Below, piece by piece: positions 1 through 64,000 of a stretch of 64,000 nt of DNA (its first letter is position 1; every line of letters begins with the position of its first letter). The notes under the pieces are model-generated. The model saw only the letters and a list, made by a program, of their open reading frames with translations. It was not told where the DNA came from and ran no database searches. Both the position numbers and the translations under genes were made by a program. The DNA is from Fusobacteria bacterium ZRK30 (GTDB lineage Bacteria > Fusobacteriota > Fusobacteriia > Fusobacteriales > Fusobacteriaceae). Where the stretch lies: positions 248,001 to 312,000 of the forward strand of contig CP102405.1 of the NCBI GenBank assembly GCA_024628785.1. The letters run 5' to 3'.

Positions 1-1
1 G

Positions 2-1501
2 AAATATCAAGAAGCACTGGATTATGTAATCAATAAGTTAGAGGAACTAAGTAATTATGACTATGCATCATCAATTATTTACTGGGATTTAGAAACTGGA
101 GCACCTAAGGAAGGGATCAGGAAAGCTTCTAAAGTTTTAGGTTTTTACAGTGGTGAATCTCATAAAATTTTAACTGATCACAAATTCAATAAAAATTTAG
201 ATCTTTTACTAGAAAATTTAGATCTTTTAGATGCCATCCATATAAAAATTATTATTGAAACTAAAAAAGATATTGAAAATATAAAAAAAATACCTCTAAA
301 TGAGTATAAAGAGTATAGTGAACTTCTATCTAAGGCCCAGCCCATATGGGCTGAAGCACGAGAGAAAAATGATTTTTCATTATTTTTACCCTACTTAAAG
401 AAGATCATCCAATATAAACAAAAATATGTAAACTATAAAGGGTATAAAGAGCATCCCTATGATGCTGTTCTAGATGACTATGAGCCTGGAATAACTGTTA
501 AGCAGCTGGATGTGTTTTTTGAAAATTTAAAGGATAAACTTGTTCCCCTCATCTTAAAGATCAACCAAAAGAAAGATTTTATCTCTAATGATCTTTTAAA
601 ATTGGATTATTCTATCGAAAAACAAAAAGAATTTTCTATATTTATAGCAAAATATCTTGGATTTGATTTCGAAAGAGGTTTATTGAAAGAAAGTGCACAT
701 CCATTTTCTATGGGACTCAACAAATATGACGTGAGAATGACTACCAGATATTTCTTAGATGATTTACAGCCATCTCTTTTTGGAACTATCCACGAATCAG
801 GTCACTCACTCTACGAGCAAAACATAGGGGAGGACATCTGGGAAACCAGATTAGGCGGTGGAAATTCCATGGGTATCCATGAATCACAGTCTAGATTATA
901 TGAAAATTTAATTGCCAGAAGTTTGGAATTTTGGATCCCGATCTACCCACAATTACAGGAGGCTTTCCCTGAAAATTTAAAAGGTGTTACTTTAGAAGAA
1001 TTTTATAAAGCCATCAATAAGAGCCAGTCGGACCTGATTAGAGTTGAAGCCGATGAACTGACTTATTCATTACATATTATCCTCAGATATGAGATTGAAA
1101 AGGAACTTATTGAAGGGAAGATTGCCCCTGAGGAGCTGCCTAAAATTTGGAATGAGAGAATGAAAAAATATCTGGGAGTAACCCCTCCTAACGATTCTGA
1201 TGGTGTTCTGCAGGACGTCCATTGGGCTGCCGGGTTATTTGGATATTTCCCATCTTACGCTCTGGGAAGTGCCAATGCTTCTCAAATAATGAACACAATG
1301 AGAGATAAATTAGATGTAGATACACTCTTAAAAGAAGGAAAGTTAGAAAAAATTAAAGAATATTTAGGAGAAAATATCCATAAATACGGAAAATTAAAAG
1401 ATCCCAATGAAATTATGGAGATTGCCACTGGAGAGACTCCTAATTCAAAATATTATGTAGACTATTTAATCGAAAAATACAGTAACTTATACGAAGTATA
1501 G
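2..1501 (+). CDS. M32 family metallocarboxypeptidase (5' end outside window)
   Basis: Zinc carboxypeptidase of the thermostable carboxypeptidase (Taq/M32) family, which removes C-terminal amino acids from peptides in the cytoplasm. The open frame runs from the first bases of the window, so the ATG at 512 is internal and the true start lies just upstream. The zinc motif HESGH is read near 791-805 (family HExxH), followed by the second conserved HESQS motif near 877-891 and the C-terminal GYFPSYALG block. About 499 codons are visible, close to the usual 500 residues, so only a few N-terminal residues are missing. A strong hairpin terminator follows directly. Substrate is unknown; peptide scavenging is the general role. 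Confidence 0.93.
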   Translation, partial: KYQEALDYVINKLEELSNYDYASSIIYWDLETGAPKEGIRKASKVLGFYSGESHKILTDHKFNKNLDLLLENLDLLDAIHIKIIIETKKDIENIKKIPLNEYKEYSELLSKAQPIWAEAREKNDFSLFLPYLKKIIQYKQKYVNYKGYKEHPYDAVLDDYEPGITVKQLDVFFENLKDKLVPLILKINQKKDFISNDLLKLDYSIEKQKEFSIFIAKYLGFDFERGLLKESAHPFSMGLNKYDVRMTTRYFLDDLQPSLFGTIHESGHSLYEQNIGEDIWETRLGGGNSMGIHESQSRLYENLIARSLEFWIPIYPQLQEAFPENLKGVTLEEFYKAINKSQSDLIRVEADELTYSLHIILRYEIEKELIEGKIAPEELPKIWNERMKKYLGVTPPNDSDGVLQDVHWAAGLFGYFPSYALGSANASQIMNTMRDKLDVDTLLKEGKLEKIKEYLGENIHKYGKLKDPNEIMEIATGETPNSKYYVDYLIEKYSNLYEV

Positions 1502-1510
1502 ACTAAAAAA

Positions 1511-1537
1511 AGAGCGATAAAATCGCTCTTTTTTTTT
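1511..1537 (+). terminator. Intrinsic terminator after the M32 peptidase
   Basis: An 8-bp stem (AGAGCGAT / ATCGCTCT) with a 3-nt loop is followed by a run of T, 10 bases after the stop codon. Confidence 0.9.
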
Positions 1538-1554
1538 ATGCTGTTAAGCAAGGT

Positions 1555-3309
1555 CTACTCACCCATAAATAATTTGATATCATCCTCGACACTTCCGATT
1601 CCTGCTATTCCAAAGTTTTTAACTAATACATCTGCAACTGTTGGAGATAAGAATCCTGGTAATGTTGGTCCTAAGTGGATATTCTTCACACCTAATGATA
1701 ATAGAGCTAATAATACAATTACTGCTTTTTGCTCATACCATGCAATATTATATGCAATCGGCAATTCATTTACATCTTCTAACTCAAACACTTCCTTTAA
1801 TTTAAGAGCTATAAGAGCTAAAGAATAAGAGTCATTGCATTGTCCTGCATCTAATACTCTAGGAATCCCACCGATATCCCCTAATGCTAATTTGTTGTAT
1901 CTATATTTTGCACAACCTGCTGTCAAGATCACTGTATCCTTTGGTAAATTATCTGCAAACTTTGTATAATAATCTCTTGATTTCATCCTTCCGTCACAAC
2001 CTGCCATTACGAAGAACTTTTTGATTGCGCCACTCTTAACTGCATCTACCACTTTATCAGCTAGTGCAAATACCTGCTCGTGGGCAAATCCACCTACGAT
2101 AGCTCCCTCTTCAATCTGAGTAGGTGCCTTACAAGTTTTCGCCATCTCTATAACTTTAGAGAAGTTTTTTGTTCCATCTGCATTTACCTGTATTCTGCCC
2201 CATCCCGGGTATCCTGCGGCATTTGTAGTAAACACCTTACCATCATAAGATGCTCCTACCTTAGGAGGTACTATACAGTTAGTCGTAAAGATGATAGGTC
2301 CGTTGAAAGTTTCAAACTCTTCTTTTTGTTTCCACCATGAATTTCCATAGTTACCCACCAGATGCTTGAATTTTTTTAGTTTTGGATAATAATGAGTCGG
2401 CAGCATCTCTGAATGGGTATAGACATCTACACCTGTTCCTTCTGTCTGCTCCAATAATTGAACCATGTCGTTAAGATCATGTCCAGAGACTAATATTCCC
2501 GGATTAGTCCCAACTCCTATATTAACATTTGTTATTTCAGGATTTCCAAATGTTTCAGTATTTGCTTTATCCAATAGTGCCATTGCTTCTACACCAAATT
2601 TACCTGTTTCTAATACCAATGCCACCAAATCATCTACCGACAGAGTATCATCTAATGTAGATGCCAATGCCTTTTCTATAAACATTACTATCTCTTTATT
2701 TTTATACCCTAAATTATTTGCATGTTCATAGTAAGCAGCCATTCCTTTCAGTCCGTATATTGTAAGTTCTCTCAAGGATCTTACATCTTCATTTTCAGTA
2801 GATAGTACCCCTATACTCAGAGCTTTTTTCTGCATCTCATCCATGGTATCTACTGTAAATGTAAGTACATCATGATCAGCTAATCTCTTAGGTACACAAC
2901 CTCCCTCTTTTAAACCCTCTCTGATTTCAAGTCCTTTTTTTATCTCTACTGCAATGGCATCATCATCAAAATTAGAATTCGTAACTGTGATAAATAATGA
3001 ATTAGTAATAAAATAATCTACTCCCTTGCAGATCTCACAGTCATCTCTATGCTCTAATGGTTGCCCCTCCCTCAAGATTGATATTCCCTTTAAGGTATAG
3101 ATAAGTAAATCCTGTAAATTAGACGTTTCAGGTTGTTTTCCACAGACACCTGCTACTGTACAGCCTGTGTTCTTTGCAGTTTCCTGACATTGATAACAAA
3201 ACATCGGTACTTTTTCATCTTTTACAAGGATGTGTTTTACTTCCTCTTCCACTTCCTTGGCCAACTCCTTTTCCTTTGCAAAAAATCTTTTTAATCTATC
3301 CCATGCCAT
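1555..3309 (-). CDS. hcp: Hydroxylamine reductase / hybrid-cluster protein, copy 1
   Basis: Hcp carries a cubane cluster and a hybrid Fe-S-O cluster. The family reduces hydroxylamine and, in enterobacteria, nitric oxide, so it serves nitrosative stress defence in anaerobes. The N-terminal cluster motif is CX2CX8CX5C (starts CYQC near residue 38), the spacing of the [4Fe-4S] class. Hybrid-cluster ligands are visible in [20 protein letters not shown] and GQCNDSYSL. The protein is 584 residues, longer than usual because 35 charged residues (opening [10 protein letters not shown]) precede the conserved MFCYQC. The start at 3309 has a good GGAGGGG site and no ribosome site precedes the internal Met. 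A close paralogue lies at 4158-5876. It probably shares a transcript with the SHOCT gene upstream. Confidence 0.95.
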
Positions 3310-3385
3310 CTCATATCCCCTCCATTAAAATTAATATATCGTTACAATATATACGGGATATAATTTATAATTCCTTTTTATTTTT

Positions 3386-3628
3386 TTAATCTCTCAACTT
3401 TTCCTTCATCTCTTCATACTCACTTTCTGTTATCTCACCCATAGCATATCTTTTTTTCAATATCTCCATGGGGGTTTCCTTTGTATCACTTCCTGATTTA
3501 GATCCATTTCCTGTGAATCTGCCACTAAACATCGAAATTATAACTACTGCAATCAATATCCAAAATATAAACATAAAAATCCCTCCTCCCATAAACATAG
3601 AGCTCCCAAAACTATATCCATGCATCAT
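3386..3628 (-). CDS. Small SHOCT-domain membrane protein
   Basis: An 80-residue protein with a Gly/Met-rich N terminus, one membrane helix (about residues 14-34) and a C-terminal SHOCT motif (about residues 52-78, PMEILKKRYAMGEIT then EYEEMKEKL). SHOCT is a short helical module found at the ends of many small bacterial membrane proteins; its role is not settled. GGGAGGGG lies 6 bases before the first of two ATG codons. It stands 76 bases upstream of hcp copy 1 on the same strand with no terminator between, so the two are probably cotranscribed. A function is not assigned. Confidence 0.85.
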   Translation of the reverse strand: MMHGYSFGSSMFMGGGIFMFIFWILIAVVIISMFSGRFTGNGSKSGSDTKETPMEILKKRYAMGEITESEYEEMKEKLRD

Positions 3629-3649
3629 ACTAATCCCCTCCCTTATTTT

Positions 3650-3678
3650 ATATTAATATTCTAACCTGTCTATGTGAA
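3650..3678 (-). promoter_or_regulatory. Sigma-70 type promoter for SHOCT gene and hcp copy 1
   Basis: On the minus strand TTCACA and TAATAT are separated by exactly 17 bases; the -10 box is 22 bases before the start codon. Confidence 0.6.
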
Positions 3679-3787
3679 AGTTAAGTGAAATTTAAAAATG
3701 AGATCTCTTCCTGCCTTCACACTCTCTTCACAATGATCTCATAAAATATATCTATAAAGAGTTATTAATTTAATTAGGAGGAAAATT

Positions 3788-4096
3788 ATGGAGATCAATA
3801 TCAGAAGAAATATGATTATAGCAGGGGTTCTTTTTGTAGTCTTAATGTTTGCATATACCCAGCAAAACAAGGACAATTTTACTCCTAAAGTAAATAAAAA
3901 AAATAAAGTGTATTATAAATTAAGTAATAACACTTTATTTACAGGAAAAGTTTTAGTAAGATATGAATCAGATCCTGTGAACAGCAAAGGTAATTCCAGG
4001 ATAGGAAAGGTTCATTTTGAGAATGAATATTCAGATGGAACCTTAGTATCTACCATTCACTACGATAAACTTAATGATTCAAAAATCGATATGTAA
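3788..4096 (+). CDS. Hypothetical membrane-anchored protein with MORN/YwqK-like segment
   Basis: 102 residues. One N-terminal hydrophobic segment (residues about 9-24) looks like an anchor or uncleaved signal. The rest, TLFTGKVLVRY followed by KVHFENEYSDGTLV, resembles the repeats of YwqK/MORN-type proteins, which are common in Fusobacteria, but only one or two weak units are visible. TTAGGAGG lies 7 bases before the ATG. It is a single gene, divergent from the SHOCT/hcp unit and ended by a bidirectional terminator. Function is not known. Confidence 0.75.
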   Translation: MEINIRRNMIIAGVLFVVLMFAYTQQNKDNFTPKVNKKNKVYYKLSNNTLFTGKVLVRYESDPVNSKGNSRIGKVHFENEYSDGTLVSTIHYDKLNDSKIDM

Positions 4097-4107
4097 ACAA
4101 AAATAGC

Positions 4108-4138
4108 AAAAAGACCTAGATTTTATCTAGGTCTTTTT
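4108..4138. terminator. Bidirectional terminator between hypothetical gene and hcp copy 2
   Basis: A 14-bp perfect stem containing GACCTAGAT with a 3-nt loop; the A and T flanks give a U tract on both strands. It serves the convergent genes ending at 4096 (+) and 4158 (-). Confidence 0.92.
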
Positions 4139-4157
4139 ATTATTCTATAACTATAAA

Positions 4158-5876
4158 TTACTCACCCATGAATAATTTGATATCATCTTCTACAGATCCG
4201 ATTCCTGCTATCCCAAAGTTTTCAACTAATACGTTTACTACTGCCGGAGATAAGAATCCTGGTAATGTTGGTCCTAAGTGAATATTCTTTACACCTAGGT
4301 GTAATAGAGCTAATAATACGATTACTGCTTTTTGCTCGTACCATGCAATGTTATATGCAATCGGTAATTCATTTACATCGTTTAATTCAAATACTTCTTT
4401 TAATTTAAGAGCTATTAAAGCTAAAGAGTAAGAGTCATTACATTGTCCTGCATCTAATACTCTAGGGATTCCACCGATATCTCCTAAATCTAATTTGTTA
4501 TATCTATATTTTGCACAACCTGCCGTTAATATTACTGTATCACTCGGTAACTTATCTGCAAATTCTGTATAATAATCTCTTGATTTCATCCTTCCGTCAC
4601 AACCTGCCATTACGAAGAACTTCTTAATTGCTCCAGTTTTAACTGCATCTACTACTTTATCAGCTAATGCGAATACTTGCTCATGAGCGAATCCACCTAC
4701 GATAGTTCCCTCTTCAATTTGAGTTGGTGCTTCACAAGTTTTTGCCATTTCAATGATTTCAGAGAAATCTTTATTTCCATTCTCATCTTCTTTGATGCTA
4801 ACCCATCCTGGGTATCCAGCTGCATTTGTAGTGAATACTTTACCTTCATATGATGCTCCTGCTTTTGGAGGAACTATACAGTTTGTTGTGAATAAGATCG
4901 GTCCGTTAAATGATTCGAACTCTTCTTTTTGCTTCCACCATGCGTTTCCGTAGTTTCCTACTAAGTGATCATATTTTTTTAACTCAGGGTAGTAATGAGC
5001 CGGTAACATCTCTGAATGAGTATAGATATCTACTCCAGTTCCCTTTGTTTGCTCTAATAATTGAACTATATCGTTAAGATCATGTCCAGAAATTAAGATT
5101 CCAGGATTTGATTTTGTCCCGATGTTTACTTCAGTTAATTCAGGATTTCCGAATTTCCCTGTATTTGCACTGTCTAATAATGCCATTACGTCTACACCGT
5201 ATTTTCCAGTTTCTAATACTAATGCTACTAATTCGTCTAATCCTAAAGTATCATCTAATGTAGATACTAAAGCTTTTTCTATAAACATTACGATCTCTTG
5301 CTTCTTATATCCTAAGTTTACTGAATGCTCGTAGTATGCTGCCATTCCTTTTAATCCATATATAGTAAGTTCTCTAAGTGATCTGATATTTTCATCTTCA
5401 GTTGCTAATACTCCTACTGATAATGATTTAGCCTGCATCTCTTCCATAGTTTCTACGGAAAACGTTAATGCATCATGATTTTCTAATCTTTTAGGAGTTC
5501 TTCCCTTTTTAATGAAGTTAGCTTTTAATTTTTCTCTTAATGCTAAACCTTCTGTAATTTGAGCTGCGATAGCCTCGTCATCAAAGTTAGCATTTGTTAT
5601 AGTAGTAAATAATGCATTTGTTATATAGTAATCAATTCCTTCACAACAACCACAAGATTTTCTTGTCTCTAAATCAATTCCCTCTCTTAAAATAGCTATT
5701 GATTTAGCTGTATATATTAATAAATCCTGCAAATTAGAAGTTTCCGGCTTCTTCCCACAGACACCTGCTATTGTACATCCAGTTCCTTTTGCTGTTTCTT
5801 GACATTGGTAACAAAACATTGACATATTATCTCCTCCATTTTTTTTATTAAATAATTTTTTTAATTTATTAAACAT
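4158..5876 (-). CDS. hcp: Hydroxylamine reductase / hybrid-cluster protein, copy 2
   Basis: Second Hcp, highly similar to the copy at 1555-3309 along its whole length, including the CX2CX8CX5C cluster motif and the hybrid-cluster ligands. Two starts are possible. The ATG at 5876 has GAGGGAG five bases upstream and adds a basic peptide (MFNKLKKLF...). The ATG at 5825, giving MSMFCYQC, has an even better GGAGGAG five bases upstream and matches the usual Hcp start. Both may be used. An extended -10 box (TGATATAAT on the minus strand, about 5909-5917) lies upstream. The gene sits between two terminators, so it is probably transcribed alone. Two hcp genes in one locus point to a real load of hydroxylamine or NO. 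Confidence 0.95.
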
Positions 5877-5924
5877 TTTTTCTCCCTCTTTCTTATTTTC
5901 TATAATTGATTATATCAGTAAGAA

Positions 5925-5958
5925 AAGAAAAAAATCGGTAACATAAGTTACCGATTTT
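5925..5958 (-). terminator. Terminator of the dCMP deaminase gene
   Basis: A 12-bp perfect stem (AAAATCGGTAAC and its complement) with a 4-nt loop, followed on the minus strand by a T-rich run, five bases after the stop codon at 5963. Confidence 0.88.
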
Positions 5959-5962
5959 AAAA

Positions 5963-6457
5963 TTAAATTAAATTTGCATCTAAAGAGATGGATATCTCCA
6001 TCTTTCTTGGAATTAATTTAGTATATTTTACCCCTGCACTGCCTAAAAGCATCTTAGACGCCTTGTTAGAATCTGTTCCGTCATATTTATCCGAAAGATA
6101 AACCACATTAGTTATTCCACTTTGAATTATCGATTTAGCACACTCATGGCACGGGAATAAACCTACATATATAGTACAATTTTTTAAATTTTTTATACTG
6201 TTTAATATAGCATTTTGTTCTGCATGCATTACAAATGGGTATTTAGTCTCTAAAAACCCTCCATCTCTTCCCCACGGGAACTCATCATCGGAGCAGCCCT
6301 TAGGAAAACCATTATACCCCACTCCAACAATTTTTTTCTCTTCATTTGTTATACAAGCTCCCACCTGAGTACTGGGATCTTTACTTCTCTGGCCGGATAA
6401 AACTGCTATCCCCATAAAATATTCATCCCAGCTGAGATAATCCTCTCTTTTTTTCAT
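5963..6457 (-). CDS. Deoxycytidylate deaminase family protein
   Basis: Zinc-dependent deaminase of the dCMP deaminase/ComEB group, which turns dCMP into dUMP for dTTP synthesis. The 164-residue protein has the catalytic HAEQNAIL motif (zinc His and proton-shuttle Glu, near residue 78) and the PCHEC motif supplying the two zinc Cys (near residue 102). The N-terminal SKDPSTQVG and GYNGFPKG blocks are typical of this family rather than of cytidine deaminases. AGGAGG precedes the ATG. It is a stand-alone gene with its own terminator. The ComEB name used in Bacillus is avoided because no competence context is visible. Confidence 0.9.
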   Translation of the reverse strand: MKKREDYLSWDEYFMGIAVLSGQRSKDPSTQVGACITNEEKKIVGVGYNGFPKGCSDDEFPWGRDGGFLETKYPFVMHAEQNAILNSIKNLKNCTIYVGLFPCHECAKSIIQSGITNVVYLSDKYDGTDSNKASKMLLGSAGVKYTKLIPRKMEISISLDANLI

Positions 6458-6601
6458 AATACACCCTCCTGTACCATTATTTTATAGTTTAAATTATACT
6501 ATATCTTACTCAAACCATAAAGTTATTATCTTGTTCTATAAAGGATTTTTTTAATAATTTCAGTATATAACCTTAGAATAAAAAAATTAGGAGGTGTGTC
6601 C

Positions 6602-7210
6602 ATGATCTATTTCATCGCCTTTACTTTAGGGATTTCAGGATTTTTTCACCCATGTTTTATCGGGACTATAACTACATTTTATGCTGCTTTGTTTTTGGTC
6701 AGAGATAGGAAAAAATTTATTTTAGGCAGTATCTTAGGAATAATTATTATCAATTTTTCATTCCTTTTTTTTACCGATCTTTTAACTCACATCTTTCATC
6801 AAAAGATATTCAATTATATTATTGGAATAATGTTTATTCTCTTTGGACTTATGTTCTTGGGTATTATAAAGCATAAACACTCCCATCTTCTACTCACTGT
6901 GGAGAGGATAAAAAATACAAATCCTGTTTTAGTAGGAGTTTTCATTGTTTTTTCATGGATCCAATCCTTTGCTCACATATTTATCCCAATGGTTCCTTTA
7001 ATCTCAAAAACAAACTCCTATTTAAATTTTTTTATAATCTTACCCTATATAATAGGGTTGATTATACCGGTTACTTTATTTAATTTTCTGCCTTTGCAGT
7101 TCAAGGAAAAACATAGGGATAGATATACTAAGGTCATTGGGATAGTTCTGATTATCTTAGGTATATTCATCAGTTTTAACCTGTTCGAAGAGATTGAACA
7201 CCTAATTTAA
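6602..7210 (+). CDS. CcdA/DsbD-like six-helix membrane protein
   Basis: About 203 residues with six predicted membrane helices and the start GFFHPCFIG in helix 1, matching the conserved (S/H)PC motif of CcdA/DsbD thiol-electron carriers. Those proteins pass electrons from cytoplasmic thioredoxin to partners outside the membrane with a Cys pair, one in helix 1 and one in helix 4. Here the second Cys is absent: the matching region reads FSWIQSFAH. Disulfide shuttling is therefore doubtful, and the protein may be a divergent relative. The ATG at 6602, seven bases after AGGAGGTG, is preferred to the GTG at 6596. It is a single gene with a terminator; no thioredoxin-like partner is next to it. Confidence 0.75.
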   Translation: MIYFIAFTLGISGFFHPCFIGTITTFYAALFLVRDRKKFILGSILGIIIINFSFLFFTDLLTHIFHQKIFNYIIGIMFILFGLMFLGIIKHKHSHLLLTVERIKNTNPVLVGVFIVFSWIQSFAHIFIPMVPLISKTNSYLNFFIILPYIIGLIIPVTLFNFLPLQFKEKHRDRYTKVIGIVLIILGIFISFNLFEEIEHLI

Positions 7211-7228
7211 ATAAATTTTTTTTAAACC

Positions 7229-7267
7229 GAGGGTTTTACCTGTCAAAGGCAGGTAAAGCCCCTTTTT
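7229..7267 (+). terminator. Terminator after CcdA-like gene
   Basis: A stem of about 12 bp (GGGTTTTACCTG against CAGGTAAAGCCC, one mismatch) with a 7-nt loop, followed by TTTTT. Confidence 0.88.
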
Positions 7268-7324
7268 AATTTATTTTATTATCCAGTTCAAAAAAATACC
7301 TTTTAAATTACTATTATTGAAAAA

Positions 7325-7387
7325 TTGTAAGACAACTATTGACATTTTCTACAAATATAGTATAATAAACCATAAAGTGTAAGACAA
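7325..7387 (+). promoter_or_regulatory. Glycerate operon promoter with two FadR/GntR-type operator sites
   Basis: TTGACA (7339-7344) and TATAAT (7361-7366) are 16 bases apart. Two copies of TGTAAGACAA flank them, at 7326-7335 (overlapping the region just upstream of -35) and 7378-7387 (just after the predicted start of transcription). The first extends to TTGTAAGACAA, a perfect inverted repeat that fits the TNGTNNNACNA operator consensus of the FadR subfamily of GntR regulators; the second has one mismatch. This layout suits a repressor or a looping regulator. No GntR gene is in the window. Confidence 0.7.
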
Positions 7388-7443
7388 TAAGTGAAAAATT
7401 CCTTTTTATGAACATTTTTCACACTAGTAGAATGGGAGGTAAA

Positions 7444-8586
7444 ATGAAAGTTTTAATTGCTATGGATTCCTTTAAAGGAAGTTTGTCATCTAATGAACTG
7501 GCTTACAGAATAGAGGATGGTATAAAAAAAGTCTATAAAGATGCAGATATAATAAAAGTTCCTGTAGCCGATGGAGGAGAGGGAACTATCGAAGCTTTAG
7601 TTGATGGAACCGGAGGACGTTATGTGGAGATCACAGCTGCAAGTCCTATACTACTTCCTATAAAAGCTAGATATGGAATATTAGGAGATCAAAAAACTGC
7701 CGTGATAGAGATGGCTACAGCATCTGGTCTACCCCTGGTTCCTTCTGATCAAAGAAATCCTATGGAAACTACAACTTATGGTACCGGAGAGATGATAAAA
7801 GATGCCATAACCAAGGGGTGTCGTGAATTTCTTGTAGGAATAGGCGGAAGTGCTACCAACGATGGCGGAATAGGAATGATGAAAGCTCTTGGAGTAAAAT
7901 TTTATGATGAAAACAATATGAAATTAGGCCACGGGGGTAAACAGTTATCTAGAGTAAAAAAAATAGATATGTCTGAACTGCTCCCTGAGATTAAAGAGTG
8001 TAAATTTTTAATTGCCTGTGATGTAGATAATCCATTTTACGGATTAAATGGAGCTGCCCATGTATACGGAAGGCAAAAAGGTGCCGACGATAAGATGGTT
8101 TTAGAACTGGATAGCGGTTTAAAAGACTTTTCTGAAACAATAAAAAAACTCTTAGATAAAGATATTTCTGACGTTCCCGGGGCTGGAGCAGCTGGTGGTC
8201 TCGGAGGAGGATTCCTTGCTTTTTTAGATGGTGAATTAAAACCTGGTATCGATATAGTTTTGGAGGAAGTTAAACTAAAGGAAAAATTAGAAGGAGTTGA
8301 TTTTGTTATAACGGGAGAAGGTCGGATGGATTTTCAATCTGTTATGGGTAAAGCTCCTGTAGGAGTAGCAAAATTAGCTAAAAAATACAATATACCGGTT
8401 ATAGCAATAGCTGGTGGTGTAGCAGATGACGCTGGAGAAGTACATAATCACGGAATTGATTCTGTTTTTTCTATTATGAACTATCCTATGACACTAGAAG
8501 AAGCCATGGATCCAAAAAGAGCAGGCGGTTTAGTAGAAAAAAATATAGAGGAAATTTTTAGACTTATAAAAATAATAAAAAAATAA
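7444..8586 (+). CDS. Glycerate kinase (GlxK/GarK family)
   Basis: Phosphorylates glycerate with ATP, feeding it into glycolysis as phosphoglycerate. The 380-residue product has the family start MKVLIAMDSFKGSLSS, the VPVADGGEGT block (near residue 39), GIGGSATNDGG (near residue 134) and GAGAAGGLG (near 243), all typical of glycerate kinase type 1. GGGAGG lies four bases before the ATG at 7444; the in-frame ATG at 7408 has no ribosome site and is rejected. It is followed 18 bases later by a GntP permease, so the pair forms a glycerate uptake and use operon. Whether 2- or 3-phosphoglycerate is made cannot be told from sequence. Confidence 0.94.
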   Translation: MKVLIAMDSFKGSLSSNELAYRIEDGIKKVYKDADIIKVPVADGGEGTIEALVDGTGGRYVEITAASPILLPIKARYGILGDQKTAVIEMATASGLPLVPSDQRNPMETTTYGTGEMIKDAITKGCREFLVGIGGSATNDGGIGMMKALGVKFYDENNMKLGHGGKQLSRVKKIDMSELLPEIKECKFLIACDVDNPFYGLNGAAHVYGRQKGADDKMVLELDSGLKDFSETIKKLLDKDISDVPGAGAAGGLGGGFLAFLDGELKPGIDIVLEEVKLKEKLEGVDFVITGEGRMDFQSVMGKAPVGVAKLAKKYNIPVIAIAGGVADDAGEVHNHGIDSVFSIMNYPMTLEEAMDPKRAGGLVEKNIEEIFRLIKIIKK

Positions 8587-8604
8587 AAATAGGGAGGAAA
8601 AAAT

Positions 8605-9855
8605 ATGCAAGTATCAGCATTTGGAGCAGTCTTAGGATTGGTCATCGCAATATTTTTAATTATCAAAAAAAATCAACCGGCATACTCACTTATTATCGGA
8701 GCACTGATTGGTGGTCTGGCTGGCGGAGCAAGCTTACCGGAAACAGTGTCACTTATGGTAGATGGAGCCAAGGGAATTACACCAGCAGTATTAAGGATCT
8801 TAACAGCCGGAGTTTTAGCCGGTGTATTGATTGAGTCAGGAGCTGCAGGAAAGATTGCAGAAACTATTATCAAAAAATTAGGTGAAAAGAGAGCTCTTTT
8901 AGCCCTTGCCTTGGCAACACTTATCCTTACTTCTGTAGGAGTATTTGTAGATGTAGCAGTTATCACCGTTTCCCCTATAGCTCTTGCTATTGCCAAGAGG
9001 TTGAATTTATCTAAGATGGCTATCTTGCTGGCTATGATTGGTGGCGGAAAATCAGGAAATATTATATCTCCTAACCCCAATACCATAGCAGCAGCAGAAA
9101 ATTTCCACGTGGAATTATCATCACTGATGGGAGCTAACATAATTCCAGCTCTCTTTGGACTCGTTGCCACAGTACTAATAGCTAAGACTCTGATCAGCAA
9201 GGGTGGAATGGTCTCTGAATCCGATGAACATGAGATTGAAAAAGAGCTCCCTAGATTTTTACCTGCTATCCTGGGGCCAATAATTACAATTGGATTACTG
9301 GCTCTCAGACCTATTGCCGGGATCTCTGTAGACCCGCTTATAGCTCTTCCTGCAGGAGGAATTATTGGTTGTGCTGCTATGGGTAAATTACCCCACTTAA
9401 AAACTTATATGTCCTATGGATTATCTAAGATGACTGGAGTTGCTATCATATTAATGGGAACAGGTACAATTGCAGGTATTATCTCTAACTCTACTTTAAA
9501 AGATGTGGTTTTAAACGCTTTAAATAGTATGGGATTACCCGAATTTTTATTAGCTCCCATAGCAGGAAGTTTAATGTCTGCCGCTACCGCTTCTACTACA
9601 GCTGGTACAGCCGTGGCTTCAGCTACATTTGCTACTACTATTATGGCCGCCGGGATCAATGGTCTTTATGGAGCAGCTATGCTTCATGCCGGTGCAACAG
9701 TGTTAGATCACCTTCCTCATGGATCTTTCTTCCATGCTACAGCAGGATGTACTTCTACCAGATTCAGCGACAGACTAAAATTAATTCCATATGAATCAGC
9801 AGTAGGATTTGTACTAGCTGCAACTTCTACAATTATCTATGGAATTATCTTATAA
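8605..9855 (+). CDS. GntP-family permease, probable glycerate transporter
   Basis: 416 residues, mostly membrane helices (about 12), of the gluconate permease (GntP) family of proton symporters for sugar acids. Recognisable parts are the long GGLAGG and GVFVDVAVITVSPIALAIAKR stretches and GGGKSGNIISPNPNT. The substrate is inferred from its position in an operon with glycerate kinase; gluconate or another hydroxy acid remains possible. GGGAGGAAAAAAT precedes the ATG. A strong terminator follows, ending the two-gene operon controlled by the promoter at 7339. Confidence 0.9.
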   Translation: MQVSAFGAVLGLVIAIFLIIKKNQPAYSLIIGALIGGLAGGASLPETVSLMVDGAKGITPAVLRILTAGVLAGVLIESGAAGKIAETIIKKLGEKRALLALALATLILTSVGVFVDVAVITVSPIALAIAKRLNLSKMAILLAMIGGGKSGNIISPNPNTIAAAENFHVELSSLMGANIIPALFGLVATVLIAKTLISKGGMVSESDEHEIEKELPRFLPAILGPIITIGLLALRPIAGISVDPLIALPAGGIIGCAAMGKLPHLKTYMSYGLSKMTGVAIILMGTGTIAGIISNSTLKDVVLNALNSMGLPEFLLAPIAGSLMSAATASTTAGTAVASATFATTIMAAGINGLYGAAMLHAGATVLDHLPHGSFFHATAGCTSTRFSDRLKLIPYESAVGFVLAATSTIIYGIIL

Positions 9856-9880
9856 TTTATAGGAATATTTTTTAAAATAA

Positions 9881-9922
9881 AAAAAGTAGTTTTTCCATTA
9901 AAAATGGCTAAACTACTTTTTT
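9881..9922 (+). terminator. Terminator of glycerate operon
   Basis: A long stem with AAAAAGTAGTTT pairing to AAACTACTTTTT and an inner CCATT/AATGG helix, ending in a T run. Confidence 0.88.
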
Positions 9923-10017
9923 CTACTTTTTTTATTTTTTCTAAGAAAATTCTAACCTAAAAATGTTATGATTATAAATAGATATTAAATTTTAAAAATA
10001 TAACTAGGAGATACTCT

Positions 10018-10383
10018 ATGAACAAAAAAATAATCTTCACTTTCATGCTTTTTACTCTAATTTGTTCTACATCCTATGGATCTTTGGAAAAAATTTCTTT
10101 TACTGATGGTTTAAATACTCTAAATTTAGAGTATACTATTAATATAGGTCCGTCTGAAGCTATCATAGAATTTTATATTCCGACTATTTTAGATTACTAT
10201 CATTGGAATAGATATAATAAATTTAGGTTTGATAAACACGTATTTAATCTTATTCTTAAGTACGCCCTTTATAATACCGATAAAAATATCGATATTATAG
10301 TGAGATCTAAATTTTTTCCGTTAAATAATAAGATCTTATATTCAAAAAAATATAATTTTGAACATCAAAAAAACATTCCATAA
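10018..10383 (+). CDS. Small exported protein, unknown; first gene of two-component operon
   Basis: 121 residues with a clear signal peptide (MNKKIIFTFMLFTLICSTSYG, split between residues about 21 and 22), so the mature protein of about 100 residues acts outside the inner membrane. The mature part is rich in Tyr, Asn and Phe and shows no motif that I recognise. ACTAGGAG precedes the ATG. The stop codon is 13 bases before the histidine kinase start, so the three genes form one transcript. It may be a ligand-binding or accessory part of the sensor, but that rests only on position. Confidence 0.75.
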   Translation: MNKKIIFTFMLFTLICSTSYGSLEKISFTDGLNTLNLEYTINIGPSEAIIEFYIPTILDYYHWNRYNKFRFDKHVFNLILKYALYNTDKNIDIIVRSKFFPLNNKILYSKKYNFEHQKNIP

Positions 10384-10396
10384 GGGAGTACTATCC

Positions 10397-11782
10397 ATGA
10401 AAAAATTTAATTTTTTTAACAAAATCTCCACCAAGATAGCTATGTCTTTTTCCCTTACATTTGTTTTGACTCTATTGATATTAAACCTTATTATCTACGT
10501 CTCTATTTCAACACACATCAATACCTTAGAGCAGTCTCTTGTTATTGCCAGAAAAGAAGTTATCTTAGAAGAAGTCAGTAATATAATCTCTGATTCTACC
10601 GTCTTGGGAGAGAAAGAAATTTCAAATATTATAGACAAAGTAAGTTCCCATAGAGACCAGATATATGTTAATATTAAATTTCCTGAAAAAACTTATCAAA
10701 GTTTTGAAAAGATTACTCTTCCTTATACCATCGATCTCGATCAGGTAGGAGAGTATCACTTTATTAAATTGAAAAAAAATAGATTTTTCTATTTGAATAC
10801 CATGATAAAAGCTCCTTCTGGGGAACCGATATACATACAATTAATCAGTGATCTAAAAGCTTCTGATTCACTTATAGATGCTCTAACATCTACAATGCTT
10901 CTAATTGATTTGGTTGGTTTTATTTTTTCCATCGTTACTGGAGTTATTTTTGCAAAGAAAACTTTAAAACCAATAAATTCAATATCAGATACTGCTGAAT
11001 TAATAAATCTCCATAATTTAAATAAAAGAATTGAAGCTTCTAACCATGATGATGAAATCGGAAGGTTGATAAAAGTTATAAATGATATGATGGAAAGATT
11101 GGAACGCTCTTTTGAAAATCAAACAAAATTTATTTCTGATGCTTCCCACGAGCTGAGAACTCCCCTTTCCATTATAAATGGATATGTGGACCTGCTCAAC
11201 CAATGGGGAATCGATAATAAGGAGCTCACCGAGGAAGCTCTTTCCTCTATTAAGGGGGAGGTTTTCAACATGACCGACCTCATGGAAAAACTTTTATTCA
11301 TTGCAAGGGAAGAAAATACTAGGTATAAATTAAATTTAACAGATGTAGATATTTCTAGCTTACTCAAAAGAGTTTATAAAGAATTTAAAATGATAGATAA
11401 AAAACACTCTTATTCAATCCATAACTTCCCTGAATTTCATGGATTTATAGATGAAAAACTAATTTTACAGGCAGTTCGGGCTATCATGGAGAATTCTATA
11501 AAATATACACCAAAAAATAAAAAGATAACTATTTCTTGTGAAATAGGGAAAAGTCATTTTAAAATCAAAGTTTCAGATGAAGGGATTGGAATTCCTAAAA
11601 AACATATTCCAAAGTTGTTTAACAGATTTTACAGAGTAGATGAAGCAAGGACAAAAAATACCGGTGGAAATGGCTTGGGACTTTCTATCGTAAAAAGTAT
11701 CGTAGATATGCATAATGGTCATATCTTTATAGAAAGTGAAGTCAATAAGGGGACTACCGTAACTCTTAAACTTCCAATATAA
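10397..11782 (+). CDS. Sensor histidine kinase (HAMP-HisKA-HATPase)
   Basis: 461-residue membrane kinase. Membrane helices lie at about residues 13-35 and 160-185, bounding a periplasmic sensor of about 125 residues; then HAMP (about 187-240), the phospho-acceptor His251 in SHELRTP, and the ATPase with N box ENSIKYTP, G1 DEGIGIPKK, F box FNRFYRVDEA and G2 GNGLGLSIV. All catalytic residues are present. The ATG at 10397 with AAGGGAG upstream is preferred to the in-frame ATG at 10358, which overlaps the previous gene. The response regulator starts 31 bases downstream. The stimulus is unknown. Confidence 0.93.
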   Translation: MKKFNFFNKISTKIAMSFSLTFVLTLLILNLIIYVSISTHINTLEQSLVIARKEVILEEVSNIISDSTVLGEKEISNIIDKVSSHRDQIYVNIKFPEKTYQSFEKITLPYTIDLDQVGEYHFIKLKKNRFFYLNTMIKAPSGEPIYIQLISDLKASDSLIDALTSTMLLIDLVGFIFSIVTGVIFAKKTLKPINSISDTAELINLHNLNKRIEASNHDDEIGRLIKVINDMMERLERSFENQTKFISDASHELRTPLSIINGYVDLLNQWGIDNKELTEEALSSIKGEVFNMTDLMEKLLFIAREENTRYKLNLTDVDISSLLKRVYKEFKMIDKKHSYSIHNFPEFHGFIDEKLILQAVRAIMENSIKYTPKNKKITISCEIGKSHFKIKVSDEGIGIPKKHIPKLFNRFYRVDEARTKNTGGNGLGLSIVKSIVDMHNGHIFIESEVNKGTTVTLKLPI

Positions 11783-11813
11783 TAAGGTTACAAACAATAA
11801 TAAGGGGGAATTT

Positions 11814-12482
11814 ATGTATAATATTTTAATCGTAGAAGACGAGACTAAGATAGCTCGTTTAATGGAATTACACTTAACATATGAAGGCTATAAGGTAGAC
11901 GTAGCCTATGATGGATTTGAAGCTTTAAATAAAATCAGAGAAAAAACATATGATGTAGTTATTCTAGACTGGATGCTTCCTAAGGTCGAAGGACCTAAGG
12001 TATGCCAAGAGATCAAAAAATTCTACCCTGAGACTATAGTTATCATGGTTACAGCTAAAGATGACATTACTGATAAGATTACCGGTTTTGAGTTCGGTGC
12101 TGATGATTACCTGACTAAGCCATTTGAATCTTTGGAATTATCTGCCAGAATCAAAGCACATCTTAGAAAGATTCATCGTCAGGATACTACTAATCAAATG
12201 ACTGTTAAAGACCTTACTTTAGATCTTTCCAGATTCGTAGCTATCAGAGGTGAAAAGGATATCAAATTGTCTAAAACAGAATTTGAGCTCTTGAAATTCT
12301 TAATTGAAAATAAAGGCATAGTTTTAACTAGAAATAAGATCTTAGTAAATGTTTGGGGATATGACGGAAGCGACAGTATCTTAGATGTATACATTAAATA
12401 TTTAAGAGATAAGATAGATAAGGAGTTCCCTGTAAAGTTGATAAAAACTATCAGAGGAATAGGGTTTACAATAGAAAAATAA
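11814..12482 (+). CDS. OmpR/PhoB-family response regulator
   Basis: 222 residues: receiver domain (1-120) with acidic pocket E9/D10 region, phospho-acceptor Asp52 in VVILDWMLP, the Lys of YLTKPFE, and a C-terminal winged helix (about 128-220; TRNKILVNVWGYDG and IRGIGFTI). It is the partner of the kinase just upstream, transcribed with it and with the small exported protein. AAGGGGGA precedes the ATG. Target genes are not known; no neighbouring transporter suggests one. A bidirectional terminator follows. Confidence 0.94.
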   Translation: MYNILIVEDETKIARLMELHLTYEGYKVDVAYDGFEALNKIREKTYDVVILDWMLPKVEGPKVCQEIKKFYPETIVIMVTAKDDITDKITGFEFGADDYLTKPFESLELSARIKAHLRKIHRQDTTNQMTVKDLTLDLSRFVAIRGEKDIKLSKTEFELLKFLIENKGIVLTRNKILVNVWGYDGSDSILDVYIKYLRDKIDKEFPVKLIKTIRGIGFTIEK

Positions 12483-12500
12483 AAACTTTAAATTATAAAA

Positions 12501-12530
12501 AAAAGACCATTCAATCGAATGGTCTTTTAC
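12501..12530. terminator. Bidirectional terminator between response regulator and frr
   Basis: A 12-bp perfect stem (AAAAGACCATTC) with a 4-nt loop lies between convergent genes ending at 12482 (+) and 12537 (-). Confidence 0.92.
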
Positions 12531-12536
12531 TTTAGT

Positions 12537-13094
12537 TTATACAGTTGTGATCTCTTTTTCTTTCTTCTTGAATAAATCTTCCACTGTTTTAATGTAATCA
12601 TCTGTAAGTTTTTGAACATCAGCTTCAAAAGCTTTTAATTCATCTTGAGTGATATCTCCATCTTTTTCAGCGTTTCTTAATTTGTTGTTGATGTCTTTTC
12701 TTACACCTCTTATTGCTACTTTTCCAGCTTCTGCTTCAGTTTTTGCCATCTTAGCATATTCTTTTCTTCTTTCAGCTGTTAATTCAGGTATAGCTAATCT
12801 AACTACTTTTCCATCATTATTAGGAGTTAGTCCTAAGTTAGCTAAGTTAATAGCCTTTTCAATTGCAGGAATTACAGTCTTATCCCAAGGATCGATAACT
12901 AATAATCTTGCTTCTGGAGCAGATACATTTCCTACTTGATTTAAAGGCATTTCACTTCCATATTGAGATACTTTTACATCAGCTAACATAGCTACATTGG
13001 CTCTACCTGCTCTTATTGTTGAAAATCTATGCTTTGTTGAGTCGATTGCTTTTTCCATTCTTTCTTTAGTTTCTGTTATTAATAATTTTGACAT
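12537..13094 (-). CDS. frr: Ribosome recycling factor
   Basis: 185-residue RRF, which with EF-G splits the post-termination ribosome. Family signatures are FSTIRAGRANVAML near the N terminus, LLVIDPWDKTVIPAIEKAI, and PELTAERRKEYAKMAK. It is the last gene of the rpsB-tsf-pyrH-frr unit, 36 bases after pyrH, a conserved gene order in many bacteria. A GGAGGGAAT ribosome site lies before the ATG. Essential housekeeping gene with usual length. Confidence 0.98.
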   Translation of the reverse strand: MSKLLITETKERMEKAIDSTKHRFSTIRAGRANVAMLADVKVSQYGSEMPLNQVGNVSAPEARLLVIDPWDKTVIPAIEKAINLANLGLTPNNDGKVVRLAIPELTAERRKEYAKMAKTEAEAGKVAIRGVRKDINNKLRNAEKDGDITQDELKAFEADVQKLTDDYIKTVEDLFKKKEKEITTV

Positions 13095-13130
13095 CTTATT
13101 CCCTCCATCAATTAATTTATTCTTTCTCTG

Positions 13131-13844
13131 TTATTTTACTACTGTTGTTCCTATAACCTCTCCAAATACTGCTTTCTTAATATTACCATCCACCAATGAA
13201 TCGAATACTAATATCGGAAGATCATTATCCATACATAATGAAATTGCTGCTGTATCCATCACTTTAAGGCCTTGAGCTATAACGTCTGAATATGTAATTG
13301 TATCATATTTTTTTGCATCTGCATATTTAGCCGGATCTTTGTCGAATATTCCATCTACTTTAGTTCCCTTCATTACGATATCAGCATTTATTTCCATAGC
13401 TCTCAAGGCTGCTGCTGTATCTGTTGTGAAATATGGATTTCCTGTTCCTGCACCAAATATTACTACTCTTCCTTTTTCTAAGTGTCTTTGAGCTTTCCTT
13501 TTGATAAATGGTTCTGCCACTTTAGGTATTTCCAATCCTGTTTGAACTCTTGTTTGAACTCCTAATTTTTCAATTGTATTCTGTAATGCAAGTGCATTGA
13601 TTACTGTAGCTAACATCCCCATATGGTCACCAGTTACTCTGTCGATTCCCTGCTCTTCACCAGACAGGCCTCTAAAGATATTTCCTCCACCAATAACAAC
13701 TCCTACTTCTATTCCTAAATTAGCTAATTCAACTATTTGCTTAGAAAACATATTTATCATGTGAGATGAAATCCCATATTCCTGCTCTCCCATCAAAGCT
13801 TCTCCGCTTAATTTTAAAAGAACTCTTTTATATTTTGGTGTCAT
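13131..13844 (-). CDS. pyrH: Uridylate kinase
   Basis: 237-residue UMP kinase of the amino-acid kinase fold, making UDP from UMP with ATP. Motifs: KLSGEALMG at the N terminus (phosphate-binding Lys), [11 protein letters not shown] (glycine-rich loop), [18 protein letters not shown] (UMP binding) and [18 protein letters not shown] lies six bases before the ATG. It is separated from tsf by an intrinsic terminator, so its expression may be lower than that of rpsB and tsf. Confidence 0.98.
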
Positions 13845-13888
13845 ATTTCCTCCTGGATTTTTAAAAGTATTTTTTAGTCTCTATGCCG

Positions 13889-13921
13889 AAAAAAAGGGGC
13901 ATAACAAAAGTTATACCCCTA
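13889..13921 (-). terminator. Terminator/attenuator between tsf and pyrH
   Basis: On the minus strand an 11-bp stem (AGGGGTATAAC against GTTATGCCCC T) with a 4-nt loop is followed by a T7 run, directly after the tsf stop. Read-through would set the lower level of pyrH and frr. Confidence 0.85.
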
Positions 13922-13927
13922 AAAGAA

Positions 13928-14812
13928 TTATGCGTTAAGTTGAGCTGCAACTTCTGCTGCGAAATCTTCTTCTTTCTTTTCAATTCCTTCTCCAACTTTA
14001 AATCTAGAGAATCCTTTTACTGTTATATCTCCTGCAAATTGCTCTACAGTTTCTTTATTTTCTGCTCTTACGTAAACTTGCTTAACTAAACAAGACTCTT
14101 CGTAGAACTTTCTTTCTTTACCTTTTAAGATGTTATCAATGATTTTTTCAGGTTTCCCTTCAGCTAATAATTGAACTCTTGCTATTTCCATCTCTTTCTT
14201 TAAGTCTTCAGTAGTTACTTGCTCTGGACATAAGTATCCAGGGTCCATAGCTGCTACGTGCATAGCAATTCCTTTTGCTTTTTCTACGTTTACTTCAGTA
14301 GCTTCACCAGTCATTTCGATGATAACTCCTAATTTTCCACCCATATGGTTATAAGTAGTTACGAAACCTTCAGTAGTAACAGTCTCTAATCTTCTTAAGT
14401 TCATGTTTTCACCGATCTTAGCGATTAAGTTAGTTAATAAAGTTTCGATTGTTTCTCCATTTATTTCTAATGCTTTTAACTCTTCAACAGTTTTAATACC
14501 ATTTTCTAAAGCTAATTTTACAGCAGTTTTTCCGAATTGAACAAACTCATCATTTTTAGTTACGAAGTCAGTTTCAGAGTTGAATTCTAAAACTACTGCA
14601 GTTTTTGCATCTTCAGATATACCGTCGAAGATCATTCCTTCTGCTGCTACTCTTCCTGCTTTTTTAGCTGCTTTAGCCATTCCTTTTTCTCTTAGGTAAT
14701 CAATTGCTGCTTCCATATTACCTTCTTTTTCTGTTAATGCTTTCTTACAGTCCATCATTCCGGCTGCTGTAATCTCTCTTAATTCTTTTACCATTTTAGC
14801 TGTGATTTTCAT
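13928..14812 (-). CDS. tsf: Translation elongation factor Ts
   Basis: 294-residue guanine nucleotide exchange factor for EF-Tu. Conserved N-terminal [18 protein letters not shown] and the [13 protein letters not shown] block (EF-Tu contact) are clear, as is [18 protein letters not shown] precedes the ATG. It lies 119 bases after rpsB; a 12-bp hairpin with a weak U tract in that gap may modulate read-through. Standard length and gene order. Confidence 0.98.
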
Positions 14813-14889
14813 TTGAATCCTCCTAAAATTTATAGTTACAGTCTCAAATCGACTTTTTTATTATTGTATATATACATATTAATACAAGA

Positions 14890-14917
14890 AGAATTGAGTA
14901 CAAAAGTACTCAATTCT
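14890..14917 (-). terminator. Hairpin between rpsB and tsf, weak terminator or processing site
   Basis: A perfect 12-bp stem (AGAATTGAGTAC) with an AAAA/TTTT loop, 15 bases after the rpsB stop. The following minus-strand bases (TCTTGTATT) are only moderately U-rich, so partial termination or mRNA end protection is more likely than full termination. Confidence 0.6.
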
Positions 14918-14931
14918 ATTTTTGTATTTAA

Positions 14932-15645
14932 TTACTTAGTTTCAGCTGGTGCTGCTTCCATACCTTTTCTACCTTCGATGATTGCGTTAGCCATGATAGT
15001 AGACATTAATGTTACTGATCTGATAGCGTCATCATTTGCAGGGATTGGGAATGTGATAGGATCTGGATCAACGTTTGAGTCAACCATTGCGATTACAGGT
15101 ATTCCTAATTTGTTAGCTTCTTCAACAGCTAAGAATTCTTTCTTAACGTCTACTACGAAGATTGCTTTAGGAGCTGCTTTCATATCTTTGATTCCACCTA
15201 AGTTCTTGTCTAATTTTACTAATTCTTTTCTTAACATAGAAGCTTCTTTCTTTGTGTAAGCTGCATCTAAAGTTCCATCTGCATCTAATGCTTCTAATTC
15301 TTTTAATCTAGCGATTCTAGTTTTGATTGTTTGGTAGTTAGTCATCATTCCACCTAACCATCTGTTGTTTACATAGTACATTCCTGCTCTTTCAGCTTGT
15401 ACTTTTACAGCTTCTTGAGCTTGCTTTTTAGTTCCAACGAATAATACGTCTCCACCGTCAGCTGCTACGTCTCTGATTACGTTATATGCAACTTCGATCA
15501 TCTTTAAAGATTTGTGTAAATCTAATACGTGGATTCCGTTTCTTTCTGTGAAGATATATTTCCCCATCTTTGGATTCCATCTCTTAGCTTGATGCCCGAA
15601 ATGTGCTCCTGCTTCTAATAATTGTTTCATAGTTACTACTGCCAT
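14932..15645 (-). CDS. rpsB: 30S ribosomal protein S2
   Basis: 237-residue S2, needed for assembly of S1 into the small subunit. Signatures: [19 protein letters not shown] near the N terminus, [20 protein letters not shown] and the [20 protein letters not shown] block. AAGGAGGAAC precedes the ATG. It heads the tsf-pyrH-frr unit and is preceded by a consensus promoter (15766-15794) and a folded leader (15690-15749) that is a good candidate for feedback control by S2. Confidence 0.98.
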
Positions 15646-15689
15646 TTTTGTGTTCCTCCTTGAATATTTGTATTTGGTTTTTAAACTTC

Positions 15690-15749
15690 CGTTAAGCTCG
15701 AAACTAGGAGACCAATATAAACTGGCACCTTCCCTAGAAATACCTAACG
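15690..15749 (-). ncRNA. Structured rpsB leader (candidate S2 autoregulatory element)
   Basis: In the transcript an outer 7-bp helix (CGTTAGG at 15743-15749 with CTTAACG at 15690-15696, one G-U pair) encloses an inner 5-bp helix (CTAGG at 15733-15737 with CCTAG at 15704-15708) and an apical region where CCA can pair with TGG. The element ends 45 bases before the rpsB start codon. No U tract follows, so control, if any, is likely at translation or stability. The structure is seen; binding by S2 is inferred from position. Confidence 0.6.
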
Positions 15750-15765
15750 TGTTAAATAGCTACTA

Positions 15766-15794
15766 ATGATATCATTTTTGTAAGAAAAAGTCAA
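15766..15794 (-). promoter_or_regulatory. Promoter of rpsB-tsf-pyrH-frr
   Basis: TTGACT and TATCAT on the minus strand are separated by exactly 17 bases; transcription would start near 15759, giving a leader of about 114 bases. Confidence 0.8.
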
Positions 15795-15900
15795 TCTTTT
15801 TCAATCAACTAAAGTGAGTAAATTATTACCGTTTATCCATTTTTAATTTTATGATGCTTATGATATAATTATTAAAGTAAAAAATTAAAGGAGTTCAATT

Positions 15901-16935
15901 ATGACAACCAATATCAACAGTTTAGAACAAAACAAAAATATTTTCAAATCAGGAGTAACCTATCTTACCAAGGTATTAAATGGTATGGCTTTGGGACTTT
16001 TTTCATCCCTTATAATTGGTCTTATCTTAAAACAAATCGGGGTTTATACAGGGCTTAATTTCCTGTCTCACTATGGGCAGATAGCCCAATGGATGATGGG
16101 TCCCGCTATTGGTGCAGGAGTAGCCTATAGTTTAAAAGTTCACCCTTTGGCCATATTTTCTGCCATTATTTGTGGTGCTTTAGGAGCCGGTACTATCACT
16201 GCTGCTGGCGGGATAACTATAGGGGAACCTGTAGGAGCGTTTATAGCTTCCCTTGTAGGAGCCGAAGTTGGTCGATTGATAAGCGGTAAAACCAAATTTG
16301 ATATCCTCCTAATTCCTTCTTTAACCATTATTTCTGGTGGACTTGCAGCCAGCTTAGTTTCACCTTTTATGGTGGATTTTATGAAAGAAGTCGGGATATT
16401 TATAAATACACTTACCACCCTTCACCCTATTCCTATGGGAATTACTCTTTCAGTGGTAATGGGAATCATCCTAACTCTGCCTATCTCTAGTGCTGCTATC
16501 TCAATTTCTTTGGGATTATCAGGGATTGCAGCTGGTGCTGCTACAGTCGGATGTGCCACTCATATGGTCGGATTTGCAGTTTCCAGCTATAGGGAAAATA
16601 AGGTTGGAGGATTGGTCTCTCAAGGATTAGGAACCTCTATGCTGCAAGTTCCTAATGTTATAAAAAAACCTATTGTTGCTCTACCTGTTGTCCTTACTTC
16701 TGCTATTTTAGGACCCCTAGCAACCACTGTATTTCAAATGAGAAATAATTCAATTGGTGCAGGAATGGGAACTTCCGGATTGGTTGGGCAGATAGGTACC
16801 TTTAAAACCATGGGTACAGATGGAGTCTTAGGAATTTTACTCCTCCACTTTGTTCTTCCAGGAGTTTTAACTTATTTTATAAGTGAATTTATGAGAAAAA
16901 AGAACTGGATTAAATACGGAGATCTGCAGCTTTAA
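15901..16935 (+). CDS. PTS EIIC-like membrane permease (PF13303-type)
   Basis: 344 residues with about ten hydrophobic segments, rich in Gly and Ala. It resembles the stand-alone EIIC-like family related to phosphotransferase sugar permeases. Recognisable blocks: GPAIGAGVAYSLKVHPLAIFS, LHPIPMGITLSVVMG with PISSAAISISLGLSGIAAGAATVGC, and GAGMGTSGLVGQIGTF. No EIIA or EIIB gene is nearby, so transport may not be coupled to phosphorylation; the substrate is unknown. AAAGGAG precedes the ATG and TATAAT at 15864-15869 is a probable -10 box. A bidirectional terminator follows. Confidence 0.8.
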   Translation: MTTNINSLEQNKNIFKSGVTYLTKVLNGMALGLFSSLIIGLILKQIGVYTGLNFLSHYGQIAQWMMGPAIGAGVAYSLKVHPLAIFSAIICGALGAGTITAAGGITIGEPVGAFIASLVGAEVGRLISGKTKFDILLIPSLTIISGGLAASLVSPFMVDFMKEVGIFINTLTTLHPIPMGITLSVVMGIILTLPISSAAISISLGLSGIAAGAATVGCATHMVGFAVSSYRENKVGGLVSQGLGTSMLQVPNVIKKPIVALPVVLTSAILGPLATTVFQMRNNSIGAGMGTSGLVGQIGTFKTMGTDGVLGILLLHFVLPGVLTYFISEFMRKKNWIKYGDLQL

Positions 16936-16942
16936 ATAAATA

Positions 16943-16980
16943 AAAAAGACTTATTCATCATAACGAATAAGTCTTTTTTT
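16943..16980. terminator. Bidirectional terminator after EIIC-like gene
   Basis: A 14-bp stem containing AGACTTATTC with an 8-nt loop; flanking A and T runs give U tracts on both strands. It touches the stop of the minus-strand gene at 16980. Confidence 0.9.
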
Positions 16981-17378
16981 TATATTACATAGTATCTTCT
17001 GGCTATTAATCTATTTTCTTCCTCACTCACGAAAATTAGATTCACTTCATAATCTTTAGATTTCACCTGATTTTTTACTAAATCTATTATCTTTTGGAAA
17101 TATTCATCAAAAAATCCACCTTCAGATTTTAAAATCAACTTATTTATCTCTGCAATATTTTTACCTATAAGTCTCACTACTCCGCTTTTCTCAAATAAAT
17201 TCACCTCAACTTCACAATTTATTGGTTCCCCTCCATTAGGTATTTGAGAATGACTAGCAATAAAAACTTTTTCGATTTCTTTCTCCATAATATTCATCTT
17301 GATTAGAGTAGAGATGTCCATAGAATAAATCGATATTCCTACCATCATCATTAAAATTACCAAATTTATTTTTTTCAT
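16980..17378 (-). CDS. Hypothetical exported protein
   Basis: 132 residues with an N-terminal signal or anchor (about residues 1-19, KKINLVILMMMVGISIYS). The remainder is a small alternating acidic/hydrophobic domain with no motif that I recognise. GGGGGGAGAA precedes the ATG. It is transcribed away from the two-component operon at 17668, with a 289-base region between. Its place beside a sensor kinase resembles the small exported protein at 10018, but they share no clear sequence. Confidence 0.7.
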   Translation of the reverse strand: MKKINLVILMMMVGISIYSMDISTLIKMNIMEKEIEKVFIASHSQIPNGGEPINCEVEVNLFEKSGVVRLIGKNIAEINKLILKSEGGFFDEYFQKIIDLVKNQVKSKDYEVNLIFVSEEENRLIARRYYVI

Positions 17379-17667
17379 TTCTCCCCCCTATGTCCATTTT
17401 TTCTAATTATATATATCCCTTTTATCTTACTCTTGATTATCACATATCTTAAATTAATTCTAATACTTTTCTCGTTTTTTTTCCACTAAAAATAATAACA
17501 CTTTACTCTTAATTCCCTCTTAAAATATATTCATCTTTTATATGAAAATGTAGTATAATAGATATATATAATACCGTTATTTTTTTTAAATGGATACCCT
17601 GAGTTTCTGTTTTTATTAATTTTAAGGGCATTCATAACATTATTTAAATACAAGGAGATGATATACC

Positions 17668-18333
17668 ATGGAAAAAATTCTTATCGTTGAAGATGATAAC
17701 AGCCTTTCACAACTATTGGAATTCCAACTGAAATATGCTCATTACGATACCGTTATTACCCCTAGGGGAGAAGAAGCAATCAAATTAATAAAAGAATACG
17801 ATTACAACTTAATTATTTTAGATATTATGCTCTTAGATGGAAGTGGAATTGACGTCTGCAAGGAGATCAGAACTTTTTCTGAAGTTCCTGTGATTATGCT
17901 GACAGCTAAAGACAGCATCAATGATAAGATCTCTGCCTTTGATGCTGGAGCCGATGATTACCTGACAAAGCCATTTGAATTCGCCGAACTTTTAGCTAGA
18001 ATAAAGGCTAATACTAAAAAATCTAAAAATTCTAAACCTAAAATCCTTACTCATAAAGGTATAACTATATTTTTAGATACATATAGAGCTGAAAGAGATG
18101 GAGTAGAATTAAATTTAACAAAAAAAGAATTAAAAATATTACAACTTTTATTGGAGAATAAAGGAAAAGTAATCAGTAAGGAAGAGATTATAAACAAATT
18201 ATGGCAAGGTTTCTATGAAGAAAACAATAATATTGTATCAGTGTATATCAACTACCTTAGAAATAAAGTAGACAAGGATTTTTCTGAAAAACTAATTGAA
18301 AATGTTAGAGGTATCGGATATATAATAAGGTAA
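17668..18333 (+). CDS. OmpR/PhoB-family response regulator, second system
   Basis: 221 residues: receiver (1-120) with E8/D9/D10 pocket, phospho-acceptor Asp52 in LIILDIMLLDG, Thr of MLTAKD and Lys of YLTKPFEF; winged-helix output at about 128-220 ending NVRGIGYIIR. AAGGAGATGA precedes the ATG. A TATAAT box at 17554-17559 lies about 110 bases upstream. Its kinase starts three bases after its stop, so the two are translationally close. Targets unknown. Confidence 0.93.
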   Translation: MEKILIVEDDNSLSQLLEFQLKYAHYDTVITPRGEEAIKLIKEYDYNLIILDIMLLDGSGIDVCKEIRTFSEVPVIMLTAKDSINDKISAFDAGADDYLTKPFEFAELLARIKANTKKSKNSKPKILTHKGITIFLDTYRAERDGVELNLTKKELKILQLLLENKGKVISKEEIINKLWQGFYEENNNIVSVYINYLRNKVDKDFSEKLIENVRGIGYIIR

Positions 18334-18336
18334 TTT

Positions 18337-19719
18337 ATGGATAAAAACATATCTATTAAACGTACTGTAATTACCTCCTACCTATCATCTATGCTGATTA
18401 TTTTAATCTCTATCCATGTAGTGATCATTGTAGTATTTTTAAATTGGGAAAATAGGAGAATTAAATCCGAAATAAATAAAACCTCCCTTATCGTTCACAA
18501 AGAACTGCAAACGGTTAAACACTTAAATAAAGCTTCAACTATCAAGTTGATCAATAAAAAAATAGCTGAATTTGCTATAACCCAGGGAAGTCAGCCTTCC
18601 TTACATATTAATTTAATATATGAAAACATTTTTTTTTCCACCGAATCAAATGAATCTATTCATGATTTTAACAAAGAATTGGGAAAATTTCAGTATGTAT
18701 TAAATAATAAAAATGCCTTAATTTTAAAGAATTTGTTATTAAAGTTCGGAGATCAGAAGATCTATCTTCAAATATATTCCGATTCAGATGAAGTAAAAAA
18801 CGATACTATAGCTCTTATGAATTCTCTTTTCTTTTCTAGTATTTTTATTATAATGATCTCCCTTGGGGTAGTGAGAAAGATCGACAAGATCATCCAATCT
18901 CCCATACATGAGATCACTAAGACTGTAAAAAAAATTAATAGACATGATCTGAGTGAAAGAATCACCATTATAAATCCAAATAATGAACTGGGAAAACTCT
19001 CAATAGTTATAAATGAGATGATCGATCGACTGGACATATCATTTAAATCTCAAAATAAATTTATTTCCAATGCATCCCATGAACTCAGAACACCCTTAGC
19101 AGTAATCAAAGGTTATACGGATCTTTTAAATGCCGGGGCGAAATCCGATCCTGTTATGGTTGATCGGGGTATTGCGGAAATTTTAACAGAAGTCAGCAAT
19201 ATGGAAAACCTGTTAAAAAAACTTCTTTTTTTAGCTCGTAAAGAGAATAAAATGTTAAAGAATAACATTGTTCCATTTGAAATTTCTGGTTTAATCAAGG
19301 AGCTCGTGGAAAAACAACAACTTATAGATAAAGATCATAATTATAAAATTATACGAAATAAAATATCTATTTTAAATATTGATAAAGATCTGATCCTTCA
19401 AGCATTGAGGGAGCTCTTAAAAAATAGTTCTAAATATACACTTGAAAATCGTGAGATTTCCGTCGATTCATTTCATAGGAGGAAATATCACTATATAGTA
19501 ATCAAAGATCAGGGGAAAGGAATTCCAAAAGAAAACTTAAAACATGTTTTCGAAAGATTCTATATTCAGGATGAAAGTCGAAATAGGCAAAAAAACAGTT
19601 TCGGCTTGGGTCTTTCCACTGTAAAGGACATTGTCAAACTACATAACGGAAATATCTATATTGAAAGTGAGTTCAATAAGGGAACCACTGTAACCATAGA
19701 ACTCCTAAAATCCGTTTAA
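18337..19719 (+). CDS. Sensor histidine kinase, second system
   Basis: 460-residue membrane kinase related to the one at 10397. Two membrane helices (about residues 15-35 and 160-182) bound a periplasmic sensor; HAMP follows (about 184-238), then phospho-acceptor His248 in SHELRTP, N box LKNSSKYT, G1 DQGKGIPKE, F box FERFYIQDES and G2 SFGLGLSTV. All catalytic residues are present. The two systems differ in gene order (kinase first there, regulator first here), which argues against a recent tandem copy. The signal is unknown. Confidence 0.92.
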   Translation: MDKNISIKRTVITSYLSSMLIILISIHVVIIVVFLNWENRRIKSEINKTSLIVHKELQTVKHLNKASTIKLINKKIAEFAITQGSQPSLHINLIYENIFFSTESNESIHDFNKELGKFQYVLNNKNALILKNLLLKFGDQKIYLQIYSDSDEVKNDTIALMNSLFFSSIFIIMISLGVVRKIDKIIQSPIHEITKTVKKINRHDLSERITIINPNNELGKLSIVINEMIDRLDISFKSQNKFISNASHELRTPLAVIKGYTDLLNAGAKSDPVMVDRGIAEILTEVSNMENLLKKLLFLARKENKMLKNNIVPFEISGLIKELVEKQQLIDKDHNYKIIRNKISILNIDKDLILQALRELLKNSSKYTLENREISVDSFHRRKYHYIVIKDQGKGIPKENLKHVFERFYIQDESRNRQKNSFGLGLSTVKDIVKLHNGNIYIESEFNKGTTVTIELLKSV

Positions 19720-19757
19720 AAAAAGAGGAGAGATGATAATTCATCTCTCCTCTTTTT
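19718..19757. terminator. Bidirectional terminator after second two-component pair
   Basis: A 17-bp stem (AGAGGAGAGATGA core) with a 3-nt loop and T runs on both strands, between convergent genes. Confidence 0.92.
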
Positions 19758-19781
19758 TTATATTTTCTAATAATTTAAATT

Positions 19782-20339
19782 CTATTTCCCTATCTTTTCT
19801 CTCAAAAATTCTATTTTTTCTTTAACAGCTTCATCTCTTGGATCAATTTCATAGGCAGCTATATATTCCTTTACCGCTCTTTTTAAACGTCCCATTCTCT
19901 CATATTTTATAGCAAATTCTACATGAGCATCATAGATGTCAAAGTCTAAAAATATCGCTAGATCATAGGCTCTTATAGCATCTACTATCCTTCCTATTCT
20001 TGAATAAGCATTCCCCAATAAAAAATACACAAACGGAGCTTCCGGGTCTATATCTAAAGCCTTATTAAAAAGCTCTATAGCCTCTAAAAAACCATCCTTT
20101 TCATAGTAAAGATACCCCATATATGCCATATACTCTGCATTTTCCGGATCTAATTCCAATACTTTTTTATAAACTTCTATGGCATCATCTGTTTTTTTTT
20201 GGAAACAAAGTATTGCTCCTAATTCCTTTAATGCCATACGATCATTTGGATTAAAAATCAGTTCTGATCTAAGATCTACTCTTCTCTCATCCAGGTTTTC
20301 CATCTCATTAATTTCCATAAATATTGCTGTTCTTAACAT
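19782..20339 (-). CDS. TPR-repeat protein
   Basis: 185 residues made almost wholly of tetratricopeptide repeats (about residues 34-170). Repeat signatures such as LGAILCFQKKTDDAIEVYKKVLEL, MGYLYYEKDGFLEAIELFNKAL and LGNAYSRIGRIVDAIRAYDLAI are split over 34-residue units with the usual D-P ends. TPRs are protein-binding scaffolds, so no enzyme role is implied. No signal peptide; cytoplasmic. A GGGGGGAGAG site precedes the ATG at 20339; the ATG seven codons further in is an alternative. It lies 45 bases after glmS and may be read from that transcript. Confidence 0.85.
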   Translation of the reverse strand: MLRTAIFMEINEMENLDERRVDLRSELIFNPNDRMALKELGAILCFQKKTDDAIEVYKKVLELDPENAEYMAYMGYLYYEKDGFLEAIELFNKALDIDPEAPFVYFLLGNAYSRIGRIVDAIRAYDLAIFLDFDIYDAHVEFAIKYERMGRLKRAVKEYIAAYEIDPRDEAVKEKIEFLREKIGK

Positions 20340-20383
20340 CTCTCTCTCTCCCCCCTGATTCTAAAAAAAAGTATCACAACTCC

Positions 20384-22210
20384 TTATTCTACTGTTACAG
20401 ATTTAGCTAAATTTCTAGGTTTATCTACATCTACACCTCTATTTACAGCTGCATAATATGATAATATCTGCAATGGTATAACATTTATTACCGGTGAAAA
20501 TAATTCGTCTATTTCTGGTATATAGATAACTTCATCTGATATACCTGATATTTCTGTATCTCCTACAGTTGCTACCGTCAATACTTTTCCACCTCTAGCT
20601 CTTACTTCCTCAATATTCGATTTAACCTTATCATATGTATCACTTTTTGTGGCTATTGCTATCAATGGACATTCTTCATTTATAAGTGCTATAGGACCAT
20701 GCTTCAATTCTCCTGATTGGTAACCCTCTGCATGGATATATGAGATTTCCTTCAATTTCAAAGCACCCTCATAAGCTATTGCCGTATTTATATTTCTACC
20801 TATGAATATACTAGATGCTACATCATCTAATATTGCTGCTTTTTCCTTGATATCATCTTCTATTTCTAATATTTTTTCTACAATATTTGGTAATTTTCTT
20901 AAATTTTCAATTATATATCTTCTTCTCTCTACATCTAATATATTTTTCTTTTCACCTAGATATAAAGTCAGAATATAAAGTGCTACTAATTGTGATACAA
21001 ATGCTTTAGTAGAAGCCACTCCTATCTCTAAACCTGCATTGGTATATACCGTTCCATCTGCTTCCCTGGATATAGTACTTCCCATTACATTGATTATTCC
21101 GATTGCCTTAGCTCCACTTTTTTTAGCTTCTCTCAGCCCTGCCAATGTGTCTGCTGTTTCTCCAGATTGAGATATCAATATCACCAAGTCTGTTTCAGCA
21201 ATTATTGGGTTTTTATATCTAAATTCAGAAGCTACCTCTACTTCAACCGGTATCCTTAACTCCTGCTCTATCATATATTTTCCTACTAAAGCAGCATGAT
21301 AAGATGTCCCACAGGCTACCATATGAATCTTAGTTATATTTTCTAACTCCTCTTCTGATAATGTGATCTCATCTATGACAGCGCTATCCCCCTTTATCTT
21401 TCCATTTAAGGTCTCTGTAATAACCTTTGGCTGTTCATGGATTTCTTTTAGGGTAAAGTGATCGTACCCGCCTTTTTCAGCAGCTTCTAACGACCATTCT
21501 ATCTTTGTTTCTTTTGTTGATTTTTCATTTTTATCTAAATCCCATATCTTTATCTCATCTTTTTTTAATGAAGCTACATCTCCATCTTCTAAAAATATTA
21601 CTTTATCGGTATATTCCAGGATTGCCGGTACATCTGAGGCTATATATTTTTCCTCTGCTCCTAATCCTATAACTAATGGTGACCCCTTTCTAGCTGCTAC
21701 CAATAGATCAGGCTGGTCCGATGAAATTACTCCTATTGCATAGGCACCATCTAAGATCGGCAATATTTTAAATACAGATTCTAATAGATCTCCAGTATAG
21801 TTATCCTCTAATAAGTGAACGATAACTTCTGTATCGGTATCAGATAAAAATTTATAACCTTTATTTTTCAAGTCTTCCCTCAATTCTGCATAGTTCTCTA
21901 TTATCCCATTATGTACGATAGATAGTTTATTATCCTGTGAATTGTGAGGATGGGAGTTTCTGGTGCTAGGTACCCCATGAGTAGCCCACCTGGTATGTCC
22001 TATACCTACATGACCTAAAATCTCTTTATCTTTTATTATTTCACCTAAATTTGCTAATTTTCCTACTGATTTAAATGTTTTCATGAGCCCGTCGTCGCTT
22101 AAAATTGAGATACCAGCTGAATCATATCCTCTATATTCCAATTTTGATAACCCGCTATATAAGACTTCCTTTGGTTCTTTATTTCCTATGTACCCTACAA
22201 TTCCACACAT
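20384..22210 (-). CDS. glmS: Glucosamine-6-phosphate synthase (isomerizing)
   Basis: Makes glucosamine 6-phosphate from fructose 6-phosphate and glutamine, the first step toward peptidoglycan and lipopolysaccharide amino sugars. 608 residues: N-terminal glutaminase with nucleophile Cys2 in MCGIVGYIG and the GHTRWATHG and SHPHNS motifs, then two SIS sugar-isomerase domains (CGTSYHA, SQSGETADT, GVASTKAF, AEGYQSGELKHGP) and the C-terminal PRNLAKSVTVE. TAGGAGGAAG precedes the ATG. Expression is governed by the ribozyme in its leader, which senses the product. Confidence 0.98.
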   Translation of the reverse strand: MCGIVGYIGNKEPKEVLYSGLSKLEYRGYDSAGISILSDDGLMKTFKSVGKLANLGEIIKDKEILGHVGIGHTRWATHGVPSTRNSHPHNSQDNKLSIVHNGIIENYAELREDLKNKGYKFLSDTDTEVIVHLLEDNYTGDLLESVFKILPILDGAYAIGVISSDQPDLLVAARKGSPLVIGLGAEEKYIASDVPAILEYTDKVIFLEDGDVASLKKDEIKIWDLDKNEKSTKETKIEWSLEAAEKGGYDHFTLKEIHEQPKVITETLNGKIKGDSAVIDEITLSEEELENITKIHMVACGTSYHAALVGKYMIEQELRIPVEVEVASEFRYKNPIIAETDLVILISQSGETADTLAGLREAKKSGAKAIGIINVMGSTISREADGTVYTNAGLEIGVASTKAFVSQLVALYILTLYLGEKKNILDVERRRYIIENLRKLPNIVEKILEIEDDIKEKAAILDDVASSIFIGRNINTAIAYEGALKLKEISYIHAEGYQSGELKHGPIALINEECPLIAIATKSDTYDKVKSNIEEVRARGGKVLTVATVGDTEISGISDEVIYIPEIDELFSPVINVIPLQILSYYAAVNRGVDVDKPRNLAKSVTVE

Positions 22211-22289
22211 TTTTTACTTCCTCCTAAAATATTTGATTTCAAATGTTCGTTTAGATCTATCGATCTAAAGGGTTATATTTTAAAAGAAA

Positions 22290-22458
22290 ATAGCCACTAG
22301 AAGATTTTTGTAATAACCGTCACCGATTATTTTTGTTCCTTCTTTAGGTTGTGACAACCTCTAGGGTACCCGCCGATTTTCGATTTTCCCTAGCCCTCGT
22401 CAACTCCTGGTTAAAAACCCTATTAAAGGTTGAGAACTCATTCAGAAGTTCAGGCGCT
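22290..22458 (-). ncRNA. glmS self-cleaving ribozyme/riboswitch
   Basis: The minus-strand leader of glmS carries the known ribozyme core in order: AGCGCCTGAAC at the 5' end, GTTGACGAGG, AATCGAAAATCGGCGGGTAC, then the P3/P4 region. In the known class, cleavage occurs between A and G of AGCGCC, here between 22458 and 22457. Glucosamine 6-phosphate is the cofactor, and cut mRNA is degraded, giving product feedback on glmS. The 3' border is approximate because the P4/P4.1 end was not folded. Confidence 0.95.
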
Positions 22459-22499
22459 TTTATATTTTTTTACTTTCTTTTAATTTCCCTATAACCTAT

Positions 22500-22527
22500 T
22501 GTATAAAAAAAATAGAAACTATGTCAA
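22500..22527 (-). promoter_or_regulatory. Promoter of glmS
   Basis: TTGACA and TATACA on the minus strand, 16 bases apart; transcription would start about 35 bases before the ribozyme cut site. The stretch 22530-22676 holds nothing else that I can identify. Confidence 0.75.
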
Positions 22528-22674
22528 CTAACAATCCATTGATTTACATTTTAAAAAACACATAAAATCCAAAAAAACTATTTTTTTCACAATTTAATGG
22601 CATTATACTACCTTTTTGTACTATTTAAAAGTTAAATATTAATTAATTTTAATCTTTCAATAATTCTCATTCTA

Positions 22675-22705
22675 TTAAAAAAAGCTACTCAATTGAGTAG
22701 CTTTT
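22675..22705 (-). terminator. Terminator of infC-rpmI-rplT
   Basis: An 11-bp stem (AAAAGCTACTC) with an AATT loop, followed by a T run on the minus strand, ten bases after the rplT stop. Confidence 0.9.
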
Positions 22706-22714
22706 AAACATTTT

Positions 22715-23068
22715 TTATAATGCTGCTTTTGCAGTTTCTGCTAATTTAGCAAATTCTGCTGCATTGTTTACAGCTAAGTCAGCTAAAACTTTTCTATCTA
22801 AAACGATTCCAGCTTTCTTTAATCCGTTCATGAATTTAGAATACGTTACTTCGTTTAATCTCGCAGCAGCGTTTATTCTTATGATCCATAATTGTCTCAT
22901 TTTTCTCTTTCTAACTTTTCTATCTCTTGTAGAGAAAGCTTCTGCTCTCATTACAGCTTGGTTAGCTTGCTTGAATACGTCACCAGACGCACCTCTAAAT
23001 CCTTTAGCTCTCTTTAATATTTTCTTATGTCTTTTTCTTCTAATAACACCAGTTTTTACTCTTGACAT
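22715..23068 (-). CDS. rplT: 50S ribosomal protein L20
   Basis: 117 residues, highly basic, with the typical [19 protein letters not shown] start, [12 protein letters not shown] and [13 protein letters not shown] blocks. L20 binds 23S rRNA early in assembly and in Bacillus and E. coli represses its own operon by binding the leader. It is the last gene of infC-rpmI-rplT. AGGAGGAAC precedes the ATG. Confidence 0.98.
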
Positions 23069-23121
23069 TGCTTGTTCCTCCTATCTCAAAAATTTGCTTA
23101 ACATCTATTTAAAGATTATAA

Positions 23122-23331
23122 TTATCTTCCAACTTTACCTGTAGGTAATAATCTTACCATCATTCTAGCAGCACCTTTAGGTAATACCATATCTTTGTTT
23201 AAAGATCTCTTTCTCTTAGTCTTTTTCTTAGTTAAGATATGACTCATTCCTGATTTCTTAGTGATATATTTTCCTGTTCCAGTTACTTTTACTCTCTTAG
23301 CAGTTCCCTTGTGAGTTTTCATTTTAGGCAT
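23122..23331 (-). CDS. rpmI: 50S ribosomal protein L35
   Basis: 69 residues, basic, with MPKMKTHKGTAKRVKVTGTG start and SHILTKKKTKRKRSL, both characteristic of L35. It lies 28 bases after infC and 53 bases before rplT, the conserved order. AAGGAGGATA precedes the ATG. Confidence 0.98.
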   Translation of the reverse strand: MPKMKTHKGTAKRVKVTGTGKYITKKSGMSHILTKKKTKRKRSLNKDMVLPKGAARMMVRLLPTGKVGR

Positions 23332-23359
23332 AATAAATATCCTCCTTTCAATTTTATGT

Positions 23360-23869
23360 TTATTTTTTTAATGGTGATAACATGATAAACTTTTGCGGTC
23401 CACCATATTTTTTATCAACAATAGCTTCATCTTTAAAAATTTCAGCTACTTCATCAAGTTTTTTTATTCCTAGCGCAGCATGCATTCTCTCTCTACCAAA
23501 TAACATAAGACTAGCTTTTACTTTGTGTTCCTTTTCAATGAACTTTCTAATCTTTCCTATTTTAGTTTCAAAATCATGTACATCTATTCTAGCTTTAAAC
23601 TTAATTTCTTTAACTACAACTTGCTTTTGATTTTTCTTAGCTTCCTTAGCTTTCCTAGCCTGCTCATACTTGTACTTTCCGTAGTCCATAATCTTACACA
23701 CAGGTGGTTTAGCTGTAGGTGAAACTTCTACTAAATCAAGTTTTCTTTCTCCTGCAATACTCAACGCTTCTCTTGAAGTCATTACTCCTAATTGCTCTCC
23801 ATCATCCGATATTACCCTTACTTCTCTAGCTCTAATTCTTTCATTGATTCTAGTTTTGTTAGAAATAAT
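23360..23869 (-). CDS. infC: Translation initiation factor IF-3 with ATT start codon
   Basis: IF-3 keeps the 30S subunit free and checks start codons. With the ATT at 23869 as start the protein has 169 residues, the normal size; motifs are INERIRAREVRVI, VEVSPTAKPPVCKIMDYGKYKYE and the C-terminal GPQKFIML. GGAGGTG lies five bases before this ATT; a second ATT follows directly. The upstream in-frame ATG at 23965 lies inside the leader terminator and is not credible. A rare ATT start is the classic infC arrangement that lets IF-3 repress its own translation. A terminator-based leader also controls the operon. Confidence 0.95.
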   Translation of the reverse strand: MISNKTRINERIRAREVRVISDDGEQLGVMTSREALSIAGERKLDLVEVSPTAKPPVCKIMDYGKYKYEQARKAKEAKKNQKQVVVKEIKFKARIDVHDFETKIGKIRKFIEKEHKVKASLMLFGRERMHAALGIKKLDEVAEIFKDEAIVDKKYGGPQKFIMLSPLKK

Positions 23870-23890
23870 AGTCACCTCCAAAATTATATA

Positions 23891-24085
23891 AAAAAAACAG
23901 GACATGATAACACGCCCTGTAAAAGTTATTCCTAAAATTAAATTTTCATTTAATTTGTAACTCATTCACATTTTTAATTCGTAACCTGATGCATCTAACT
24001 TGATCCTAAGATCTAAACTCTTGTTTAGTGATGATAAGGTGAGAAACGGGCGTCTCTTCTTTTCATATATATTTAATTTTTTATT
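23891..24085 (-). ncRNA. infC-rpmI-rplT leader with attenuator
   Basis: The transcript from the promoter at 24095-24123 has about 220 bases before infC. It ends in an intrinsic terminator: ACAGG against CCTGT with inner pairs, then T7 (23891-23920), just before the infC ribosome site. Near its 5' end a hairpin GAGA/TCTC displays ACGCCC (24048-24053 region) that is complementary to GGGCGT (23912-23917) in the 5' arm of the terminator. Pairing of the two would break the terminator. The layout matches the L20-controlled leaders of Bacillus in logic; L20 as the ligand is inferred. Confidence 0.7.
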
Positions 24086-24094
24086 TTACAAGAC

Positions 24095-24123
24095 ATAATA
24101 TCACAAAAAAGATATAATGTCAA
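24095..24123 (-). promoter_or_regulatory. Promoter of infC-rpmI-rplT
   Basis: TTGACA and TATTAT on the minus strand, exactly 17 bases apart, lying just after the tRNA-Arg gene. Confidence 0.85.
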
Positions 24124-24132
24124 CTATTTTTA

Positions 24133-24209
24133 TGGCGTACCTAAGAGGAGTCGAACCCCTAACCTTCTGGTCCGTAGCCAGACGCTCTATCCAATTGAGC
24201 TATAGGTAC
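24133..24209 (-). tRNA. tRNA-Arg (anticodon ACG)
   Basis: 77 bases including an encoded CCA. Acceptor stem GTACCTA/TAGGTAC, D stem GCTC/GAGC, anticodon stem TCTGG/CCAGA with loop CTACGGA (anticodon ACG, read as ICG after deamination), T stem AGGGG/CCTCT with loop TTCGACT. Last of three tRNA genes on this strand. Confidence 0.96.
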
Positions 24210-24256
24210 GCATATTGAGTAAAAAAAAAGCGGTTACAACCGACTTTGATTTTATA

Positions 24257-24348
24257 TGGCGGAGAATGAGGGATTTGAACCCTCGGTACCCGGTTAAGGG
24301 TACACTCCCTTAGCAGGGGAGCGGATTCGACCACTCTCCCAATTCTCC
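24257..24348 (-). tRNA. tRNA-Ser (anticodon GCT)
   Basis: 92 bases including CCA. Acceptor GGAGAAT/ATTCTCC, anticodon stem CTCCC/GGGAG with loop CTGCTAA, long variable arm typical of serine tRNAs (pairing around GTACCC/GGGTAC), and T loop TTCAAAT. A weak hairpin with T9 (24221-24242) separates it from tRNA-Arg. Confidence 0.96.
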
Positions 24349-24353
24349 GTATA

Positions 24354-24441
24354 TGGCGATGAGACTGGGACTCGAACCCAGACCCCTTGCGGGTTCACCG
24401 GTTTTCAAGACCGGCTCCTTAGCCAGTTCGGACATCTCACC
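24354..24441 (-). tRNA. tRNA-Ser (anticodon TGA)
   Basis: 88 bases including CCA. Acceptor GGTGAGA/TCTCATC with one G-U pair, anticodon stem CCGGT/ACCGG with loop CTTGAAA, long variable arm (ACCCGC/GGGT region) and T loop TTCGAGT. It is six bases from tRNA-Ser(GCT) and first in the cluster. Confidence 0.96.
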
Positions 24442-24455
24442 ACTCGACAAGGACT

Positions 24456-24484
24456 ATACTATCATATATATATATGATGGTCAA
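24456..24484 (-). promoter_or_regulatory. Promoter of the tRNA cluster
   Basis: TTGACC and TAGTAT on the minus strand, exactly 17 bases apart, the -10 box ending 15 bases before the first tRNA. Confidence 0.75.
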
Positions 24485-24700
24485 CACTTTTTTCATATTT
24501 TTTTATGAATTTTATATTTTTTTCTATTTTTAAAACTAAAACGATATTAAATGTAACGATTGTGTAGAAAATCCACGACTAATCTGATTTTTTTTGAAAA
24601 AAATGAATCTAATTATTTTATCTTTAAAAGAGGAATAATTATAATATAATTTTAAAAAATTTGAAAAATTAAAATTATGAAGTTAAGCTGTATATATAAC

Positions 24701-24759
24701 ACAACTTTTTATGGATTACTATTTTACATCATGATAGCCTTTAAAAAGTTGTTTTTTTT
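24701..24759 (+). terminator. Intrinsic terminator upstream of the diguanylate cyclase gene (attenuator or sRNA end)
   Basis: A 10-bp stem (ACAACTTTTT with AAAAAGTTGT) closes a 32-nt loop that itself can pair weakly (CTAT/ATAG), followed by T8, only 25 bases before the ATG at 24784 and on the same strand. No gene ends upstream on this strand, so it either ends a small RNA or attenuates the gene. The rest of 24485-24700 is AT-rich with nothing that I recognise. Confidence 0.6.
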
Positions 24760-24783
24760 ATATAAGTCAAAGGAGGGAGTCCT

Positions 24784-25857
24784 ATGAAAAAAATCAAGAT
24801 CTTTGCAGCAATTATAATATCAGTACAACTCTTTATATTCATCGTATTATGGTTTCTATCATATGATCACGTATATAATCTAGCACACACAATAAATTCT
24901 ATTTTTGTTCTTGTCACCGGACTTTTAATAGTAAAATATATTATTAAAATAAATAAAAAAATAATTTCAGAAGAAAATGTCTCCAACACTTTATTAAACT
25001 TATCTCTCGATGGTATATATATAGAAAATGAAAAAGGAGAAATCCTTCAATGTAATAAAAGTGGACATGAAATATTTGGGTATACAAAAAAAGAGATGCT
25101 GAGCCTCAGTATAAGAGATCTGGTGCCAGAAGAGTTCGCCAAGGAAATTCCAAAAGTTATACCCGATAATATGGCCACAGGAGATCTCTACCTAGAGAGG
25201 ATCAATAAGAAAAAAAATGGAGAACTCTTCCCTACAGAAATAAATTCAAAATACATCTATATAAACGGTAAAAAAAGACTTATTGTGTTTGTAAGAGATA
25301 TAACCGTTAGAAAGCAGATGGAAGATGACCTTAGAGAGATGTCTATAAAAGATGAACTTACAAAAACCTACAACAGGAGATATATCATGAAAAAACTAAA
25401 AGATGAATTTTTCTTCTCCAAGATAAATAAATCTACTTTTTCTATTGCCCTGCTGGATATAGATAATTTTAAAAGAGTAAATGATAATTTTGGACATCTT
25501 TTCGGTGACGAGGTTCTCATAAAATTTTCAAATACTATCCAAAAAAACCTAAGAAAAAATGATTATCTAGGAAGGATAGGAGGGGAGGAATTTATAATTA
25601 TTTTCTGCAATACATTACTCATCGAAGGTTATGAAATTCTTTTTAGGATAAAAGAAAAATTAAGTTCAATATCGTGGGGAGAAAATGACTTTTCCGTAAC
25701 TTTTAGTGCTGGATTATTTGAAGTCCCACACAACAAAATAGATGAACATAATAGTGAAAAAACTATAAAATTAATTGATGATCTCATGTATAAGGCTAAG
25801 GAATGTGGCAAAAACTGTATAATTACCCCAACCAAAATTCATAACAAACTCTTGTAG
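24784..25857 (+). CDS. Membrane-bound PAS-GGDEF diguanylate cyclase
   Basis: 357 residues. Two membrane helices (about 5-25 and 37-55), a PAS domain (about 62-175, with GIYIENEKGEILQCNKSG and EIFGYTKKEM) followed by the PAC-like FVRDITVRKQ, then a GGDEF domain (about 185-345). The active site reads RIGGEEF, a functional variant, with the substrate Asp/Asn residues in ALLDIDNFKRVNDNFGH. It should make cyclic di-GMP from two GTP in response to a signal sensed by PAS. No RxxD inhibitory site is obvious. AAAGGAGGGAG precedes the ATG. It is preceded by an attenuator-like hairpin. Confidence 0.92.
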   Translation: MKKIKIFAAIIISVQLFIFIVLWFLSYDHVYNLAHTINSIFVLVTGLLIVKYIIKINKKIISEENVSNTLLNLSLDGIYIENEKGEILQCNKSGHEIFGYTKKEMLSLSIRDLVPEEFAKEIPKVIPDNMATGDLYLERINKKKNGELFPTEINSKYIYINGKKRLIVFVRDITVRKQMEDDLREMSIKDELTKTYNRRYIMKKLKDEFFFSKINKSTFSIALLDIDNFKRVNDNFGHLFGDEVLIKFSNTIQKNLRKNDYLGRIGGEEFIIIFCNTLLIEGYEILFRIKEKLSSISWGENDFSVTFSAGLFEVPHNKIDEHNSEKTIKLIDDLMYKAKECGKNCIITPTKIHNKLL

Positions 25858-26007
25858 TTAACTACTTCATTCTAACCCTTAAATATACCCACTAATTTTT
25901 TCAACTCCTCAAAAATTAAAAATCATAAAATAACCTCTTATTCTTAACTTCAACACCTTTTAGCCTTACCAAAAATAAATATATTTAGTATTTTATGAAA
26001 TATATGG

Positions 26008-26013
26008 TATAAT
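26008..26013 (+). promoter_or_regulatory. Probable -10 box of cvfB
   Basis: TATAAT preceded by ATATGG, about 58 bases before the cvfB ATG. The -35 region (TTTAGT, 17-18 bases upstream) is weak. Confidence 0.5.
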
Positions 26014-26070
26014 AATAGGTAGCATTTGGCAAATATAGTGGCGTATTTTGAATTTAACGAGGAGATAACA

Positions 26071-26991
26071 ATGAGTAAAGTAACAATAAACAATGAAATA
26101 ATGGAAGAGGTAACACCTAAACAATCAATAATCAAGATGGGAAAAAGACAAAAATTAACTGTTAATAACATCTCAACTATCGGAGCTTACCTTGATGCTG
26201 AAACTGGAAACACAGATGACAATGTCTTGTTGCCAAACAATCAGATAGAAGGAAAAAACATCCAAGAGGGAGACGTTGTAGACGTATTCATATATAGAGA
26301 TTCTGAAGATAGATTAATAGCTACATTTGAAGCTAGTTTCGCTGTAGCTGGAACCATGGCAAAGTTGAAAGTTGTAGACATAGCTCCATTCGGTGCATTT
26401 TTAGATTGGGGATTATCTAAAGACCTTCTTTTACCAAAGGGTCAGGAGGAATGCAGAGTAGAGATCGGAAAAACTTATTTAGTAGGATTATTCGAGGATA
26501 AAAAAGGCAGAGTTTCTGCTACTATGAACGTATATAAGTTCTTATTACCTAACTTTGACTTAGAAAAAAATGAATTGGTAGTAGGTACAGTATATAGAGT
26601 AGTTCCTGAGATCGGTATATTTGTAGCTATAGAAGATAGATATTACGGACTTATTCCTAACAACGAATTCTTTGGTAACTATAAAGTAGGAGATGAAATA
26701 GAAGCTCGTGTAATCAGAACTAGAGAAGATGGAAAAGTTGACCTTAGTCCTAGATTACTGGCTCATGTACAGATGGATAAGGACGCTTCTATGATCTTAG
26801 AGAGTATTCAGACTAACTACCATAAAAAATTAACTATCAGTGATAAGAGTTCTCCTGAAGATATCAAAAGAGAATTTGGACTCAGTAAAAAAGCTTTTAA
26901 AAGAGCTATCGGTGGACTATTAAAAAACAGACTTATTGAAAAAACTGAAGCTGGTTTCAAATTAACTGAAGCTGGAAAAAACCATAAGTAA
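26071..26991 (+). CDS. cvfB: CvfB-family S1 RNA-binding protein
   Basis: 306 residues: three S1-type OB folds (about 20-75, 80-140 and 150-215; blocks such as STIGAYLDAETG, IAPFGAFLDWGL and PEIGIFVAIEDRYYGLIP) and a C-terminal winged helix (about 250-300, REFGLSKKAFKRAIGGLLK). CvfB of Staphylococcus binds RNA and affects virulence gene expression; YitL of Bacillus is the same family. The ATG at 26071 with GAGGAG upstream is preferred to the in-frame ATG at 26026, which has no ribosome site and overlaps the promoter region. A very long hairpin begins at its stop codon. Confidence 0.92.
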   Translation: MSKVTINNEIMEEVTPKQSIIKMGKRQKLTVNNISTIGAYLDAETGNTDDNVLLPNNQIEGKNIQEGDVVDVFIYRDSEDRLIATFEASFAVAGTMAKLKVVDIAPFGAFLDWGLSKDLLLPKGQEECRVEIGKTYLVGLFEDKKGRVSATMNVYKFLLPNFDLEKNELVVGTVYRVVPEIGIFVAIEDRYYGLIPNNEFFGNYKVGDEIEARVIRTREDGKVDLSPRLLAHVQMDKDASMILESIQTNYHKKLTISDKSSPEDIKREFGLSKKAFKRAIGGLLKNRLIEKTEAGFKLTEAGKNHK

Positions 26992-27047
26992 GGTATAAAA
27001 AAGGGAAAACTGTAATTCAGTTTTCCCCTTTTTTATACCTTACTTAT
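26984..27047. terminator. Very long bidirectional terminator hairpin
   Basis: A 29-bp stem with one bulged G and a 5-nt TAATT loop, starting inside the last codons of cvfB (26984-27012 with 27018-27047). U tracts inside the stem serve both strands; the minus-strand gene ends at 27057. Confidence 0.88.
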
Positions 27048-27056
27048 TTCTAACCT

Positions 27057-27362
27057 TTATTCTCCCCTTAACATCCCTTCAATTTCATCTAAAATTTCAA
27101 AAGGATGTTTAAGTTTTTCTAGTTTTTCCTCATTGGTGTGTCCAAATAGATCATGATAACCAAGAGAATCACTTAATTTCACTACTCTGGCATCCAGACT
27201 GGCTCTTAAATCCGAAAGTTCTATCTTTTCCAAATCTTTTCCCTTGTTAGTAGCGTATAAAAATATCCTGTCATCCTGATCCAAAAACGCTCTTTTTATA
27301 TACTGTACAGATTCATCCATAAACTTTTTTTCTACTATAAGTTCTTTTTTTATTAGATGCAT
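27057..27362 (-). CDS. Hypothetical cytoplasmic protein
   Basis: 101 residues, charged, no signal peptide or membrane segment, probably helical. No family recognised. AGGGGGAGAAA precedes the ATG, and codon use resembles the neighbours, so I take it as real. It lies 159 bases after msrA on the same strand and might share its transcript. A second, overlapping ORF at 27353-27556 is not supported. Confidence 0.7.
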   Translation of the reverse strand: MHLIKKELIVEKKFMDESVQYIKRAFLDQDDRIFLYATNKGKDLEKIELSDLRASLDARVVKLSDSLGYHDLFGHTNEEKLEKLKHPFEILDEIEGMLRGE

Positions 27363-27521
27363 TTTCTCCCCCTACACTTGTATTCTCTACCTTTATATGT
27401 AATAATTTTATTTTTGCTCTTAATATAATTGATTATTAGAATGATATAAATTATACCATCTGAACTACCATAAGACAAATGAAAAAGAGCGTTTTCAAAC
27501 ATTGATGTTATCAGAACAATC

Positions 27522-28037
27522 TTATTTTTTCCTAACCGGCTCCTGCCTTTCCTCATCTTTTAAAAGTGAAAAATTTATATGACAATATCCACTTGGATTT
27601 TTCTCTAAATATTCCTGATGGAACTTCTCAGCATCATGAAACTCATCTAATCTCTCTACCTCTACAACTATAGCCTTTGAATAACTGTTCCTCTGATCTT
27701 CTATATATTGTTCTATAGCTTCTCTGTCTTCTAACTCCATATAATATATCCCCGTTCTATACTGGGTACCGATATCTCCCCCTTGTTTATTCAATGAAGT
27801 AGGATCTATTATTCTAAACAGATGATTTAATATCATCCTTAATGGTAATATCTTTTCATCATACTCCAAATAACATGCCTCTACATGCCCTGTTTTCCCA
27901 GTACAGACCTCCTCATAGGTAACCTCTTTCGTTATTCCATTGGCATAACCTGATTTAGTAGCCAAGATTCCCTTTACTCTTTTAAAGTAAGCTTCTACAC
28001 CCCAAAAACATCCACCTGCCAACACTATTTTCTTCAT
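27522..28037 (-). CDS. msrA: Peptide methionine (S)-S-oxide reductase
   Basis: 171 residues. MsrA reduces methionine-S-sulfoxide in proteins, using thioredoxin to recycle. The catalytic GGCFWGVEAYF motif is at residue 8-18, and GTQYRTGIYY and EKFHQEYLEKNPSGYC are typical. The ATG at 28037 stands seven bases after AGGAGGTG; the in-frame GTG at 28046 falls inside that ribosome site and is rejected. No MsrB domain is fused. Oxygen-damage repair in an anaerobe or microaerotolerant marine organism fits. Confidence 0.96.
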   Translation of the reverse strand: MKKIVLAGGCFWGVEAYFKRVKGILATKSGYANGITKEVTYEEVCTGKTGHVEACYLEYDEKILPLRMILNHLFRIIDPTSLNKQGGDIGTQYRTGIYYMELEDREAIEQYIEDQRNSYSKAIVVEVERLDEFHDAEKFHQEYLEKNPSGYCHINFSLLKDEERQEPVRKK

Positions 28038-28083
28038 CAAAATCACCTCCTAATATAAGATATACCACAAATTTCATATAATA

Positions 28084-28120
28084 AAAACCTCCCATCTATA
28101 CAACAGTATAGTTAGGAGGT
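28084..28120 (-). terminator. Terminator of gap
   Basis: Stem of ACCTCC/GGAGGT and CTATAC/GTATAG with an internal mismatch and AACA loop; T-rich run on the minus strand. Confidence 0.85.
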
Positions 28121-28128
28121 AATAATTT

Positions 28129-29136
28129 TTATATATTTGATATTTTTTTACAAGTTCTAACTAATTGGGCAGTGTAAGACATCTCATTGTCGTACCAAGC
28201 CAAAACTTTTATTATCTGATGCCCGTCTACTGTCATAACAGTTGTACACTGTGCATCAAACAAAGATCCATAGTGCATCCCTATGCAATCTGAAGAAACG
28301 ATGGGATCCTCTGTATATCCCAATGTTTCGTTAGCGGCTTCCTTCATCGCTCTATTAATATCCTCTGCTTCAACAGTCTTTTTTAGTCTAACCATCAGGT
28401 CTACACAAGAACCTGTTACAGCAGGAACTCTTATGGCTGCCCCTCCTAATTTTCCATCCAGATGTGGAATTACTTTACCTAAAGCTGTTGCTGCTCCTGT
28501 TGTTGTAGGAACCATATTTCCTGCTGCTGTTCTACCTCTTCTTGAGTGGATTCCTTTTTTGTGAGATCCATCCAGGGTATTTTGATCGTTTGTAAAGGCA
28601 TGAACCGTTGTCATATATCCTCTGATTACTCCAAATTCATCATCTAAAACTTTTACAATTGGAGCTAAACAGTTTGTTGTACAAGATGCTCCCGATATTA
28701 TCGTTTCGCTTCCATCTAAGATATCATCGTTTACATTATATACAACTGTTTTCATATCTCCAGAAGCTGGTGCTGATATAACTACTTTTTTTGCTCCTGC
28801 ATCTATATGAGCCTGTGATTTTTCCTTTGAAGTATAAAATCCGCTACACTCTAAAACTACATCTACATCTAATTTTCCCCATGGTAAATTTACAGCTTCC
28901 CTTTCTGTGAATACAGCTACTTCTCTTCCATCTATCATTATATTGTTCTCAGTATGCTTTATTAAATCCTCTTTGAACCTTCCCTGAGCAGTATCATATT
29001 TTAATAGGTATGCCGCTGTCTCCGCCCCACTCATACTATTTATTGCCACTACTTCAAATTCGGGATTATCTTCCATCATTCTTAACGCTAACCTTCCAAT
29101 TCTTCCAAAACCATTTATTGCTACTTTTACTGACAT
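28129..29136 (-). CDS. gap: Glyceraldehyde-3-phosphate dehydrogenase
   Basis: 335 residues, NAD-dependent glycolytic enzyme. Rossmann start [13 protein letters not shown], catalytic [12 protein letters not shown] (Cys near residue 151), [30 protein letters not shown] and the C-terminal [14 protein letters not shown] are all present. AAGGGGGAAGC precedes the ATG. It is a single-gene unit with its own promoter and terminator, which fits high expression. Confidence 0.98.
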
Positions 29137-29176
29137 GCTTCCCCCTTGAGAATATATTAAAATTTTTCACATCTCA

Positions 29177-29205
29177 ATATAACCCGTTTCCACCACAAAA
29201 GTCAA
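29177..29205 (-). promoter_or_regulatory. Promoter of gap
   Basis: TTGACT and TTATAT on the minus strand, exactly 17 bases apart, about 40 bases before the start codon. Confidence 0.85.
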
Positions 29206-29632
29206 CAAAAAGATGAAAAAAAGATCATTTTTTCATCTTTTTATGAGCAATTATTGTACACTTATATCGGAAAAATGATTTTTTGTTAAAAAAATTTGAA
29301 ATTGTAGATTTCAAATAAAGAAAAGCCATCCTAACTGTAATAGTCACACACTTAGGAGGGCTTTTCTTTTATATTTTTTTAGGAAAGAAAAAACGAAAAA
29401 AATTTATTATTTTCATTTTATTATATTCATCAGACATAAGTTTCCTTAAAAATTTTTATTTTTTTCTTACATATCTTAATTTTTTGATCGATTTATATAC
29501 TTAATTCTTCTATAAAATTTCCATATAATAAATATAGTATAAAATATATTTATATGTTATACTTATTAATGTGGATGTTATATTATACAAAAATATGTTT
29601 TAGTTCGTAAAAAAGATAGGATTTTTAATAAA
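29206..29632. other. Intergenic region with hairpins, no gene found
   Basis: AT-rich. It holds (a) a stem AAAAAGATGAAAAAA/TTTTTTCATCTTTTT at 29207-29242 right behind the gap promoter, (b) a small hairpin ATTTGAAAT/ATTTCAAAT at 29294-29316, and (c) an 18-bp stem with one mismatch and a 17-nt loop at 29317-29369, followed on the plus strand by a T-rich run. These look like terminators, yet no protein gene leads into them, so a small RNA on the plus strand is possible. From 29370 to 29632 I see only AT-rich sequence. Confidence 0.5.
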
Positions 29633-29682
29633 AAAAACCTTCCTCAGTTAATAGATTGTACCTCTAATAACTGGGAAGGTTT
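29633..29682 (-). terminator. Terminator of the proline reductase operon
   Basis: A stem AACCTTCC + CAGTTA against TAACTG + GGAAGGTT with one bulged T, about 17-nt loop, then a T run on the minus strand, 40 bases after the last stop codon. Confidence 0.88.
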
Positions 29683-29721
29683 AATTAAATTGAACTATGT
29701 CCAATCAACTTGTAGATTAGA

Positions 29722-30600
29722 TTAAGCTGCTACTGAAACAGGCTTTCTAGAATCTCTTAATAATTTAATAGCTGTATATAATACTACTGCTATAACTACT
29801 TTAGTCAAGATTGCTATAGATAATCCTGTTACTAAGTAAGCAGCAACAGTTACTCCTATAACACCAAATATAATATTCATTAAAGTTGCTTTTCTATTGT
29901 AAGCTCCAGCTTTAATAAACTTTACACTTCCTGCCGGCATAAGGTATGCACAAGATCCCATCATAATCGGAAATGCTACTAAAGGACTTAAACCTAGAGC
30001 ATATACTAAAGCCATACAAGGTGCATATAGACCTATTCCTAAAGTCATTAAAACTCCTAGTATAAAGTTTCCTACTACAGCTATAACTAATTTAATTCCA
30101 GTTAGTCCTACGGCTGTTCCTCCACCTTGGATTAATCCAAATTGTTGAGCGACCATTATACATACCACAATTATTAATGCTGATCCCATGTATAGCTGCA
30201 CTTTTTTCTCATCTAATTTAGATACAAAACCTGCTCCAACTATAGCACCTAAAGTTGCTGCTACTAACATCGATATCAATGTTATCGGTTCAACTTCAAC
30301 TTTTTTTATAAATATAAAAGCTTCTGCTATTACAGGAATAGTCATTGCTGTATTTAAAGTTCCTGGTAAAATTCTATCATGAACCAAGTTAAACTGCTTA
30401 AAAAGTGCCGTCATCGGTGCAAATCCACCAATACCTAAAGTATCAAAGAAATTTACCCCAAAACCTATTCCTGCATGTGCTGCTGTACTGCCTTCATCTA
30501 CCCCAGCGTTATTCATTTTAAACTCTTTGTAATCTTTAGCAAAAACAACTAAATACCAAATAGCCATAATTCCTAAAATCCCCAGTAATATTTGTACCAT
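29722..30600 (-). CDS. TSUP (TauE/SafE-type) membrane permease in prd operon
   Basis: 292 residues with about eight membrane helices. It resembles the TauE/SafE permease group, whose members carry sulfite, organosulfonates or other small anions. Blocks: GVNFFDTLGIGGFAP (helix 1-2 loop) and the repeat-like GIGLYAPCMALVYALGLSPLVAFPIM. As the last gene of the proline reductase operon it may move proline, 5-aminovalerate or a sulfur/selenium anion; position is the only evidence. AGGAGGAAAAAATT precedes the ATG. Confidence 0.8.
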   Translation of the reverse strand: MVQILLGILGIMAIWYLVVFAKDYKEFKMNNAGVDEGSTAAHAGIGFGVNFFDTLGIGGFAPMTALFKQFNLVHDRILPGTLNTAMTIPVIAEAFIFIKKVEVEPITLISMLVAATLGAIVGAGFVSKLDEKKVQLYMGSALIIVVCIMVAQQFGLIQGGGTAVGLTGIKLVIAVVGNFILGVLMTLGIGLYAPCMALVYALGLSPLVAFPIMMGSCAYLMPAGSVKFIKAGAYNRKATLMNIIFGVIGVTVAAYLVTGLSIAILTKVVIAVVLYTAIKLLRDSRKPVSVAA

Positions 30601-30642
30601 AATTTTTTCCTCCTCTTTGATTTTATTTTATTTTGTTACTTT

Positions 30643-31650
30643 TTACTTCAGTGAGAATCCGTATTTCAATGGATCTGTTGGATCTACATATAAATGGTTT
30701 ACTCCAGTAATGTATGCACTTGCTGTAATTTGTGGAGTTACATATTTTACTCCGTCTTTTTCAGAAGTTTCTAATATTTCACCGATAAATTTAGTTTCAA
30801 TTATACTTTCATAAACAAATCTTTCCCCTTTTGCTAACTTTCCTTTTGTAAATAAAGTAGCCATCTTAGCACATGTTCCTGTTCCACAAGGTGATCTGTC
30901 TACTTGACCTTCTCCAAATACCACTACATTTTGTAATGTCGCATCTTCACTCTTTGCCGGTCCATACATCTCTACTAAATCAATTGTCTTAATATGATCT
31001 AATTCAGGATGCTTTACTGTAATTTGCTCATTTGCAGCTTTTAATATTTTAACACCTAATTCGCATAACTTATTTGTATTAGCCGGGCAGATATCTAATC
31101 CTAATTGAGACGCTTCTAATATAGCGAAAAAACTTCCTCCAAACGAAACATCTAAAGTAAGCGTTCCTATTCCATCTACATCTATTTTAACGCCCTCTTT
31201 ATGTAAAAATGCCGGTACATTAGTAAATGATACTTCTAAAGCTTTCCCGTCTTCTACTCTAACTCTACCCTTTATCAATCCTGCAGGAGATTCCATTGTG
31301 ATATCTGTATATGGTTCTGTAACTTCTACCATTCCCATCTCAACTGCAACTGTCATCGCACCGATAGTTCCATGACCACACATGTTTAAGTAACCTCCTC
31401 CGTCCATGAAGATTATTCCTAAATCAGCTTCATCTATTGTAGGAGTTACTATGATTGATCCAAACATATCAGCGTGACCTCTAGGTTCATGCATAGCTAA
31501 TGTTCTTACATCATCCAAGTTTGATTCTAAATAACTCTTCTTTTCTGCCATTGTTTTTCCAGGGATTTTTGGTACTCCACTGATGATTATTCTAGTCGGT
31601 TCTCCCATTGTGTGTGAATCTACAGCTATTATCTGTTTGTTGATTTTCAT
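30643..31650 (-). CDS. prdF: Proline racemase
   Basis: 335 residues. Interconverts L- and D-proline without cofactor, using a Cys pair: one in MCGHGTIGA (near residue 91) and one in SPCGTGTCAK (near residue 256), both present. It supplies the D-proline that PrdA/PrdB reduce. Its ATG overlaps the prdE stop (ATGA type, 4 bases), so translation is coupled. AAGGGGGAAC-like site precedes it. Hydroxyproline epimerases are close relatives, but the operon settles the role. Confidence 0.95.
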   Translation of the reverse strand: MKINKQIIAVDSHTMGEPTRIIISGVPKIPGKTMAEKKSYLESNLDDVRTLAMHEPRGHADMFGSIIVTPTIDEADLGIIFMDGGGYLNMCGHGTIGAMTVAVEMGMVEVTEPYTDITMESPAGLIKGRVRVEDGKALEVSFTNVPAFLHKEGVKIDVDGIGTLTLDVSFGGSFFAILEASQLGLDICPANTNKLCELGVKILKAANEQITVKHPELDHIKTIDLVEMYGPAKSEDATLQNVVVFGEGQVDRSPCGTGTCAKMATLFTKGKLAKGERFVYESIIETKFIGEILETSEKDGVKYVTPQITASAYITGVNHLYVDPTDPLKYGFSLK

Positions 31651-32120
31651 TCTTTGTTCCCCCTTCTTATTTTAAGCTTTAACATTGCCAAAGCTTTTTT
31701 TGCGTCTAAGTAAGTCATGTTGTTTTCTCCAACAACTTCTGTTTCAATACCATTTTCGTTTTTATTTATATCGACTATAGTATCCATATATTTATTTTTA
31801 ACTACAAATTCTGCCTGTGTTCCCACAAAACTCATTCCAACTACTGGTATTTCTCGTTCACCGATCTCTCTCATGGTATTTTCATAATCAACATGACTAT
31901 TTCCCCATCCATCCAGTGAAAAAATAACACCATCAGCTCTCATAGCTTCAATTAAATTTGCAGCTCTTTTACCTACAAAATTTTTCTCTTCATTTAATTG
32001 TGGAGTGCCCACTAATATTATTCCCAATAGATCTATATCCGAATCTTTAGAAACAATATCTAATAATGGATCTCTAAAATGATGCAGTGTTGTTTCCTTT
32101 GTTGAAGGTCCAATTCCCAT
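31647..32120 (-). CDS. prdE: PrdE, homologue of the PrdA C-terminal (pyruvoyl) part
   Basis: 157 residues matching the C-terminal subunit of PrdA. It opens MGIGPSTKETTLHHFRDPLL, which lines up with PrdA residues 425 onward (T-CIGPASKECSRHYYREPL), but the pyruvoyl-forming Cys is replaced by Gly. It therefore cannot form the pyruvoyl group. It starts at the very place where PrdA is cleaved, with TAGGAGG upstream of the ATG. It should form, with PrdD, a catalytically silent counterpart of PrdA; the function of PrdD/PrdE in clostridia is not established. Confidence 0.9.
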   Translation of the reverse strand: MGIGPSTKETTLHHFRDPLLDIVSKDSDIDLLGIILVGTPQLNEEKNFVGKRAANLIEAMRADGVIFSLDGWGNSHVDYENTMREIGEREIPVVGMSFVGTQAEFVVKNKYMDTIVDINKNENGIETEVVGENNMTYLDAKKALAMLKLKIRRGNKE

Positions 32121-32131
32121 AATAATTCCTC

Positions 32132-32893
32132 CTAATGCATAGCCTTAATAGCTCCATCCCTATATTCGTTTGGAGTTAATAGTACAGGCATATTGTATAA
32201 TTCAATTATAGATTTTCCTCCTGAAAATCCAGACGGTTCTCTAGAAAAAAGTCTTGTATCATACATAGCTCCCTGTCCTGCAACTTGCTTTAGTATAACT
32301 ACTTTTTTAGCTCCTGGTTTTATCTCGTCAAAAAATTCACATACTTCTGTGCAACTTCTACCATTTAAATTTTTTAATTTTTTTCTTATTCCTTGAATAA
32401 GATCATCACATATTTCATGGCACTGGTCTATTCCTTCTCTTGTTTTAGCTCCACCTGATACTAGAGTTAAGTCTAAATGAATAATTATATCTGTATCTCG
32501 AGGAGTTCCTGCCCTTCCAAATACTACTTGCTCCGATAATATTCCTTCTGAAGATCCGAATTCTGCAACCTGGACTCCATCTTCATCTACACCTGTTATC
32601 ATAACGCTTACACCTGTTAATGTATGGGTTATTCCTTCACCTATGTTCCCTAATACCTTTGTTGAGATAGGAATAAAATCCATAATAGAATTAACAAACT
32701 TATCTTTTTCATTTGGTTTTATTATTTCGATCTTCAATTCTTTCACATACTCTAATCCACATTTTATCTCCGAAGTTTTGAATTCATCCCCTAGAGATAA
32801 AACATGATTAAAGATTGAAGTGGCTTCCGAAAAAACCACTTCTTCTATGTGAAAAGCTTTTATTTGCAATTTACGCCTTTTTAAGCTCTTCAT
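32132..32893 (-). CDS. prdD: PrdD, homologue of the PrdA N-terminal part
   Basis: 253 residues aligning with the middle and end of the PrdA N-terminal subunit (shared blocks VDEDGVQ-EFGSSEGILSE, GQGAMYD/GQGAMHD and PVLLTP/PIVLSP). It ends GAIKAMH, where PrdA reads GGVHALT just before its cleavage point, so PrdD plus PrdE equal a PrdA split at that point. It lacks the Ala/Glu-rich N-terminal linker region of PrdA. AAAGGAG precedes the ATG; it is 24 bases after prdB. Confidence 0.9.
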   Translation of the reverse strand: MKSLKRRKLQIKAFHIEEVVFSEATSIFNHVLSLGDEFKTSEIKCGLEYVKELKIEIIKPNEKDKFVNSIMDFIPISTKVLGNIGEGITHTLTGVSVMITGVDEDGVQVAEFGSSEGILSEQVVFGRAGTPRDTDIIIHLDLTLVSGGAKTREGIDQCHEICDDLIQGIRKKLKNLNGRSCTEVCEFFDEIKPGAKKVVILKQVAGQGAMYDTRLFSREPSGFSGGKSIIELYNMPVLLTPNEYRDGAIKAMH

Positions 32894-32917
32894 ATCTTAC
32901 TCCTTTAAAAACCCTAC

Positions 32918-33634
32918 TTATACCTTTGCGATATACTCGAATGGTAATGGTACAATTTTACCTGGTGTTTGTATTTCCACTAAGTTTTCTAAAGTTGCCT
33001 TTAAAATCTCTAGTTGCATCTTATGATCATTTGGTGCTCCTGCATTGGCTCCCATTGGTACATTTGGTGCTACTGCTCTTGGTGTTCCAGTTTGTCTTAC
33101 AACTGGTGGTAATGCTGCTACAATTATTGTAGGAATCCCCGATTCCTCAATCGCTCTCTGTACTAATACAGCAGAACGGTGACAAGTCCCTCAGCCAGCA
33201 GTTAATACTACAGCGTCTACTCCGTCTTCTTTAAATCTTGCAGCGATGGCAGGACCAGTTTCATTTTTAAATTTCTCTTGGTTTCCACCTCCACCCATGA
33301 ATCCAGCGTGAACATTAGCCACACCTTTGATGTACCCATCTTTTACTAACTCATTTAATGGATCCACTGGGAACATACAGTTAACGTCTTTGTTTACGTC
33401 TCCGTTGTCATACCCACCATGAGATACCATCATATCAGATGTAGGTGCATCTCCTGGAATAAATCTATATGTGAAATCTCCAGCAAAATTAAATCTTTCT
33501 TGTGATTTTAAATGTACTCCTGCTGCAGTTGCTAAACCTATTTTCATTTCATTTAAAGGCTTAGTTACTGGCGTCCAAACAGACTTAGGAGTGATCGGTA
33601 CAAATATTTCAGATTGCATACCTTTTATTGCCAT
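32918..33634 (-). CDS. prdB: D-proline reductase subunit PrdB, selenoprotein (in-frame TGA)
   Basis: 238 residues when TGA at 33191-33193 is read as selenocysteine at residue 148 (context LTAG-U-GTCHRSAV). The frame continues cleanly for 90 codons to a TAA at 32918, ending FEYIAKV, and the downstream part (IPTIIVAALPPVVRQTGTPRAV) is typical PrdB. Selenocysteine attacks D-proline bound to the PrdA pyruvoyl group and opens the ring to 5-aminovalerate. A bulged hairpin begins 15 bases after the TGA. GAGGAGGAAAAT precedes the ATG. Without recoding the gene would look broken. Confidence 0.95.
33155..33175 (-). promoter_or_regulatory. Candidate SECIS hairpin of prdB
   Basis: In the mRNA: TCT, a bulged G, CTGTA, loop TTAG, TACAG, AGA. 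It starts 15 bases and its loop lies about 24-27 bases after the TGA, within the distance used by bacterial SelB elements. Confidence 0.6.
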
Positions 33635-33635
33635 T

Positions 33636-33884
33636 CTATTTTCCTCCTCTTTTATTTTTCTCTAAGTTACTTACATATTTTTCATTTACTTCTCCAGACA
33701 TTACTTCTGGAAAACTCATATTAAATTCTACTTCTTGACCTACTTTCAGGTCATAGTCAGTAATTAACATTCTCATAGGAACAGTTAAATGCCCTAATCT
33801 ACCTTTTAAGTCCATAGATACGCCACCTTCAGATAGCTTTACTATAACTCCTTGCATCTTTATTAATCTATCTCCATATTTCAT
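33636..33884 (-). CDS. Small protein between prdA and prdB (CBO2463/CBO2479-like)
   Basis: 82 residues, with VKLSEGGVSMDLKGRLGHLTVP and KVGQEVEFNMS, suggesting a small beta-barrel fold. A protein of this size lies at the same place in proline reductase operons of clostridia, where it is named only by locus (CBO2463/CBO2479 domain). It may help assembly or stability of the reductase; no function is known. It is nine bases after prdA and one base before prdB, so translation is coupled. Confidence 0.8.
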   Translation of the reverse strand: MKYGDRLIKMQGVIVKLSEGGVSMDLKGRLGHLTVPMRMLITDYDLKVGQEVEFNMSFPEVMSGEVNEKYVSNLEKNKRGGK

Positions 33885-33893
33885 AATTAAAAC

Positions 33894-35783
33894 CTACTTT
33901 GTTTTTAATTTTTCTGTTCTTTTTTCACTCATAGGGATAGAAGTTTCATTTAAAACTCTGTCTATTTTTGTTCCTAAGTGAGCTTCTACAGATTCTAAGT
34001 TTAACTCTTTAACGTTTGGATTCCACTTTCTTTCAGGTCCTTTAACTTCTGAACCGTCCATAGCTGACTTTAACATTCCAAGAGCTCTTAAAGCGTCCTC
34101 TTTACATAAAGTGTTACAAGCAAGTACTTCGTTTTCAATTCCTTCTTCAGACTTGTTGTTATCTACCATGTATTCCATATATTTATTTCCTACAACTAAT
34201 GCACCTTGAACTGCAGAGAATGACATTCCTACTACTTTCATTCCTCTCATTCCGATTTGCTCAATGTGACTTGCGAAGTCGATATGGTTATTTCCAAATC
34301 CTTCAGTTGTTACGATAGCTCCGTCTACGTCTAAAGCTTCAACAGTCATACCTAATCTCTCAGATACATAGAATTTTTCAGCGTTTACTTGTGGACTTCC
34401 AACAAATATAACACCACATAAATCTACTTCAGGGTCGTTCATAGCTTCAATTACTAATGGCTCTCTATAGTAATGTCTAGAACATTCTTTTGATGCAGGT
34501 CCGATACAAGTTAATGCATGAACTCCTCCATCTAATACTTCTAATGGAGATAAAACGATTGGTAAGTTTCCTAAGTCAACGTTTGGTCTTCCACCCATGA
34601 TTCCTGCTGGTTCAGTTGGTAAAATGATGTTGTCATGCATTGCACCTTGTCCCATGATTTCCTTGATTACTACTACTTTTTTCTTTCCAGGTCTTCTGAA
34701 TTGAACTAACTCTTCAGTTTCTGTTACTAAAGTTTCGTCAGCTTTCTTTAATACATTTCTGATCTCTTGAGTGATGAAATCACTTGCTGAATGTGCAGCT
34801 AATGGACCAGGTCTTTCCATGTTTGTTCCAGCTTTGATTGTAACTGTAGTTTTGATGAAGATATCCCCTTTATCAGGTGATCCAGGTCTATTCCACATGA
34901 TGTTTTCAGACAAGATTCCTTCAGATGATCCGAATTCTCCTATTTGTACTCCATCTTCGTCTACACCTGTTACCATTACGATAACACCGTCGATTACTCT
35001 TGTAGTTCCTGTTCCTAAGAAGTTATCTTCTTCTTTTGTAGCTATTGGTTGAACGTCCATGATTGTCTCACTGTAAGTGTCATACTCAGCTGGAGTAATG
35101 ATCTCTACAGTCATAGCTGTTACTAATTCTTGACTTTCTACAGCTTCAGGAGCTATATCTTTTCTTACAGTAAGAGTCGTTCCCTCTATCTTAGTTTCGT
35201 CTCCGAATACTACGTTTTCTATTTTAAAATGCTTTTTAGTTAAAGTTCTTAATTTTTTTTCAGGTAATACAGCTGCATTTTCAGTAGCTGCTGCAGTTTC
35301 TTTTACTTCTACAACTTGTGCAGCTGGTGCAGTTGTTGCTGAAGTAGATGCTGCTTGAGTTCCAAACATTGGGATTTCTAAGTTGATGTCTTTCCCTTCA
35401 CCTATGTGAATTTTTAACATTCCACCATTTAATGATGTTGTCATTGGAGCAGGAGCTGCAGCTTCAGTAGTTGCTGTTGGTGTTCCTACTATTTCTTCCT
35501 TAACTTCTTCCTTTACCTCTTCAGTTTGAACGTTTAATCCCTCTAACATATCAGCTGTTAATGGTGTTAACGCTTCTGCGGTTTTAATTAATTTTGCTCC
35601 TAAAACCTCACCGATTTTTAATGTATTTTCATCAAATTTTAATAACCCTGACTCTTCTAAGTCGAAGAATATTGCTGGGTCCTCTAAGTTTGAAGGCTCG
35701 ATTATTGTTCCAGCCTCAAATCTACAACAACTTACAGCGTGATCCATTGCATGTTCTTTTGCAGTTTCTACAGTGATTGACAT
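33894..35783 (-). CDS. prdA: D-proline reductase proprotein PrdA
   Basis: 629 residues with the ATG at 35783 (GGAGGGAAAA upstream, MSITVETAKEHAMDHAV). The proprotein cuts itself between Thr425 and Cys426 (context HALT-CIGPASKE), turning the Cys into the N-terminal pyruvoyl group of the smaller subunit; sizes of about 45 and 22 kDa match the Clostridium sticklandii enzyme. An Ala/Glu/Pro-rich linker lies around residues 120-200. PrdA binds D-proline through the pyruvoyl and PrdB supplies selenocysteine. An ORF extension up to 35888 overlaps the selenocysteine tail of prdC and is rejected. Confidence 0.96.
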   Translation of the reverse strand: MSITVETAKEHAMDHAVSCCRFEAGTIIEPSNLEDPAIFFDLEESGLLKFDENTLKIGEVLGAKLIKTAEALTPLTADMLEGLNVQTEEVKEEVKEEIVGTPTATTEAAAPAPMTTSLNGGMLKIHIGEGKDINLEIPMFGTQAASTSATTAPAAQVVEVKETAAATENAAVLPEKKLRTLTKKHFKIENVVFGDETKIEGTTLTVRKDIAPEAVESQELVTAMTVEIITPAEYDTYSETIMDVQPIATKEEDNFLGTGTTRVIDGVIVMVTGVDEDGVQIGEFGSSEGILSENIMWNRPGSPDKGDIFIKTTVTIKAGTNMERPGPLAAHSASDFITQEIRNVLKKADETLVTETEELVQFRRPGKKKVVVIKEIMGQGAMHDNIILPTEPAGIMGGRPNVDLGNLPIVLSPLEVLDGGVHALTCIGPASKECSRHYYREPLVIEAMNDPEVDLCGVIFVGSPQVNAEKFYVSERLGMTVEALDVDGAIVTTEGFGNNHIDFASHIEQIGMRGMKVVGMSFSAVQGALVVGNKYMEYMVDNNKSEEGIENEVLACNTLCKEDALRALGMLKSAMDGSEVKGPERKWNPNVKELNLESVEAHLGTKIDRVLNETSIPMSEKRTEKLKTK

Positions 35784-35847
35784 TTTTCCCTCCTGATTTT
35801 CTTTTAAGATTGAATCAACATAAAAGTTAACTCTATATATATATAAT

Positions 35848-37143
35848 TTATTTTTTCTTACTTCTATAAATTTTGTGTCTTGCACCACGAAGTATGTGGT
35901 CTGTGCTATGATATACAGGTACTCCCAACCTAGGAGCTACAGTCATTACTGTATTCGTTCAGTCTTCACAAGTTCCTGTTATTATTACTTCTGCACCTTG
36001 ACTCTTTAAAAACAATACTTTTTCTGCTTGCCCTGGACAAATTCCCGGCTTATCGCATCTGTATCTTCCATTAACTTCTACCATCCTCTTACACTTGGCT
36101 TCTGCTACTACTTCTCCACCCATACCGTGAGCTATTTCGGTTAATCTTTCCTCACCAGCTCCACATTCACAAGCAATTATTCCGACTTTTCTCGTATCTT
36201 TTGGATACGGCATTGCCACTAATATTCCACCTGTAGTTTTAGTTATTGATGTATCTTCAGTTATAGCGCTTCCAGTAAATGGACCTCCAGCAACTATTTC
36301 TCCGTAAGGAAGTATATAGCCACCACTTTTTTCAATATATTCTTTTACAGTTGCTCCAATTGGAACATCTGAGAAAACTTTACCTTTTTCAGCATTTACT
36401 ACTCTTCCACCTACTGTAATATCTTTGTCGATGACAGGTTTTCTATCTTCTACAGCCAACACTAAGTTCTTTAACGTTTCTACATTAAATACTACAGCAT
36501 TTGCTTTAGATGGTAGTTCTCCTGGTTGCAATTCAATTCCCAGAACTTCTCTGACAATTACTCTTTCATCTCCAGCAGGATACATATTTGGTAACCATTT
36601 TATCTCTATATTTTCATAGTTTTTCAAAACTTTACCAATAGCCATGGCAGCTTTAAGATACTTAGGCTTCATAGCAATATAACCCATCTCAGATCCTGTA
36701 GATTCCATGGCATATTTAACACCTTTTACTACAATTTCCGGATTTTTTTCCATTAACTCTACATTATGAGATAATACAGGTTCGCACTCAGCAGCATTGG
36801 CTAGTACATAACCTCCATTTAATTTTGTAGATAATTTAACGTGACTTGGGAACCCTGCCCCACCTGATCCTACTATTCCTGCTTCAAATGCATATTCAGA
36901 AATACTTTCACATTCTTTTATTTTTAAATGATCATTTGAATTTTCTTCGGTTTGTTGAATCTCTATATAAGAATCGGTTATTTTTTTCACTACACCGTTC
37001 ACACTTGAGTGTATTTTACATCCTAATGAAATTGGTTCAGCTATACACTGACCTCTTTTCACTTCATCATCTATCTCTACAATTGATTTAGAAGGAGCTC
37101 CTACAGCCATTTTCAGAACAAACTTGAAATTTTTCATACTCAT
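35848..37143 (-). CDS. prdC: PrdC, RnfC-like electron transfer selenoprotein (in-frame TGA)
   Basis: 431 residues when TGA at 35959-35961 is read as selenocysteine (context ITGTCED-U-TNTVMTVAP). The frame then runs 36 further codons, including LGVPVYHSTDHILR, to TAA at 35848; this tail is the normal PrdC C terminus. The N-terminal part is RnfC/NqrF-like (AGIVGSGGAGFPSHVKL glycine-rich loop, near residue 90). It is thought to hand electrons from NADH/Rnf to the reductase, with a CEDU redox pair. A bulged hairpin follows the TGA. First gene of the operon; AGGGGGTG precedes the ATG. Confidence 0.92.
35919..35940 (-). promoter_or_regulatory. Candidate SECIS hairpin of prdC
   Basis: In the mRNA: GTA, a bulged G, CTCC, loop TAGGTTG, GGAG, TAC. 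It begins 18 bases after the TGA with the loop about 27-33 bases after. Same plan as the prdB hairpin (3 bp, bulged G, 4-5 bp, loop). Confidence 0.65.
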
Positions 37144-37220
37144 TAAATTTTCACCCCCTTAAATTTAAACATCCTATGTTTATACCCCCATTTTTTCATC
37201 TAAGTGAATCTTTGCACAGT

Positions 37221-37252
37221 TATATATTCACATATTTTTTATATTACGTCAA
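37221..37252 (-). promoter_or_regulatory. Possible promoter of the proline reductase operon
   Basis: TTGACG at 37247-37252 and an AATATATA -10 region at 37221-37228 on the minus strand, 18-20 bases apart, so spacing is not ideal. I see no sigma-54 TGGCAC-N5-TTGCA site in 37144-37390, although clostridial prd operons use the sigma-54 activator PrdR, and no prdR gene is adjacent. Confidence 0.45.
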
Positions 37253-37384
37253 GAATTAATTAGAATATTTCAAAAAAAAAAATACACCTCTCCTAGAGTC
37301 CAATAACCACAATAAGTGTTCTGTAACAGATTAAAACATTTTAATTTTTGATGATTTAGATATAGTTTTCACATCAAACCTTTT

Positions 37385-37421
37385 GTCAAAAAAACAAGGG
37401 ATCACAGCTTGTGATCCCTTG
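37385..37421 (-). terminator. Terminator of the helicase-xseB-ispA operon
   Basis: A perfect 12-bp stem (CAAGGGATCACA) with a 3-nt loop, then T8 on the minus strand, two bases after the ispA stop. Confidence 0.93.
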
Positions 37422-37423
37422 CA

Positions 37424-38296
37424 CTATTTTCTTCTATTTCCTATATAATCAGCCAATTCCATATGCCATTTTGCCTCGTCTCCAAAAACATCAAACATTA
37501 TTTGCTTGGCTTTTTCTACTTTTTCAACCAGGATTTCCTTAGTTTTCTCCATCCCAAAAATTGAAGGATAGGTAGATTTCAATAGTTCCCTGTCGCTTCC
37601 CACTGGTTTTCCAATCTCCTCAAAAGTTCCCTCGATATCCAAAATATCATCCTTTATCTGGAAGGCTAACCCAATTAATTCTGCATATTTTTTTAAAACT
37701 TCCCTTTTCTCAGGTTCTGCCCCTGCAATTATACAAGCGCATTCTATGGGCAGCATCAATAATTTCCCTGTTTTATGGGTATGAATATATTGCAGTGTGG
37801 GAAGATCTATCTCTTTCTCCTCAGATTCTATATCCACCATCTGTCCGCCAATCATCCCATTTACCCCTGCATAATCAGAAGTTAGTTTAACCATCTCCAC
37901 TACTTTAGACGGTTCAAGATCTTCTCTCGTTATCAAATTAAAGGCATGGGTTAGGAGTGCATCTCCTATTAATATAGCTTCTGCCTCTCCAAACTTTTTA
38001 TGAGTTGAAAATTTTCCCCTTCGATAATCATCGTTGTCTAAAGCCGGCAGATCATCGTGAACCAATGAATAAGAATGGATCATCTCTATAGCTACACTCA
38101 TAGGCAGCCCATTTTTCTCCTGAACTCCTAATAGATCCAATGTCATCAAAAGTAAGATAGGTCTCAGTCTCTTTCCACCATTCAATACAGAATATTTCAT
38201 CCCATCAGCTATAACTTTTGGATATTTTATCTCATTTAGGTATTCTTCAATAACCAGATCTACCAGTGTCCTTCTTTCCTTTAAGTATTCCTTCAT
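37424..38296 (-). CDS. ispA: Polyprenyl (farnesyl/geranylgeranyl) diphosphate synthase
   Basis: About 290 residues. Condenses isopentenyl diphosphate with allylic diphosphates for quinone and undecaprenyl lipids. First Asp-rich motif DDLPALDNDDYRRG near residue 80, second QIKDDILD near 215, plus GGKRLRP. The start at 38296 (MKEYLKERR) is six bases after AGGAGG; a directly preceding ATG at 38299 is also possible. The ribosome site overlaps the xseB stop codon, so translation is coupled. Confidence 0.93.
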   Translation of the reverse strand: MKEYLKERRTLVDLVIEEYLNEIKYPKVIADGMKYSVLNGGKRLRPILLLMTLDLLGVQEKNGLPMSVAIEMIHSYSLVHDDLPALDNDDYRRGKFSTHKKFGEAEAILIGDALLTHAFNLITREDLEPSKVVEMVKLTSDYAGVNGMIGGQMVDIESEEKEIDLPTLQYIHTHKTGKLLMLPIECACIIAGAEPEKREVLKKYAELIGLAFQIKDDILDIEGTFEEIGKPVGSDRELLKSTYPSIFGMEKTKEILVEKVEKAKQIMFDVFGDEAKWHMELADYIGNRRK

Positions 38297-38306
38297 CATT
38301 CCCCTC

Positions 38307-38522
38307 CTACTCAAAATCTTCTACTATTATTTCACCATTTTTCTCCATTACCTTCTTTACTTTTCCCTCTGCTTTTTCCAGTATAGCACCTGATTTAGTC
38401 AACAATTTCATTGCTTTTTCATATTCTTTCATGGATTCATCCAAATCCATCCCGCTTTCTAATTTTGATATTATCTCATCTATCTCACTTATATTTTCTT
38501 CAAAAGTATTTGCTTTTGCCAT
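38307..38522 (-). CDS. xseB: Exodeoxyribonuclease VII small subunit
   Basis: 71 residues, helical, with the family pattern FEENISEIDEIISKLESGMDLDESMKEYEKAMKL (split here over residues 7-41). XseB joins XseA in a nuclease that trims single-stranded DNA. The xseA gene is not in the window. It starts three bases after the helicase stop, and its stop overlaps the ispA ribosome site, giving a tight three-gene unit. xseB-ispA pairing is common in bacteria; the helicase in front is unusual. Confidence 0.92.
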   Translation of the reverse strand: MAKANTFEENISEIDEIISKLESGMDLDESMKEYEKAMKLLTKSGAILEKAEGKVKKVMEKNGEIIVEDFE

Positions 38523-38525
38523 CTT

Positions 38526-41500
38526 CTATGCCTCCTCTTCTACTATTTTCCTGTATTCCTTAAAATCATATCTTTTCTCTATTTTTTTTAACAGATCCAG
38601 CTTTTTTTCTATATCCCGTCTATTTTTTATACGAGTTATATCTTTCTCTATTCTTTCAATATAATTATATCCTAAATTATACATTAAAACCAGTTTTGAC
38701 AGTTCAATACTACCTTTTAGAGATAAAATCTCAAGATCTTGATCTTTTAATATATAACCTTTTTCTAAAAATAACTTCATCCCTTCCACATAATTATTTT
38801 GTATTATATTCATCATAGGAGTAGTTGTCCCTGCTGCATAATCCAGATCTGCACCTTTCTCTATCAACATCTTCATTATCTCATAGTCTTTTGACAGTCC
38901 TGCTGATATAAGGGGTGTGGTTCCTTCTACTTCCACATCTAACTTTACATCTTTATCCAGCAATGCTTTAATCATAGGTTTATTTCTATAGACCACCCCA
39001 TAATAAATAGGGTTATGCAGTTCAATATCTGTCCCTTTATCTATTAAATATTTAAATATATCAAACTCATCTTCTGCTATAGAGTAGATTAACGGAGTAA
39101 TTTTCAACTTGTTTTTTTCATCTGAGACCTCTCCTAATTCAGCACCACTACCTACCAATAATTTTACCATCTCCAGGTCTTTATTCTTTATGGCTATGAT
39201 TAGTGGAGTCAGACCATCTTCAGATTTGACCTCTATATCTCCTCCTAACTGAATGATTTTTTTCATATTTTTTACCTTCTTGTGTTCACATGCAAGGAGT
39301 AACAAATCATCTAATTTAGGTTTCTTCTTACACTTAGATATATATTTTTCTACAATATCTCCGTCATCTAAAATGGATATAATGGTTTTTATATTCAATT
39401 GACTGGAATAATTTTCCATCAAATAGTTGATTCCATTTTTTCCTCCATCTATATGGTAGAGTTTGATCAATAGTTTGGTAGGAGATTTTACACTATGTTT
39501 TTTTGAATCTTTACTTTTAGACTTAAATCTATCCTTTAATATTACCAAGATATCCCCTATATTTTTTTGCTGTTTCCTCATTATATATTTTTTATCTAAA
39601 TTTTCAAACTCAACTAAGGAAAATTTCTTAGAATTTATTTTTTTATCCGATAAAACTCTCACTTCATTAGCTATATCCAAGGCTGCATCATTCTTTTCCA
39701 ACTCTTGCTTCAGCCTTTTTATTAGTGGGGTTACCTCTGATTTAATTGCGTATTCAAAACTTTTTTCTAATTCCCCCTCCATCTCAAATAATTGTGAGAG
39801 TTTTTCATAATTTTCACTTTTTTCATAATATTTTTTTGCTGTTTCATAATATTTTTTTTCAAATGCGTAATCACCAATCTTATCCGTTACTACATATTTT
39901 TCCAGACAACGAGATAATGAATCATCGTTATTTACAATATACTCTATAGTTTTCTCATCATTATGCTCATTAAAGAATTCATCGGCTGCCAATTCATCTT
40001 CAGCTTTCTTTATATATTTTTTAGCTCCTGCTTTTTTAAATGCAGCAATTGCTTCTGAAAATAATTTTTGACTCAAAAATTCTTTTCCCTCTTTTAAAAA
40101 ATCTAATTCTCCACTTTTTAAAGTAAAATCTCTCTTTCCTTCAACCGTCATAGGAATCAAATAGCTTTTTAACTCCTTTAACAGGCAGACCTCTTCATTT
40201 TCTTCCATAAGGAGAAGTCTTTTTCTAGCACGAGTTAAGCCTACATACAGCAGATTAAAATAATATCTGTAGAGCTGATTTGTTTTAGCCCTCCCAGAAA
40301 AAATAATCTCCCAATATTTTTTTAACTCTGTTGCAAAGTTATAGAGCACAACCGAATCAAATTCCAGCCCTTTTATATCCTGGACTGTCAGTATTTTATT
40401 TGCTATTTTGGGTAATTCCATCCTCAGAGCTTCTTTAATTTGATTAGTTGGAACTAAGATTATAGCTGTATTTTCCTCCAACTTTTTCAAAAAGTCGTTG
40501 TCTTTTTTATAGATATATATGTCTTCTCCTTCTAATATCGAAGCTTCCTTATAATCTTCTCCTAACTTTCCGATATATTCTCCTCTGAGATCACTCAGTT
40601 TATTAGCCAGATCCACTATTTTTTTTTGGCTTCTGTAATTTTTCCCCAGCTGTTTCTCTATATATTTTCCCTTGTAAAACAATGACTTCACCCTGGAAAA
40701 ACTAAAATAAGTTGGGTTTATTATCTGATGAATATCTCCAGACAGCAATAAATTTTCTCCGTTTTTTACCAATTTTTTCAGCATATATATCTCAATCTCA
40801 GTTAAGTCCTGTACCTCATCACAGATTATACAATCAAAAATTTCTTTCCCCCTCAACGTCACCCTTCGTGCCAGATCATTTTCATCCATATAGCCTCTTT
40901 CAGTGAGCCAGCTCTGGTAAATAAGGGTGATTTTGTATATCTCTTTTCTTATCTCTTCCCTATAGACTGTATATTTCTTATTCAGCACCAAATAATCTTC
41001 CCGGGGTATAAGTTCTTGTTTTAAGTCTCTATCCCAATTCCCTGCCCCCTTGGCTCCCATACTTCCCTTTATTGTTCCCCTGATTTCCTGGTATAACTCC
41101 AAATGTTCAATACCTTTAGGAATACTTGGATTATATTCATAGATAAATTTTTCAAAGATTTTCAATCCCACGGGTTTTTCCTTCAGTTGTTTTTCATACA
41201 ACTCCTCCAAAGAGTAAAATTCAACCATCTTTTCACAACTAGGATCTCTAAACTTTTCATACATTTCATGGGCTTTTTCCTTTAAAGGCTGGGTAAATGT
41301 TATATATCCCACCTTTAAATCCTGCCGTTCCTCCAATTCCAGAGTTTTCCTGATGGCCACTGTAGTTTTACCACTTCCAGCACTTCCCTTTAAAAACAGT
41401 GGAAATTCACTGTTTAAAATTTCATACTGCTCATCATTTAGATAATAATATGTGTATTCATCCTCATTTTTAATAAATTCCAAAAGATTTTCATCAGAAG

Positions 41501-41933
41501 TGATCTCATATACTATCTTTGAATTTATTTTATTGTATATAATATCTAAATCTTCCTCTAACCTTTCACTTGAGCTTTCATAATTCTTTTCGATCTCTAA
41601 TTTTTCGACCTTTAAACTTTCAATTTTATTTTGACGCATTCCGCTTTTTACTGCCAGATCATGAGTTGAAAACAACAGCAGTACCAATACTTTTTCTCCA
41701 TATCCTGCCCGTTTAATATCTTTAAATTCAAATAATACCCTGTCGCCGCTATTTACCCTGAACTCATATAAATTTTCCCTGAGTTTCTTAACCCAAAATC
41801 CTTTGGGTATCTCAAATATCTTTTTTTTGTTTTTCGATATTTCCCTATAAAAATACTGTATCCTCTCTTTAACCTGCTTTATCTTTTCCTTAGGTACATT
41901 CTTAAAAAAATCCCCAGTTATTAAAAATCTCAT
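38526..41933 (-). CDS. RelE-like / UvrD-type helicase / TPR / ankyrin fusion protein
   Basis: 1135 residues, cytoplasmic. Residues 1-95 resemble the RelE/ParE toxin fold (WVKKLRENLYEFRV, DRVLFEFKD, then LLLFSTHDLA). Residues about 170-600 form an SF1 UvrD-type helicase: Walker A GSAGSGKTT with Lys189, Walker B CDEVQDL with Asp372/Glu373, GKNYRSQ, VQDIKGLEFDSVVL near 520 and YVGLTRARKRLLL near 565. Residues about 610-770 look like TPR-type helices (AIAAFKKAGAKKYIKKAE). Ankyrin repeats run about 890-1060 (GLTPLIIAIKNKDLEMVKLL and later copies). No antitoxin gene is next to it. It precedes xseB by three bases. Role unknown; DNA repair control or defence are possibilities. Confidence 0.85.
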   Translation of the reverse strand: MRFLITGDFFKNVPKEKIKQVKERIQYFYREISKNKKKIFEIPKGFWVKKLRENLYEFRVNSGDRVLFEFKDIKRAGYGEKVLVLLLFSTHDLAVKSGMRQNKIESLKVEKLEIEKNYESSSERLEEDLDIIYNKINSKIVYEITSDENLLEFIKNEDEYTYYYLNDEQYEILNSEFPLFLKGSAGSGKTTVAIRKTLELEERQDLKVGYITFTQPLKEKAHEMYEKFRDPSCEKMVEFYSLEELYEKQLKEKPVGLKIFEKFIYEYNPSIPKGIEHLELYQEIRGTIKGSMGAKGAGNWDRDLKQELIPREDYLVLNKKYTVYREEIRKEIYKITLIYQSWLTERGYMDENDLARRVTLRGKEIFDCIICDEVQDLTEIEIYMLKKLVKNGENLLLSGDIHQIINPTYFSFSRVKSLFYKGKYIEKQLGKNYRSQKKIVDLANKLSDLRGEYIGKLGEDYKEASILEGEDIYIYKKDNDFLKKLEENTAIILVPTNQIKEALRMELPKIANKILTVQDIKGLEFDSVVLYNFATELKKYWEIIFSGRAKTNQLYRYYFNLLYVGLTRARKRLLLMEENEEVCLLKELKSYLIPMTVEGKRDFTLKSGELDFLKEGKEFLSQKLFSEAIAAFKKAGAKKYIKKAEDELAADEFFNEHNDEKTIEYIVNNDDSLSRCLEKYVVTDKIGDYAFEKKYYETAKKYYEKSENYEKLSQLFEMEGELEKSFEYAIKSEVTPLIKRLKQELEKNDAALDIANEVRVLSDKKINSKKFSLVEFENLDKKYIMRKQQKNIGDILVILKDRFKSKSKDSKKHSVKSPTKLLIKLYHIDGGKNGINYLMENYSSQLNIKTIISILDDGDIVEKYISKCKKKPKLDDLLLLACEHKKVKNMKKIIQLGGDIEVKSEDGLTPLIIAIKNKDLEMVKLLVGSGAELGEVSDEKNKLKITPLIYSIAEDEFDIFKYLIDKGTDIELHNPIYYGVVYRNKPMIKALLDKDVKLDVEVEGTTPLISAGLSKDYEIMKMLIEKGADLDYAAGTTTPMMNIIQNNYVEGMKLFLEKGYILKDQDLEILSLKGSIELSKLVLMYNLGYNYIERIEKDITRIKNRRDIEKKLDLLKKIEKRYDFKEYRKIVEEEA

Positions 41934-42163
41934 ATGTAAATACTCCTAATTTTATGTCCTTATCTCTATTATACAATACTAAACTATAATATATATTTTA
42001 ATTTTTAAATTTTATGATAAACTATATTACAATAAAATTTAACCTCATCTATTATTAGATCTTTAACTTTCTTACACAATAAATTCAATAATAGATTTAA
42101 TAATTTTTAAACCGATCCTAACATTATTAGGCTCACTATAAATATATAATGGGAGTTGTAAGT

Positions 42164-43009
42164 ATGAAAAAATTTAATTTTATCACTTTGATATTTTTTA
42201 TCTCTATAAAAAGTTTCTCTATATCCTTTTTAGATCCTGCAGTTAATCGACTCATGATCTATATAGACAAGGATGGAGCCAATAACTATGCATTTATCCG
42301 GGGAATGACAGAAGAGCATGAAAAAAAAAGGGAAAAGTTTATTTCCCTTGGATTTGCCGCATCAGCCATTGAGCCGCGATTAAATGATAAATCTTCCTAT
42401 TCCACTGTAGTCCCCTTAATAAATGCTAAATACAATAATTTTTATACATTTGGAGGTATCTATAACGGATATACCTTCTACGAAGGCAATAAATTAAATT
42501 TAAATTTTACTGCTGAATATAGATTTGCCGGTCATACAGATGAAGATTTTAATTCTTATCTGAAGGACATTTCCGATGAGGATAATCCTGTCATGATAGG
42601 GGTTGGAGGCAGTTACCAAGTTGGTTATGTTCTTTTAACTGGTGGAATCGATCATAACATTCGCGGAAATAGTGATGAAAATACTGCATCTATAGGAATT
42701 TTAGGAGGTATCCCCTTTAAAAAATTTATTGTCCTTGGTTTTTTAAGCTATGAGATGATGAGTAACTCCTATACCAACCGATATTTCGGTACCTCTATAT
42801 CTGCTGATTTTGACATTCCATCTCATAATATAGATGGATTTGGCAGTGCTATAAGATTCACCACTGTAATAGCCTATAGTCTGAGTAGAAATGTTGATTT
42901 ATTTTCATATTATTATATCGAAGCCTTTTCAGACAACATAAAAAAAAGCCCCCTTATAAAAGGGAGCAATTCCAGTATGATAGGTTTAGGAGCTACCTAT
43001 ACTTTCTGA
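42164..43009 (+). CDS. MipA/OmpV-like outer-membrane beta-barrel protein
   Basis: 281 residues from the ATG at 42164 (GGGAG nine bases upstream; the ATG at 42149 lacks one). Signal peptide about 1-20 (KKFNFITLIFFISIKSFS), then alternating amphipathic strands and a C-terminal aromatic residue (GLGATYTF), the mark of proteins inserted by BamA. MipA/OmpV proteins act as murein-hydrolase scaffolds or small-solute channels in proteobacteria; the exact role here is unknown. It shows that the cell has an outer membrane. Its 3' end contains the terminator of the convergent glpT-like gene. Confidence 0.85.
   Translation: MKKFNFITLIFFISIKSFSISFLDPAVNRLMIYIDKDGANNYAFIRGMTEEHEKKREKFISLGFAASAIEPRLNDKSSYSTVVPLINAKYNNFYTFGGIYNGYTFYEGNKLNLNFTAEYRFAGHTDEDFNSYLKDISDEDNPVMIGVGGSYQVGYVLLTGGIDHNIRGNSDENTASIGILGGIPFKKFIVLGFLSYEMMSNSYTNRYFGTSISADFDIPSHNIDGFGSAIRFTTVIAYSLSRNVDLFSYYYIEAFSDNIKKSPLIKGSNSSMIGLGATYTF
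42941..42967 (-). terminator. Terminator of the glpT-like gene inside the mipA coding end
   Basis: On the minus strand GCTCCCTT pairs with AAGGGGGC (one mismatch) around a TTAT loop, followed by T7. It lies 47 bases after the stop at 43014, inside the convergent gene. Confidence 0.75.
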
Positions 43010-43013
43010 TTTT

Positions 43014-44324
43014 CTAGTTCTTTTTACCTGAGTTCCATGCAGGTATTAAAAGTAGCATAGCTATTATCGCTGAAGCTATTAACATCATAAAATATACGTT
43101 CCATGAATAGTTGTCCAAAACATATCCTACACCTAATTCAGAACCTGTGGCTCCTATAAAGTAACCAAATAACCCTGTCCACCCTGCCGACATTCCAGCA
43201 CTGTCATCTTTGGCAATATCCACCGCTGCTATACCTATAGCTGCTACCGGGAAATAGATTAAAGCCCCTATTAATGAGATTGCGATATTTATTATTATCA
43301 TATTGTCGGTCATCCAATAAGTTGTTACTAATACTGCTGACAATAATAAACATAACATAATTAGAGGTGTTCTTCTACCTTTGAAAACTTTATCAGATAT
43401 CCATCCCAATAAGATAGTCCCTGGTATTGCTGCAAATTCAAACATGAAAAATGAGAATCCTGCATCCTTCATATTAATCCCCTTGTATTGAACTAAGTAC
43501 ACAGAGATCCAGTCCAACGTTCCATATCTAAGAAAATAGATAAAAGCATTTGATAGTGCTAAAGACCAAAGAACCTTATTTTTTAAGATGTCTTCTATAA
43601 ATATTTGTTTAGAACTTCTCTTACTTTTAATCTTTATTTCTTCCTTTACAACTTCACCATGATACTCCCTTACAGATGGTAACCCCAATGATTCAGGTTT
43701 ATCTCTCAAGAATACCATCGTCAAAATACCTGCTATTATAGATATGATTCCTGGTAGGAAAAATAGTCCTCTCCAGCTTCCTGAAAACATACTTACTCCT
43801 ATTATTACTACGAATGGAATCAGCATAGCCCCTACATTATGAGCAGTATTCCAAACAGACATCCATGTTCCTCTCTCCTCATCAGAAAACCACACTTTCA
43901 TTGTTTTTCCACATGGAGGCCATCCCATAGATTGAACCCATCCATTTATAGTCCAAAGAACAGTAAAAGCCACAATACTATGAACACTTCCAAACATAAT
44001 ATTCACTATCCCTGCTAAAATAAGTCCGAATCCCATAAAATATCTGGGGTTCATTTTATCTGATACTCCCCCCATAATAAATTTTCCGAATCCGTAGGCT
44101 AAAGGCATCCCAGCTGCTATAGCTCCAACTTGCAGTTTAGTATATCCCAGTTGTTCAATCAAGTATGGTTTTGCAAATGAAAGGTTTTTTCTTGTTATAT
44201 AAAAAATTGCATAACCTACAAATATTGTAATAAATACCTGCCACTTATATCTGGTGTATTCCTTATCTACATTTTTAGTGTCAACACCAATGACTCCTCC
44301 TACCGATTTAAAAAAATTACTCAT
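43014..44324 (-). CDS. Glycerol-3-phosphate/organophosphate transporter (MFS, GlpT/UhpT family)
   Basis: 436 residues, 12 membrane helices, organophosphate:phosphate antiporter family. Typical: YKWQVFITIFVGYAIFYITRKNLSFAKPYL in the first helix region, GKFIMGGVSDKMNPRYFM, NGWVQSMGWPPCGKTMKVWF and WNTAHNVGAMLIP. GlpT and UhpT cannot be told apart safely; GlpT is favoured by the antitermination-type leader, which recalls GlpP control in Bacillus. GGGGGAAAG precedes the ATG. Its promoter lies about 150 bases upstream. Confidence 0.88.
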   Translation of the reverse strand: MSNFFKSVGGVIGVDTKNVDKEYTRYKWQVFITIFVGYAIFYITRKNLSFAKPYLIEQLGYTKLQVGAIAAGMPLAYGFGKFIMGGVSDKMNPRYFMGFGLILAGIVNIMFGSVHSIVAFTVLWTINGWVQSMGWPPCGKTMKVWFSDEERGTWMSVWNTAHNVGAMLIPFVVIIGVSMFSGSWRGLFFLPGIISIIAGILTMVFLRDKPESLGLPSVREYHGEVVKEEIKIKSKRSSKQIFIEDILKNKVLWSLALSNAFIYFLRYGTLDWISVYLVQYKGINMKDAGFSFFMFEFAAIPGTILLGWISDKVFKGRRTPLIMLCLLLSAVLVTTYWMTDNMIIINIAISLIGALIYFPVAAIGIAAVDIAKDDSAGMSAGWTGLFGYFIGATGSELGVGYVLDNYSWNVYFMMLIASAIIAMLLLIPAWNSGKKN

Positions 44325-44465
44325 CTTTCTTTCCCCCTATATTTTTTCCCTTCTTACTTTGTCAAGTTATTCTCAAAGCAATATTTCAAAAAAAAATAAA
44401 AGAGAGGACTAGCTAATCAGCTAGTCATCTCCTCCTCTCTTTTTCTCTTCAGGATATTTAATTTA
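44325..44465 (-). ncRNA. Leader of glpT-like gene with attenuator
   Basis: From the promoter at 44472-44500 the leader is about 141 bases. It contains an intrinsic terminator at 44399-44445: AGAGAGGA with TCCTCTCT, a central CTAGCT/AGCTAG helix, then a run of about ten T on the minus strand. Transcription must pass it to reach the gene. Glycerol-phosphate genes of Bacillus are controlled this way by the antiterminator GlpP; I infer a similar logic, as no GlpP gene is visible. Confidence 0.6.
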
Positions 44466-44471
44466 CATATA

Positions 44472-44500
44472 TTTATACCGCATACAGAACATTTTGTCAA
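44472..44500 (-). promoter_or_regulatory. Promoter of glpT-like gene
   Basis: TTGACA and TATAAA on the minus strand, exactly 17 bases apart. Confidence 0.85.
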
Positions 44501-44640
44501 CAAATAATATTGTGATTTAATTATTTTAATACTAAAAATAACAAATAAATAACACTTTTGACTAAACAATTCTTAAATAAAATAAAAAGTACAGTTGTTT
44601 TCTTATAAAATATGTTTTTCTATGAATAAGAAACATTCTA

Positions 44641-44690
44641 CCAAAAAATCAAAAAGAGGAAAGCCTTTACAAAACTTTCTCTCTCTTTTT
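44641..44690 (-). terminator. Terminator after rsmD
   Basis: An imperfect stem AAAAAGAGGAAAG against CTTTCTCTCTCTTTTT followed by a T-rich run on the minus strand, 19 bases after the stop. Confidence 0.65.
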
Positions 44691-44708
44691 TCAGATATCT
44701 ATAGATCT

Positions 44709-45257
44709 TTATCTAGTATAAAAACTCAATTCTTTTTTACCGTATCTTCTCTCATCAGCCTTTTTAAATTCAGCTACAGTTTCTTCCATATCTTCTAATA
44801 TATGGTGTTCTGCAATTATTAATCCATTTTCAGCTAATATCCCAGTTTCAGATATCTTTTCAATTACCTTGGTACATACGTTATCTTTGTATGGAGGGTC
44901 TAAAAATATAATATCAAATTTTTCTCTTTTTTTCCCTAAAATTGTAATAGCTCTTAAAGTTTCGTTCTTATATGCTCTGCACTGATCTTCAAATCCTAAA
45001 TTGTTTACATTTTCTATGATCACTCTAAGTGCATCTTTTTCCTTCTCTATCATTACAGCTCTTGAAGCTCCACGACTTATTGCCTCCAAAGCTATATTCC
45101 CGGTTCCACTGAATAGATCCAATACTTTCGCACCATCTATATATGGAGCAATCATTGAAAACAATGATTCCTTTACTCTATCTGTAGTTGGTCTGGTATC
45201 AAATCCATCTCTACATTTTATTCTTTTTCCCTTAGCACTTCCTGCTATTATTCTCAT
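44709..45257 (-). CDS. rsmD: 16S rRNA (guanine966-N2)-methyltransferase RsmD
   Basis: 182 residues. Start MRIIAGSAKGKRI, then TRPTTDRVKESLFSM, SAM-binding VLDLFSGTGNIALEAISRGA and catalytic FLDPPY are all typical of RsmD, which methylates the 30S head rRNA. Last gene of the prfA-to-rsmD run on the minus strand, 72 bases after queA. coaD, often next to rsmD, is not here. Confidence 0.95.
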   Translation of the reverse strand: MRIIAGSAKGKRIKCRDGFDTRPTTDRVKESLFSMIAPYIDGAKVLDLFSGTGNIALEAISRGASRAVMIEKEKDALRVIIENVNNLGFEDQCRAYKNETLRAITILGKKREKFDIIFLDPPYKDNVCTKVIEKISETGILAENGLIIAEHHILEDMEETVAEFKKADERRYGKKELSFYTR

Positions 45258-45329
45258 ATTTTCATTACCTCTTTCTATATTTTTATTTCTATAATCTTTA
45301 TCCTAATCATACACCAGTTATCCGTATAA

Positions 45330-46385
45330 TTAGTATATAAACATGGCATCTCCAAAACTAAAGAATTCATATTTTTCTTTTACAGCTTCCTCATAGACAC
45401 TAAACATAAAGTCTTTTTCAGACAGTGCCGAAACCAGCATAAGCAGTGTCGACTTAGGCAGATGGAAGTTTGTAATCAATGCATCTACTATTTTAAACTC
45501 ATACCCCGGATATATAAATATCTCTGTATCCCCAGAAGTTGCTGTTAATTGACCGCAACTGTCGGTAGCTGATTCCAATGTTCTTACAGAGGTTGTCCCT
45601 ACTGCAACTACCCTTCTCCCTTCTGCCTTTGCCCTATTTACAACTTCTGCTGTTTTTTCCGGTACTTCAAAAGTTTCAGAATGCATCTTATGTTCTAATA
45701 CATTTTCAGTTTGAACAGGCCTGAATGTTCCCAGTCCGACTTCTAAATATACATCTACTATCTCTACACCTTTTTCGGCTATTTTTTCAAATAATTCCTC
45801 GGTAAAATGAAGTCCAGCAGTAGGAGCAGCTACCGATTCACCTTTTTCGGCATAAACAGTCTGATATCTATCCCCGTCTTCTAATTTTTCTGTAATATAT
45901 GGCGGTAATGGCATCTGTCCTAATTCATGGATGATCTCCTCGAAAACTCCATCAAAAGTAAATTCCAAGATTCTATTTCCATCATCCTTTACCTCTTTTA
46001 GAGTAGCCTTTAATTGGCCATCACCAAATATTATTGTCTGATCTAACTTTAACTTTTTAGCACGTCTTACCAAACATTCCCATCTGTTTAATTCCAATCT
46101 TTTCAGTAAAAATACTTCCATTACTGCTCCACTTTCTTTTTTTCCTATAAGTCTTGCAGGAATTACCTTGGTGGAATTTCGAACCAGTACATCTCCCTCA
46201 TTTAGATAGTCTAAAACATTATAGAATTTTTTGTGCTCTATCTCTTTTTTAGTTTTATCTACAACTAATAATCTAGAATGATCCCTGGGCATTGTAGGAG
46301 TCTGTCCTATCAACTCCTCCGGCAAATGATAGTCGTAATCTGACAGTAATATTTCCTCTTTAATCTCTTTTTTTTTCTTCTCCAA
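45330..46385 (-). CDS. queA: tRNA preQ1(34) S-adenosylmethionine ribosyltransferase-isomerase
   Basis: 351 residues. QueA moves the ribosyl part of S-adenosylmethionine to preQ1 in tRNA wobble position, a late queuosine step. Motifs: [53 protein letters not shown] and [15 protein letters not shown]. It lies 16 bases after hflC. tgt, a common partner, is outside the window. Confidence 0.97.
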
Positions 46386-46401
46386 TTTCTATACCTCTTT
46401 C

Positions 46402-47247
46402 TTATTTTGTTTGTAACATCTTCCATAATTCTGAATCTGTAGATAATATCACCTTAGTTTTATTATCCATAATCTTCTCATAGGATTCCAATGTTTTCAT
46501 AAATTTATAAAATTCAGGATCTCTGTTATATGCATCTGCATATATCTCCAATGCTTTTGCATCTCCTTCACCCTTTAATTCCTCGGATTTCCTATAAGCT
46601 TCTGCCAATATTATAGTCTTTTCCTGGTCAGCTTGAGAAGTGATTTCCAGTGATTTTTCCCTTCCTTCAGCTCTATATTTTTTAGCCTGCTGATTTCTTT
46701 CCGCTTCCATCCTTTTATAGATATTCTGTTCATTTTCTTTAGGAAGCTCTACTCTTTTTATCCTTACATCTATTATTTTAATCCCTGAAGATTTGGCTTT
46801 TTCCCTGCTTTCCTCAGTTACATTTTCCATAATGATATCTCTTTTGGAAGATATTATTTCAGACAGAGTATATTTTCCCATCTCTCTTCGAAGTTCAGAA
46901 TATACAATGTCATCTAATCTGGCCTGGGCTCCGGCTGTATTTTGTACACTCTGTAAAAACAATAGGGGGTCTGCAATCTTCCATCTGGCATAGTTATCTA
47001 TTACTATACTTTTCTTTCCTTTAATTATAATTCCCTTAGGTGCTGCATCATAGTTTAACAACCTTTTATCAAAATATCTAACATTATCAATAAATGGAAC
47101 TTTTCCATATAATCCCGGTTCCGTTACTACTCTTTTTGGTTTTCCCAATCTAATCACAACGGCATTTTCAACTTCTGAAACTTGAAATAAAGATGTAGAT
47201 GATACTATTACAACTATTGCTAGAATACTAATTATTAGTTTTTTCAT
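46402..47247 (-). CDS. hflC: HflC, SPFH-family regulator of membrane protease
   Basis: 281 residues from the ATG at 47247 (MKKLIISIL, with GGAGGAGGTG nine bases upstream). An N-terminal membrane helix (about 3-22) is followed by the SPFH/prohibitin domain (about 23-190) and a charged coiled coil (KRMEAERNQQAKKYRAEGREK, split). HflC joins HflK in a large ring around FtsH that limits its proteolysis. Its start overlaps the end of hflK by 20 bases. An ORF start at 47268 within the ribosome site is rejected. Confidence 0.93.
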   Translation of the reverse strand: MKKLIISILAIVVIVSSTSLFQVSEVENAVVIRLGKPKRVVTEPGLYGKVPFIDNVRYFDKRLLNYDAAPKGIIIKGKKSIVIDNYARWKIADPLLFLQSVQNTAGAQARLDDIVYSELRREMGKYTLSEIISSKRDIIMENVTEESREKAKSSGIKIIDVRIKRVELPKENEQNIYKRMEAERNQQAKKYRAEGREKSLEITSQADQEKTIILAEAYRKSEELKGEGDAKALEIYADAYNRDPEFYKFMKTLESYEKIMDNKTKVILSTDSELWKMLQTK

Positions 47248-48307
47248 TAGCTTCCACACCTCCTCCAATTAAGTTTATTATACTTCCTTTTAATTCAGGA
47301 TCCACTATTATTTTTTCAATACCCGGCATTGTTTTTTCCATAGTTTCCAGATACATCCTTGTTTTTGTAACCTCTTTACCCAATGAATATTTTTCACTTA
47401 ATTTTATAAATTTAGCTACATCTCCCTGGGATTCTTTGATTCTTTTTTCCTTATAAGCTTCTGCTCTATTTATCATTTGAGATGCCTGTCCACGAGCATT
47501 TGGAATAATATCGTTCCTATACCCATTAGCTTCGTTTATAAACCTGGCTCTATCCTCTCGAGCATTGGCTACCTCTTTAAAAGCTTGCATAACTTCTTCT
47601 GGTGGTCCTACATCCTGCAGCTGCAACCCGATTATAAGTATTCCGGTTCCATAACTCTCTAATATTTCCTTTAATTTTTCACGGGTTTCCTCTTGAATTC
47701 TCTCTTTTCCAACTGTCAGAGTTTCCTCTATCCCCTTACTTCCAACAACCTGCCTAAGGGCAGATTCAGATGCACTCTTTATCGTTTCATACTGGTCTCT
47801 TACATTGAATATATAATCTTTTAAATTACTGATCTTGTATTGAACACTAAAATCTACATCGATCATATTTTCATCACCTGTAAACATCAATGATTCCTCT
47901 GGAATATTTTGATATCTTGCAGGCGGCCCAGCCTCAATAGTTTCAAATCCTATCTCTACTCTATAGACTTTAGTTGTCTTTACAACATATCTTTTCCCAA
48001 TTGGGCTGGGGAAATACCAGTGCATTCCAGGTCCTACAGTTTTAGAGTACTTTCCAAATCTAAGAAGTACTGCCTCCTCATCTGGTCCTACTTGATAGAT
48101 ACCAGTTCCTAAAAAAACAAGAAATAATATTACTATTATTCCACCTAATCCACCCTTTATATGGTTTTTCGATGATTTTCTTCCTCCCCTGGGATCTTCA
48201 TCCCTTGGCGGTTCATTCTGATCATTTCTTTTTTCATCCTTACCATAAAATATTTCCCTTATAAACCGTTTAACATCTTCTAAATCGTCAAACCTTATTT
48301 CTCCCAT
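47228..48307 (-). CDS. hflK: HflK, SPFH-family regulator of membrane protease
   Basis: 359 residues: a charged, Pro/Gly-rich cytoplasmic N terminus (about 1-50, including PPRDEDPRGGRKSS), one membrane helix (about 51-70), SPFH domain with VGPDEEAVLLRFGKY and PGMHWYFPSPIG, and a coiled coil with FINEANGYRNDIIPNARGQA. Partner of HflC. AGGGGGAA precedes the ATG. A near-palindrome, GACAGTTTAAAGCTGTC, lies just upstream (48321-48337) and could be a small hairpin covering the leader. prmC ends 101 bases upstream without a terminator, so read-through is likely. Confidence 0.95.
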   Translation of the reverse strand: MGEIRFDDLEDVKRFIREIFYGKDEKRNDQNEPPRDEDPRGGRKSSKNHIKGGLGGIIVILFLVFLGTGIYQVGPDEEAVLLRFGKYSKTVGPGMHWYFPSPIGKRYVVKTTKVYRVEIGFETIEAGPPARYQNIPEESLMFTGDENMIDVDFSVQYKISNLKDYIFNVRDQYETIKSASESALRQVVGSKGIEETLTVGKERIQEETREKLKEILESYGTGILIIGLQLQDVGPPEEVMQAFKEVANAREDRARFINEANGYRNDIIPNARGQASQMINRAEAYKEKRIKESQGDVAKFIKLSEKYSLGKEVTKTRMYLETMEKTMPGIEKIIVDPELKGSIINLIGGGVEANEKTNN

Positions 48308-48407
48308 AGTATTCCCCCTTGACAGCTTTAAACTGTCTAATAATGGATAATTAAATTACAAAACCTTTTGAAAATACAAATAACAATTAGAATAAATCAA
48401 ATTTATT

Positions 48408-49571
48408 TTATCTGTTAAGTTTTCCAATTACCATTCTTTCATGTTCTGCATAATCATAATATACTTCTACATTTAAAAAATCATTTTTTTCCATTATTTT
48501 TTTTACTGCTTCCCCTTGATTATATCCAATTTCAAAAGCCAGATACCCGCCTTTAACTAAATGATCAGGAGCATTTTTAGAGATCTCCTCATAAAAATAT
48601 AGGCCATTATTAGGAGCAGTCAGAGCTAATTTAGGCTCATATTTCAAAACTTTTTCCTCTAAGACTTCATATTCATAGTCAGGTATATATGGTGGGTTAG
48701 AAACTATCAAATTGAATTTCTTATATTCTACAGCCCTTAATATATCAGACTTAATAAATTTTACATTGGCAGCATTATTTTCTGCCTTATTTTTCTTGGC
48801 TACATTTAGAGCTCTCTCACTGATGTCCACACCTAAAACCATGGATTTAGGGAGTTCCTTTCCTAAAGTTATCGATATAGCCCCACTTCCACTGCCTATA
48901 TCCAATATCTTAGGTTCTTCTATCTCATCCATTAATTTTATACATCTTTCTACCAATAATTCAGTTTCAGATCGTGGAATGAGTACCGATTCATCTACAT
49001 AAAATTTATACCCATAAAACTCCTCAAATCCTAAAACATATTGGAGAGGTCTCTTATTTTTTCCTATCTCTACCAGCATCTTTCTAATTTCTTTTTTTTC
49101 TGCTTCTGTTATTTCTCTCTCAAAATTCAGGGTCATCTCCATCCTGGAAACTTTTAAAATATAACTAAATACATGTTCTGCATCTAATTTTGCTTCTTTA
49201 GACCCATGTTTTTTTAGATATACTATACTCTTAGTTAAAAGCTCTAAAAATTCTTTCCTGTAATTTTTTTCAATCTTATCCCTATCTAAATCTGTAACTA
49301 TTTTATCACTTTCACTTTTTTCATACTCTATCTTCTCTTCCTTCAGGAGTTCATCAAATCCAATTTTTTTCTTTATCATCTGTAATATATATCTTTTAAT
49401 CTTAACCCTCTCATCATCTACGAGGGGTCTGTCATATTCTGCATAGAGCAGTATCCTGTCGATGGATAAAACGTGAGATATTACCTTTTCTGCCTCTAAT
49501 CGAGGTTTAGAAAAGGAGTATTTTTTAAAATACTCCTCACTCCATCTCAATATATCGAGTAGATTTTTCAT
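48408..49571 (-). CDS. prmC: Release factor glutamine methyltransferase with doubled N-terminal domain
   Basis: 387 residues; usual PrmC is about 280. It methylates the GGQ glutamine of release factors. The C-terminal methyltransferase has ILDIGSGSGAISITLG (SAM) near residue 225 and the catalytic NPPYIP near residue 290. The extra length comes from two copies of the N-terminal helical domain, about residues 3-70 (LLRW..KPRLEAEKVISHVLSIDR) and 110-175 (LTKSIVYLKKHG..KLDAEHVFSYILKVSR). Its ATG shares one base with the prfA stop (TAATG), so it is coupled to its own substrate gene. Confidence 0.95.
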   Translation of the reverse strand: MKNLLDILRWSEEYFKKYSFSKPRLEAEKVISHVLSIDRILLYAEYDRPLVDDERVKIKRYILQMIKKKIGFDELLKEEKIEYEKSESDKIVTDLDRDKIEKNYRKEFLELLTKSIVYLKKHGSKEAKLDAEHVFSYILKVSRMEMTLNFEREITEAEKKEIRKMLVEIGKNKRPLQYVLGFEEFYGYKFYVDESVLIPRSETELLVERCIKLMDEIEEPKILDIGSGSGAISITLGKELPKSMVLGVDISERALNVAKKNKAENNAANVKFIKSDILRAVEYKKFNLIVSNPPYIPDYEYEVLEEKVLKYEPKLALTAPNNGLYFYEEISKNAPDHLVKGGYLAFEIGYNQGEAVKKIMEKNDFLNVEVYYDYAEHERMVIGKLNR

Positions 49572-50644
49572 TAATCTACCATACTTTGTAGTTGATCTGC
49601 TTGGTCAAATGTGATTAATCCATCGATTATCTCATCTATGTCTCCATCTAAGATATAGTCTAACCTATGAAGAGTAAGTTTGATTCTATGATCTGTTACT
49701 CTTCCTTGTGGGAAGTTATATGTTCTAATTTTTTCAGATCTGGCACCAGTTCCTACTTGTAACTTTCTATTTCCTTCAACTTCTGATCTTTGTTTTTCAA
49801 CTTCAGATTCAAACAATTTAGCTGCTAATAATTTCATAGCCTGCTCTCTATTCTTTAATTGTGATCTACCATCTTGACATTGAACAACCGTTCCAGTAGG
49901 CATATGAGTGATTCTTACTGCCGAGTCTGTAGTGTTAACGTGCTGTCCTCCTGATCCTCCTGATCTATATGTATCTATCTTAAGGTCAGATGTTTTGATG
50001 TCAACTTGTGTAACGTCATCTATTTCAGGTAAGATAGCTACTGTAATTGTAGAAGTATGGATTCTTCCTGACCCTTCTGTAGCAGGTACTCTTTGTACTC
50101 TATGTACTCCTGATTCGAATTTTAGTCTAGAGTAAGCTCCCTGCCCTTTGATTAAGAAGATTACCTCTTTTAATCCACCTACACCAATTTCATTCTTTTC
50201 CATTATTTCTATCTTCCATTTTCTTCTTTCTGCATATCTACTATACATTCTGAAAATGTCCCCGGCGAATAAAGCAGCCTCGTCTCCACCTGCTCCACCT
50301 CTTATCTCTACGATTACGTTTTTATCGTCGTTAGGGTCCTTTGGAAGTAATAATATTTTCATATCCTCTTCCATCTCAGGTAATTTTTCTTCAATCTCTG
50401 ATTTTTCCTCTAACATCATCTCTTTCATCTCGTCATCTTTTTCATCTTTTAAGTTTTCTTTGATGAATTCTAACTCTTCTAAGTACCCTCTGTATTCCTT
50501 GTATTTCAATACAATCTCTTCCATATCATTTATAGCTTTATTGTACTCAATCATCCTCTTGTGATCTGTCGCTACTTCTGGAGTTGCTAATAATGCATTT
50601 AATTCATCATATTTTTTTGCCACTTCATCTAATTTTTTAAACAT
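49571..50644 (-). CDS. prfA: Peptide chain release factor 1
   Basis: 357 residues. RF1 reads UAA and UAG. The catalytic GGQ lies in GSGGQHVNTTDSAV near residue 233, and the N-terminal coiled region and REIRGGAGGDEAALFAGDLF-type block (VEIRGGAGGDEAALFAG) are normal; codon-reading PAT motif PATEGSG near residue 188 fits RF1. GGAAGGGATGA precedes the ATG. It begins a run with prmC, hflK, hflC, queA and rsmD. Confidence 0.97.
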   Translation of the reverse strand: MFKKLDEVAKKYDELNALLATPEVATDHKRMIEYNKAINDMEEIVLKYKEYRGYLEELEFIKENLKDEKDDEMKEMMLEEKSEIEEKLPEMEEDMKILLLPKDPNDDKNVIVEIRGGAGGDEAALFAGDIFRMYSRYAERRKWKIEIMEKNEIGVGGLKEVIFLIKGQGAYSRLKFESGVHRVQRVPATEGSGRIHTSTITVAILPEIDDVTQVDIKTSDLKIDTYRSGGSGGQHVNTTDSAVRITHMPTGTVVQCQDGRSQLKNREQAMKLLAAKLFESEVEKQRSEVEGNRKLQVGTGARSEKIRTYNFPQGRVTDHRIKLTLHRLDYILDGDIDEIIDGLITFDQADQLQSMVD

Positions 50645-50866
50645 CTATTCATCCCTTCCTACAACTTTATTTTTTTACAATATCTATTGTTCATTTTTTT
50701 ATTTTTTCTTGATTTTTACAGTGGTATATACCTTTAAAATTCAAGACTTTAACTTATAAAGTATACCATAATATGTTATTAAAAACAATTATCCCTTATA
50801 TTAGAGGTAGTTTGAGAGACTCAATTTTAACTAAGTACCATTTTTTAAGCACTACAATATTTATTA
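50645..50866. other. Divergent intergenic region prfA / asnA
   Basis: AT-rich. It must hold the prfA promoter (minus strand), but no convincing pair of boxes stands out. No ORF with a ribosome site and no hairpin with a U tract was found here. Confidence 0.4.
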
Positions 50867-50895
50867 TTGACATAACAAAGAAAATAGTTTATACT
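50867..50895 (+). promoter_or_regulatory. Promoter of the asnA leader
   Basis: TTGACA (50867-50872) and TATACT (50890-50895), exactly 17 bases apart; transcription would start near 50902. Confidence 0.88.
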
Positions 50896-50925
50896 TCTTA
50901 CAAATAGATTATAAGGAGCAGAACT

Positions 50926-50997
50926 ATGTTTAAATTAATTATAACTTCTAACAATAATAATAATAATAATAATATGAGGGGATTTGTATATAGATAG
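50926..50997 (+). CDS. asnA leader peptide with eight consecutive Asn codons
   Basis: A 23-codon ORF (MFKLIITS, then eight Asn, then MRGFVYR, stop TAG at 50995). Asn codons are AAC once and AAT seven times at 50950-50973. AAGGAG lies seven bases before the ATG. It lies 24 bases after the predicted transcription start and upstream of asparagine synthetase, and is followed by mutually exclusive hairpins. By the logic of his, trp and leu leaders, ribosome stalling here when Asn-tRNA is short should let transcription go on. Too short for usual gene finding. Confidence 0.88.
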   Translation: MFKLIITSNNNNNNNNMRGFVYR

Positions 50998-51079
50998 CAT
51001 TTAGTTATCTTTAGGCAGATCCATTTTGTGATAAAACAAGATGCTAATGCCTAGAACCCCTCAATGAAACTATAAGGGA

Positions 51080-51114
51080 AACCATCAAGGCAATTATGCT
51101 TTGATGGTTTTTTT
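51080..51114 (+). terminator. Terminator of the asnA attenuator
   Basis: A 13-bp stem with one G-U pair and a 4-nt ATTA loop, then T7, 59 bases before the asnA ATG. Confidence 0.9.
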
Positions 51115-51172
51115 AATTTATTTCACCTTTTTACCCTAATAATCTTAAACAAATAAACTCAGGAGGACAACC

Positions 51173-52171
51173 ATGAAAAAAACAACAGACAAGTATGAAA
51201 GTAAATTATCACTATTAGAAACAGAGATCGCAATCAAAAAACTTAAAGATTTTTTTGAAAGCTCGTTAGCTTACGAACTTAACCTAACTAGGGTTTCAGC
51301 TCCCCTATTTGTTAAAAGTACATCTGGATTAAACGATGATCTGAACGGAATTGAAAAGGCAGTTTCTTTTTCAACTGAACACGAAGAAAGATTAGAGATC
51401 GTTCATTCATTGGCAAAATGGAAGAGAATGGCACTATATAGATATGGGTTTGAAACTCACACAGGTTTATATGCCGATATGAATGCCATAAGAAAACATG
51501 AAGATCTTTCTGAGATCCACTCATTATATGTAGATCAATGGGATTGGGAAAAAATAATTTCAGAAGAGGAAAGAAACATAACAAAACTTAAAAATATAGT
51601 TGATCGAATCTACAAGGCATTTAAAAAAACAGAAAGCTATATTAAGAGAGAATATCCTGTTCTTACTCTTGGCTTACCTGAAGAAATACACTATATCACA
51701 GCTGTTGAATTAGAAGAAAGATACCCTGAACTTACTCCTAAAGAGAGGGAGCATGCTGTAACTAAGGAGTATGGTGCTGTATTTATTATTGGGATTGGGG
51801 ATAAACTTCCTTCTGGAGATCGTCACGACGGCCGTGCCCCGGACTACGATGATTGGTCATTAAACGGAGATATATTGTTCTGGAACTCTGTATTGGATAG
51901 ATCTTTAGAGCTATCTTCTATGGGTATAAGAGTCGATAAAAAAGCTCTCCTAGAGCAACTTGAAAAAACAGATACTATGTGGAAAAAAGAGATGGATTTC
52001 CATAGATCACTTCTTGAAGGAAAACTACCTTTTACAGTCGGTGGGGGAATTGGGCAATCTAGAATATGTATGTATTTCTTGGAAAAAGCTCATATTGGAG
52101 AAGTTCAGTCATCTTCATGGCCTGCTCATATAATTGAGGAGTGCAGGGAAAAAGGAATAGAATTACTATAA
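51173..52171 (+). CDS. asnA: Aspartate-ammonia ligase (asparagine synthetase A)
   Basis: 332 residues. AsnA makes asparagine from aspartate, ammonia and ATP; it is a homodimer related to class II tRNA synthetases. Signatures: [49 protein letters not shown] and [18 protein letters not shown], with the C-terminal [23 protein letters not shown] lies seven bases before the ATG. It is alone behind a poly-Asn attenuator, so expression should rise when Asn-tRNA is scarce. A strong terminator ends the unit. Confidence 0.97.
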
Positions 52172-52180
52172 AAGATCATC

Positions 52181-52217
52181 AAAAAAACCACTCCTAATTT
52201 TAGGAGTGGTTTTTTTG
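52181..52217. terminator. Bidirectional terminator between asnA and pilus operon
   Basis: A stem of AAAAAACCACTCCTAA with its complement around a very short loop and T7 on both strands. Confidence 0.92.
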
Positions 52218-52253
52218 ACTTTATATTCTTCTTTGAAAAAATTTGATCTCAAT

Positions 52254-53978
52254 TTAAAGATCTATCCCCTCTTCCTCTGAATTTTTAAATTCAGGATAGA
52301 TTCTTTTCAATTCCCCTGTTGTTGCCGAATTTTCCTTAAACTTAGTTATATCAATCTCTGTATTTTTATTTTCATCTGTTACTATCTCAGCAGTTATCTG
52401 AATATATACCTGTGTGACTTTATTTTCAGTTGAAGTACTCCTGAATAAAGTCCCCAACACAGGAATATCCCCTAAGATAGGCACCTTGTTTATAGTTTCT
52501 GATATATCTGTGTTTTTTAATCCTCCTATAAATATTACATCTCCATCCTGTACTTGAACCTTGGTATTAATATTATTCTGCCTTTTAGCTCCACCATCTT
52601 TATTATATGTCCCCACCTCATTCACATTAGGATTAAGAGTCGTACTCACTTTAACCAAATCAAAACGACTGACCTCAGAGCTGATTTCAAGAATTATTGT
52701 ATCTGGTTCATCCAACCCTTCCCTTATAATTGGAGTAACGCTAAATATTGCTCCTGCTTCCTCAAATATAGGTTCCTTTGTCCTGTTGTTATCGTCATCA
52801 GATTCTTCTATTTCCCCTACAATTACCTCTTTAGTCACCTTAAATTCAGCCAATTCACCATTTACTACAACTACAGATGGCACTGAAGAGATCGAGAGAT
52901 CTTCAGTCTGCTGCATAAGATTTATAGTAAGATCCAGTAAGTTCTTACCATCATTAAATATATCTATAAACTTTATTGCTCCTCCTAGTTCGCCAAACCC
53001 TATGCTTCCACCTTCCGTACCTGTTTTAATACCACTTATATCACTGTCTTTATTGGAGAATAACCAGTCAAATCCAAGATCTTCCATTAAATTATCAGTT
53101 GTTTCCAATATCTGAGCAGTTATCCTTACTTGTTTTACAGGACGATCCATATCATCTATTAATTTTTTAGCTGTATCTATATTATCTTTATCACCTTTTA
53201 ATACCAGCATATGAAGCTTAGGAAATGCAGTCACTCCCAGAGTTTCTCCCAAGATAGAATCTACTACACCCTTTATATCCTCAGCAAAGGCATGCTTTAA
53301 CTGAATCCTCTCTGTAATAACATCTATACCATCCAGAGATTTACTACTTCCCAACTCCTTTTCTCTCAGCCCCTCTTCTCTTTTAGCTACAACTAATCCC
53401 TCTTTATTTTTCTTATCTAAAATTATATCTATGTTGGTTATTCTATTTTGCTTAATATCAACTACTTCACTAGATGTAGCATACCCATTTTTTTCCAATT
53501 TTAATATATATACACCAGATCTTATATTATCATAGATAAATACTCCTCCGGCTTCTGTCCTTATAGGTTTATACCCACTATCTACCAAGGTTACTCTTAC
53601 TCCTTCTAAACCTTGATTAGTGCCACTCTCTATCTTCCCCATTAGTGTAGTAGCGCCTTTGCCTGTCTTAGTCAGCATAATTATTTTTCCTATATACACC
53701 TCTTCTAATCCATTGGTTACCTTTATAATGTCCAATACTTCCCTTAGAGGCTGTCCCTTATTTATATAGAGATCTATCACCACATCTTTAACCTCTGAAT
53801 CTGCTACCATGGTTACCTTGGTTACTTTAGACATCAATGCTAAAGCATCGGATAATTTAGTCCCGTTAAAGTCCATGTCCTCCTCAAATTTTGATTGTGG
53901 CAATTTTTTTATAGTAGCTCCAAAAGTTGTGGCTCCTACGGTAAAAATTACAAGCAGCATAAAAATATATTTTTTCAT
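52254..53978 (-). CDS. Secretin (PilQ/GspD family) with inserted CarboxypepD-like domain
   Basis: 574 residues. Signal peptide about 1-20, short N-terminal STN/N0-like domain (about 28-100), a beta-sandwich of carboxypeptidase-regulatory type (about 112-190: GTNQGLEGVRVTL, GGVFIYDNIRSGVYILKLEKNGY), an N1-type domain (about 215-280, FPKLHMLVLKGDKDNI), and the secretin core to the C terminus (VQDGDVIFIGGLKNTDIS, VPILGDIPVLGTLFRS). It forms the outer-membrane ring for pili or secreted proteins. Last gene of the operon. The inserted sandwich is not usual in secretins. Confidence 0.9.
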   Translation of the reverse strand: MKKYIFMLLVIFTVGATTFGATIKKLPQSKFEEDMDFNGTKLSDALALMSKVTKVTMVADSEVKDVVIDLYINKGQPLREVLDIIKVTNGLEEVYIGKIIMLTKTGKGATTLMGKIESGTNQGLEGVRVTLVDSGYKPIRTEAGGVFIYDNIRSGVYILKLEKNGYATSSEVVDIKQNRITNIDIILDKKNKEGLVVAKREEGLREKELGSSKSLDGIDVITERIQLKHAFAEDIKGVVDSILGETLGVTAFPKLHMLVLKGDKDNIDTAKKLIDDMDRPVKQVRITAQILETTDNLMEDLGFDWLFSNKDSDISGIKTGTEGGSIGFGELGGAIKFIDIFNDGKNLLDLTINLMQQTEDLSISSVPSVVVVNGELAEFKVTKEVIVGEIEESDDDNNRTKEPIFEEAGAIFSVTPIIREGLDEPDTIILEISSEVSRFDLVKVSTTLNPNVNEVGTYNKDGGAKRQNNINTKVQVQDGDVIFIGGLKNTDISETINKVPILGDIPVLGTLFRSTSTENKVTQVYIQITAEIVTDENKNTEIDITKFKENSATTGELKRIYPEFKNSEEEGIDL

Positions 53979-53982
53979 ATCA

Positions 53983-54498
53983 TCACCTTTCCCTTAAGTA
54001 TAGGGGAACGGCTCTTCCATTCTTCCCCTGTTTTATTTCTATCCTATCCTTAAATACTCTTATGTAGTATGCTATATCTTCTATTTCGATTATTTTAAAT
54101 CCGCTTACCATAGCTCTATTTTTAGCACCATTTTCTAAATAATAGACCACTGCTGAATTCACTCCATTTTGTGTTATCAACATGGTTGGTTTAAATCTCG
54201 CTTCGACATATGCCTTGAATTCCTCATAACTTCCATAAAATTCATCTGAATTTTCTATAAACATGCTCTCATCATCACCGTAAAAAATTTTAACCCCTTC
54301 ATTATAAACTTCATCGGAAACATATTTAGATAATGGATTTACTTCCTCAGGCACTTCTATTACAGGAGGCGTAGTAACTTTAACTACTTCTACCACTTCT
54401 TTTTTTATTGGTACCTCAACGTCATTTTTTTCTTCACTCTTCCCACAGGAGATAAGAATGAATCCTACAAATGTTATAAATAATATCTTAGTATTCAT
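53983..54498 (-). CDS. Lipoprotein of the pilus operon (PilP position)
   Basis: 171 residues with a lipoprotein signal ending in lipobox LISC (Cys near residue 18), a Val/Glu/Pro-rich linker (about 25-60) and a C-terminal domain of about 110 residues. Its place after PilO and before the secretin is that of PilP, which joins the inner-membrane PilMNO platform to the secretin, but the sequence is too diverged for certainty. The ATG at 54498 lies five bases after AGGAGG. It overlaps the previous gene by 11 bases. Confidence 0.75.
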   Translation of the reverse strand: MNTKILFITFVGFILISCGKSEEKNDVEVPIKKEVVEVVKVTTPPVIEVPEEVNPLSKYVSDEVYNEGVKIFYGDDESMFIENSDEFYGSYEEFKAYVEARFKPTMLITQNGVNSAVVYYLENGAKNRAMVSGFKIIEIEDIAYYIRVFKDRIEIKQGKNGRAVPLYLRER

Positions 54499-55126
54499 CA
54501 TTACCTCCTTTCTCTCCGCTATTAATATCATAATATCCCAGCTTAAATTTAACTTCTATCAGGCCAGTGTTGTCATCACCCTTATTAAATGGCTTACTTA
54601 TGACCTCTAATCTGCTTTTTTTCAAAGTGAGAAGAGTTTTAGAGTTCTCTAGATAATAAAAAAATAACGCTATATCTCTACCTTTTCCTGTTATCTTATA
54701 TGGTATTACATTCCTTTTGTATTCTTTATTTCCTTCAACTTCAATAGTTTCTGTTTTTCCAATTTCTAATAATTCTATGCTTAGGTGGTCCAATATTTCC
54801 TGTATCATCTGCTTTAACCTAGCCTCATCTTTAAAACTATACTGTCTAAATTCTTCTAACAATTCTCTTAACCTATATTCTTGATTAGCTCTTTCTACCT
54901 TTATTCTTTCATATTTCTTTTCAAATAACTTTAAATTTTGTTCAGTTGATATTTTTTCCTGCTTAACTCTCAATAACTCCCCTTTTTTATCCAAGACTCT
55001 CCCTATAGGTGATATTACCAAGAAAAAAATAAGAAAAATTATGCCTATGATCGTTCCTGTAATCAAGAGCAATTTAGTTTGTTTTTTATCAACATTAATA
55101 TTAATCTCTTTCCCAAATAGATTCAT
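54488..55126 (-). CDS. PilO-like inner-membrane assembly protein
   Basis: About 212 residues: short cytoplasmic N terminus, one membrane helix (about 20-42), coiled coil (about 50-105, many Glu, Lys, Leu), and a small periplasmic ferredoxin-like domain (about 110-200, VIPYKITGKGRDIALFFYYLEN). This plan and the gene order after PilM and PilN fit PilO. ATG at 55126 with AGGGG upstream is preferred; a TTG three codons earlier is possible. The platform it forms with PilN aligns the pilus machine. Confidence 0.82.
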   Translation of the reverse strand: MNLFGKEININVDKKQTKLLLITGTIIGIIFLIFFLVISPIGRVLDKKGELLRVKQEKISTEQNLKLFEKKYERIKVERANQEYRLRELLEEFRQYSFKDEARLKQMIQEILDHLSIELLEIGKTETIEVEGNKEYKRNVIPYKITGKGRDIALFFYYLENSKTLLTLKKSRLEVISKPFNKGDDNTGLIEVKFKLGYYDINSGEKGGNDEY

Positions 55127-55156
55127 ACCACTCAACCCCTAATTATATACCAGTAT

Positions 55157-55714
55157 CTATTCCAATACCAATACATATTCAAATTCATTTATTTTTTCCC
55201 CATATTTACTTGATTTTTTTAAATAATTCAAAGTTACGCTTCTATACACCTTACTATCCAGCATCCTTTCTTCAAAAAAGTAGGCATTGTCCTCTGAACT
55301 CTTAGATCTATTATCTTTAAAAGAAAAACCTTTTATCCTTACCTCTTTCCCTTCATAAACTAAACTCTGAATCCATACATTTTTAGGAACATTCCCTTCC
55401 AGCGACCGAAAGATCTCTGATACCCTTAAGTTCTTTTGGGAAAAAATATCCTCTATAATCTCTATTTTTGCTCCTACATTAGTTTCTTTTTTAAAATCTA
55501 GGGTCAATTGCTTTATCCTTTTATTCTTTTCTGCTATCTCTGCATTCTCGATATTAATTTTTTTTTGGACAGAATTTTCTATCTTCCCGATACCAAAAGA
55601 GGCTATATAAAGAAGTAAAAATACCCCTATAAAAACACCTAAACATTTCCTAAAATGTTCCTCTATCTCCAATCTATTTTTATATTCTTTGGTTAAAAAA
55701 TTCATTTGATTCAT
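55157..55714 (-). CDS. PilN-like inner-membrane assembly protein
   Basis: 185 residues with a short cytoplasmic N terminus (MNQMNFLTKEYKNR, which in PilN contacts PilM), one membrane helix (about 24-46), coiled coil (about 50-90) and a periplasmic domain including VPKNVWIQSLVYEGKEVRIKGF, the usual PilN strand motif. The start codon follows the pilM stop with no gap, showing tight coupling. Confidence 0.85.
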   Translation of the reverse strand: MNQMNFLTKEYKNRLEIEEHFRKCLGVFIGVFLLLYIASFGIGKIENSVQKKINIENAEIAEKNKRIKQLTLDFKKETNVGAKIEIIEDIFSQKNLRVSEIFRSLEGNVPKNVWIQSLVYEGKEVRIKGFSFKDNRSKSSEDNAYFFEERMLDSKVYRSVTLNYLKKSSKYGEKINEFEYVLVLE

Positions 55715-56761
55715 TTATCCCACCTCTTTTATTAAGGCTCCCATAAGGGTAGTTATTTTAAAAGTCGATAATAGTTCTCTGTCCTCTAGATTTTTATAAT
55801 CTAAATTCAATAAATTTAAGTCAATCTCCTCACAAGGTATCTCAAAGGCGTCATCAAAATAAGTTTTAAATCCTTTTATAAGAGCTCCTCCTCCAGTTAA
55901 GAAAATTTTACTTATCCTTCCTTCACTCAAATTAGCATTAAAATATTGTAGAGAATTTTCTATCTGAGTAGTCAATTCATTCACTATTGATGTCAAATCT
56001 TTAAACATCGACATCTCTCCCTGGGTCTTATACTTCCTATTTTCATCATCACCTAATTCTAGCTGCTGTTTTTCTAATTCTGCCCCTTCATAATCTAACA
56101 TCTCATGATCTTTTATTATTTCAGTAAAATCATTTCCACCTATCCCTACTATTCTAAGCATATTTAATGTTCCCAAAGTACTCATAAATATTTTACTGGT
56201 TTCTCCTCCTATATCAACAATCATTATATTTTCATTTGTTTCCTCTTCTGATTTCTGATCTAATAGGTCTACTAGGTTATTGAGAGCAATAAAATCTGGA
56301 ATTATCTTTAATACTCTTATTTTAAAATGACTTAAAATTCCTAGAATTTTTTCAACTTCCTCTATGGGAATTGTAATTACCAATAATTTTTTATAGACAT
56401 CAGTTTCATAGACAGTTTCTATCTGAGTAATAAACTCGTCTTTTGTATAACCTGAAATTATATCTTCAAGATCCTCCTCTATTTTAGCCTCTAGATCTGT
56501 CTCTTCCTCTTTATTGTTATTATATTCCAAAGTCTTTACATAAAATTTAGAAGCAGGAATAGTTACTATTAAATTTTTTCCCTTTAGATTTATTTTTTTT
56601 CCCAATGTTTCTAAAGATTCTTGAAAAGCCACTATTTTTTCTTCAGCCATATCTAAGTAATCAACATAACTAATCTTATCTATCTTTTTATTTTTATAGA
56701 GCGCTACCTTTATTCCACTGTTTCCTATATCTAAAGCGCCATCAACCTTAAACTCAAACAT
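55715..56761 (-). CDS. pilM: PilM, actin-like cytoplasmic pilus assembly protein
   Basis: 348 residues of the ATPase/actin fold. DIGNSGIKVALYK at the N terminus (phosphate 1), IMIVDIGGETSKIFM near residue 185 (phosphate 2) and ISKIFLTGGGALIKGF near residue 287 are the nucleotide-binding loops of the PilM/FtsA class. It binds PilN and recruits the platform. It lies between the pilin-like genes and pilN. Confidence 0.92.
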   Translation of the reverse strand: MFEFKVDGALDIGNSGIKVALYKNKKIDKISYVDYLDMAEEKIVAFQESLETLGKKINLKGKNLIVTIPASKFYVKTLEYNNNKEEETDLEAKIEEDLEDIISGYTKDEFITQIETVYETDVYKKLLVITIPIEEVEKILGILSHFKIRVLKIIPDFIALNNLVDLLDQKSEEETNENIMIVDIGGETSKIFMSTLGTLNMLRIVGIGGNDFTEIIKDHEMLDYEGAELEKQQLELGDDENRKYKTQGEMSMFKDLTSIVNELTTQIENSLQYFNANLSEGRISKIFLTGGGALIKGFKTYFDDAFEIPCEEIDLNLLNLDYKNLEDRELLSTFKITTLMGALIKEVG

Positions 56762-56781
56762 AGATTACCCCCCCTTTTTTT

Positions 56782-57648
56782 TTATTTTAACTTCTCTACC
56801 GTCATACTTTTCAATTCATCCTTATCTATTATTATACTACTTCCACTAGGAGTTACTTCTACCCCTTCTATATAGGTTATTCTATAGTTTTCTAATCCTA
56901 TCCCAGATGCAGATACAGATACTATTTTCTCATAGGTCAGATCTATAGAGGTTGATGTAGTAGAATCCAATGTACTTGTCTCTAACGGTGCCACCACTGA
57001 GTTTCCATCTTTATCCATCCCACTTATCCCTATCAGTCTATATCCTCCTATACTTATTGCATCTCCTATACTTTCTGTCCACAATCTCACTATTTTTTCC
57101 CCAGTATTATTTAACCAAGCACGACTTAAGAGTATTCCTGCTGGTGAAGTACTTATTTTTTCCTCTGCTATCCATGGCTGAATTGCTTGATCTGGTGTTA
57201 TAGAGCTCCCTAAAACCACTTGCATAGCTGATCCTGTTGTTACATCCCAAAATGCTCCAAAATATTCATTATAATTATTTAATACAATACCTGTATAATG
57301 TTCACCTACTGTAGGAACTATTATTATTTCACTTCCAGAAGCAATTTCTTGGGTATATTGTTTTGTATTAGAAGGTGATCCAGCATAATCATCTACTTTA
57401 TATGCCCCATAGGAAGTTGTCGTTGGGTCATATGGATGTCCCTTACTCACATATTCATCCGCTAAATATAATTCATAGTGAGCTATAGCTGATCCACTAT
57501 CTAAACCACTGCTTATCCTCATTCCTTTTATCTTATATATTGACCGCTTATTTCTATTTCTTGCTACATAATACATGGTCAGGGTAATTGTCATAAAAAA
57601 TGACAGCATCAATATAGATAAAATTAAAGCTGAACCTTTCTTTTTCAT
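56782..57648 (-). CDS. Pilin-like protein (PilX/GspK type)
   Basis: 288 residues with a short basic leader and hydrophobic N-terminal helix (MKKKGSALILSILMLSFFMT, residues 1-20), like PilX-type minor pilins, which lack the usual Glu5. The large C-terminal part has many Ser, Thr, Gly and Tyr and suits an exposed tip domain. Gene order places it after two prepilins and before pilM. GGAGCGGGG precedes the ATG. Homology beyond the N terminus is not recognised. Confidence 0.8.
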   Translation of the reverse strand: MKKKGSALILSILMLSFFMTITLTMYYVARNRNKRSIYKIKGMRISSGLDSGSAIAHYELYLADEYVSKGHPYDPTTTSYGAYKVDDYAGSPSNTKQYTQEIASGSEIIIVPTVGEHYTGIVLNNYNEYFGAFWDVTTGSAMQVVLGSSITPDQAIQPWIAEEKISTSPAGILLSRAWLNNTGEKIVRLWTESIGDAISIGGYRLIGISGMDKDGNSVVAPLETSTLDSTTSTSIDLTYEKIVSVSASGIGLENYRITYIEGVEVTPSGSSIIIDKDELKSMTVEKLK

Positions 57649-57694
57649 AACCCCGCTCCTTTTTTATTTTTTATACTTCATATTTTTTTAAATC

Positions 57695-58237
57695 TTATTG
57701 TAAATTTATCCTGGTAATGCCCACATCTCTAACCTCATTTCTTATTTTTCCACCTAATCTATCAGGTAAATCTATCTTAAAATAAAAAAGCAAGATCTTA
57801 TCTTGATACTTAAACTCTCCCATTTCTATATTACTTAGCACAACAGTACTTCCTGCTGCTGTTGTAAAAGTATCTGTTGAATTTAATTTCAAAGTAGTTC
57901 CATCTACAGCATATTGAATGAATTTAGGATTTCCATTTAGATCTATAGTTTTTATAATTACTTTCTTCCCTATAGAACCATCAGTTATCAAAGTATCATC
58001 GCTATCAAAAATTCCCACCGGTTCCCCGCCTAAATCACTATCACTTTTTGCATTCCTTACATCTCTTTTTATAAACTCCACTACTTCATTCAACCGGCTA
58101 TCCACCTTGGATTGATTATAAAGTCTGTCTTGAGCCCCTGTAAAGGCACTTATCATAGGAGAAAAGATGAGCATAACTAATCCTATTACAGCTGTTACCA
58201 GTATTATTTCTACTAAACTAAATCCACTTTTTTTCAT
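57695..58237 (-). CDS. Type IV prepilin-like protein (PilW/GspJ type)
   Basis: 180 residues. Class III leader MKKSG with cut before FSLVEIILVTAVIGLV, including the conserved Glu5 of mature pilins, then a helix and a beta-rich C-terminal domain. The sequence around RLNEVVEFIKRDVRNAKSD recalls PilW/GspJ minor pseudopilins. It would be processed by the prepilin peptidase in the same operon. Minor pilins prime fibre assembly. Confidence 0.88.
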   Translation of the reverse strand: MKKSGFSLVEIILVTAVIGLVMLIFSPMISAFTGAQDRLYNQSKVDSRLNEVVEFIKRDVRNAKSDSDLGGEPVGIFDSDDTLITDGSIGKKVIIKTIDLNGNPKFIQYAVDGTTLKLNSTDTFTTAAGSTVVLSNIEMGEFKYQDKILLFYFKIDLPDRLGGKIRNEVRDVGITRINLQ

Positions 58238-58241
58238 ATTA

Positions 58242-58874
58242 TCACTTCCAGTTTTCGATAGGAGTCATTATAAATGTTGTTTCCATCTCTTTTTCCCTGC
58301 CAGTATCCGTTGATTGACCACCTTTTCCAAATCCAAATATAAATTTTCCATAGATAAGATCATCTTTATACATGTCCTTTGGGCCAGCTGGTGTCTCACC
58401 TGTAACAGGATCTGTATAAGTATCATTACTGCCATCACTCTTTTTTAATTTTGCTATCCCCTTATCTTTGTCTATAATTACATAAAAATTAACCTGATTG
58501 AGATTTATTCCTTTGGAATTTAGTAAAACCAGATCTTGAGAGATAGAAAAATCTCCACTTACTCCTCCTTTATCTCCAAAGCCATCTACAGTAAAAGATC
58601 CTCCCGTTACAGAACTCAATGAATATTTTGTTCCTGGCAATATATCCAAATTATCATATCCTCTTGATTTTATATAATCTATCATAGTCTGGCTGATTCT
58701 GGCTGCCTCCTCAGTTTCAGAGGCTCTATGATGAAATAATATTGCCTGTGTTGCTACAGTTACTACGGGTACTATCCCTAAAAGCAATACTCCCAAAGCT
58801 ACTAAAGCTTCTATTAAACTATATCCTATTTTTTTTTTATTCCTTTTTTTTTCTATTTTTTCTTGTATCATCAT
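58242..58874 (-). CDS. Type IV prepilin-like protein (PilV/GspI type)
   Basis: 210 residues. A long basic leader (RNKKKIG) precedes the cleavage site and YSLIEALVALGVLLLGIVPV, with Glu5 present; AARISQTMIDYIKSRGY is typical of PilV/GspI minor pilins. AGGAGGTGAA precedes the ATG. It sits 15 bases after the peptidase gene and four bases before the PilW-like gene. Confidence 0.88.
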   Translation of the reverse strand: MMIQEKIEKKRNKKKIGYSLIEALVALGVLLLGIVPVVTVATQAILFHHRASETEEAARISQTMIDYIKSRGYDNLDILPGTKYSLSSVTGGSFTVDGFGDKGGVSGDFSISQDLVLLNSKGINLNQVNFYVIIDKDKGIAKLKKSDGSNDTYTDPVTGETPAGPKDMYKDDLIYGKFIFGFGKGGQSTDTGREKEMETTFIMTPIENWK

Positions 58875-58889
58875 TTCACCTCCTATGAG

Positions 58890-59615
58890 CTAACTCAAAT
58901 ACCCTACCACTAAACCTGCTATTGCTATATAAGGTCCGAAAGGCATTATGTCCTTTCTTGTTTTTTTCTTCAAAAGAATCAATCCTACACCAATTACTGC
59001 TCCTGAGACAAATGCAATATTTAAAAATATAAAAACTTGATACAGACTGAAATATCCTATCATCGCTCCTATACCCATGGCTAACTTTACATCTCCAAAT
59101 CCCATTATTTCATAGCCAAAACTCTCTCCAAACCCATATAAAACTATGTAAAACAATGCAAAACTTCCTGCCCCTAAAACACTTCTTTCAAATCCAATGG
59201 TAAAGAAAGAAAAAATAATCCCTATTATAAAAATAGATAAACTAATCCTGTCCGGGATATAATAGTAGGTAAAATCCACCCAGATACCTATAACTAGGAG
59301 ACAGATAAATATCAAATATTTTATTCCCAGCATCCCTAATCCAAACCTTAAGAAAAACATGTAAAATAAAATTCCTGTTATAAATTCTACAATAGGGTAC
59401 TGAATAGATATACGTCCCTTGCATCCACTGCATTTTCCTCTCAAAATAAAAATATAGGAAAATATCGGTATATTTTCATACCACCTAATTTTATGACCGC
59501 ACACCGGACAATGCGAAGGGGGAAATGCTATGCTTTCCCCCTTCGGTATCCTGTAAATGCAAACATTTAAAAAGCTTCCTATAATTAATCCCACTAACAA
59601 AACTAACCACTGCAT
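58890..59615 (-). CDS. pilD: Prepilin peptidase (type IV leader peptidase)
   Basis: 241 residues, about eight membrane helices. The N-terminal zinc site CPVCG...CSGCKG (Cys near residues 36, 39, 62, 65) belongs to the bifunctional peptidase/methylase. Catalytic Asp residues lie in WVDFTYYYIPD and GFGDVKLAMG. It cuts the leader of prepilins and methylates the new N terminus. It starts the operon; AGTGAGGTAAAAG precedes the ATG. The major pilin, ATPases and PilC are not in the window. Confidence 0.95.
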   Translation of the reverse strand: MQWLVLLVGLIIGSFLNVCIYRIPKGESIAFPPSHCPVCGHKIRWYENIPIFSYIFILRGKCSGCKGRISIQYPIVEFITGILFYMFFLRFGLGMLGIKYLIFICLLVIGIWVDFTYYYIPDRISLSIFIIGIIFSFFTIGFERSVLGAGSFALFYIVLYGFGESFGYEIMGFGDVKLAMGIGAMIGYFSLYQVFIFLNIAFVSGAVIGVGLILLKKKTRKDIMPFGPYIAIAGLVVGYLS

Positions 59616-59808
59616 CTTTTACCTCACTTTTAGTCTTAATTCATATTTAACTTATTAACCGCTTCCACATTATCTTAATATATACATAATACGTATATAT
59701 TTTATTTTTTCCTATGACTAAACTAGATTAAAAAAAATTAATTTAAATTTGTAATCATAATAATACTCATATTATACGATTAATTCCTATCTTCTGCAAA
59801 TTCCCCAA

Positions 59809-59834
59809 GAAAAAAAGGTGCCCTAAGGCACCTT
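59809..59834 (-). terminator. Terminator of eno
   Basis: Perfect 8-bp stem AAGGTGCC with a CTAA loop and T6 on the minus strand, eight bases after the stop. Confidence 0.9.
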
Positions 59835-59841
59835 AAAAAAA

Positions 59842-61167
<1,326 letters not shown>

Positions 61168-61187
61168 TTATTATTTAATATGTATTA

Positions 61188-61216
61188 ATAATAGTACATT
61201 TTTTTAGCTATGTAAA
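61188..61216 (-). promoter_or_regulatory. Promoter of eno
   Basis: TTTACA and TATTAT on the minus strand, exactly 17 bases apart, about 40 bases before the ATG. Confidence 0.8.
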
Positions 61217-61320
61217 GATTAATTTTGTATCATTTTCAAACAAAATTAGAGCAAAAAATGCCTGGATGTTATTTTACTAACTTTTATAGTTTACACTTAA
61301 AATTTTGTTTTTTCAAATAA

Positions 61321-61351
61321 AAAAAGATATAGAAAATATCTATATCTTTTT
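61321..61351 (-). terminator. Terminator of the PpiD-like gene
   Basis: A 12-bp stem AAAAAGATATAG with a 7-nt loop; T run on the minus strand, seven bases after the stop. Confidence 0.88.
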
Positions 61352-61357
61352 TCCTAA

Positions 61358-63082
61358 CTATAATTTTTTCATCTCTTCCATTAACTTCTGATTTTTGTAA
61401 TCATAGACTACTCTGTCTTTTACTTTATCAAAGTTAGCTTCTTCAAATTTAATTTCCTTTGTCTTTTGGAATACATAGATTCCTTTTTCAGTTTTTATTA
61501 CATTGATTTCATCTAAGTTAGATTCAAAGATTTTTTTAGCCAACAGATCATCATATCCTAAAAGTTTGATATATCCATCTTTCTTTATATCTAAATATTC
61601 TGAAACTTTATGCTTTGAATATGTTTTTTGAGTGGCATCTTCAAAATTTAATTTATTGATCTTTAACTCTTCAGCTACTGCTTTAGCAGTTCCCATGACC
61701 TTTTTTAAAGTTTCTTCCCCTGAACTTACCTTTATTAGGATATGAGACGCTTTAACCTGAGATTTTTCCTCATCTTTATTTTCTACAAAGATAATGTGAT
61801 ATCCAAATTTAGATTTAACAACCTCTGGATATACTTTTCCCACTTCACATTTAAAAGCTGCTGTTTCAAATTCAGGAATCATCTGACCTTTCCCAAACCA
61901 TCCTAAATCTCCGCCATTTGGTGCACTTGGTCCCTCTGAGTATTTTTTAGCCATCTCAGAAAAATTAGCTGCATCTACTTCTTTTAAAATTTTATTGGCT
62001 TTTTCTTTAGCTTCTTCCATGTCTAAATCTGTTGGATTTACAACAAAATTAATTATATTTGCATCGGCACTAGCCTCTACATTATAGACTTCTTTATTTT
62101 TATTAAAAAACTTTTTGATCTCTGCATCATCAGCCACAATATTTCCTTTGATATTATCTACAAGCTGTAATTTAAGATCCATTATCTGGTTCATAGTCGG
62201 TAGAGTTTCATCTTTTTTAGCACCTCTATCCATCGCTATTTTTGCTAACTTAATCTCATTTTTTATATTGGCCATAGATTTAATTTTTGCTTCATTAAAG
62301 TCTTTAACCCCATAAAAAGATTGGTACAGTGCACCTTTTATGATATCTATATTAGTTATCTTAAACCCATTTTCTTCAAACTCTACAGTAGGTGTTATAT
62401 TACCATAATTTTCCCTGATATCATCTATTTCAACTGTTTTTTTAGCTGCCTCTATAAGCCTAATTAACTCTTTATTTCCATTTGTTTCCTTTAATTTTTT
62501 CTCGATGAGAGGTTTTGCTTCCTCGTAAGTTCTACCTAAATACTCACTGTATCTGTCTTTTTCATATTGAGCTACTTTCTCATCTTCTGAAATTTGTGTC
62601 TTTTCAACTATTTTATCTCTAGTTTTTTCCACTAAGATAGAATCTTCAATAGATCGTTCAAAACTCTTCTTCGTATATCCTTGTGCACTTAACATCCTTT
62701 TAAATTGTTCCTTATCTGGAATTTGTGTTTCTATAGCACCAATCTTTACCTTAACTTCTGAACTACTCACCTTAACTTTAAGATCATCCCCAATTTCTTT
62801 TAGAATTTCATTGGTTAAGATGTTATCTACTGCTAATATCTTAGCTTCTTCCCTGTCCATAGGAGTTGTAAAGTACTGACTATATTGATTACTGATATTA
62901 TTGATCCCTCTTTCTAATTCAGTAATTGCTACCTTATTTCCATTTACTTTAAAAGCGTATCGTTTATTCTTTAACCCCATGCTGATATTACTAACTATTA
63001 CAGTTAACATTGAGATGAAAAACCCTATTGTAATCATCCAGATTACAGGTCTCATCTTTTTTCTCAAACTTCTAATCGCCAT
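61358..63082 (-). CDS. PpiD/SurA-like parvulin peptidyl-prolyl isomerase
   Basis: 574 residues. One N-terminal membrane helix (about 12-32) anchors a periplasmic chaperone: SurA_N-type helical part (about 40-175, NGNKVAITELERGIN), then a parvulin domain (about 340-440; KKYSEGPSAPNGGDLGWFGKGQMIPEFE and SKFGYHIIFVENK, split) and a second partial one with QVKASHILIKV. PpiD-type proteins meet newly secreted proteins at the translocon. It lies 26 bases after the regulator gene. Role in outer-membrane protein folding is inferred. Confidence 0.9.
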   Translation of the reverse strand: MAIRSLRKKMRPVIWMITIGFFISMLTVIVSNISMGLKNKRYAFKVNGNKVAITELERGINNISNQYSQYFTTPMDREEAKILAVDNILTNEILKEIGDDLKVKVSSSEVKVKIGAIETQIPDKEQFKRMLSAQGYTKKSFERSIEDSILVEKTRDKIVEKTQISEDEKVAQYEKDRYSEYLGRTYEEAKPLIEKKLKETNGNKELIRLIEAAKKTVEIDDIRENYGNITPTVEFEENGFKITNIDIIKGALYQSFYGVKDFNEAKIKSMANIKNEIKLAKIAMDRGAKKDETLPTMNQIMDLKLQLVDNIKGNIVADDAEIKKFFNKNKEVYNVEASADANIINFVVNPTDLDMEEAKEKANKILKEVDAANFSEMAKKYSEGPSAPNGGDLGWFGKGQMIPEFETAAFKCEVGKVYPEVVKSKFGYHIIFVENKDEEKSQVKASHILIKVSSGEETLKKVMGTAKAVAEELKINKLNFEDATQKTYSKHKVSEYLDIKKDGYIKLLGYDDLLAKKIFESNLDEINVIKTEKGIYVFQKTKEIKFEEANFDKVKDRVVYDYKNQKLMEEMKKL

Positions 63083-63108
63083 TATATTCCCCCATTTCTA
63101 TTTTAGTA

Positions 63109-64000
63109 CTACCCTTTTTGATCTAACTTATATCTTCTTATCTTTTCATATAATGTAGTTCTACCTATTCCTAACAATTTAGCTGTTTCCTGCTTATTCC
63201 ATCTAGTTTTTTGTAAGGCTGTAGCTATTACTACTTTCTCCACATCTGCTAAATTATAAAGCTCCTTCTCTAATATCTCTTTTAATGGTCCCAATCCGAT
63301 TATTGTTTTATTTTCAAGGGTATCTGATTTCATCTTGATCTCTAATGGAAGATCTTCTACTCCGATTACTCTATCAGTAGATAAGATAATCATTCTTTCA
63401 ATTATATTTTTTAACTCTCTGATATTTCCAGGATATGAGTACTCCATAAGATATTTCATTGTATCGCTTGAGATGATAGGCATCTCTCTATGGATATCTA
63501 CAACTATTTTATTTAGGAAATAGTTAGCTAATAGAGGGATATCATCTTTTCTCTCTCTTAATGGTGCCATCTCGATAGGGAAAGCTGTCAACCTATGGTA
63601 TAGATCACTTCTAAACTTCCCGCTTTCAACTTCTGCTTTAAGGTTTTTATTCGTAGAAACAATAAATCTAATATCTACCTTCTTAGTTTTATTTCCACCT
63701 ACTCTTCTGAATTCACCATATTCTATTACTCTAAGTAATTTTGCCTGAGCCTTGATATCTAAACCTGTAATTTCATCTAAAAATACAGTTCCTCCGTCAG
63801 CTTCCTCTAAGATTCCTACCTTACCTGAACCAGATCCTGGGAAAACATCTCTTTCATACCCAAATAACTCTGATTCTATTATATCAGAAGACATCGATGC
63901 ACAACTGATTACCATAAAGTTTTTCTTTCTTCTGTCAGATTTTTTATAGATTTCTGCTGCTATCAGTTCTTTTCCTACACCATTTTCACCGCTGACAAGA
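63109..64000 (-). CDS. NtrC-family AAA+ transcription regulator, degenerate GAFTGA (5' end outside window)
   Basis: The visible 297 residues contain Walker A GENGVGKE (at the window end), ESELFGYE, Walker B GGTVFLDEITG, the sensor I region RFIVSTNKNL, arginine finger region FRSDLYHRL and a C-terminal Fis-type HTH (QETAKLLGIGRTTLYEKIRRYKL). The loop that touches sigma-54, GAFTGA in working activators, reads DVFPGS. Such change is known from relatives that act with sigma-70 or as repressors (for example TyrR). N-terminal sensing domain is beyond the window. The PpiD-like gene follows 26 bases later. Confidence 0.9.
   Translation of the reverse strand, partial: LVSGENGVGKELIAAEIYKKSDRRKKNFMVISCASMSSDIIESELFGYERDVFPGSGSGKVGILEEADGGTVFLDEITGLDIKAQAKLLRVIEYGEFRRVGGNKTKKVDIRFIVSTNKNLKAEVESGKFRSDLYHRLTAFPIEMAPLRERKDDIPLLANYFLNKIVVDIHREMPIISSDTMKYLMEYSYPGNIRELKNIIERMIILSTDRVIGVEDLPLEIKMKSDTLENKTIIGLGPLKEILEKELYNLADVEKVVIATALQKTRWNKQETAKLLGIGRTTLYEKIRRYKLDQKG

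What the first reader, a model, noticed from the sequence alone, without database searches (positions are those of the whole stretch)
38526..41933. RelE-like domain fused to a UvrD-type helicase with TPR and ankyrin repeats
A single 1135-residue protein joins a RelE/ParE-like N terminus, an intact SF1 helicase (all main motifs), a TPR-like region and several ankyrin repeats. No antitoxin is adjacent. It starts the transcript of xseB (exonuclease VII) and ispA with a three-base gap. Coupling to a DNA-trimming nuclease suggests DNA damage or foreign-DNA response; the ankyrin tail could sense a partner. Ankyrin repeats on a bacterial helicase are unusual.
Basis: partly seen in the sequence, partly recalled or inferred. 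Interest (0 to 1): 0.7.

Follow-up and report, generated by a model that had tools for sequence, protein, structure and literature searches.

The report
RelE-type RNase domain fused to helicase
A single bacterial protein joins a YoeB/RelE-like RNA-cutting toxin domain with most of its active-site residues kept, an intact ATP-driven helicase and a protein-binding TPR/ankyrin tail, with no antitoxin gene beside it; the same toxin-helicase core occurs in several bacterial phyla and I found no description of it.

Summary
ORF 38526-41933 (-) in a Psychrilyobacter genome encodes 1135 aa: a RelE-superfamily domain (1-100), an SF1 helicase with all motifs (161-600), a TPR-like region, and six or seven ankyrin repeats. 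It lies 3 bp before xseB-ispA, with no antitoxin gene. The RelE call is supported by profile tests in both directions. The family-conserved K49/K50, R59, R65 and H91 align with YoeB E46 (Lys here), R59, R65 and H83, so the domain may still cut RNA. The core recurs in Fusobacteriota, Bacillota, Deinococcota, Alpha- and Gammaproteobacteria and Cyanobacteriota. Repeats vary in kind and side. Within the genus the RelE and helicase parts are under strong purifying selection; the ankyrin block diverges fast and looks exchanged between two orthologues. The xseB link is Psychrilyobacter-only, an insertion between rsmD and xseB; xseA is about 650 kb away. The gene is near-universal in 4 of 29 fusobacterial genera, in housekeeping neighbourhoods: neither phylum-wide nor a typical defence-island gene. 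Best reading: a self-contained RelE-type RNase held and released in cis by a helicase motor and a variable sensor tail, Schlafen-like by convergence. Activity and trigger are inferred. Both structure models were too weak to use.

The parts
38526..41933 (-). whole gene, 1135 aa RelE-UvrD-TPR-ANK protein
   Evidence: orthologues of equal length in the genus
41634..41933 (-). RelE/YoeB-superfamily domain, residues 1-100
41784..41789 (-). K49-K50; K49 sits at the YoeB Glu46 (general base) column
   Evidence: YoeB roles from PMC3814384
41757..41759 (-). R59, aligned with YoeB Arg59
41739..41741 (-). R65, aligned with YoeB Arg65 (transition-state stabilisation)
41661..41663 (-). H91, aligned with YoeB His83 (general acid)
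40134..41453 (-). SF1 (UvrD-like) helicase, residues 161-600, all motifs intact
39324..40133 (-). helical TPR/clathrin-like region, residues 601-870
   Evidence: weak Pfam match 669-749; clear TPRs in the Paraclostridium relative; helical in a low-confidence model
38664..39314 (-). ankyrin repeats, about six or seven, residues 874-1090
   Evidence: Pfam Ank_2 E=1e-23; pLDDT mostly 60-88 with helix pairs
38307..38522 (-). xseB, 3 bp downstream; same unit but not part of the conserved system
37424..38314 (-). ispA-type polyprenyl synthase, overlaps xseB
37394..37422 (-). terminator-like hairpin after ispA

Best explanation
The protein is a one-piece, antitoxin-less RelE/YoeB-type ribonuclease module carried by an SF1 helicase. 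Shown by sequence: a RelE-superfamily domain with family-conserved K50, R59, R65 and H91; an intact helicase; a variable TPR/ANK tail; the same RelE-helicase core in several phyla with the repeat part changed or moved. Inferred: the helicase binds and moves on nucleic acid exposed by stress (single-stranded DNA, R-loops or mRNA on stalled ribosomes), the TPR/ANK tail senses or docks a protein partner, and their conformational state exposes or hides the RNase domain so that it cuts ribosome-bound mRNA (or another RNA) only then. This would do in cis what an antitoxin does in trans, much as Schlafen proteins combine an RNase and an SF1 helicase in one chain. The adjacency to xseB is incidental.
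For: RelE membership in both search directions. Active-site mapping: R65 in 21 of 21 members, R59 and H91 in 20 of 21, K50 in 21 of 21; Lys at the YoeB Glu46 column, as in the Gp49 toxins; YoeB residue roles from PMC3814384. Helicase motifs intact across the family. RelE domain Ka/Ks 0.017-0.057 and helicase 0.037-0.053, like xseB/ispA/rsmD, against ANK 0.115-0.162. Core in Fusobacteriota, Bacillota, Deinococcota, Pseudomonadota and Cyanobacteriota. ANK at the N-terminal end in a paralogue, L059. ANK block 75% nt identity against 89% for the body between window and L042, p=3e-16. Long coexistence with the host without a neighbouring antitoxin.
Against: No activity is shown. YoeB's Glu46 and Tyr84 are not kept (K49 and D92). 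Polymorphobacter has D at the H91 column, with a His two residues on, and Lys at the R59 column. The RelE fold could be a non-catalytic RNA- or DNA-binding unit. Structure models of the RelE and helicase parts are low confidence (pLDDT about 44). The trigger and the substrate are unknown.
Confidence: 0.42

Rival explanations
1. The RelE-like domain is catalytically dead and serves as a nucleic-acid- or ribosome-binding adaptor for a helicase with an ordinary RNA or DNA maintenance role (R-loop or ribosome rescue, protein displacement).
For: Stable genus-wide retention beside housekeeping genes and strong purifying selection on RelE and helicase alike. The general base Glu and the catalytic Tyr of YoeB are replaced. 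No antitoxin is needed if there is no toxicity.
Against: R59, R65 and H91 stay almost fixed across phyla at 26-45% overall identity, beyond what a bare fold needs. E. coli RelE uses basic residues in place of the Glu (PMC7180214).
Confidence: 0.33
2. Anti-phage or anti-plasmid abortive-infection effector: the helicase detects foreign nucleic acid (as a nuclease-helicase pair does) and the RelE domain shuts down translation.
For: Helicase scores against Gabija GajB and RT-associated helicase models. On cyanobacterial plasmids a neighbour matches a NERD-UvrD candidate (Euhalothece) and others match NsnA/NsnB (Crinalium). Many relatives are on plasmids. The ANK block is fast-evolving and apparently exchanged.
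Against: In Fusobacteriaceae it is found in 28 of 29 genomes of four genera, at positions shared by related genomes and among housekeeping genes, not in defence islands. The GajB matches reflect the shared UvrD fold. No phage or viral counterpart.
Confidence: 0.2
3. DNA-damage factor working with exonuclease VII.
For: 3-bp gap to xseB conserved in the genus.
Against: Only Psychrilyobacter has this adjacency; relatives show queA-rsmD-xseB-ispA without it; xseA is about 650 kb away.
Confidence: 0.05

Closest known systems
RelE/YoeB/HigB (BECR-fold) toxins of type II TA modules
   Same: Same domain superfamily; conserved R59, R65 and H91 at YoeB catalytic positions
   Different: Fused to a helicase and repeats; no antitoxin; Lys in place of YoeB Glu46. 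Gerdes 2025 (PMC11980606) left out multidomain BECR proteins that lack an antitoxin and does not mention helicases
Schlafen proteins (SLFN11/13)
   Same: An endoribonuclease domain and an SF1-type helicase domain in one chain (SLFN11), linking a stress signal to translation control (PMC9482658, PMC5862951)
   Different: Unrelated RNase fold; eukaryotic; full-length SLFN11 does not bind or hydrolyse ATP, whereas the motifs here look intact. Analogy, not homology
Gabija GajA-GajB
   Same: UvrD-like protein working with a nuclease
   Different: Two proteins; GajA is a DNA endonuclease; GajB lacks helicase activity in PMC10681800
UvrD/Rep/PcrA helicases
   Same: SF1 motor motifs
   Different: Only 46.8 bits to the UvrD model in the genome search against 315 for the best UvrD-family protein of the same genome; extra N and C domains

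Membership tests
RelE/YoeB BECR superfamily | statistical sequence similarity to known members | tested here: met
   PDB RelE3 E=2.7e-4; HigB 2e-5 for one member; reverse search, 20 of 21 N-domains above all 1720 decoys
RelE/YoeB BECR superfamily | BECR fold | tested here: inconclusive
   Model pLDDT 44; the best Foldseek hits are YoeB, HigB and RelJ but none is significant
RelE/YoeB BECR superfamily | catalytic residues | tested here: inconclusive
   R59, R65 and H91 kept; Lys at the YoeB general-base column, as in Gp49 toxins; YoeB Tyr84 not kept. Activity untested
Type II toxin-antitoxin module | cognate antitoxin gene adjacent | tested here: not met
   Upstream is a divergent gene or an empty gap, downstream xseB
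SF1 UvrD-like helicase | Q, I, II, III, IV, V and VI motifs | tested here: met
SF1 UvrD-like helicase | ATP-dependent translocation or unwinding | not testable with these tools
   needs biochemistry
Gabija | GajA OLD-type nuclease partner gene | tested here: not met
   No such neighbour among the window genes read or the fusobacterial neighbours scanned; GajB scores are at general SF1 level
Schlafen | Schlafen core RNase domain | tested here: not met
   The N-domain is RelE-type; only a weak SLFN-g3_helicase match, below cut-off
Ankyrin repeat protein | tandem ankyrin repeats above Pfam cut-off | tested here: met
   Ank_2 84 bits against a cut-off of 27.3

The most novel reading that the evidence does not exclude
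A widespread, undescribed class of single-chain conflict or stress effectors: a catalytically active RelE-type mRNase controlled in cis by an SF1 helicase motor and a swappable TPR/ankyrin sensor, a bacterial functional counterpart of Schlafen proteins that needs no antitoxin.
Probability: 0.35. Interest if true: 0.85.

Novelty: new variant of a known kind. Interest (0 to 1): 0.6.

Why it matters
RelE toxins are thought of as small proteins held by antitoxins. A conserved form with most of its active-site residues kept, tethered to a motor and a sensor and carried stably in several genera with no neighbouring antitoxin, would be a different way to control a toxin and would give a bacterial parallel to Schlafen proteins. 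It also names one residue set (R59, R65, H91, K189) that makes the idea directly testable.

Tried and rejected
Exonuclease VII coupling: rejected by synteny and xseA location. Phylum-wide housekeeping: rejected, 4 of 29 genera. Gabija membership: the PADLOC GajB hits are shared helicase signal. Phage origin: no match in phages, only marginal helicase-motif matches in viral contigs. AlphaFold models: the alignment could hold only the window and the search for related loci relatives, so both models came out at pLDDT 44, useful only for the ankyrin part; the Foldseek list for the N-domain (YoeB, HigB, RelJ on top, E about 0.5 or worse) is consistent but not evidence on its own. First extraction of toxin sequences ignored strand and gave false sequences; redone. 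A comparison with a partial orthologue (G060) was mis-framed and discarded. Campylobacterota: 1 of 249 genomes, with two in-frame stops. A TRANK1-type eukaryotic comparison (UvrD-like helicase with TPR/ankyrin, from memory) could not be tested: no eukaryotic sequences here and no paper found.

Full report
What is there. The reported ORF is real: 38526-41933 (-), 1135 aa, in a Psychrilyobacter genome (genus name from the record title of a 91%-identical orthologue). Pfam gives UvrD-helicase, UvrD_C_2, ankyrin repeats and a weak clathrin/TPR match. Every SF1 motif is intact and conserved through the family.

Is residues 1-100 RelE? Single-sequence Pfam scans of the window domain are silent, so I tested it with profiles. 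An alignment of 18 family N-domains finds RelE3 in the PDB at E=2.7e-4, with YoeB next but not significant; single members match Pfam HigB (2e-5), Gp49 and YoeB weakly. I then collected 36 YoeB, Gp49 and HigB toxins from fusobacterial genomes. The toxin profile ranks 20 of 21 N-domains above all 1720 decoy ORFs, with the window domain at E=3e-5; in the other direction 27 toxins rank above the first decoy. Alignment puts family-conserved K49/K50, R59, R65 and H91 at YoeB Glu46, Arg59, Arg65 and His83, residues with known catalytic roles (PMC3814384). The Glu is Lys here, as in Gp49 toxins; E. coli RelE also relies on basic residues (PMC7180214). YoeB Tyr84 is not kept. So the domain is RelE-superfamily by sequence, and it keeps most but not all of an active site. 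Structure prediction did not help.

Distribution. In the phylum the helicase-bearing family is present in 28 of 98 genomes, which are 28 of the 29 genomes of four genera of one family (Psychrilyobacter, Cetobacterium and two more), and absent from the other 25 genera; the remaining matches of that search are ankyrin-only. Two copies are interrupted: in G009 near the C terminus and in G032 inside the helicase (real or assembly error). Outside the phylum, relatives lie on plasmids of Paraclostridium, Deinococcus, Polymorphobacter, Piscirickettsia, Crinalium, Euhalothece and on large Shigella/E. coli plasmids. All those I read carry the RelE-like N terminus, and the C-terminal repeats differ: TPR in Paraclostridium, ankyrin in Deinococcus and Polymorphobacter, weak TPR in Crinalium, none detected in Euhalothece. 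A second Psychrilyobacter protein (L059:6380-10174) has a long ankyrin array before the RelE domain instead of after the helicase. The RelE-helicase core is therefore the constant unit and the repeats are a mobile accessory. A tree groups the fusobacterial members, Psychrilyobacter beside the other three genera; long branches make deeper order unsure.

Context. In the genus the gene keeps a 3-bp gap to xseB. In relatives without it there, the order is queA-rsmD-xseB-ispA (gene names from recognition of the protein sequences), and one Psychrilyobacter shows queA-rsmD-gene-xseB-ispA (L044). So the gene was most likely inserted into an older unit. xseA is about 650 kb away. In Cetobacterium and a related genus it instead lies just downstream of a 605-613 aa protein with a sigma-70 region 4 match. 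Neighbours in a third genus include carAB.

Selection. Between Psychrilyobacter orthologues, Ka/Ks is 0.017-0.057 for the RelE part and 0.037-0.053 for the helicase, like xseB, ispA and rsmD, but 0.115-0.162 for the ankyrins. The window and its nearest orthologue L042 share 89% of nucleotides in the body and 90% in the tail but 75% in residues 876-1050 (p=3e-16); synonymous divergence rises too, which suggests exchange of the block, not only fast protein change. L042 seems the changed one.

Mechanism. The anatomy fits an RNase held in cis: helicase as motor or sensor of nucleic acid, tail as partner sensor, RelE as effector. This is inference. A dead RelE domain used as an adaptor is the main rival. 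The defence reading stays open, weakened by stable genus-wide retention and housekeeping surroundings, helped by plasmid carriage and by defence-type neighbours in cyanobacteria.

Known work. Gerdes 2025 surveyed multidomain RelE/ParE proteins but set aside many for which no antitoxin could be identified, and its text does not mention helicases, UvrD or ankyrin. Searches of the held library found no description of this architecture; most subscription papers and preprints are not covered.

Noticed in passing
window 32900-33634 (-): prdB of the proline reductase operon is split by an in-frame TGA in LTAG-U-GTC, the expected selenocysteine; ORF callers cut it at 147 aa.
   Followed up: yes
window 1555-3309 and 4158-5876 (-): Two closely similar hybrid-cluster protein (hydroxylamine reductase type) genes in near tandem (name from recall of the family, not searched).
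   Followed up: no
L059:6380-10174: Paralogue with ankyrins N-terminal to the RelE-helicase core, between an ABC transporter and coaE-pgpA-cinA genes, found in one Psychrilyobacter genome only.
   Followed up: partly
L048:6058-7899 and L052:10810-12645: 605-613 aa protein with a sigma-70 region 4 match lies just upstream of the helicase gene in Cetobacterium and a related genus; function unknown.
   Followed up: partly
plasmid search: A relative with the whole RelE-helicase span (about 47% identity to the Deinococcus one) is found on about 100 Shigella and 13 E. coli large plasmids; not fetched.
   Followed up: no
L046 (G009) and L058 (G032): The gene appears interrupted in two genomes, near the C terminus and inside the helicase.
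   Followed up: no
window 22288-22469 (-): glmS ribozyme just upstream of glmS.
   Followed up: yes

Follow-up and report, generated by a model that had tools for sequence, protein, structure and literature searches.

A candidate asparagine leader-peptide attenuator upstream of asnA in Fusobacteriota, on an RNA architecture found with other amino-acid codon runs

The leader locus before asnA

We analysed a stretch of 64,000 nucleotides from Fusobacteria bacterium ZRK30 (contig CP102405.1), referred to here as the window. In it, asnA is preceded by a promoter, a short open reading frame (ORF) that contains a run of asparagine codons, and an intrinsic terminator located between this ORF and the gene. 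The features are listed below, with positions counted from the first letter of the window.

50867..50895 (+): promoter, -35 TTGACA (50867-50872), 17-nt spacer, TATACT (50890-50895); 11/12 consensus positions
50913..50918 (+): Shine-Dalgarno AAGGAG of the leader ORF, from the sequence
50926..50997 (+): leader peptide ORF, MFKLIITSNNNNNNNNMRGFVYR and stop; 23 codons, led by a Shine-Dalgarno sequence
50950..50973 (+): eight consecutive Asn control codons, AAC then 7 AAT, from the sequence
50975..50981 (+): 5' strand of helix P1, TGAGGGG, partner 51057-51063; minimum free energy (MFE) fold, lineage-dependent
50980..50986 (+): segment 1, GGATTTG, partner segment 2; pairing conservation
50992..51010 (+): small hairpin AGATAGC-ATTTA-GTTATCT over the leader stop codon, within the 1:2 stem-loop; folding
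51012..51022 (+): segment 2, TAGGCAGATCC; CAGATCC pairs with segment 1, TAGGCA with segment 3
51022..51028 (+): CATTTTG motif after segment 2; alignment A4
51048..51055 (+): segment 3, TGCCTAGA, partner segment 2 or segment 4
51057..51063 (+): 3' strand of P1, CCCCTCA; sequence and MFE fold
51075..51115, approximately (+): intrinsic terminator (4:5) with U tract; fold, and changes on both sides in relatives
51085..51092 (+): segment 4, TCAAGGCA; 5' arm of the terminator and antiterminator partner of segment 3
51161..51166 (+): Shine-Dalgarno AGGAGG of asnA, from the sequence
51173..52171 (+): asnA, aspartate--ammonia ligase, 332 aa; TIGR00669 and Pfam AsnA

The product of asnA scored 352.5 bits with TIGR00669 against a cut-off of 292.8. 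Since no asnB-type synthetase was found over its family cut-off in the genome of the window, asnA is probably the main dedicated route to free asparagine there, and because an asparaginyl-tRNA synthetase (AsnRS) is encoded in the genome, charged tRNA-Asn can serve as a signal. The leader of the window folds far better than its shuffles (z = -5.6; 0 of 200 shuffles equal). An initial annotation, made from the sequence alone, had described a 23-codon ORF with eight consecutive Asn codons behind AAGGAG, the helices TAGGCA/TGCCTA, TGAGGGG/CCCCTCA and TGCCT/AGGCA, and a U-tract terminator, and all of these are in the sequence. The promoter, which it had called perfect, is present and excellent but deviates from the consensus as listed; its TTGACA is found in relatives of the same genus too. 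Of the other AAY runs of the genome, those examined fall within larger ORFs, are in the wrong frame or have no leader context, so that no second Asn leader of simple form was seen. Elsewhere in the window there is a glmS ribozyme (RF00234, 22288-22469, reverse strand, 87.7 bits).

Asn-run leaders and alternating pairings in Fusobacteriota

The gene asnA was found in 78 of 98 Fusobacteriota genomes. Leader ORFs with a Shine-Dalgarno sequence and an Asn run (4 to 22 Asn) lie before 33 asnA copies, which belong to seven genera of the family of the window and to one genome of a second family, and a terminator follows all but one of these leaders; the Shine-Dalgarno match is at least 4 nt long in every leader accepted. 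We also applied a strict scan rule (ATG, Shine-Dalgarno sequence, Asn run of at least 4, 60-450 nt before the gene). An Asn-run leader ORF was present at 30 of the 78 fusobacterial asnA loci, and the same scan found none on the 78 reverse strands, at 79 mostly clostridial asnA loci or in 780 dinucleotide shuffles. No such leader occurs in the neighbouring family f4, and some genera of the window's own family lack it as well. The initial annotation had proposed to look for Asn-rich ORFs upstream of asnA in relatives, and these are conserved: the Asn run is kept, with a length of 5 to 12 within the genus of the window, and the rest of the peptide varies between genera.

The one leader without a terminator is that of Fusobacteriia bacterium 4572_74 (L004), whose leader ORF MFKLITIFNNNNNT stops 33 nt short of asnA, with neither a terminator nor a switch present; L031 is probably the same assembly. 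This is apparently a natural deletion of the attenuator in which the Asn ORF was kept. In another genome (G019, loci L230 and L024, the latter with part of its upstream stretch masked) several hundred bases are inserted between the Asn attenuator and asnA, and the attenuator may be uncoupled from the gene. Two genomes, G032 (L118/L130) and G035 (L026/L113), have two asnA copies each, every copy with its own Asn leader and switch.

Four alternating pairings were seen in an alignment of 16 asnA leaders (A1). In the window, GGATTTG (50980-50986) pairs with CAGATCC (51016-51022) just after the Asn run, TAGGCA (51012-51017) pairs with TGCCTA (51048-51053), and TGCCT (51048-51052) pairs with AGGCA (51088-51092); across the alignment, segment 2 reads CAAATCC or CAGATCC. 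Segment 3 follows the loop of the hairpin, and segments 4 and 5 are the 5' and 3' arms of the terminator. As judged from the sequences, the switch appears to consist of five segments, with 1:2 and the antiterminator 3:4 on one side and 2:3 and the terminator 4:5 on the other. This seems a better scheme than the initial one, whose pairings exist but which was incomplete: the helix that it numbered 1:2 is really 2:3, and GGATTTG/CAGATCC was absent from it, even though this helix is the best conserved among the alternative helices that involve the leader ORF (98.2% of cells paired in the 16 leaders). Segment 1 starts 6 nt past the last Asn codon and 30 nt past the start of the first. It therefore lies 3' of the Asn run and does not overlap the control codons as strand 1 of a trp-type attenuator does. 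The 5' strand of P1 begins 1 nt after the run.

The terminator is paired in 99% of cells in the same 16 leaders, and 5 of its 10 pairs changed on both sides. For the antiterminator 3:4, in a register chosen by hand on which these stronger figures rest, 85% of cells were paired in 11 haplotypes compared to 75.5% with shuffled partners (4/5000), and six pairs were double-changed compared to 3.0 expected from shuffling (35/5000); the automatic MAFFT register gave no excess of double changes for this helix. Its variants include GTACCC/GGGTAC, ATGCCC/GGGTAT, TAGCCC/GGGTTA and TGCCT/AGGCA. Compensatory change, which the initial annotation had proposed as a check, was thus found in the antiterminator and the terminator but not in the outer helix TGAGGGG/CCCCTCA (P1), which showed no excess of covariation, with 77.5% of its cells paired. 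We had considered P1 as a central conserved helix; it was dropped as a general feature for lack of that excess and kept as a lineage-specific one.

Related leaders with other codon runs

A covariance model built from asnA leaders (R1) also matched loci other than asnA. The leaders among these matches were MMMM before metG, MMM before metN, HHHHH before an amino-acid ABC transporter, FWYFYYF before DAHP synthase, PIPP before putP and ILIIII before a BASS-family transporter. A second model (R2), built on 20 leaders in a model-fitted alignment, gave 149 matches in 54 of the 98 Fusobacteriota genomes. When 60 further loci (L236-L295) were inspected, all but four had a leader ORF with a Shine-Dalgarno sequence and a fitting codon run, and the remaining four (hom, metY) had a Met-rich ORF with a weak Shine-Dalgarno sequence; with L217-L229, these loci make up the non-asnA leaders. 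The codon run fits the gene that follows: His before hisZ and the ABC transporter, Met before metG, metN, hom and metY, Thr before thrS, Trp before trpS, Tyr before tyrS, Pro before putP and aromatic codons before DAHP synthase. The genes confirmed with NCBIfam were thrS, trpS, tyrS, hisZ, hom, a metY-type sulfhydrylase, aspartate kinase, putP and an AGCS carrier. The substrate is least certain in the Ile and the Trp-run ABC-permease cases. The initial annotation had presented the element as the isolated case of a single gene; in fact the same RNA architecture, with other codon runs, stands before many amino-acid genes of the phylum, and on sequence comparison we consider with high confidence that this chassis is common in the phylum.

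The genome of the window has six members, located before asnA, metG, the metN operon, hom, a His-run ABC transporter and a Tyr-run AGCS carrier. Its metG behind the Met-run leader (L217:574-1659) stops after 362 codons and is followed by a second ORF, while in G055 (L224) the reading frame of the homologue continues for at least 558 codons; the former is possibly a broken second metG or a sequencing error. In Clostridia, the model matched in 5 of 148 genomes at E <= 1e-4. The clostridial matches that were inspected (L301, L303, L296) have leaders with HHH to HHHHH before hisZ-like genes and are sporadic. A few matches near E = 1e-3 to 1e-2 in a 20-genome clostridial control look false.

The pairings were also examined across codon types. 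A MAFFT alignment across these types misplaced the terminator stem of the Met leaders, and a model-fitted alignment (A4) was used instead. In it, 19 of the 20 pairs of 2:3 and the terminator changed on both sides among 20 leaders of six codon types, and 91.8% of cells were paired compared to 71.7% when shuffled. In a set of 37 leaders that covers nine codon types, pairing each leader with its own partner gave better mean energies for 1:2 and for 3:4 than all 5000 partner permutations; the 2:3 figure of this test is not clean, as its two windows overlap. An earlier test of own against foreign duplexes within asnA leaders was weak for the genus of the window and for g3, because related leaders share sequence, and was replaced by this test across amino-acid types. 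The motif CATTTTG(T) after segment 2 is nearly constant in leaders for different amino acids and is not always paired. It is possibly a pause site of RNA polymerase, which would fit a hairpin-stabilised pause.

Proposed switch, alternatives and known systems

In order to relate the pairings to the position of the ribosome, each leader was folded as far as the loop of the terminator, and a ribosome footprint that extends 15 nt behind and 12 nt ahead of the A-site codon start was placed at each codon in turn; these are equilibrium models. The antiterminator was predicted to be likelier with the ribosome on the Asn codons than at the stop codon in 25 of 31 asnA leaders, and in many of them this excess was larger than in shuffled leaders; three leaders (L026, L118, L112) had clearly the opposite sign. 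In the genus of the window, the models have the antiterminator sequester the terminator arm while the ribosome occupies the final two or three Asn codons, and release the arm once the ribosome reaches the tail and stop codon; with the ribosome stalled on the first Asn codons, they do not predict a free antiterminator at equilibrium. In the other genera the arm is predicted to be sequestered across the Asn region, with release in most cases close to the stop codon. Most non-Asn leaders gave a flat terminator-arm profile and were not counted as support. The 1:2 hairpin retains about 8 pairs with the ribosome on the control codons and about 2 at the stop codon. It survives the former but not the latter in 43 of 52 leaders, a count that is partly geometric since segment 1 was sought near the stop codon.

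The locus has a translatable leader ORF with its own Shine-Dalgarno sequence, a codon run cognate to the gene, a terminator before the gene and a mutually exclusive antiterminator kept by compensatory change in the hand register and in the 37-leader test. We hold with high confidence that the element is an Asn leader-peptide attenuator. As the initial annotation had suggested, and as the conserved Asn run and compensatory pairings indicate, asnA is very probably under ribosome-mediated transcription attenuation. The attenuator very probably senses charged tRNA-Asn and is built on a five-segment chassis common to many amino-acid genes of the Fusobacteriota. The ribosome would translate the leader while RNA polymerase moves on ahead. 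With ample Asn-tRNA it would get to the leader stop codon and cover segment 1; segments 2 and 3 would then pair, and segment 4 would be free to form the terminator 4:5, so that transcription stops. With Asn-tRNA scarce, the ribosome would stall within the Asn run and leave segment 1 free to pair with segment 2, which would release segment 3 to pair with segment 4 as antiterminator and allow asnA to be transcribed. In the genus of the window, P1 would additionally retain the antiterminator strand as long as the RNA is free of ribosomes, and P1 would be disrupted once a ribosome stands on the last Asn codons. We infer regulation by asparagine, stalling and the direction of the response from comparison and folding, and propose a starvation response through this exact order of pairings with moderate confidence.

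A classical trp-like switch would instead have the stalled ribosome mask TGAGGGG, so that CCCCTCA and TGCCT form the antiterminator and GGATTTG/CAGATCC has no role. We regard this as possible but rather unlikely. TGAGGGG/CCCCTCA is part of the MFE structure, the antiterminator in the genus of the window is predicted with the ribosome on the last Asn codons, and other members have a similar helix that overlaps their His and Pro control codons. However, P1 lacks the covariation excess and the degree of pairing (77.5% of cells) of 1:2, which is paired in 98% and holds in leaders for other amino acids. It is more likely that P1 complements the 1:2 switch than that it replaces it.

It is very improbable that the small ORF encodes a functional micropeptide and no regulator. 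Although it is a well-formed gene with promoter and Shine-Dalgarno sequence, the peptide outside the Asn run varies freely between genera, its conserved tail (MRGF/MSGFGL) is accounted for by RNA pairing, and the peptides of the related leaders are of unrelated sequence, with runs of His, Met, Tyr or Pro that match the genes behind them.

Control of asnA by a T-box or another tRNA- or ligand-binding riboswitch is similarly hard to credit at this locus. The initial annotation rightly noted that asnA in related Gram-positives is more often under T-box control: T-boxes precede 15 of 20 asnA genes tested from Clostridia and Bacilli. The T-box model (RF00230) found none in the window leader or at 40 fusobacterial asnA loci tested, no Rfam 15 family passed its gathering cut-off in the window leader or in related leaders, and the coding run would be superfluous for such a mechanism. 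The only T-box-like element in the genome of the window lies upstream of asnS (G000:C1:493452-493626, reverse strand, locus L182), scores 74 bits, below the Rfam cut-off of 93, and has an apparent AAC specifier, an Asn codon. With this element at asnS and the Asn leader at asnA, one organism appears, from its sequence, to use a T-box for the former and a leader peptide for the latter.

That the AAT run is a neutral AT-rich microsatellite with an ORF there by chance is scarcely conceivable, for although its length varies (5 to 12 Asn within the genus), it always falls in the Asn frame of an ORF with a Shine-Dalgarno sequence, has a constant place upstream of one and the same RNA switch, contains both AAT and AAC, stays in frame where other codons interrupt it, is absent from the controls and keeps the Asn frame across genera.

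Returning to the ribosome-mediated attenuator, we consider it likely that Fusobacteriota use one portable chassis with exchangeable control codons in order to regulate aminoacyl-tRNA synthetases, transporters and biosynthesis genes, partly in the place of the T-boxes of Clostridia, with the ribosome covering or uncovering a strand near the leader stop codon. Asn and Met sensing would be included among at least eight amino acids or groups: Asn, Met, His, Tyr, Trp, Thr, Pro, aromatics and probably Ile. Leader-peptide attenuation is a textbook mechanism, described mainly in Proteobacteria and Actinobacteria and for few amino acids. If true, a conserved version in another phylum, with Asn and Met sensed and codons that can be swapped, would show that the mechanism arose earlier, or moves more easily, than has been supposed. 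The leaders may also be used as natural constructs for testing the influence of codon choice and ribosome position on the switch, and about 150 leaders without Rfam annotation would gain a regulatory one.

We know of no described case of leader-peptide sensing of asparagine or methionine. Within the open-access literature, to which the search was limited, no asparagine or fusobacterial leader-peptide attenuator was found. Two motif-discovery papers that touch Fusobacteria (PMC8632094, PMC11109978) report uORF motifs, and the passages found in them do not cover the present one. The closest precedent is that of the His leader peptides of hisS/hisZ in Firmicutes, which replace T-boxes in bacilli (Naville and Gautheret 2010, PMC2965389). 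There too a leader peptide takes the place of a T-box before an amino-acid gene outside Proteobacteria; that case concerns His in bacilli, whereas here Asn and at least seven other amino acids or groups are found on one chassis in another phylum, and the main text of that paper has no mention of asnA or asparagine.

The clostridial asnA T-box (RF00230) has the same gene, the same aminoacylation signal of tRNA-Asn and the same choice between terminator and antiterminator, but there the RNA binds the tRNA directly and no leader peptide is involved. Like the attenuators of trp, leu, thr, ilv and pheA, the present element combines a leader ORF that contains cognate codons with a downstream attenuator. 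The trp type is built of four segments, and its strand 1 overlaps the control codons, whereas five segments are proposed here, with 1:2 and 3:4 as the ON state. The enterobacterial his operon attenuator has a run of His codons in a short leader ORF and alternating segments A-F, whose exclusive helices end in an intrinsic terminator as they do here, and segments 1-5 map onto B-F. It differs in that here Asn would be sensed, the target is a single gene, asnA, segment 1 comes after the control codons and near the stop codon, and the A segment is lacking or has its place taken by the lineage-dependent P1. The proposed switch would thus amount to the his logic without the A segment. Ribosome-mediated attenuation is a kind of control already known; what would be new is the amino acid sensed, the chassis common across a phylum and the strand close to the stop codon.
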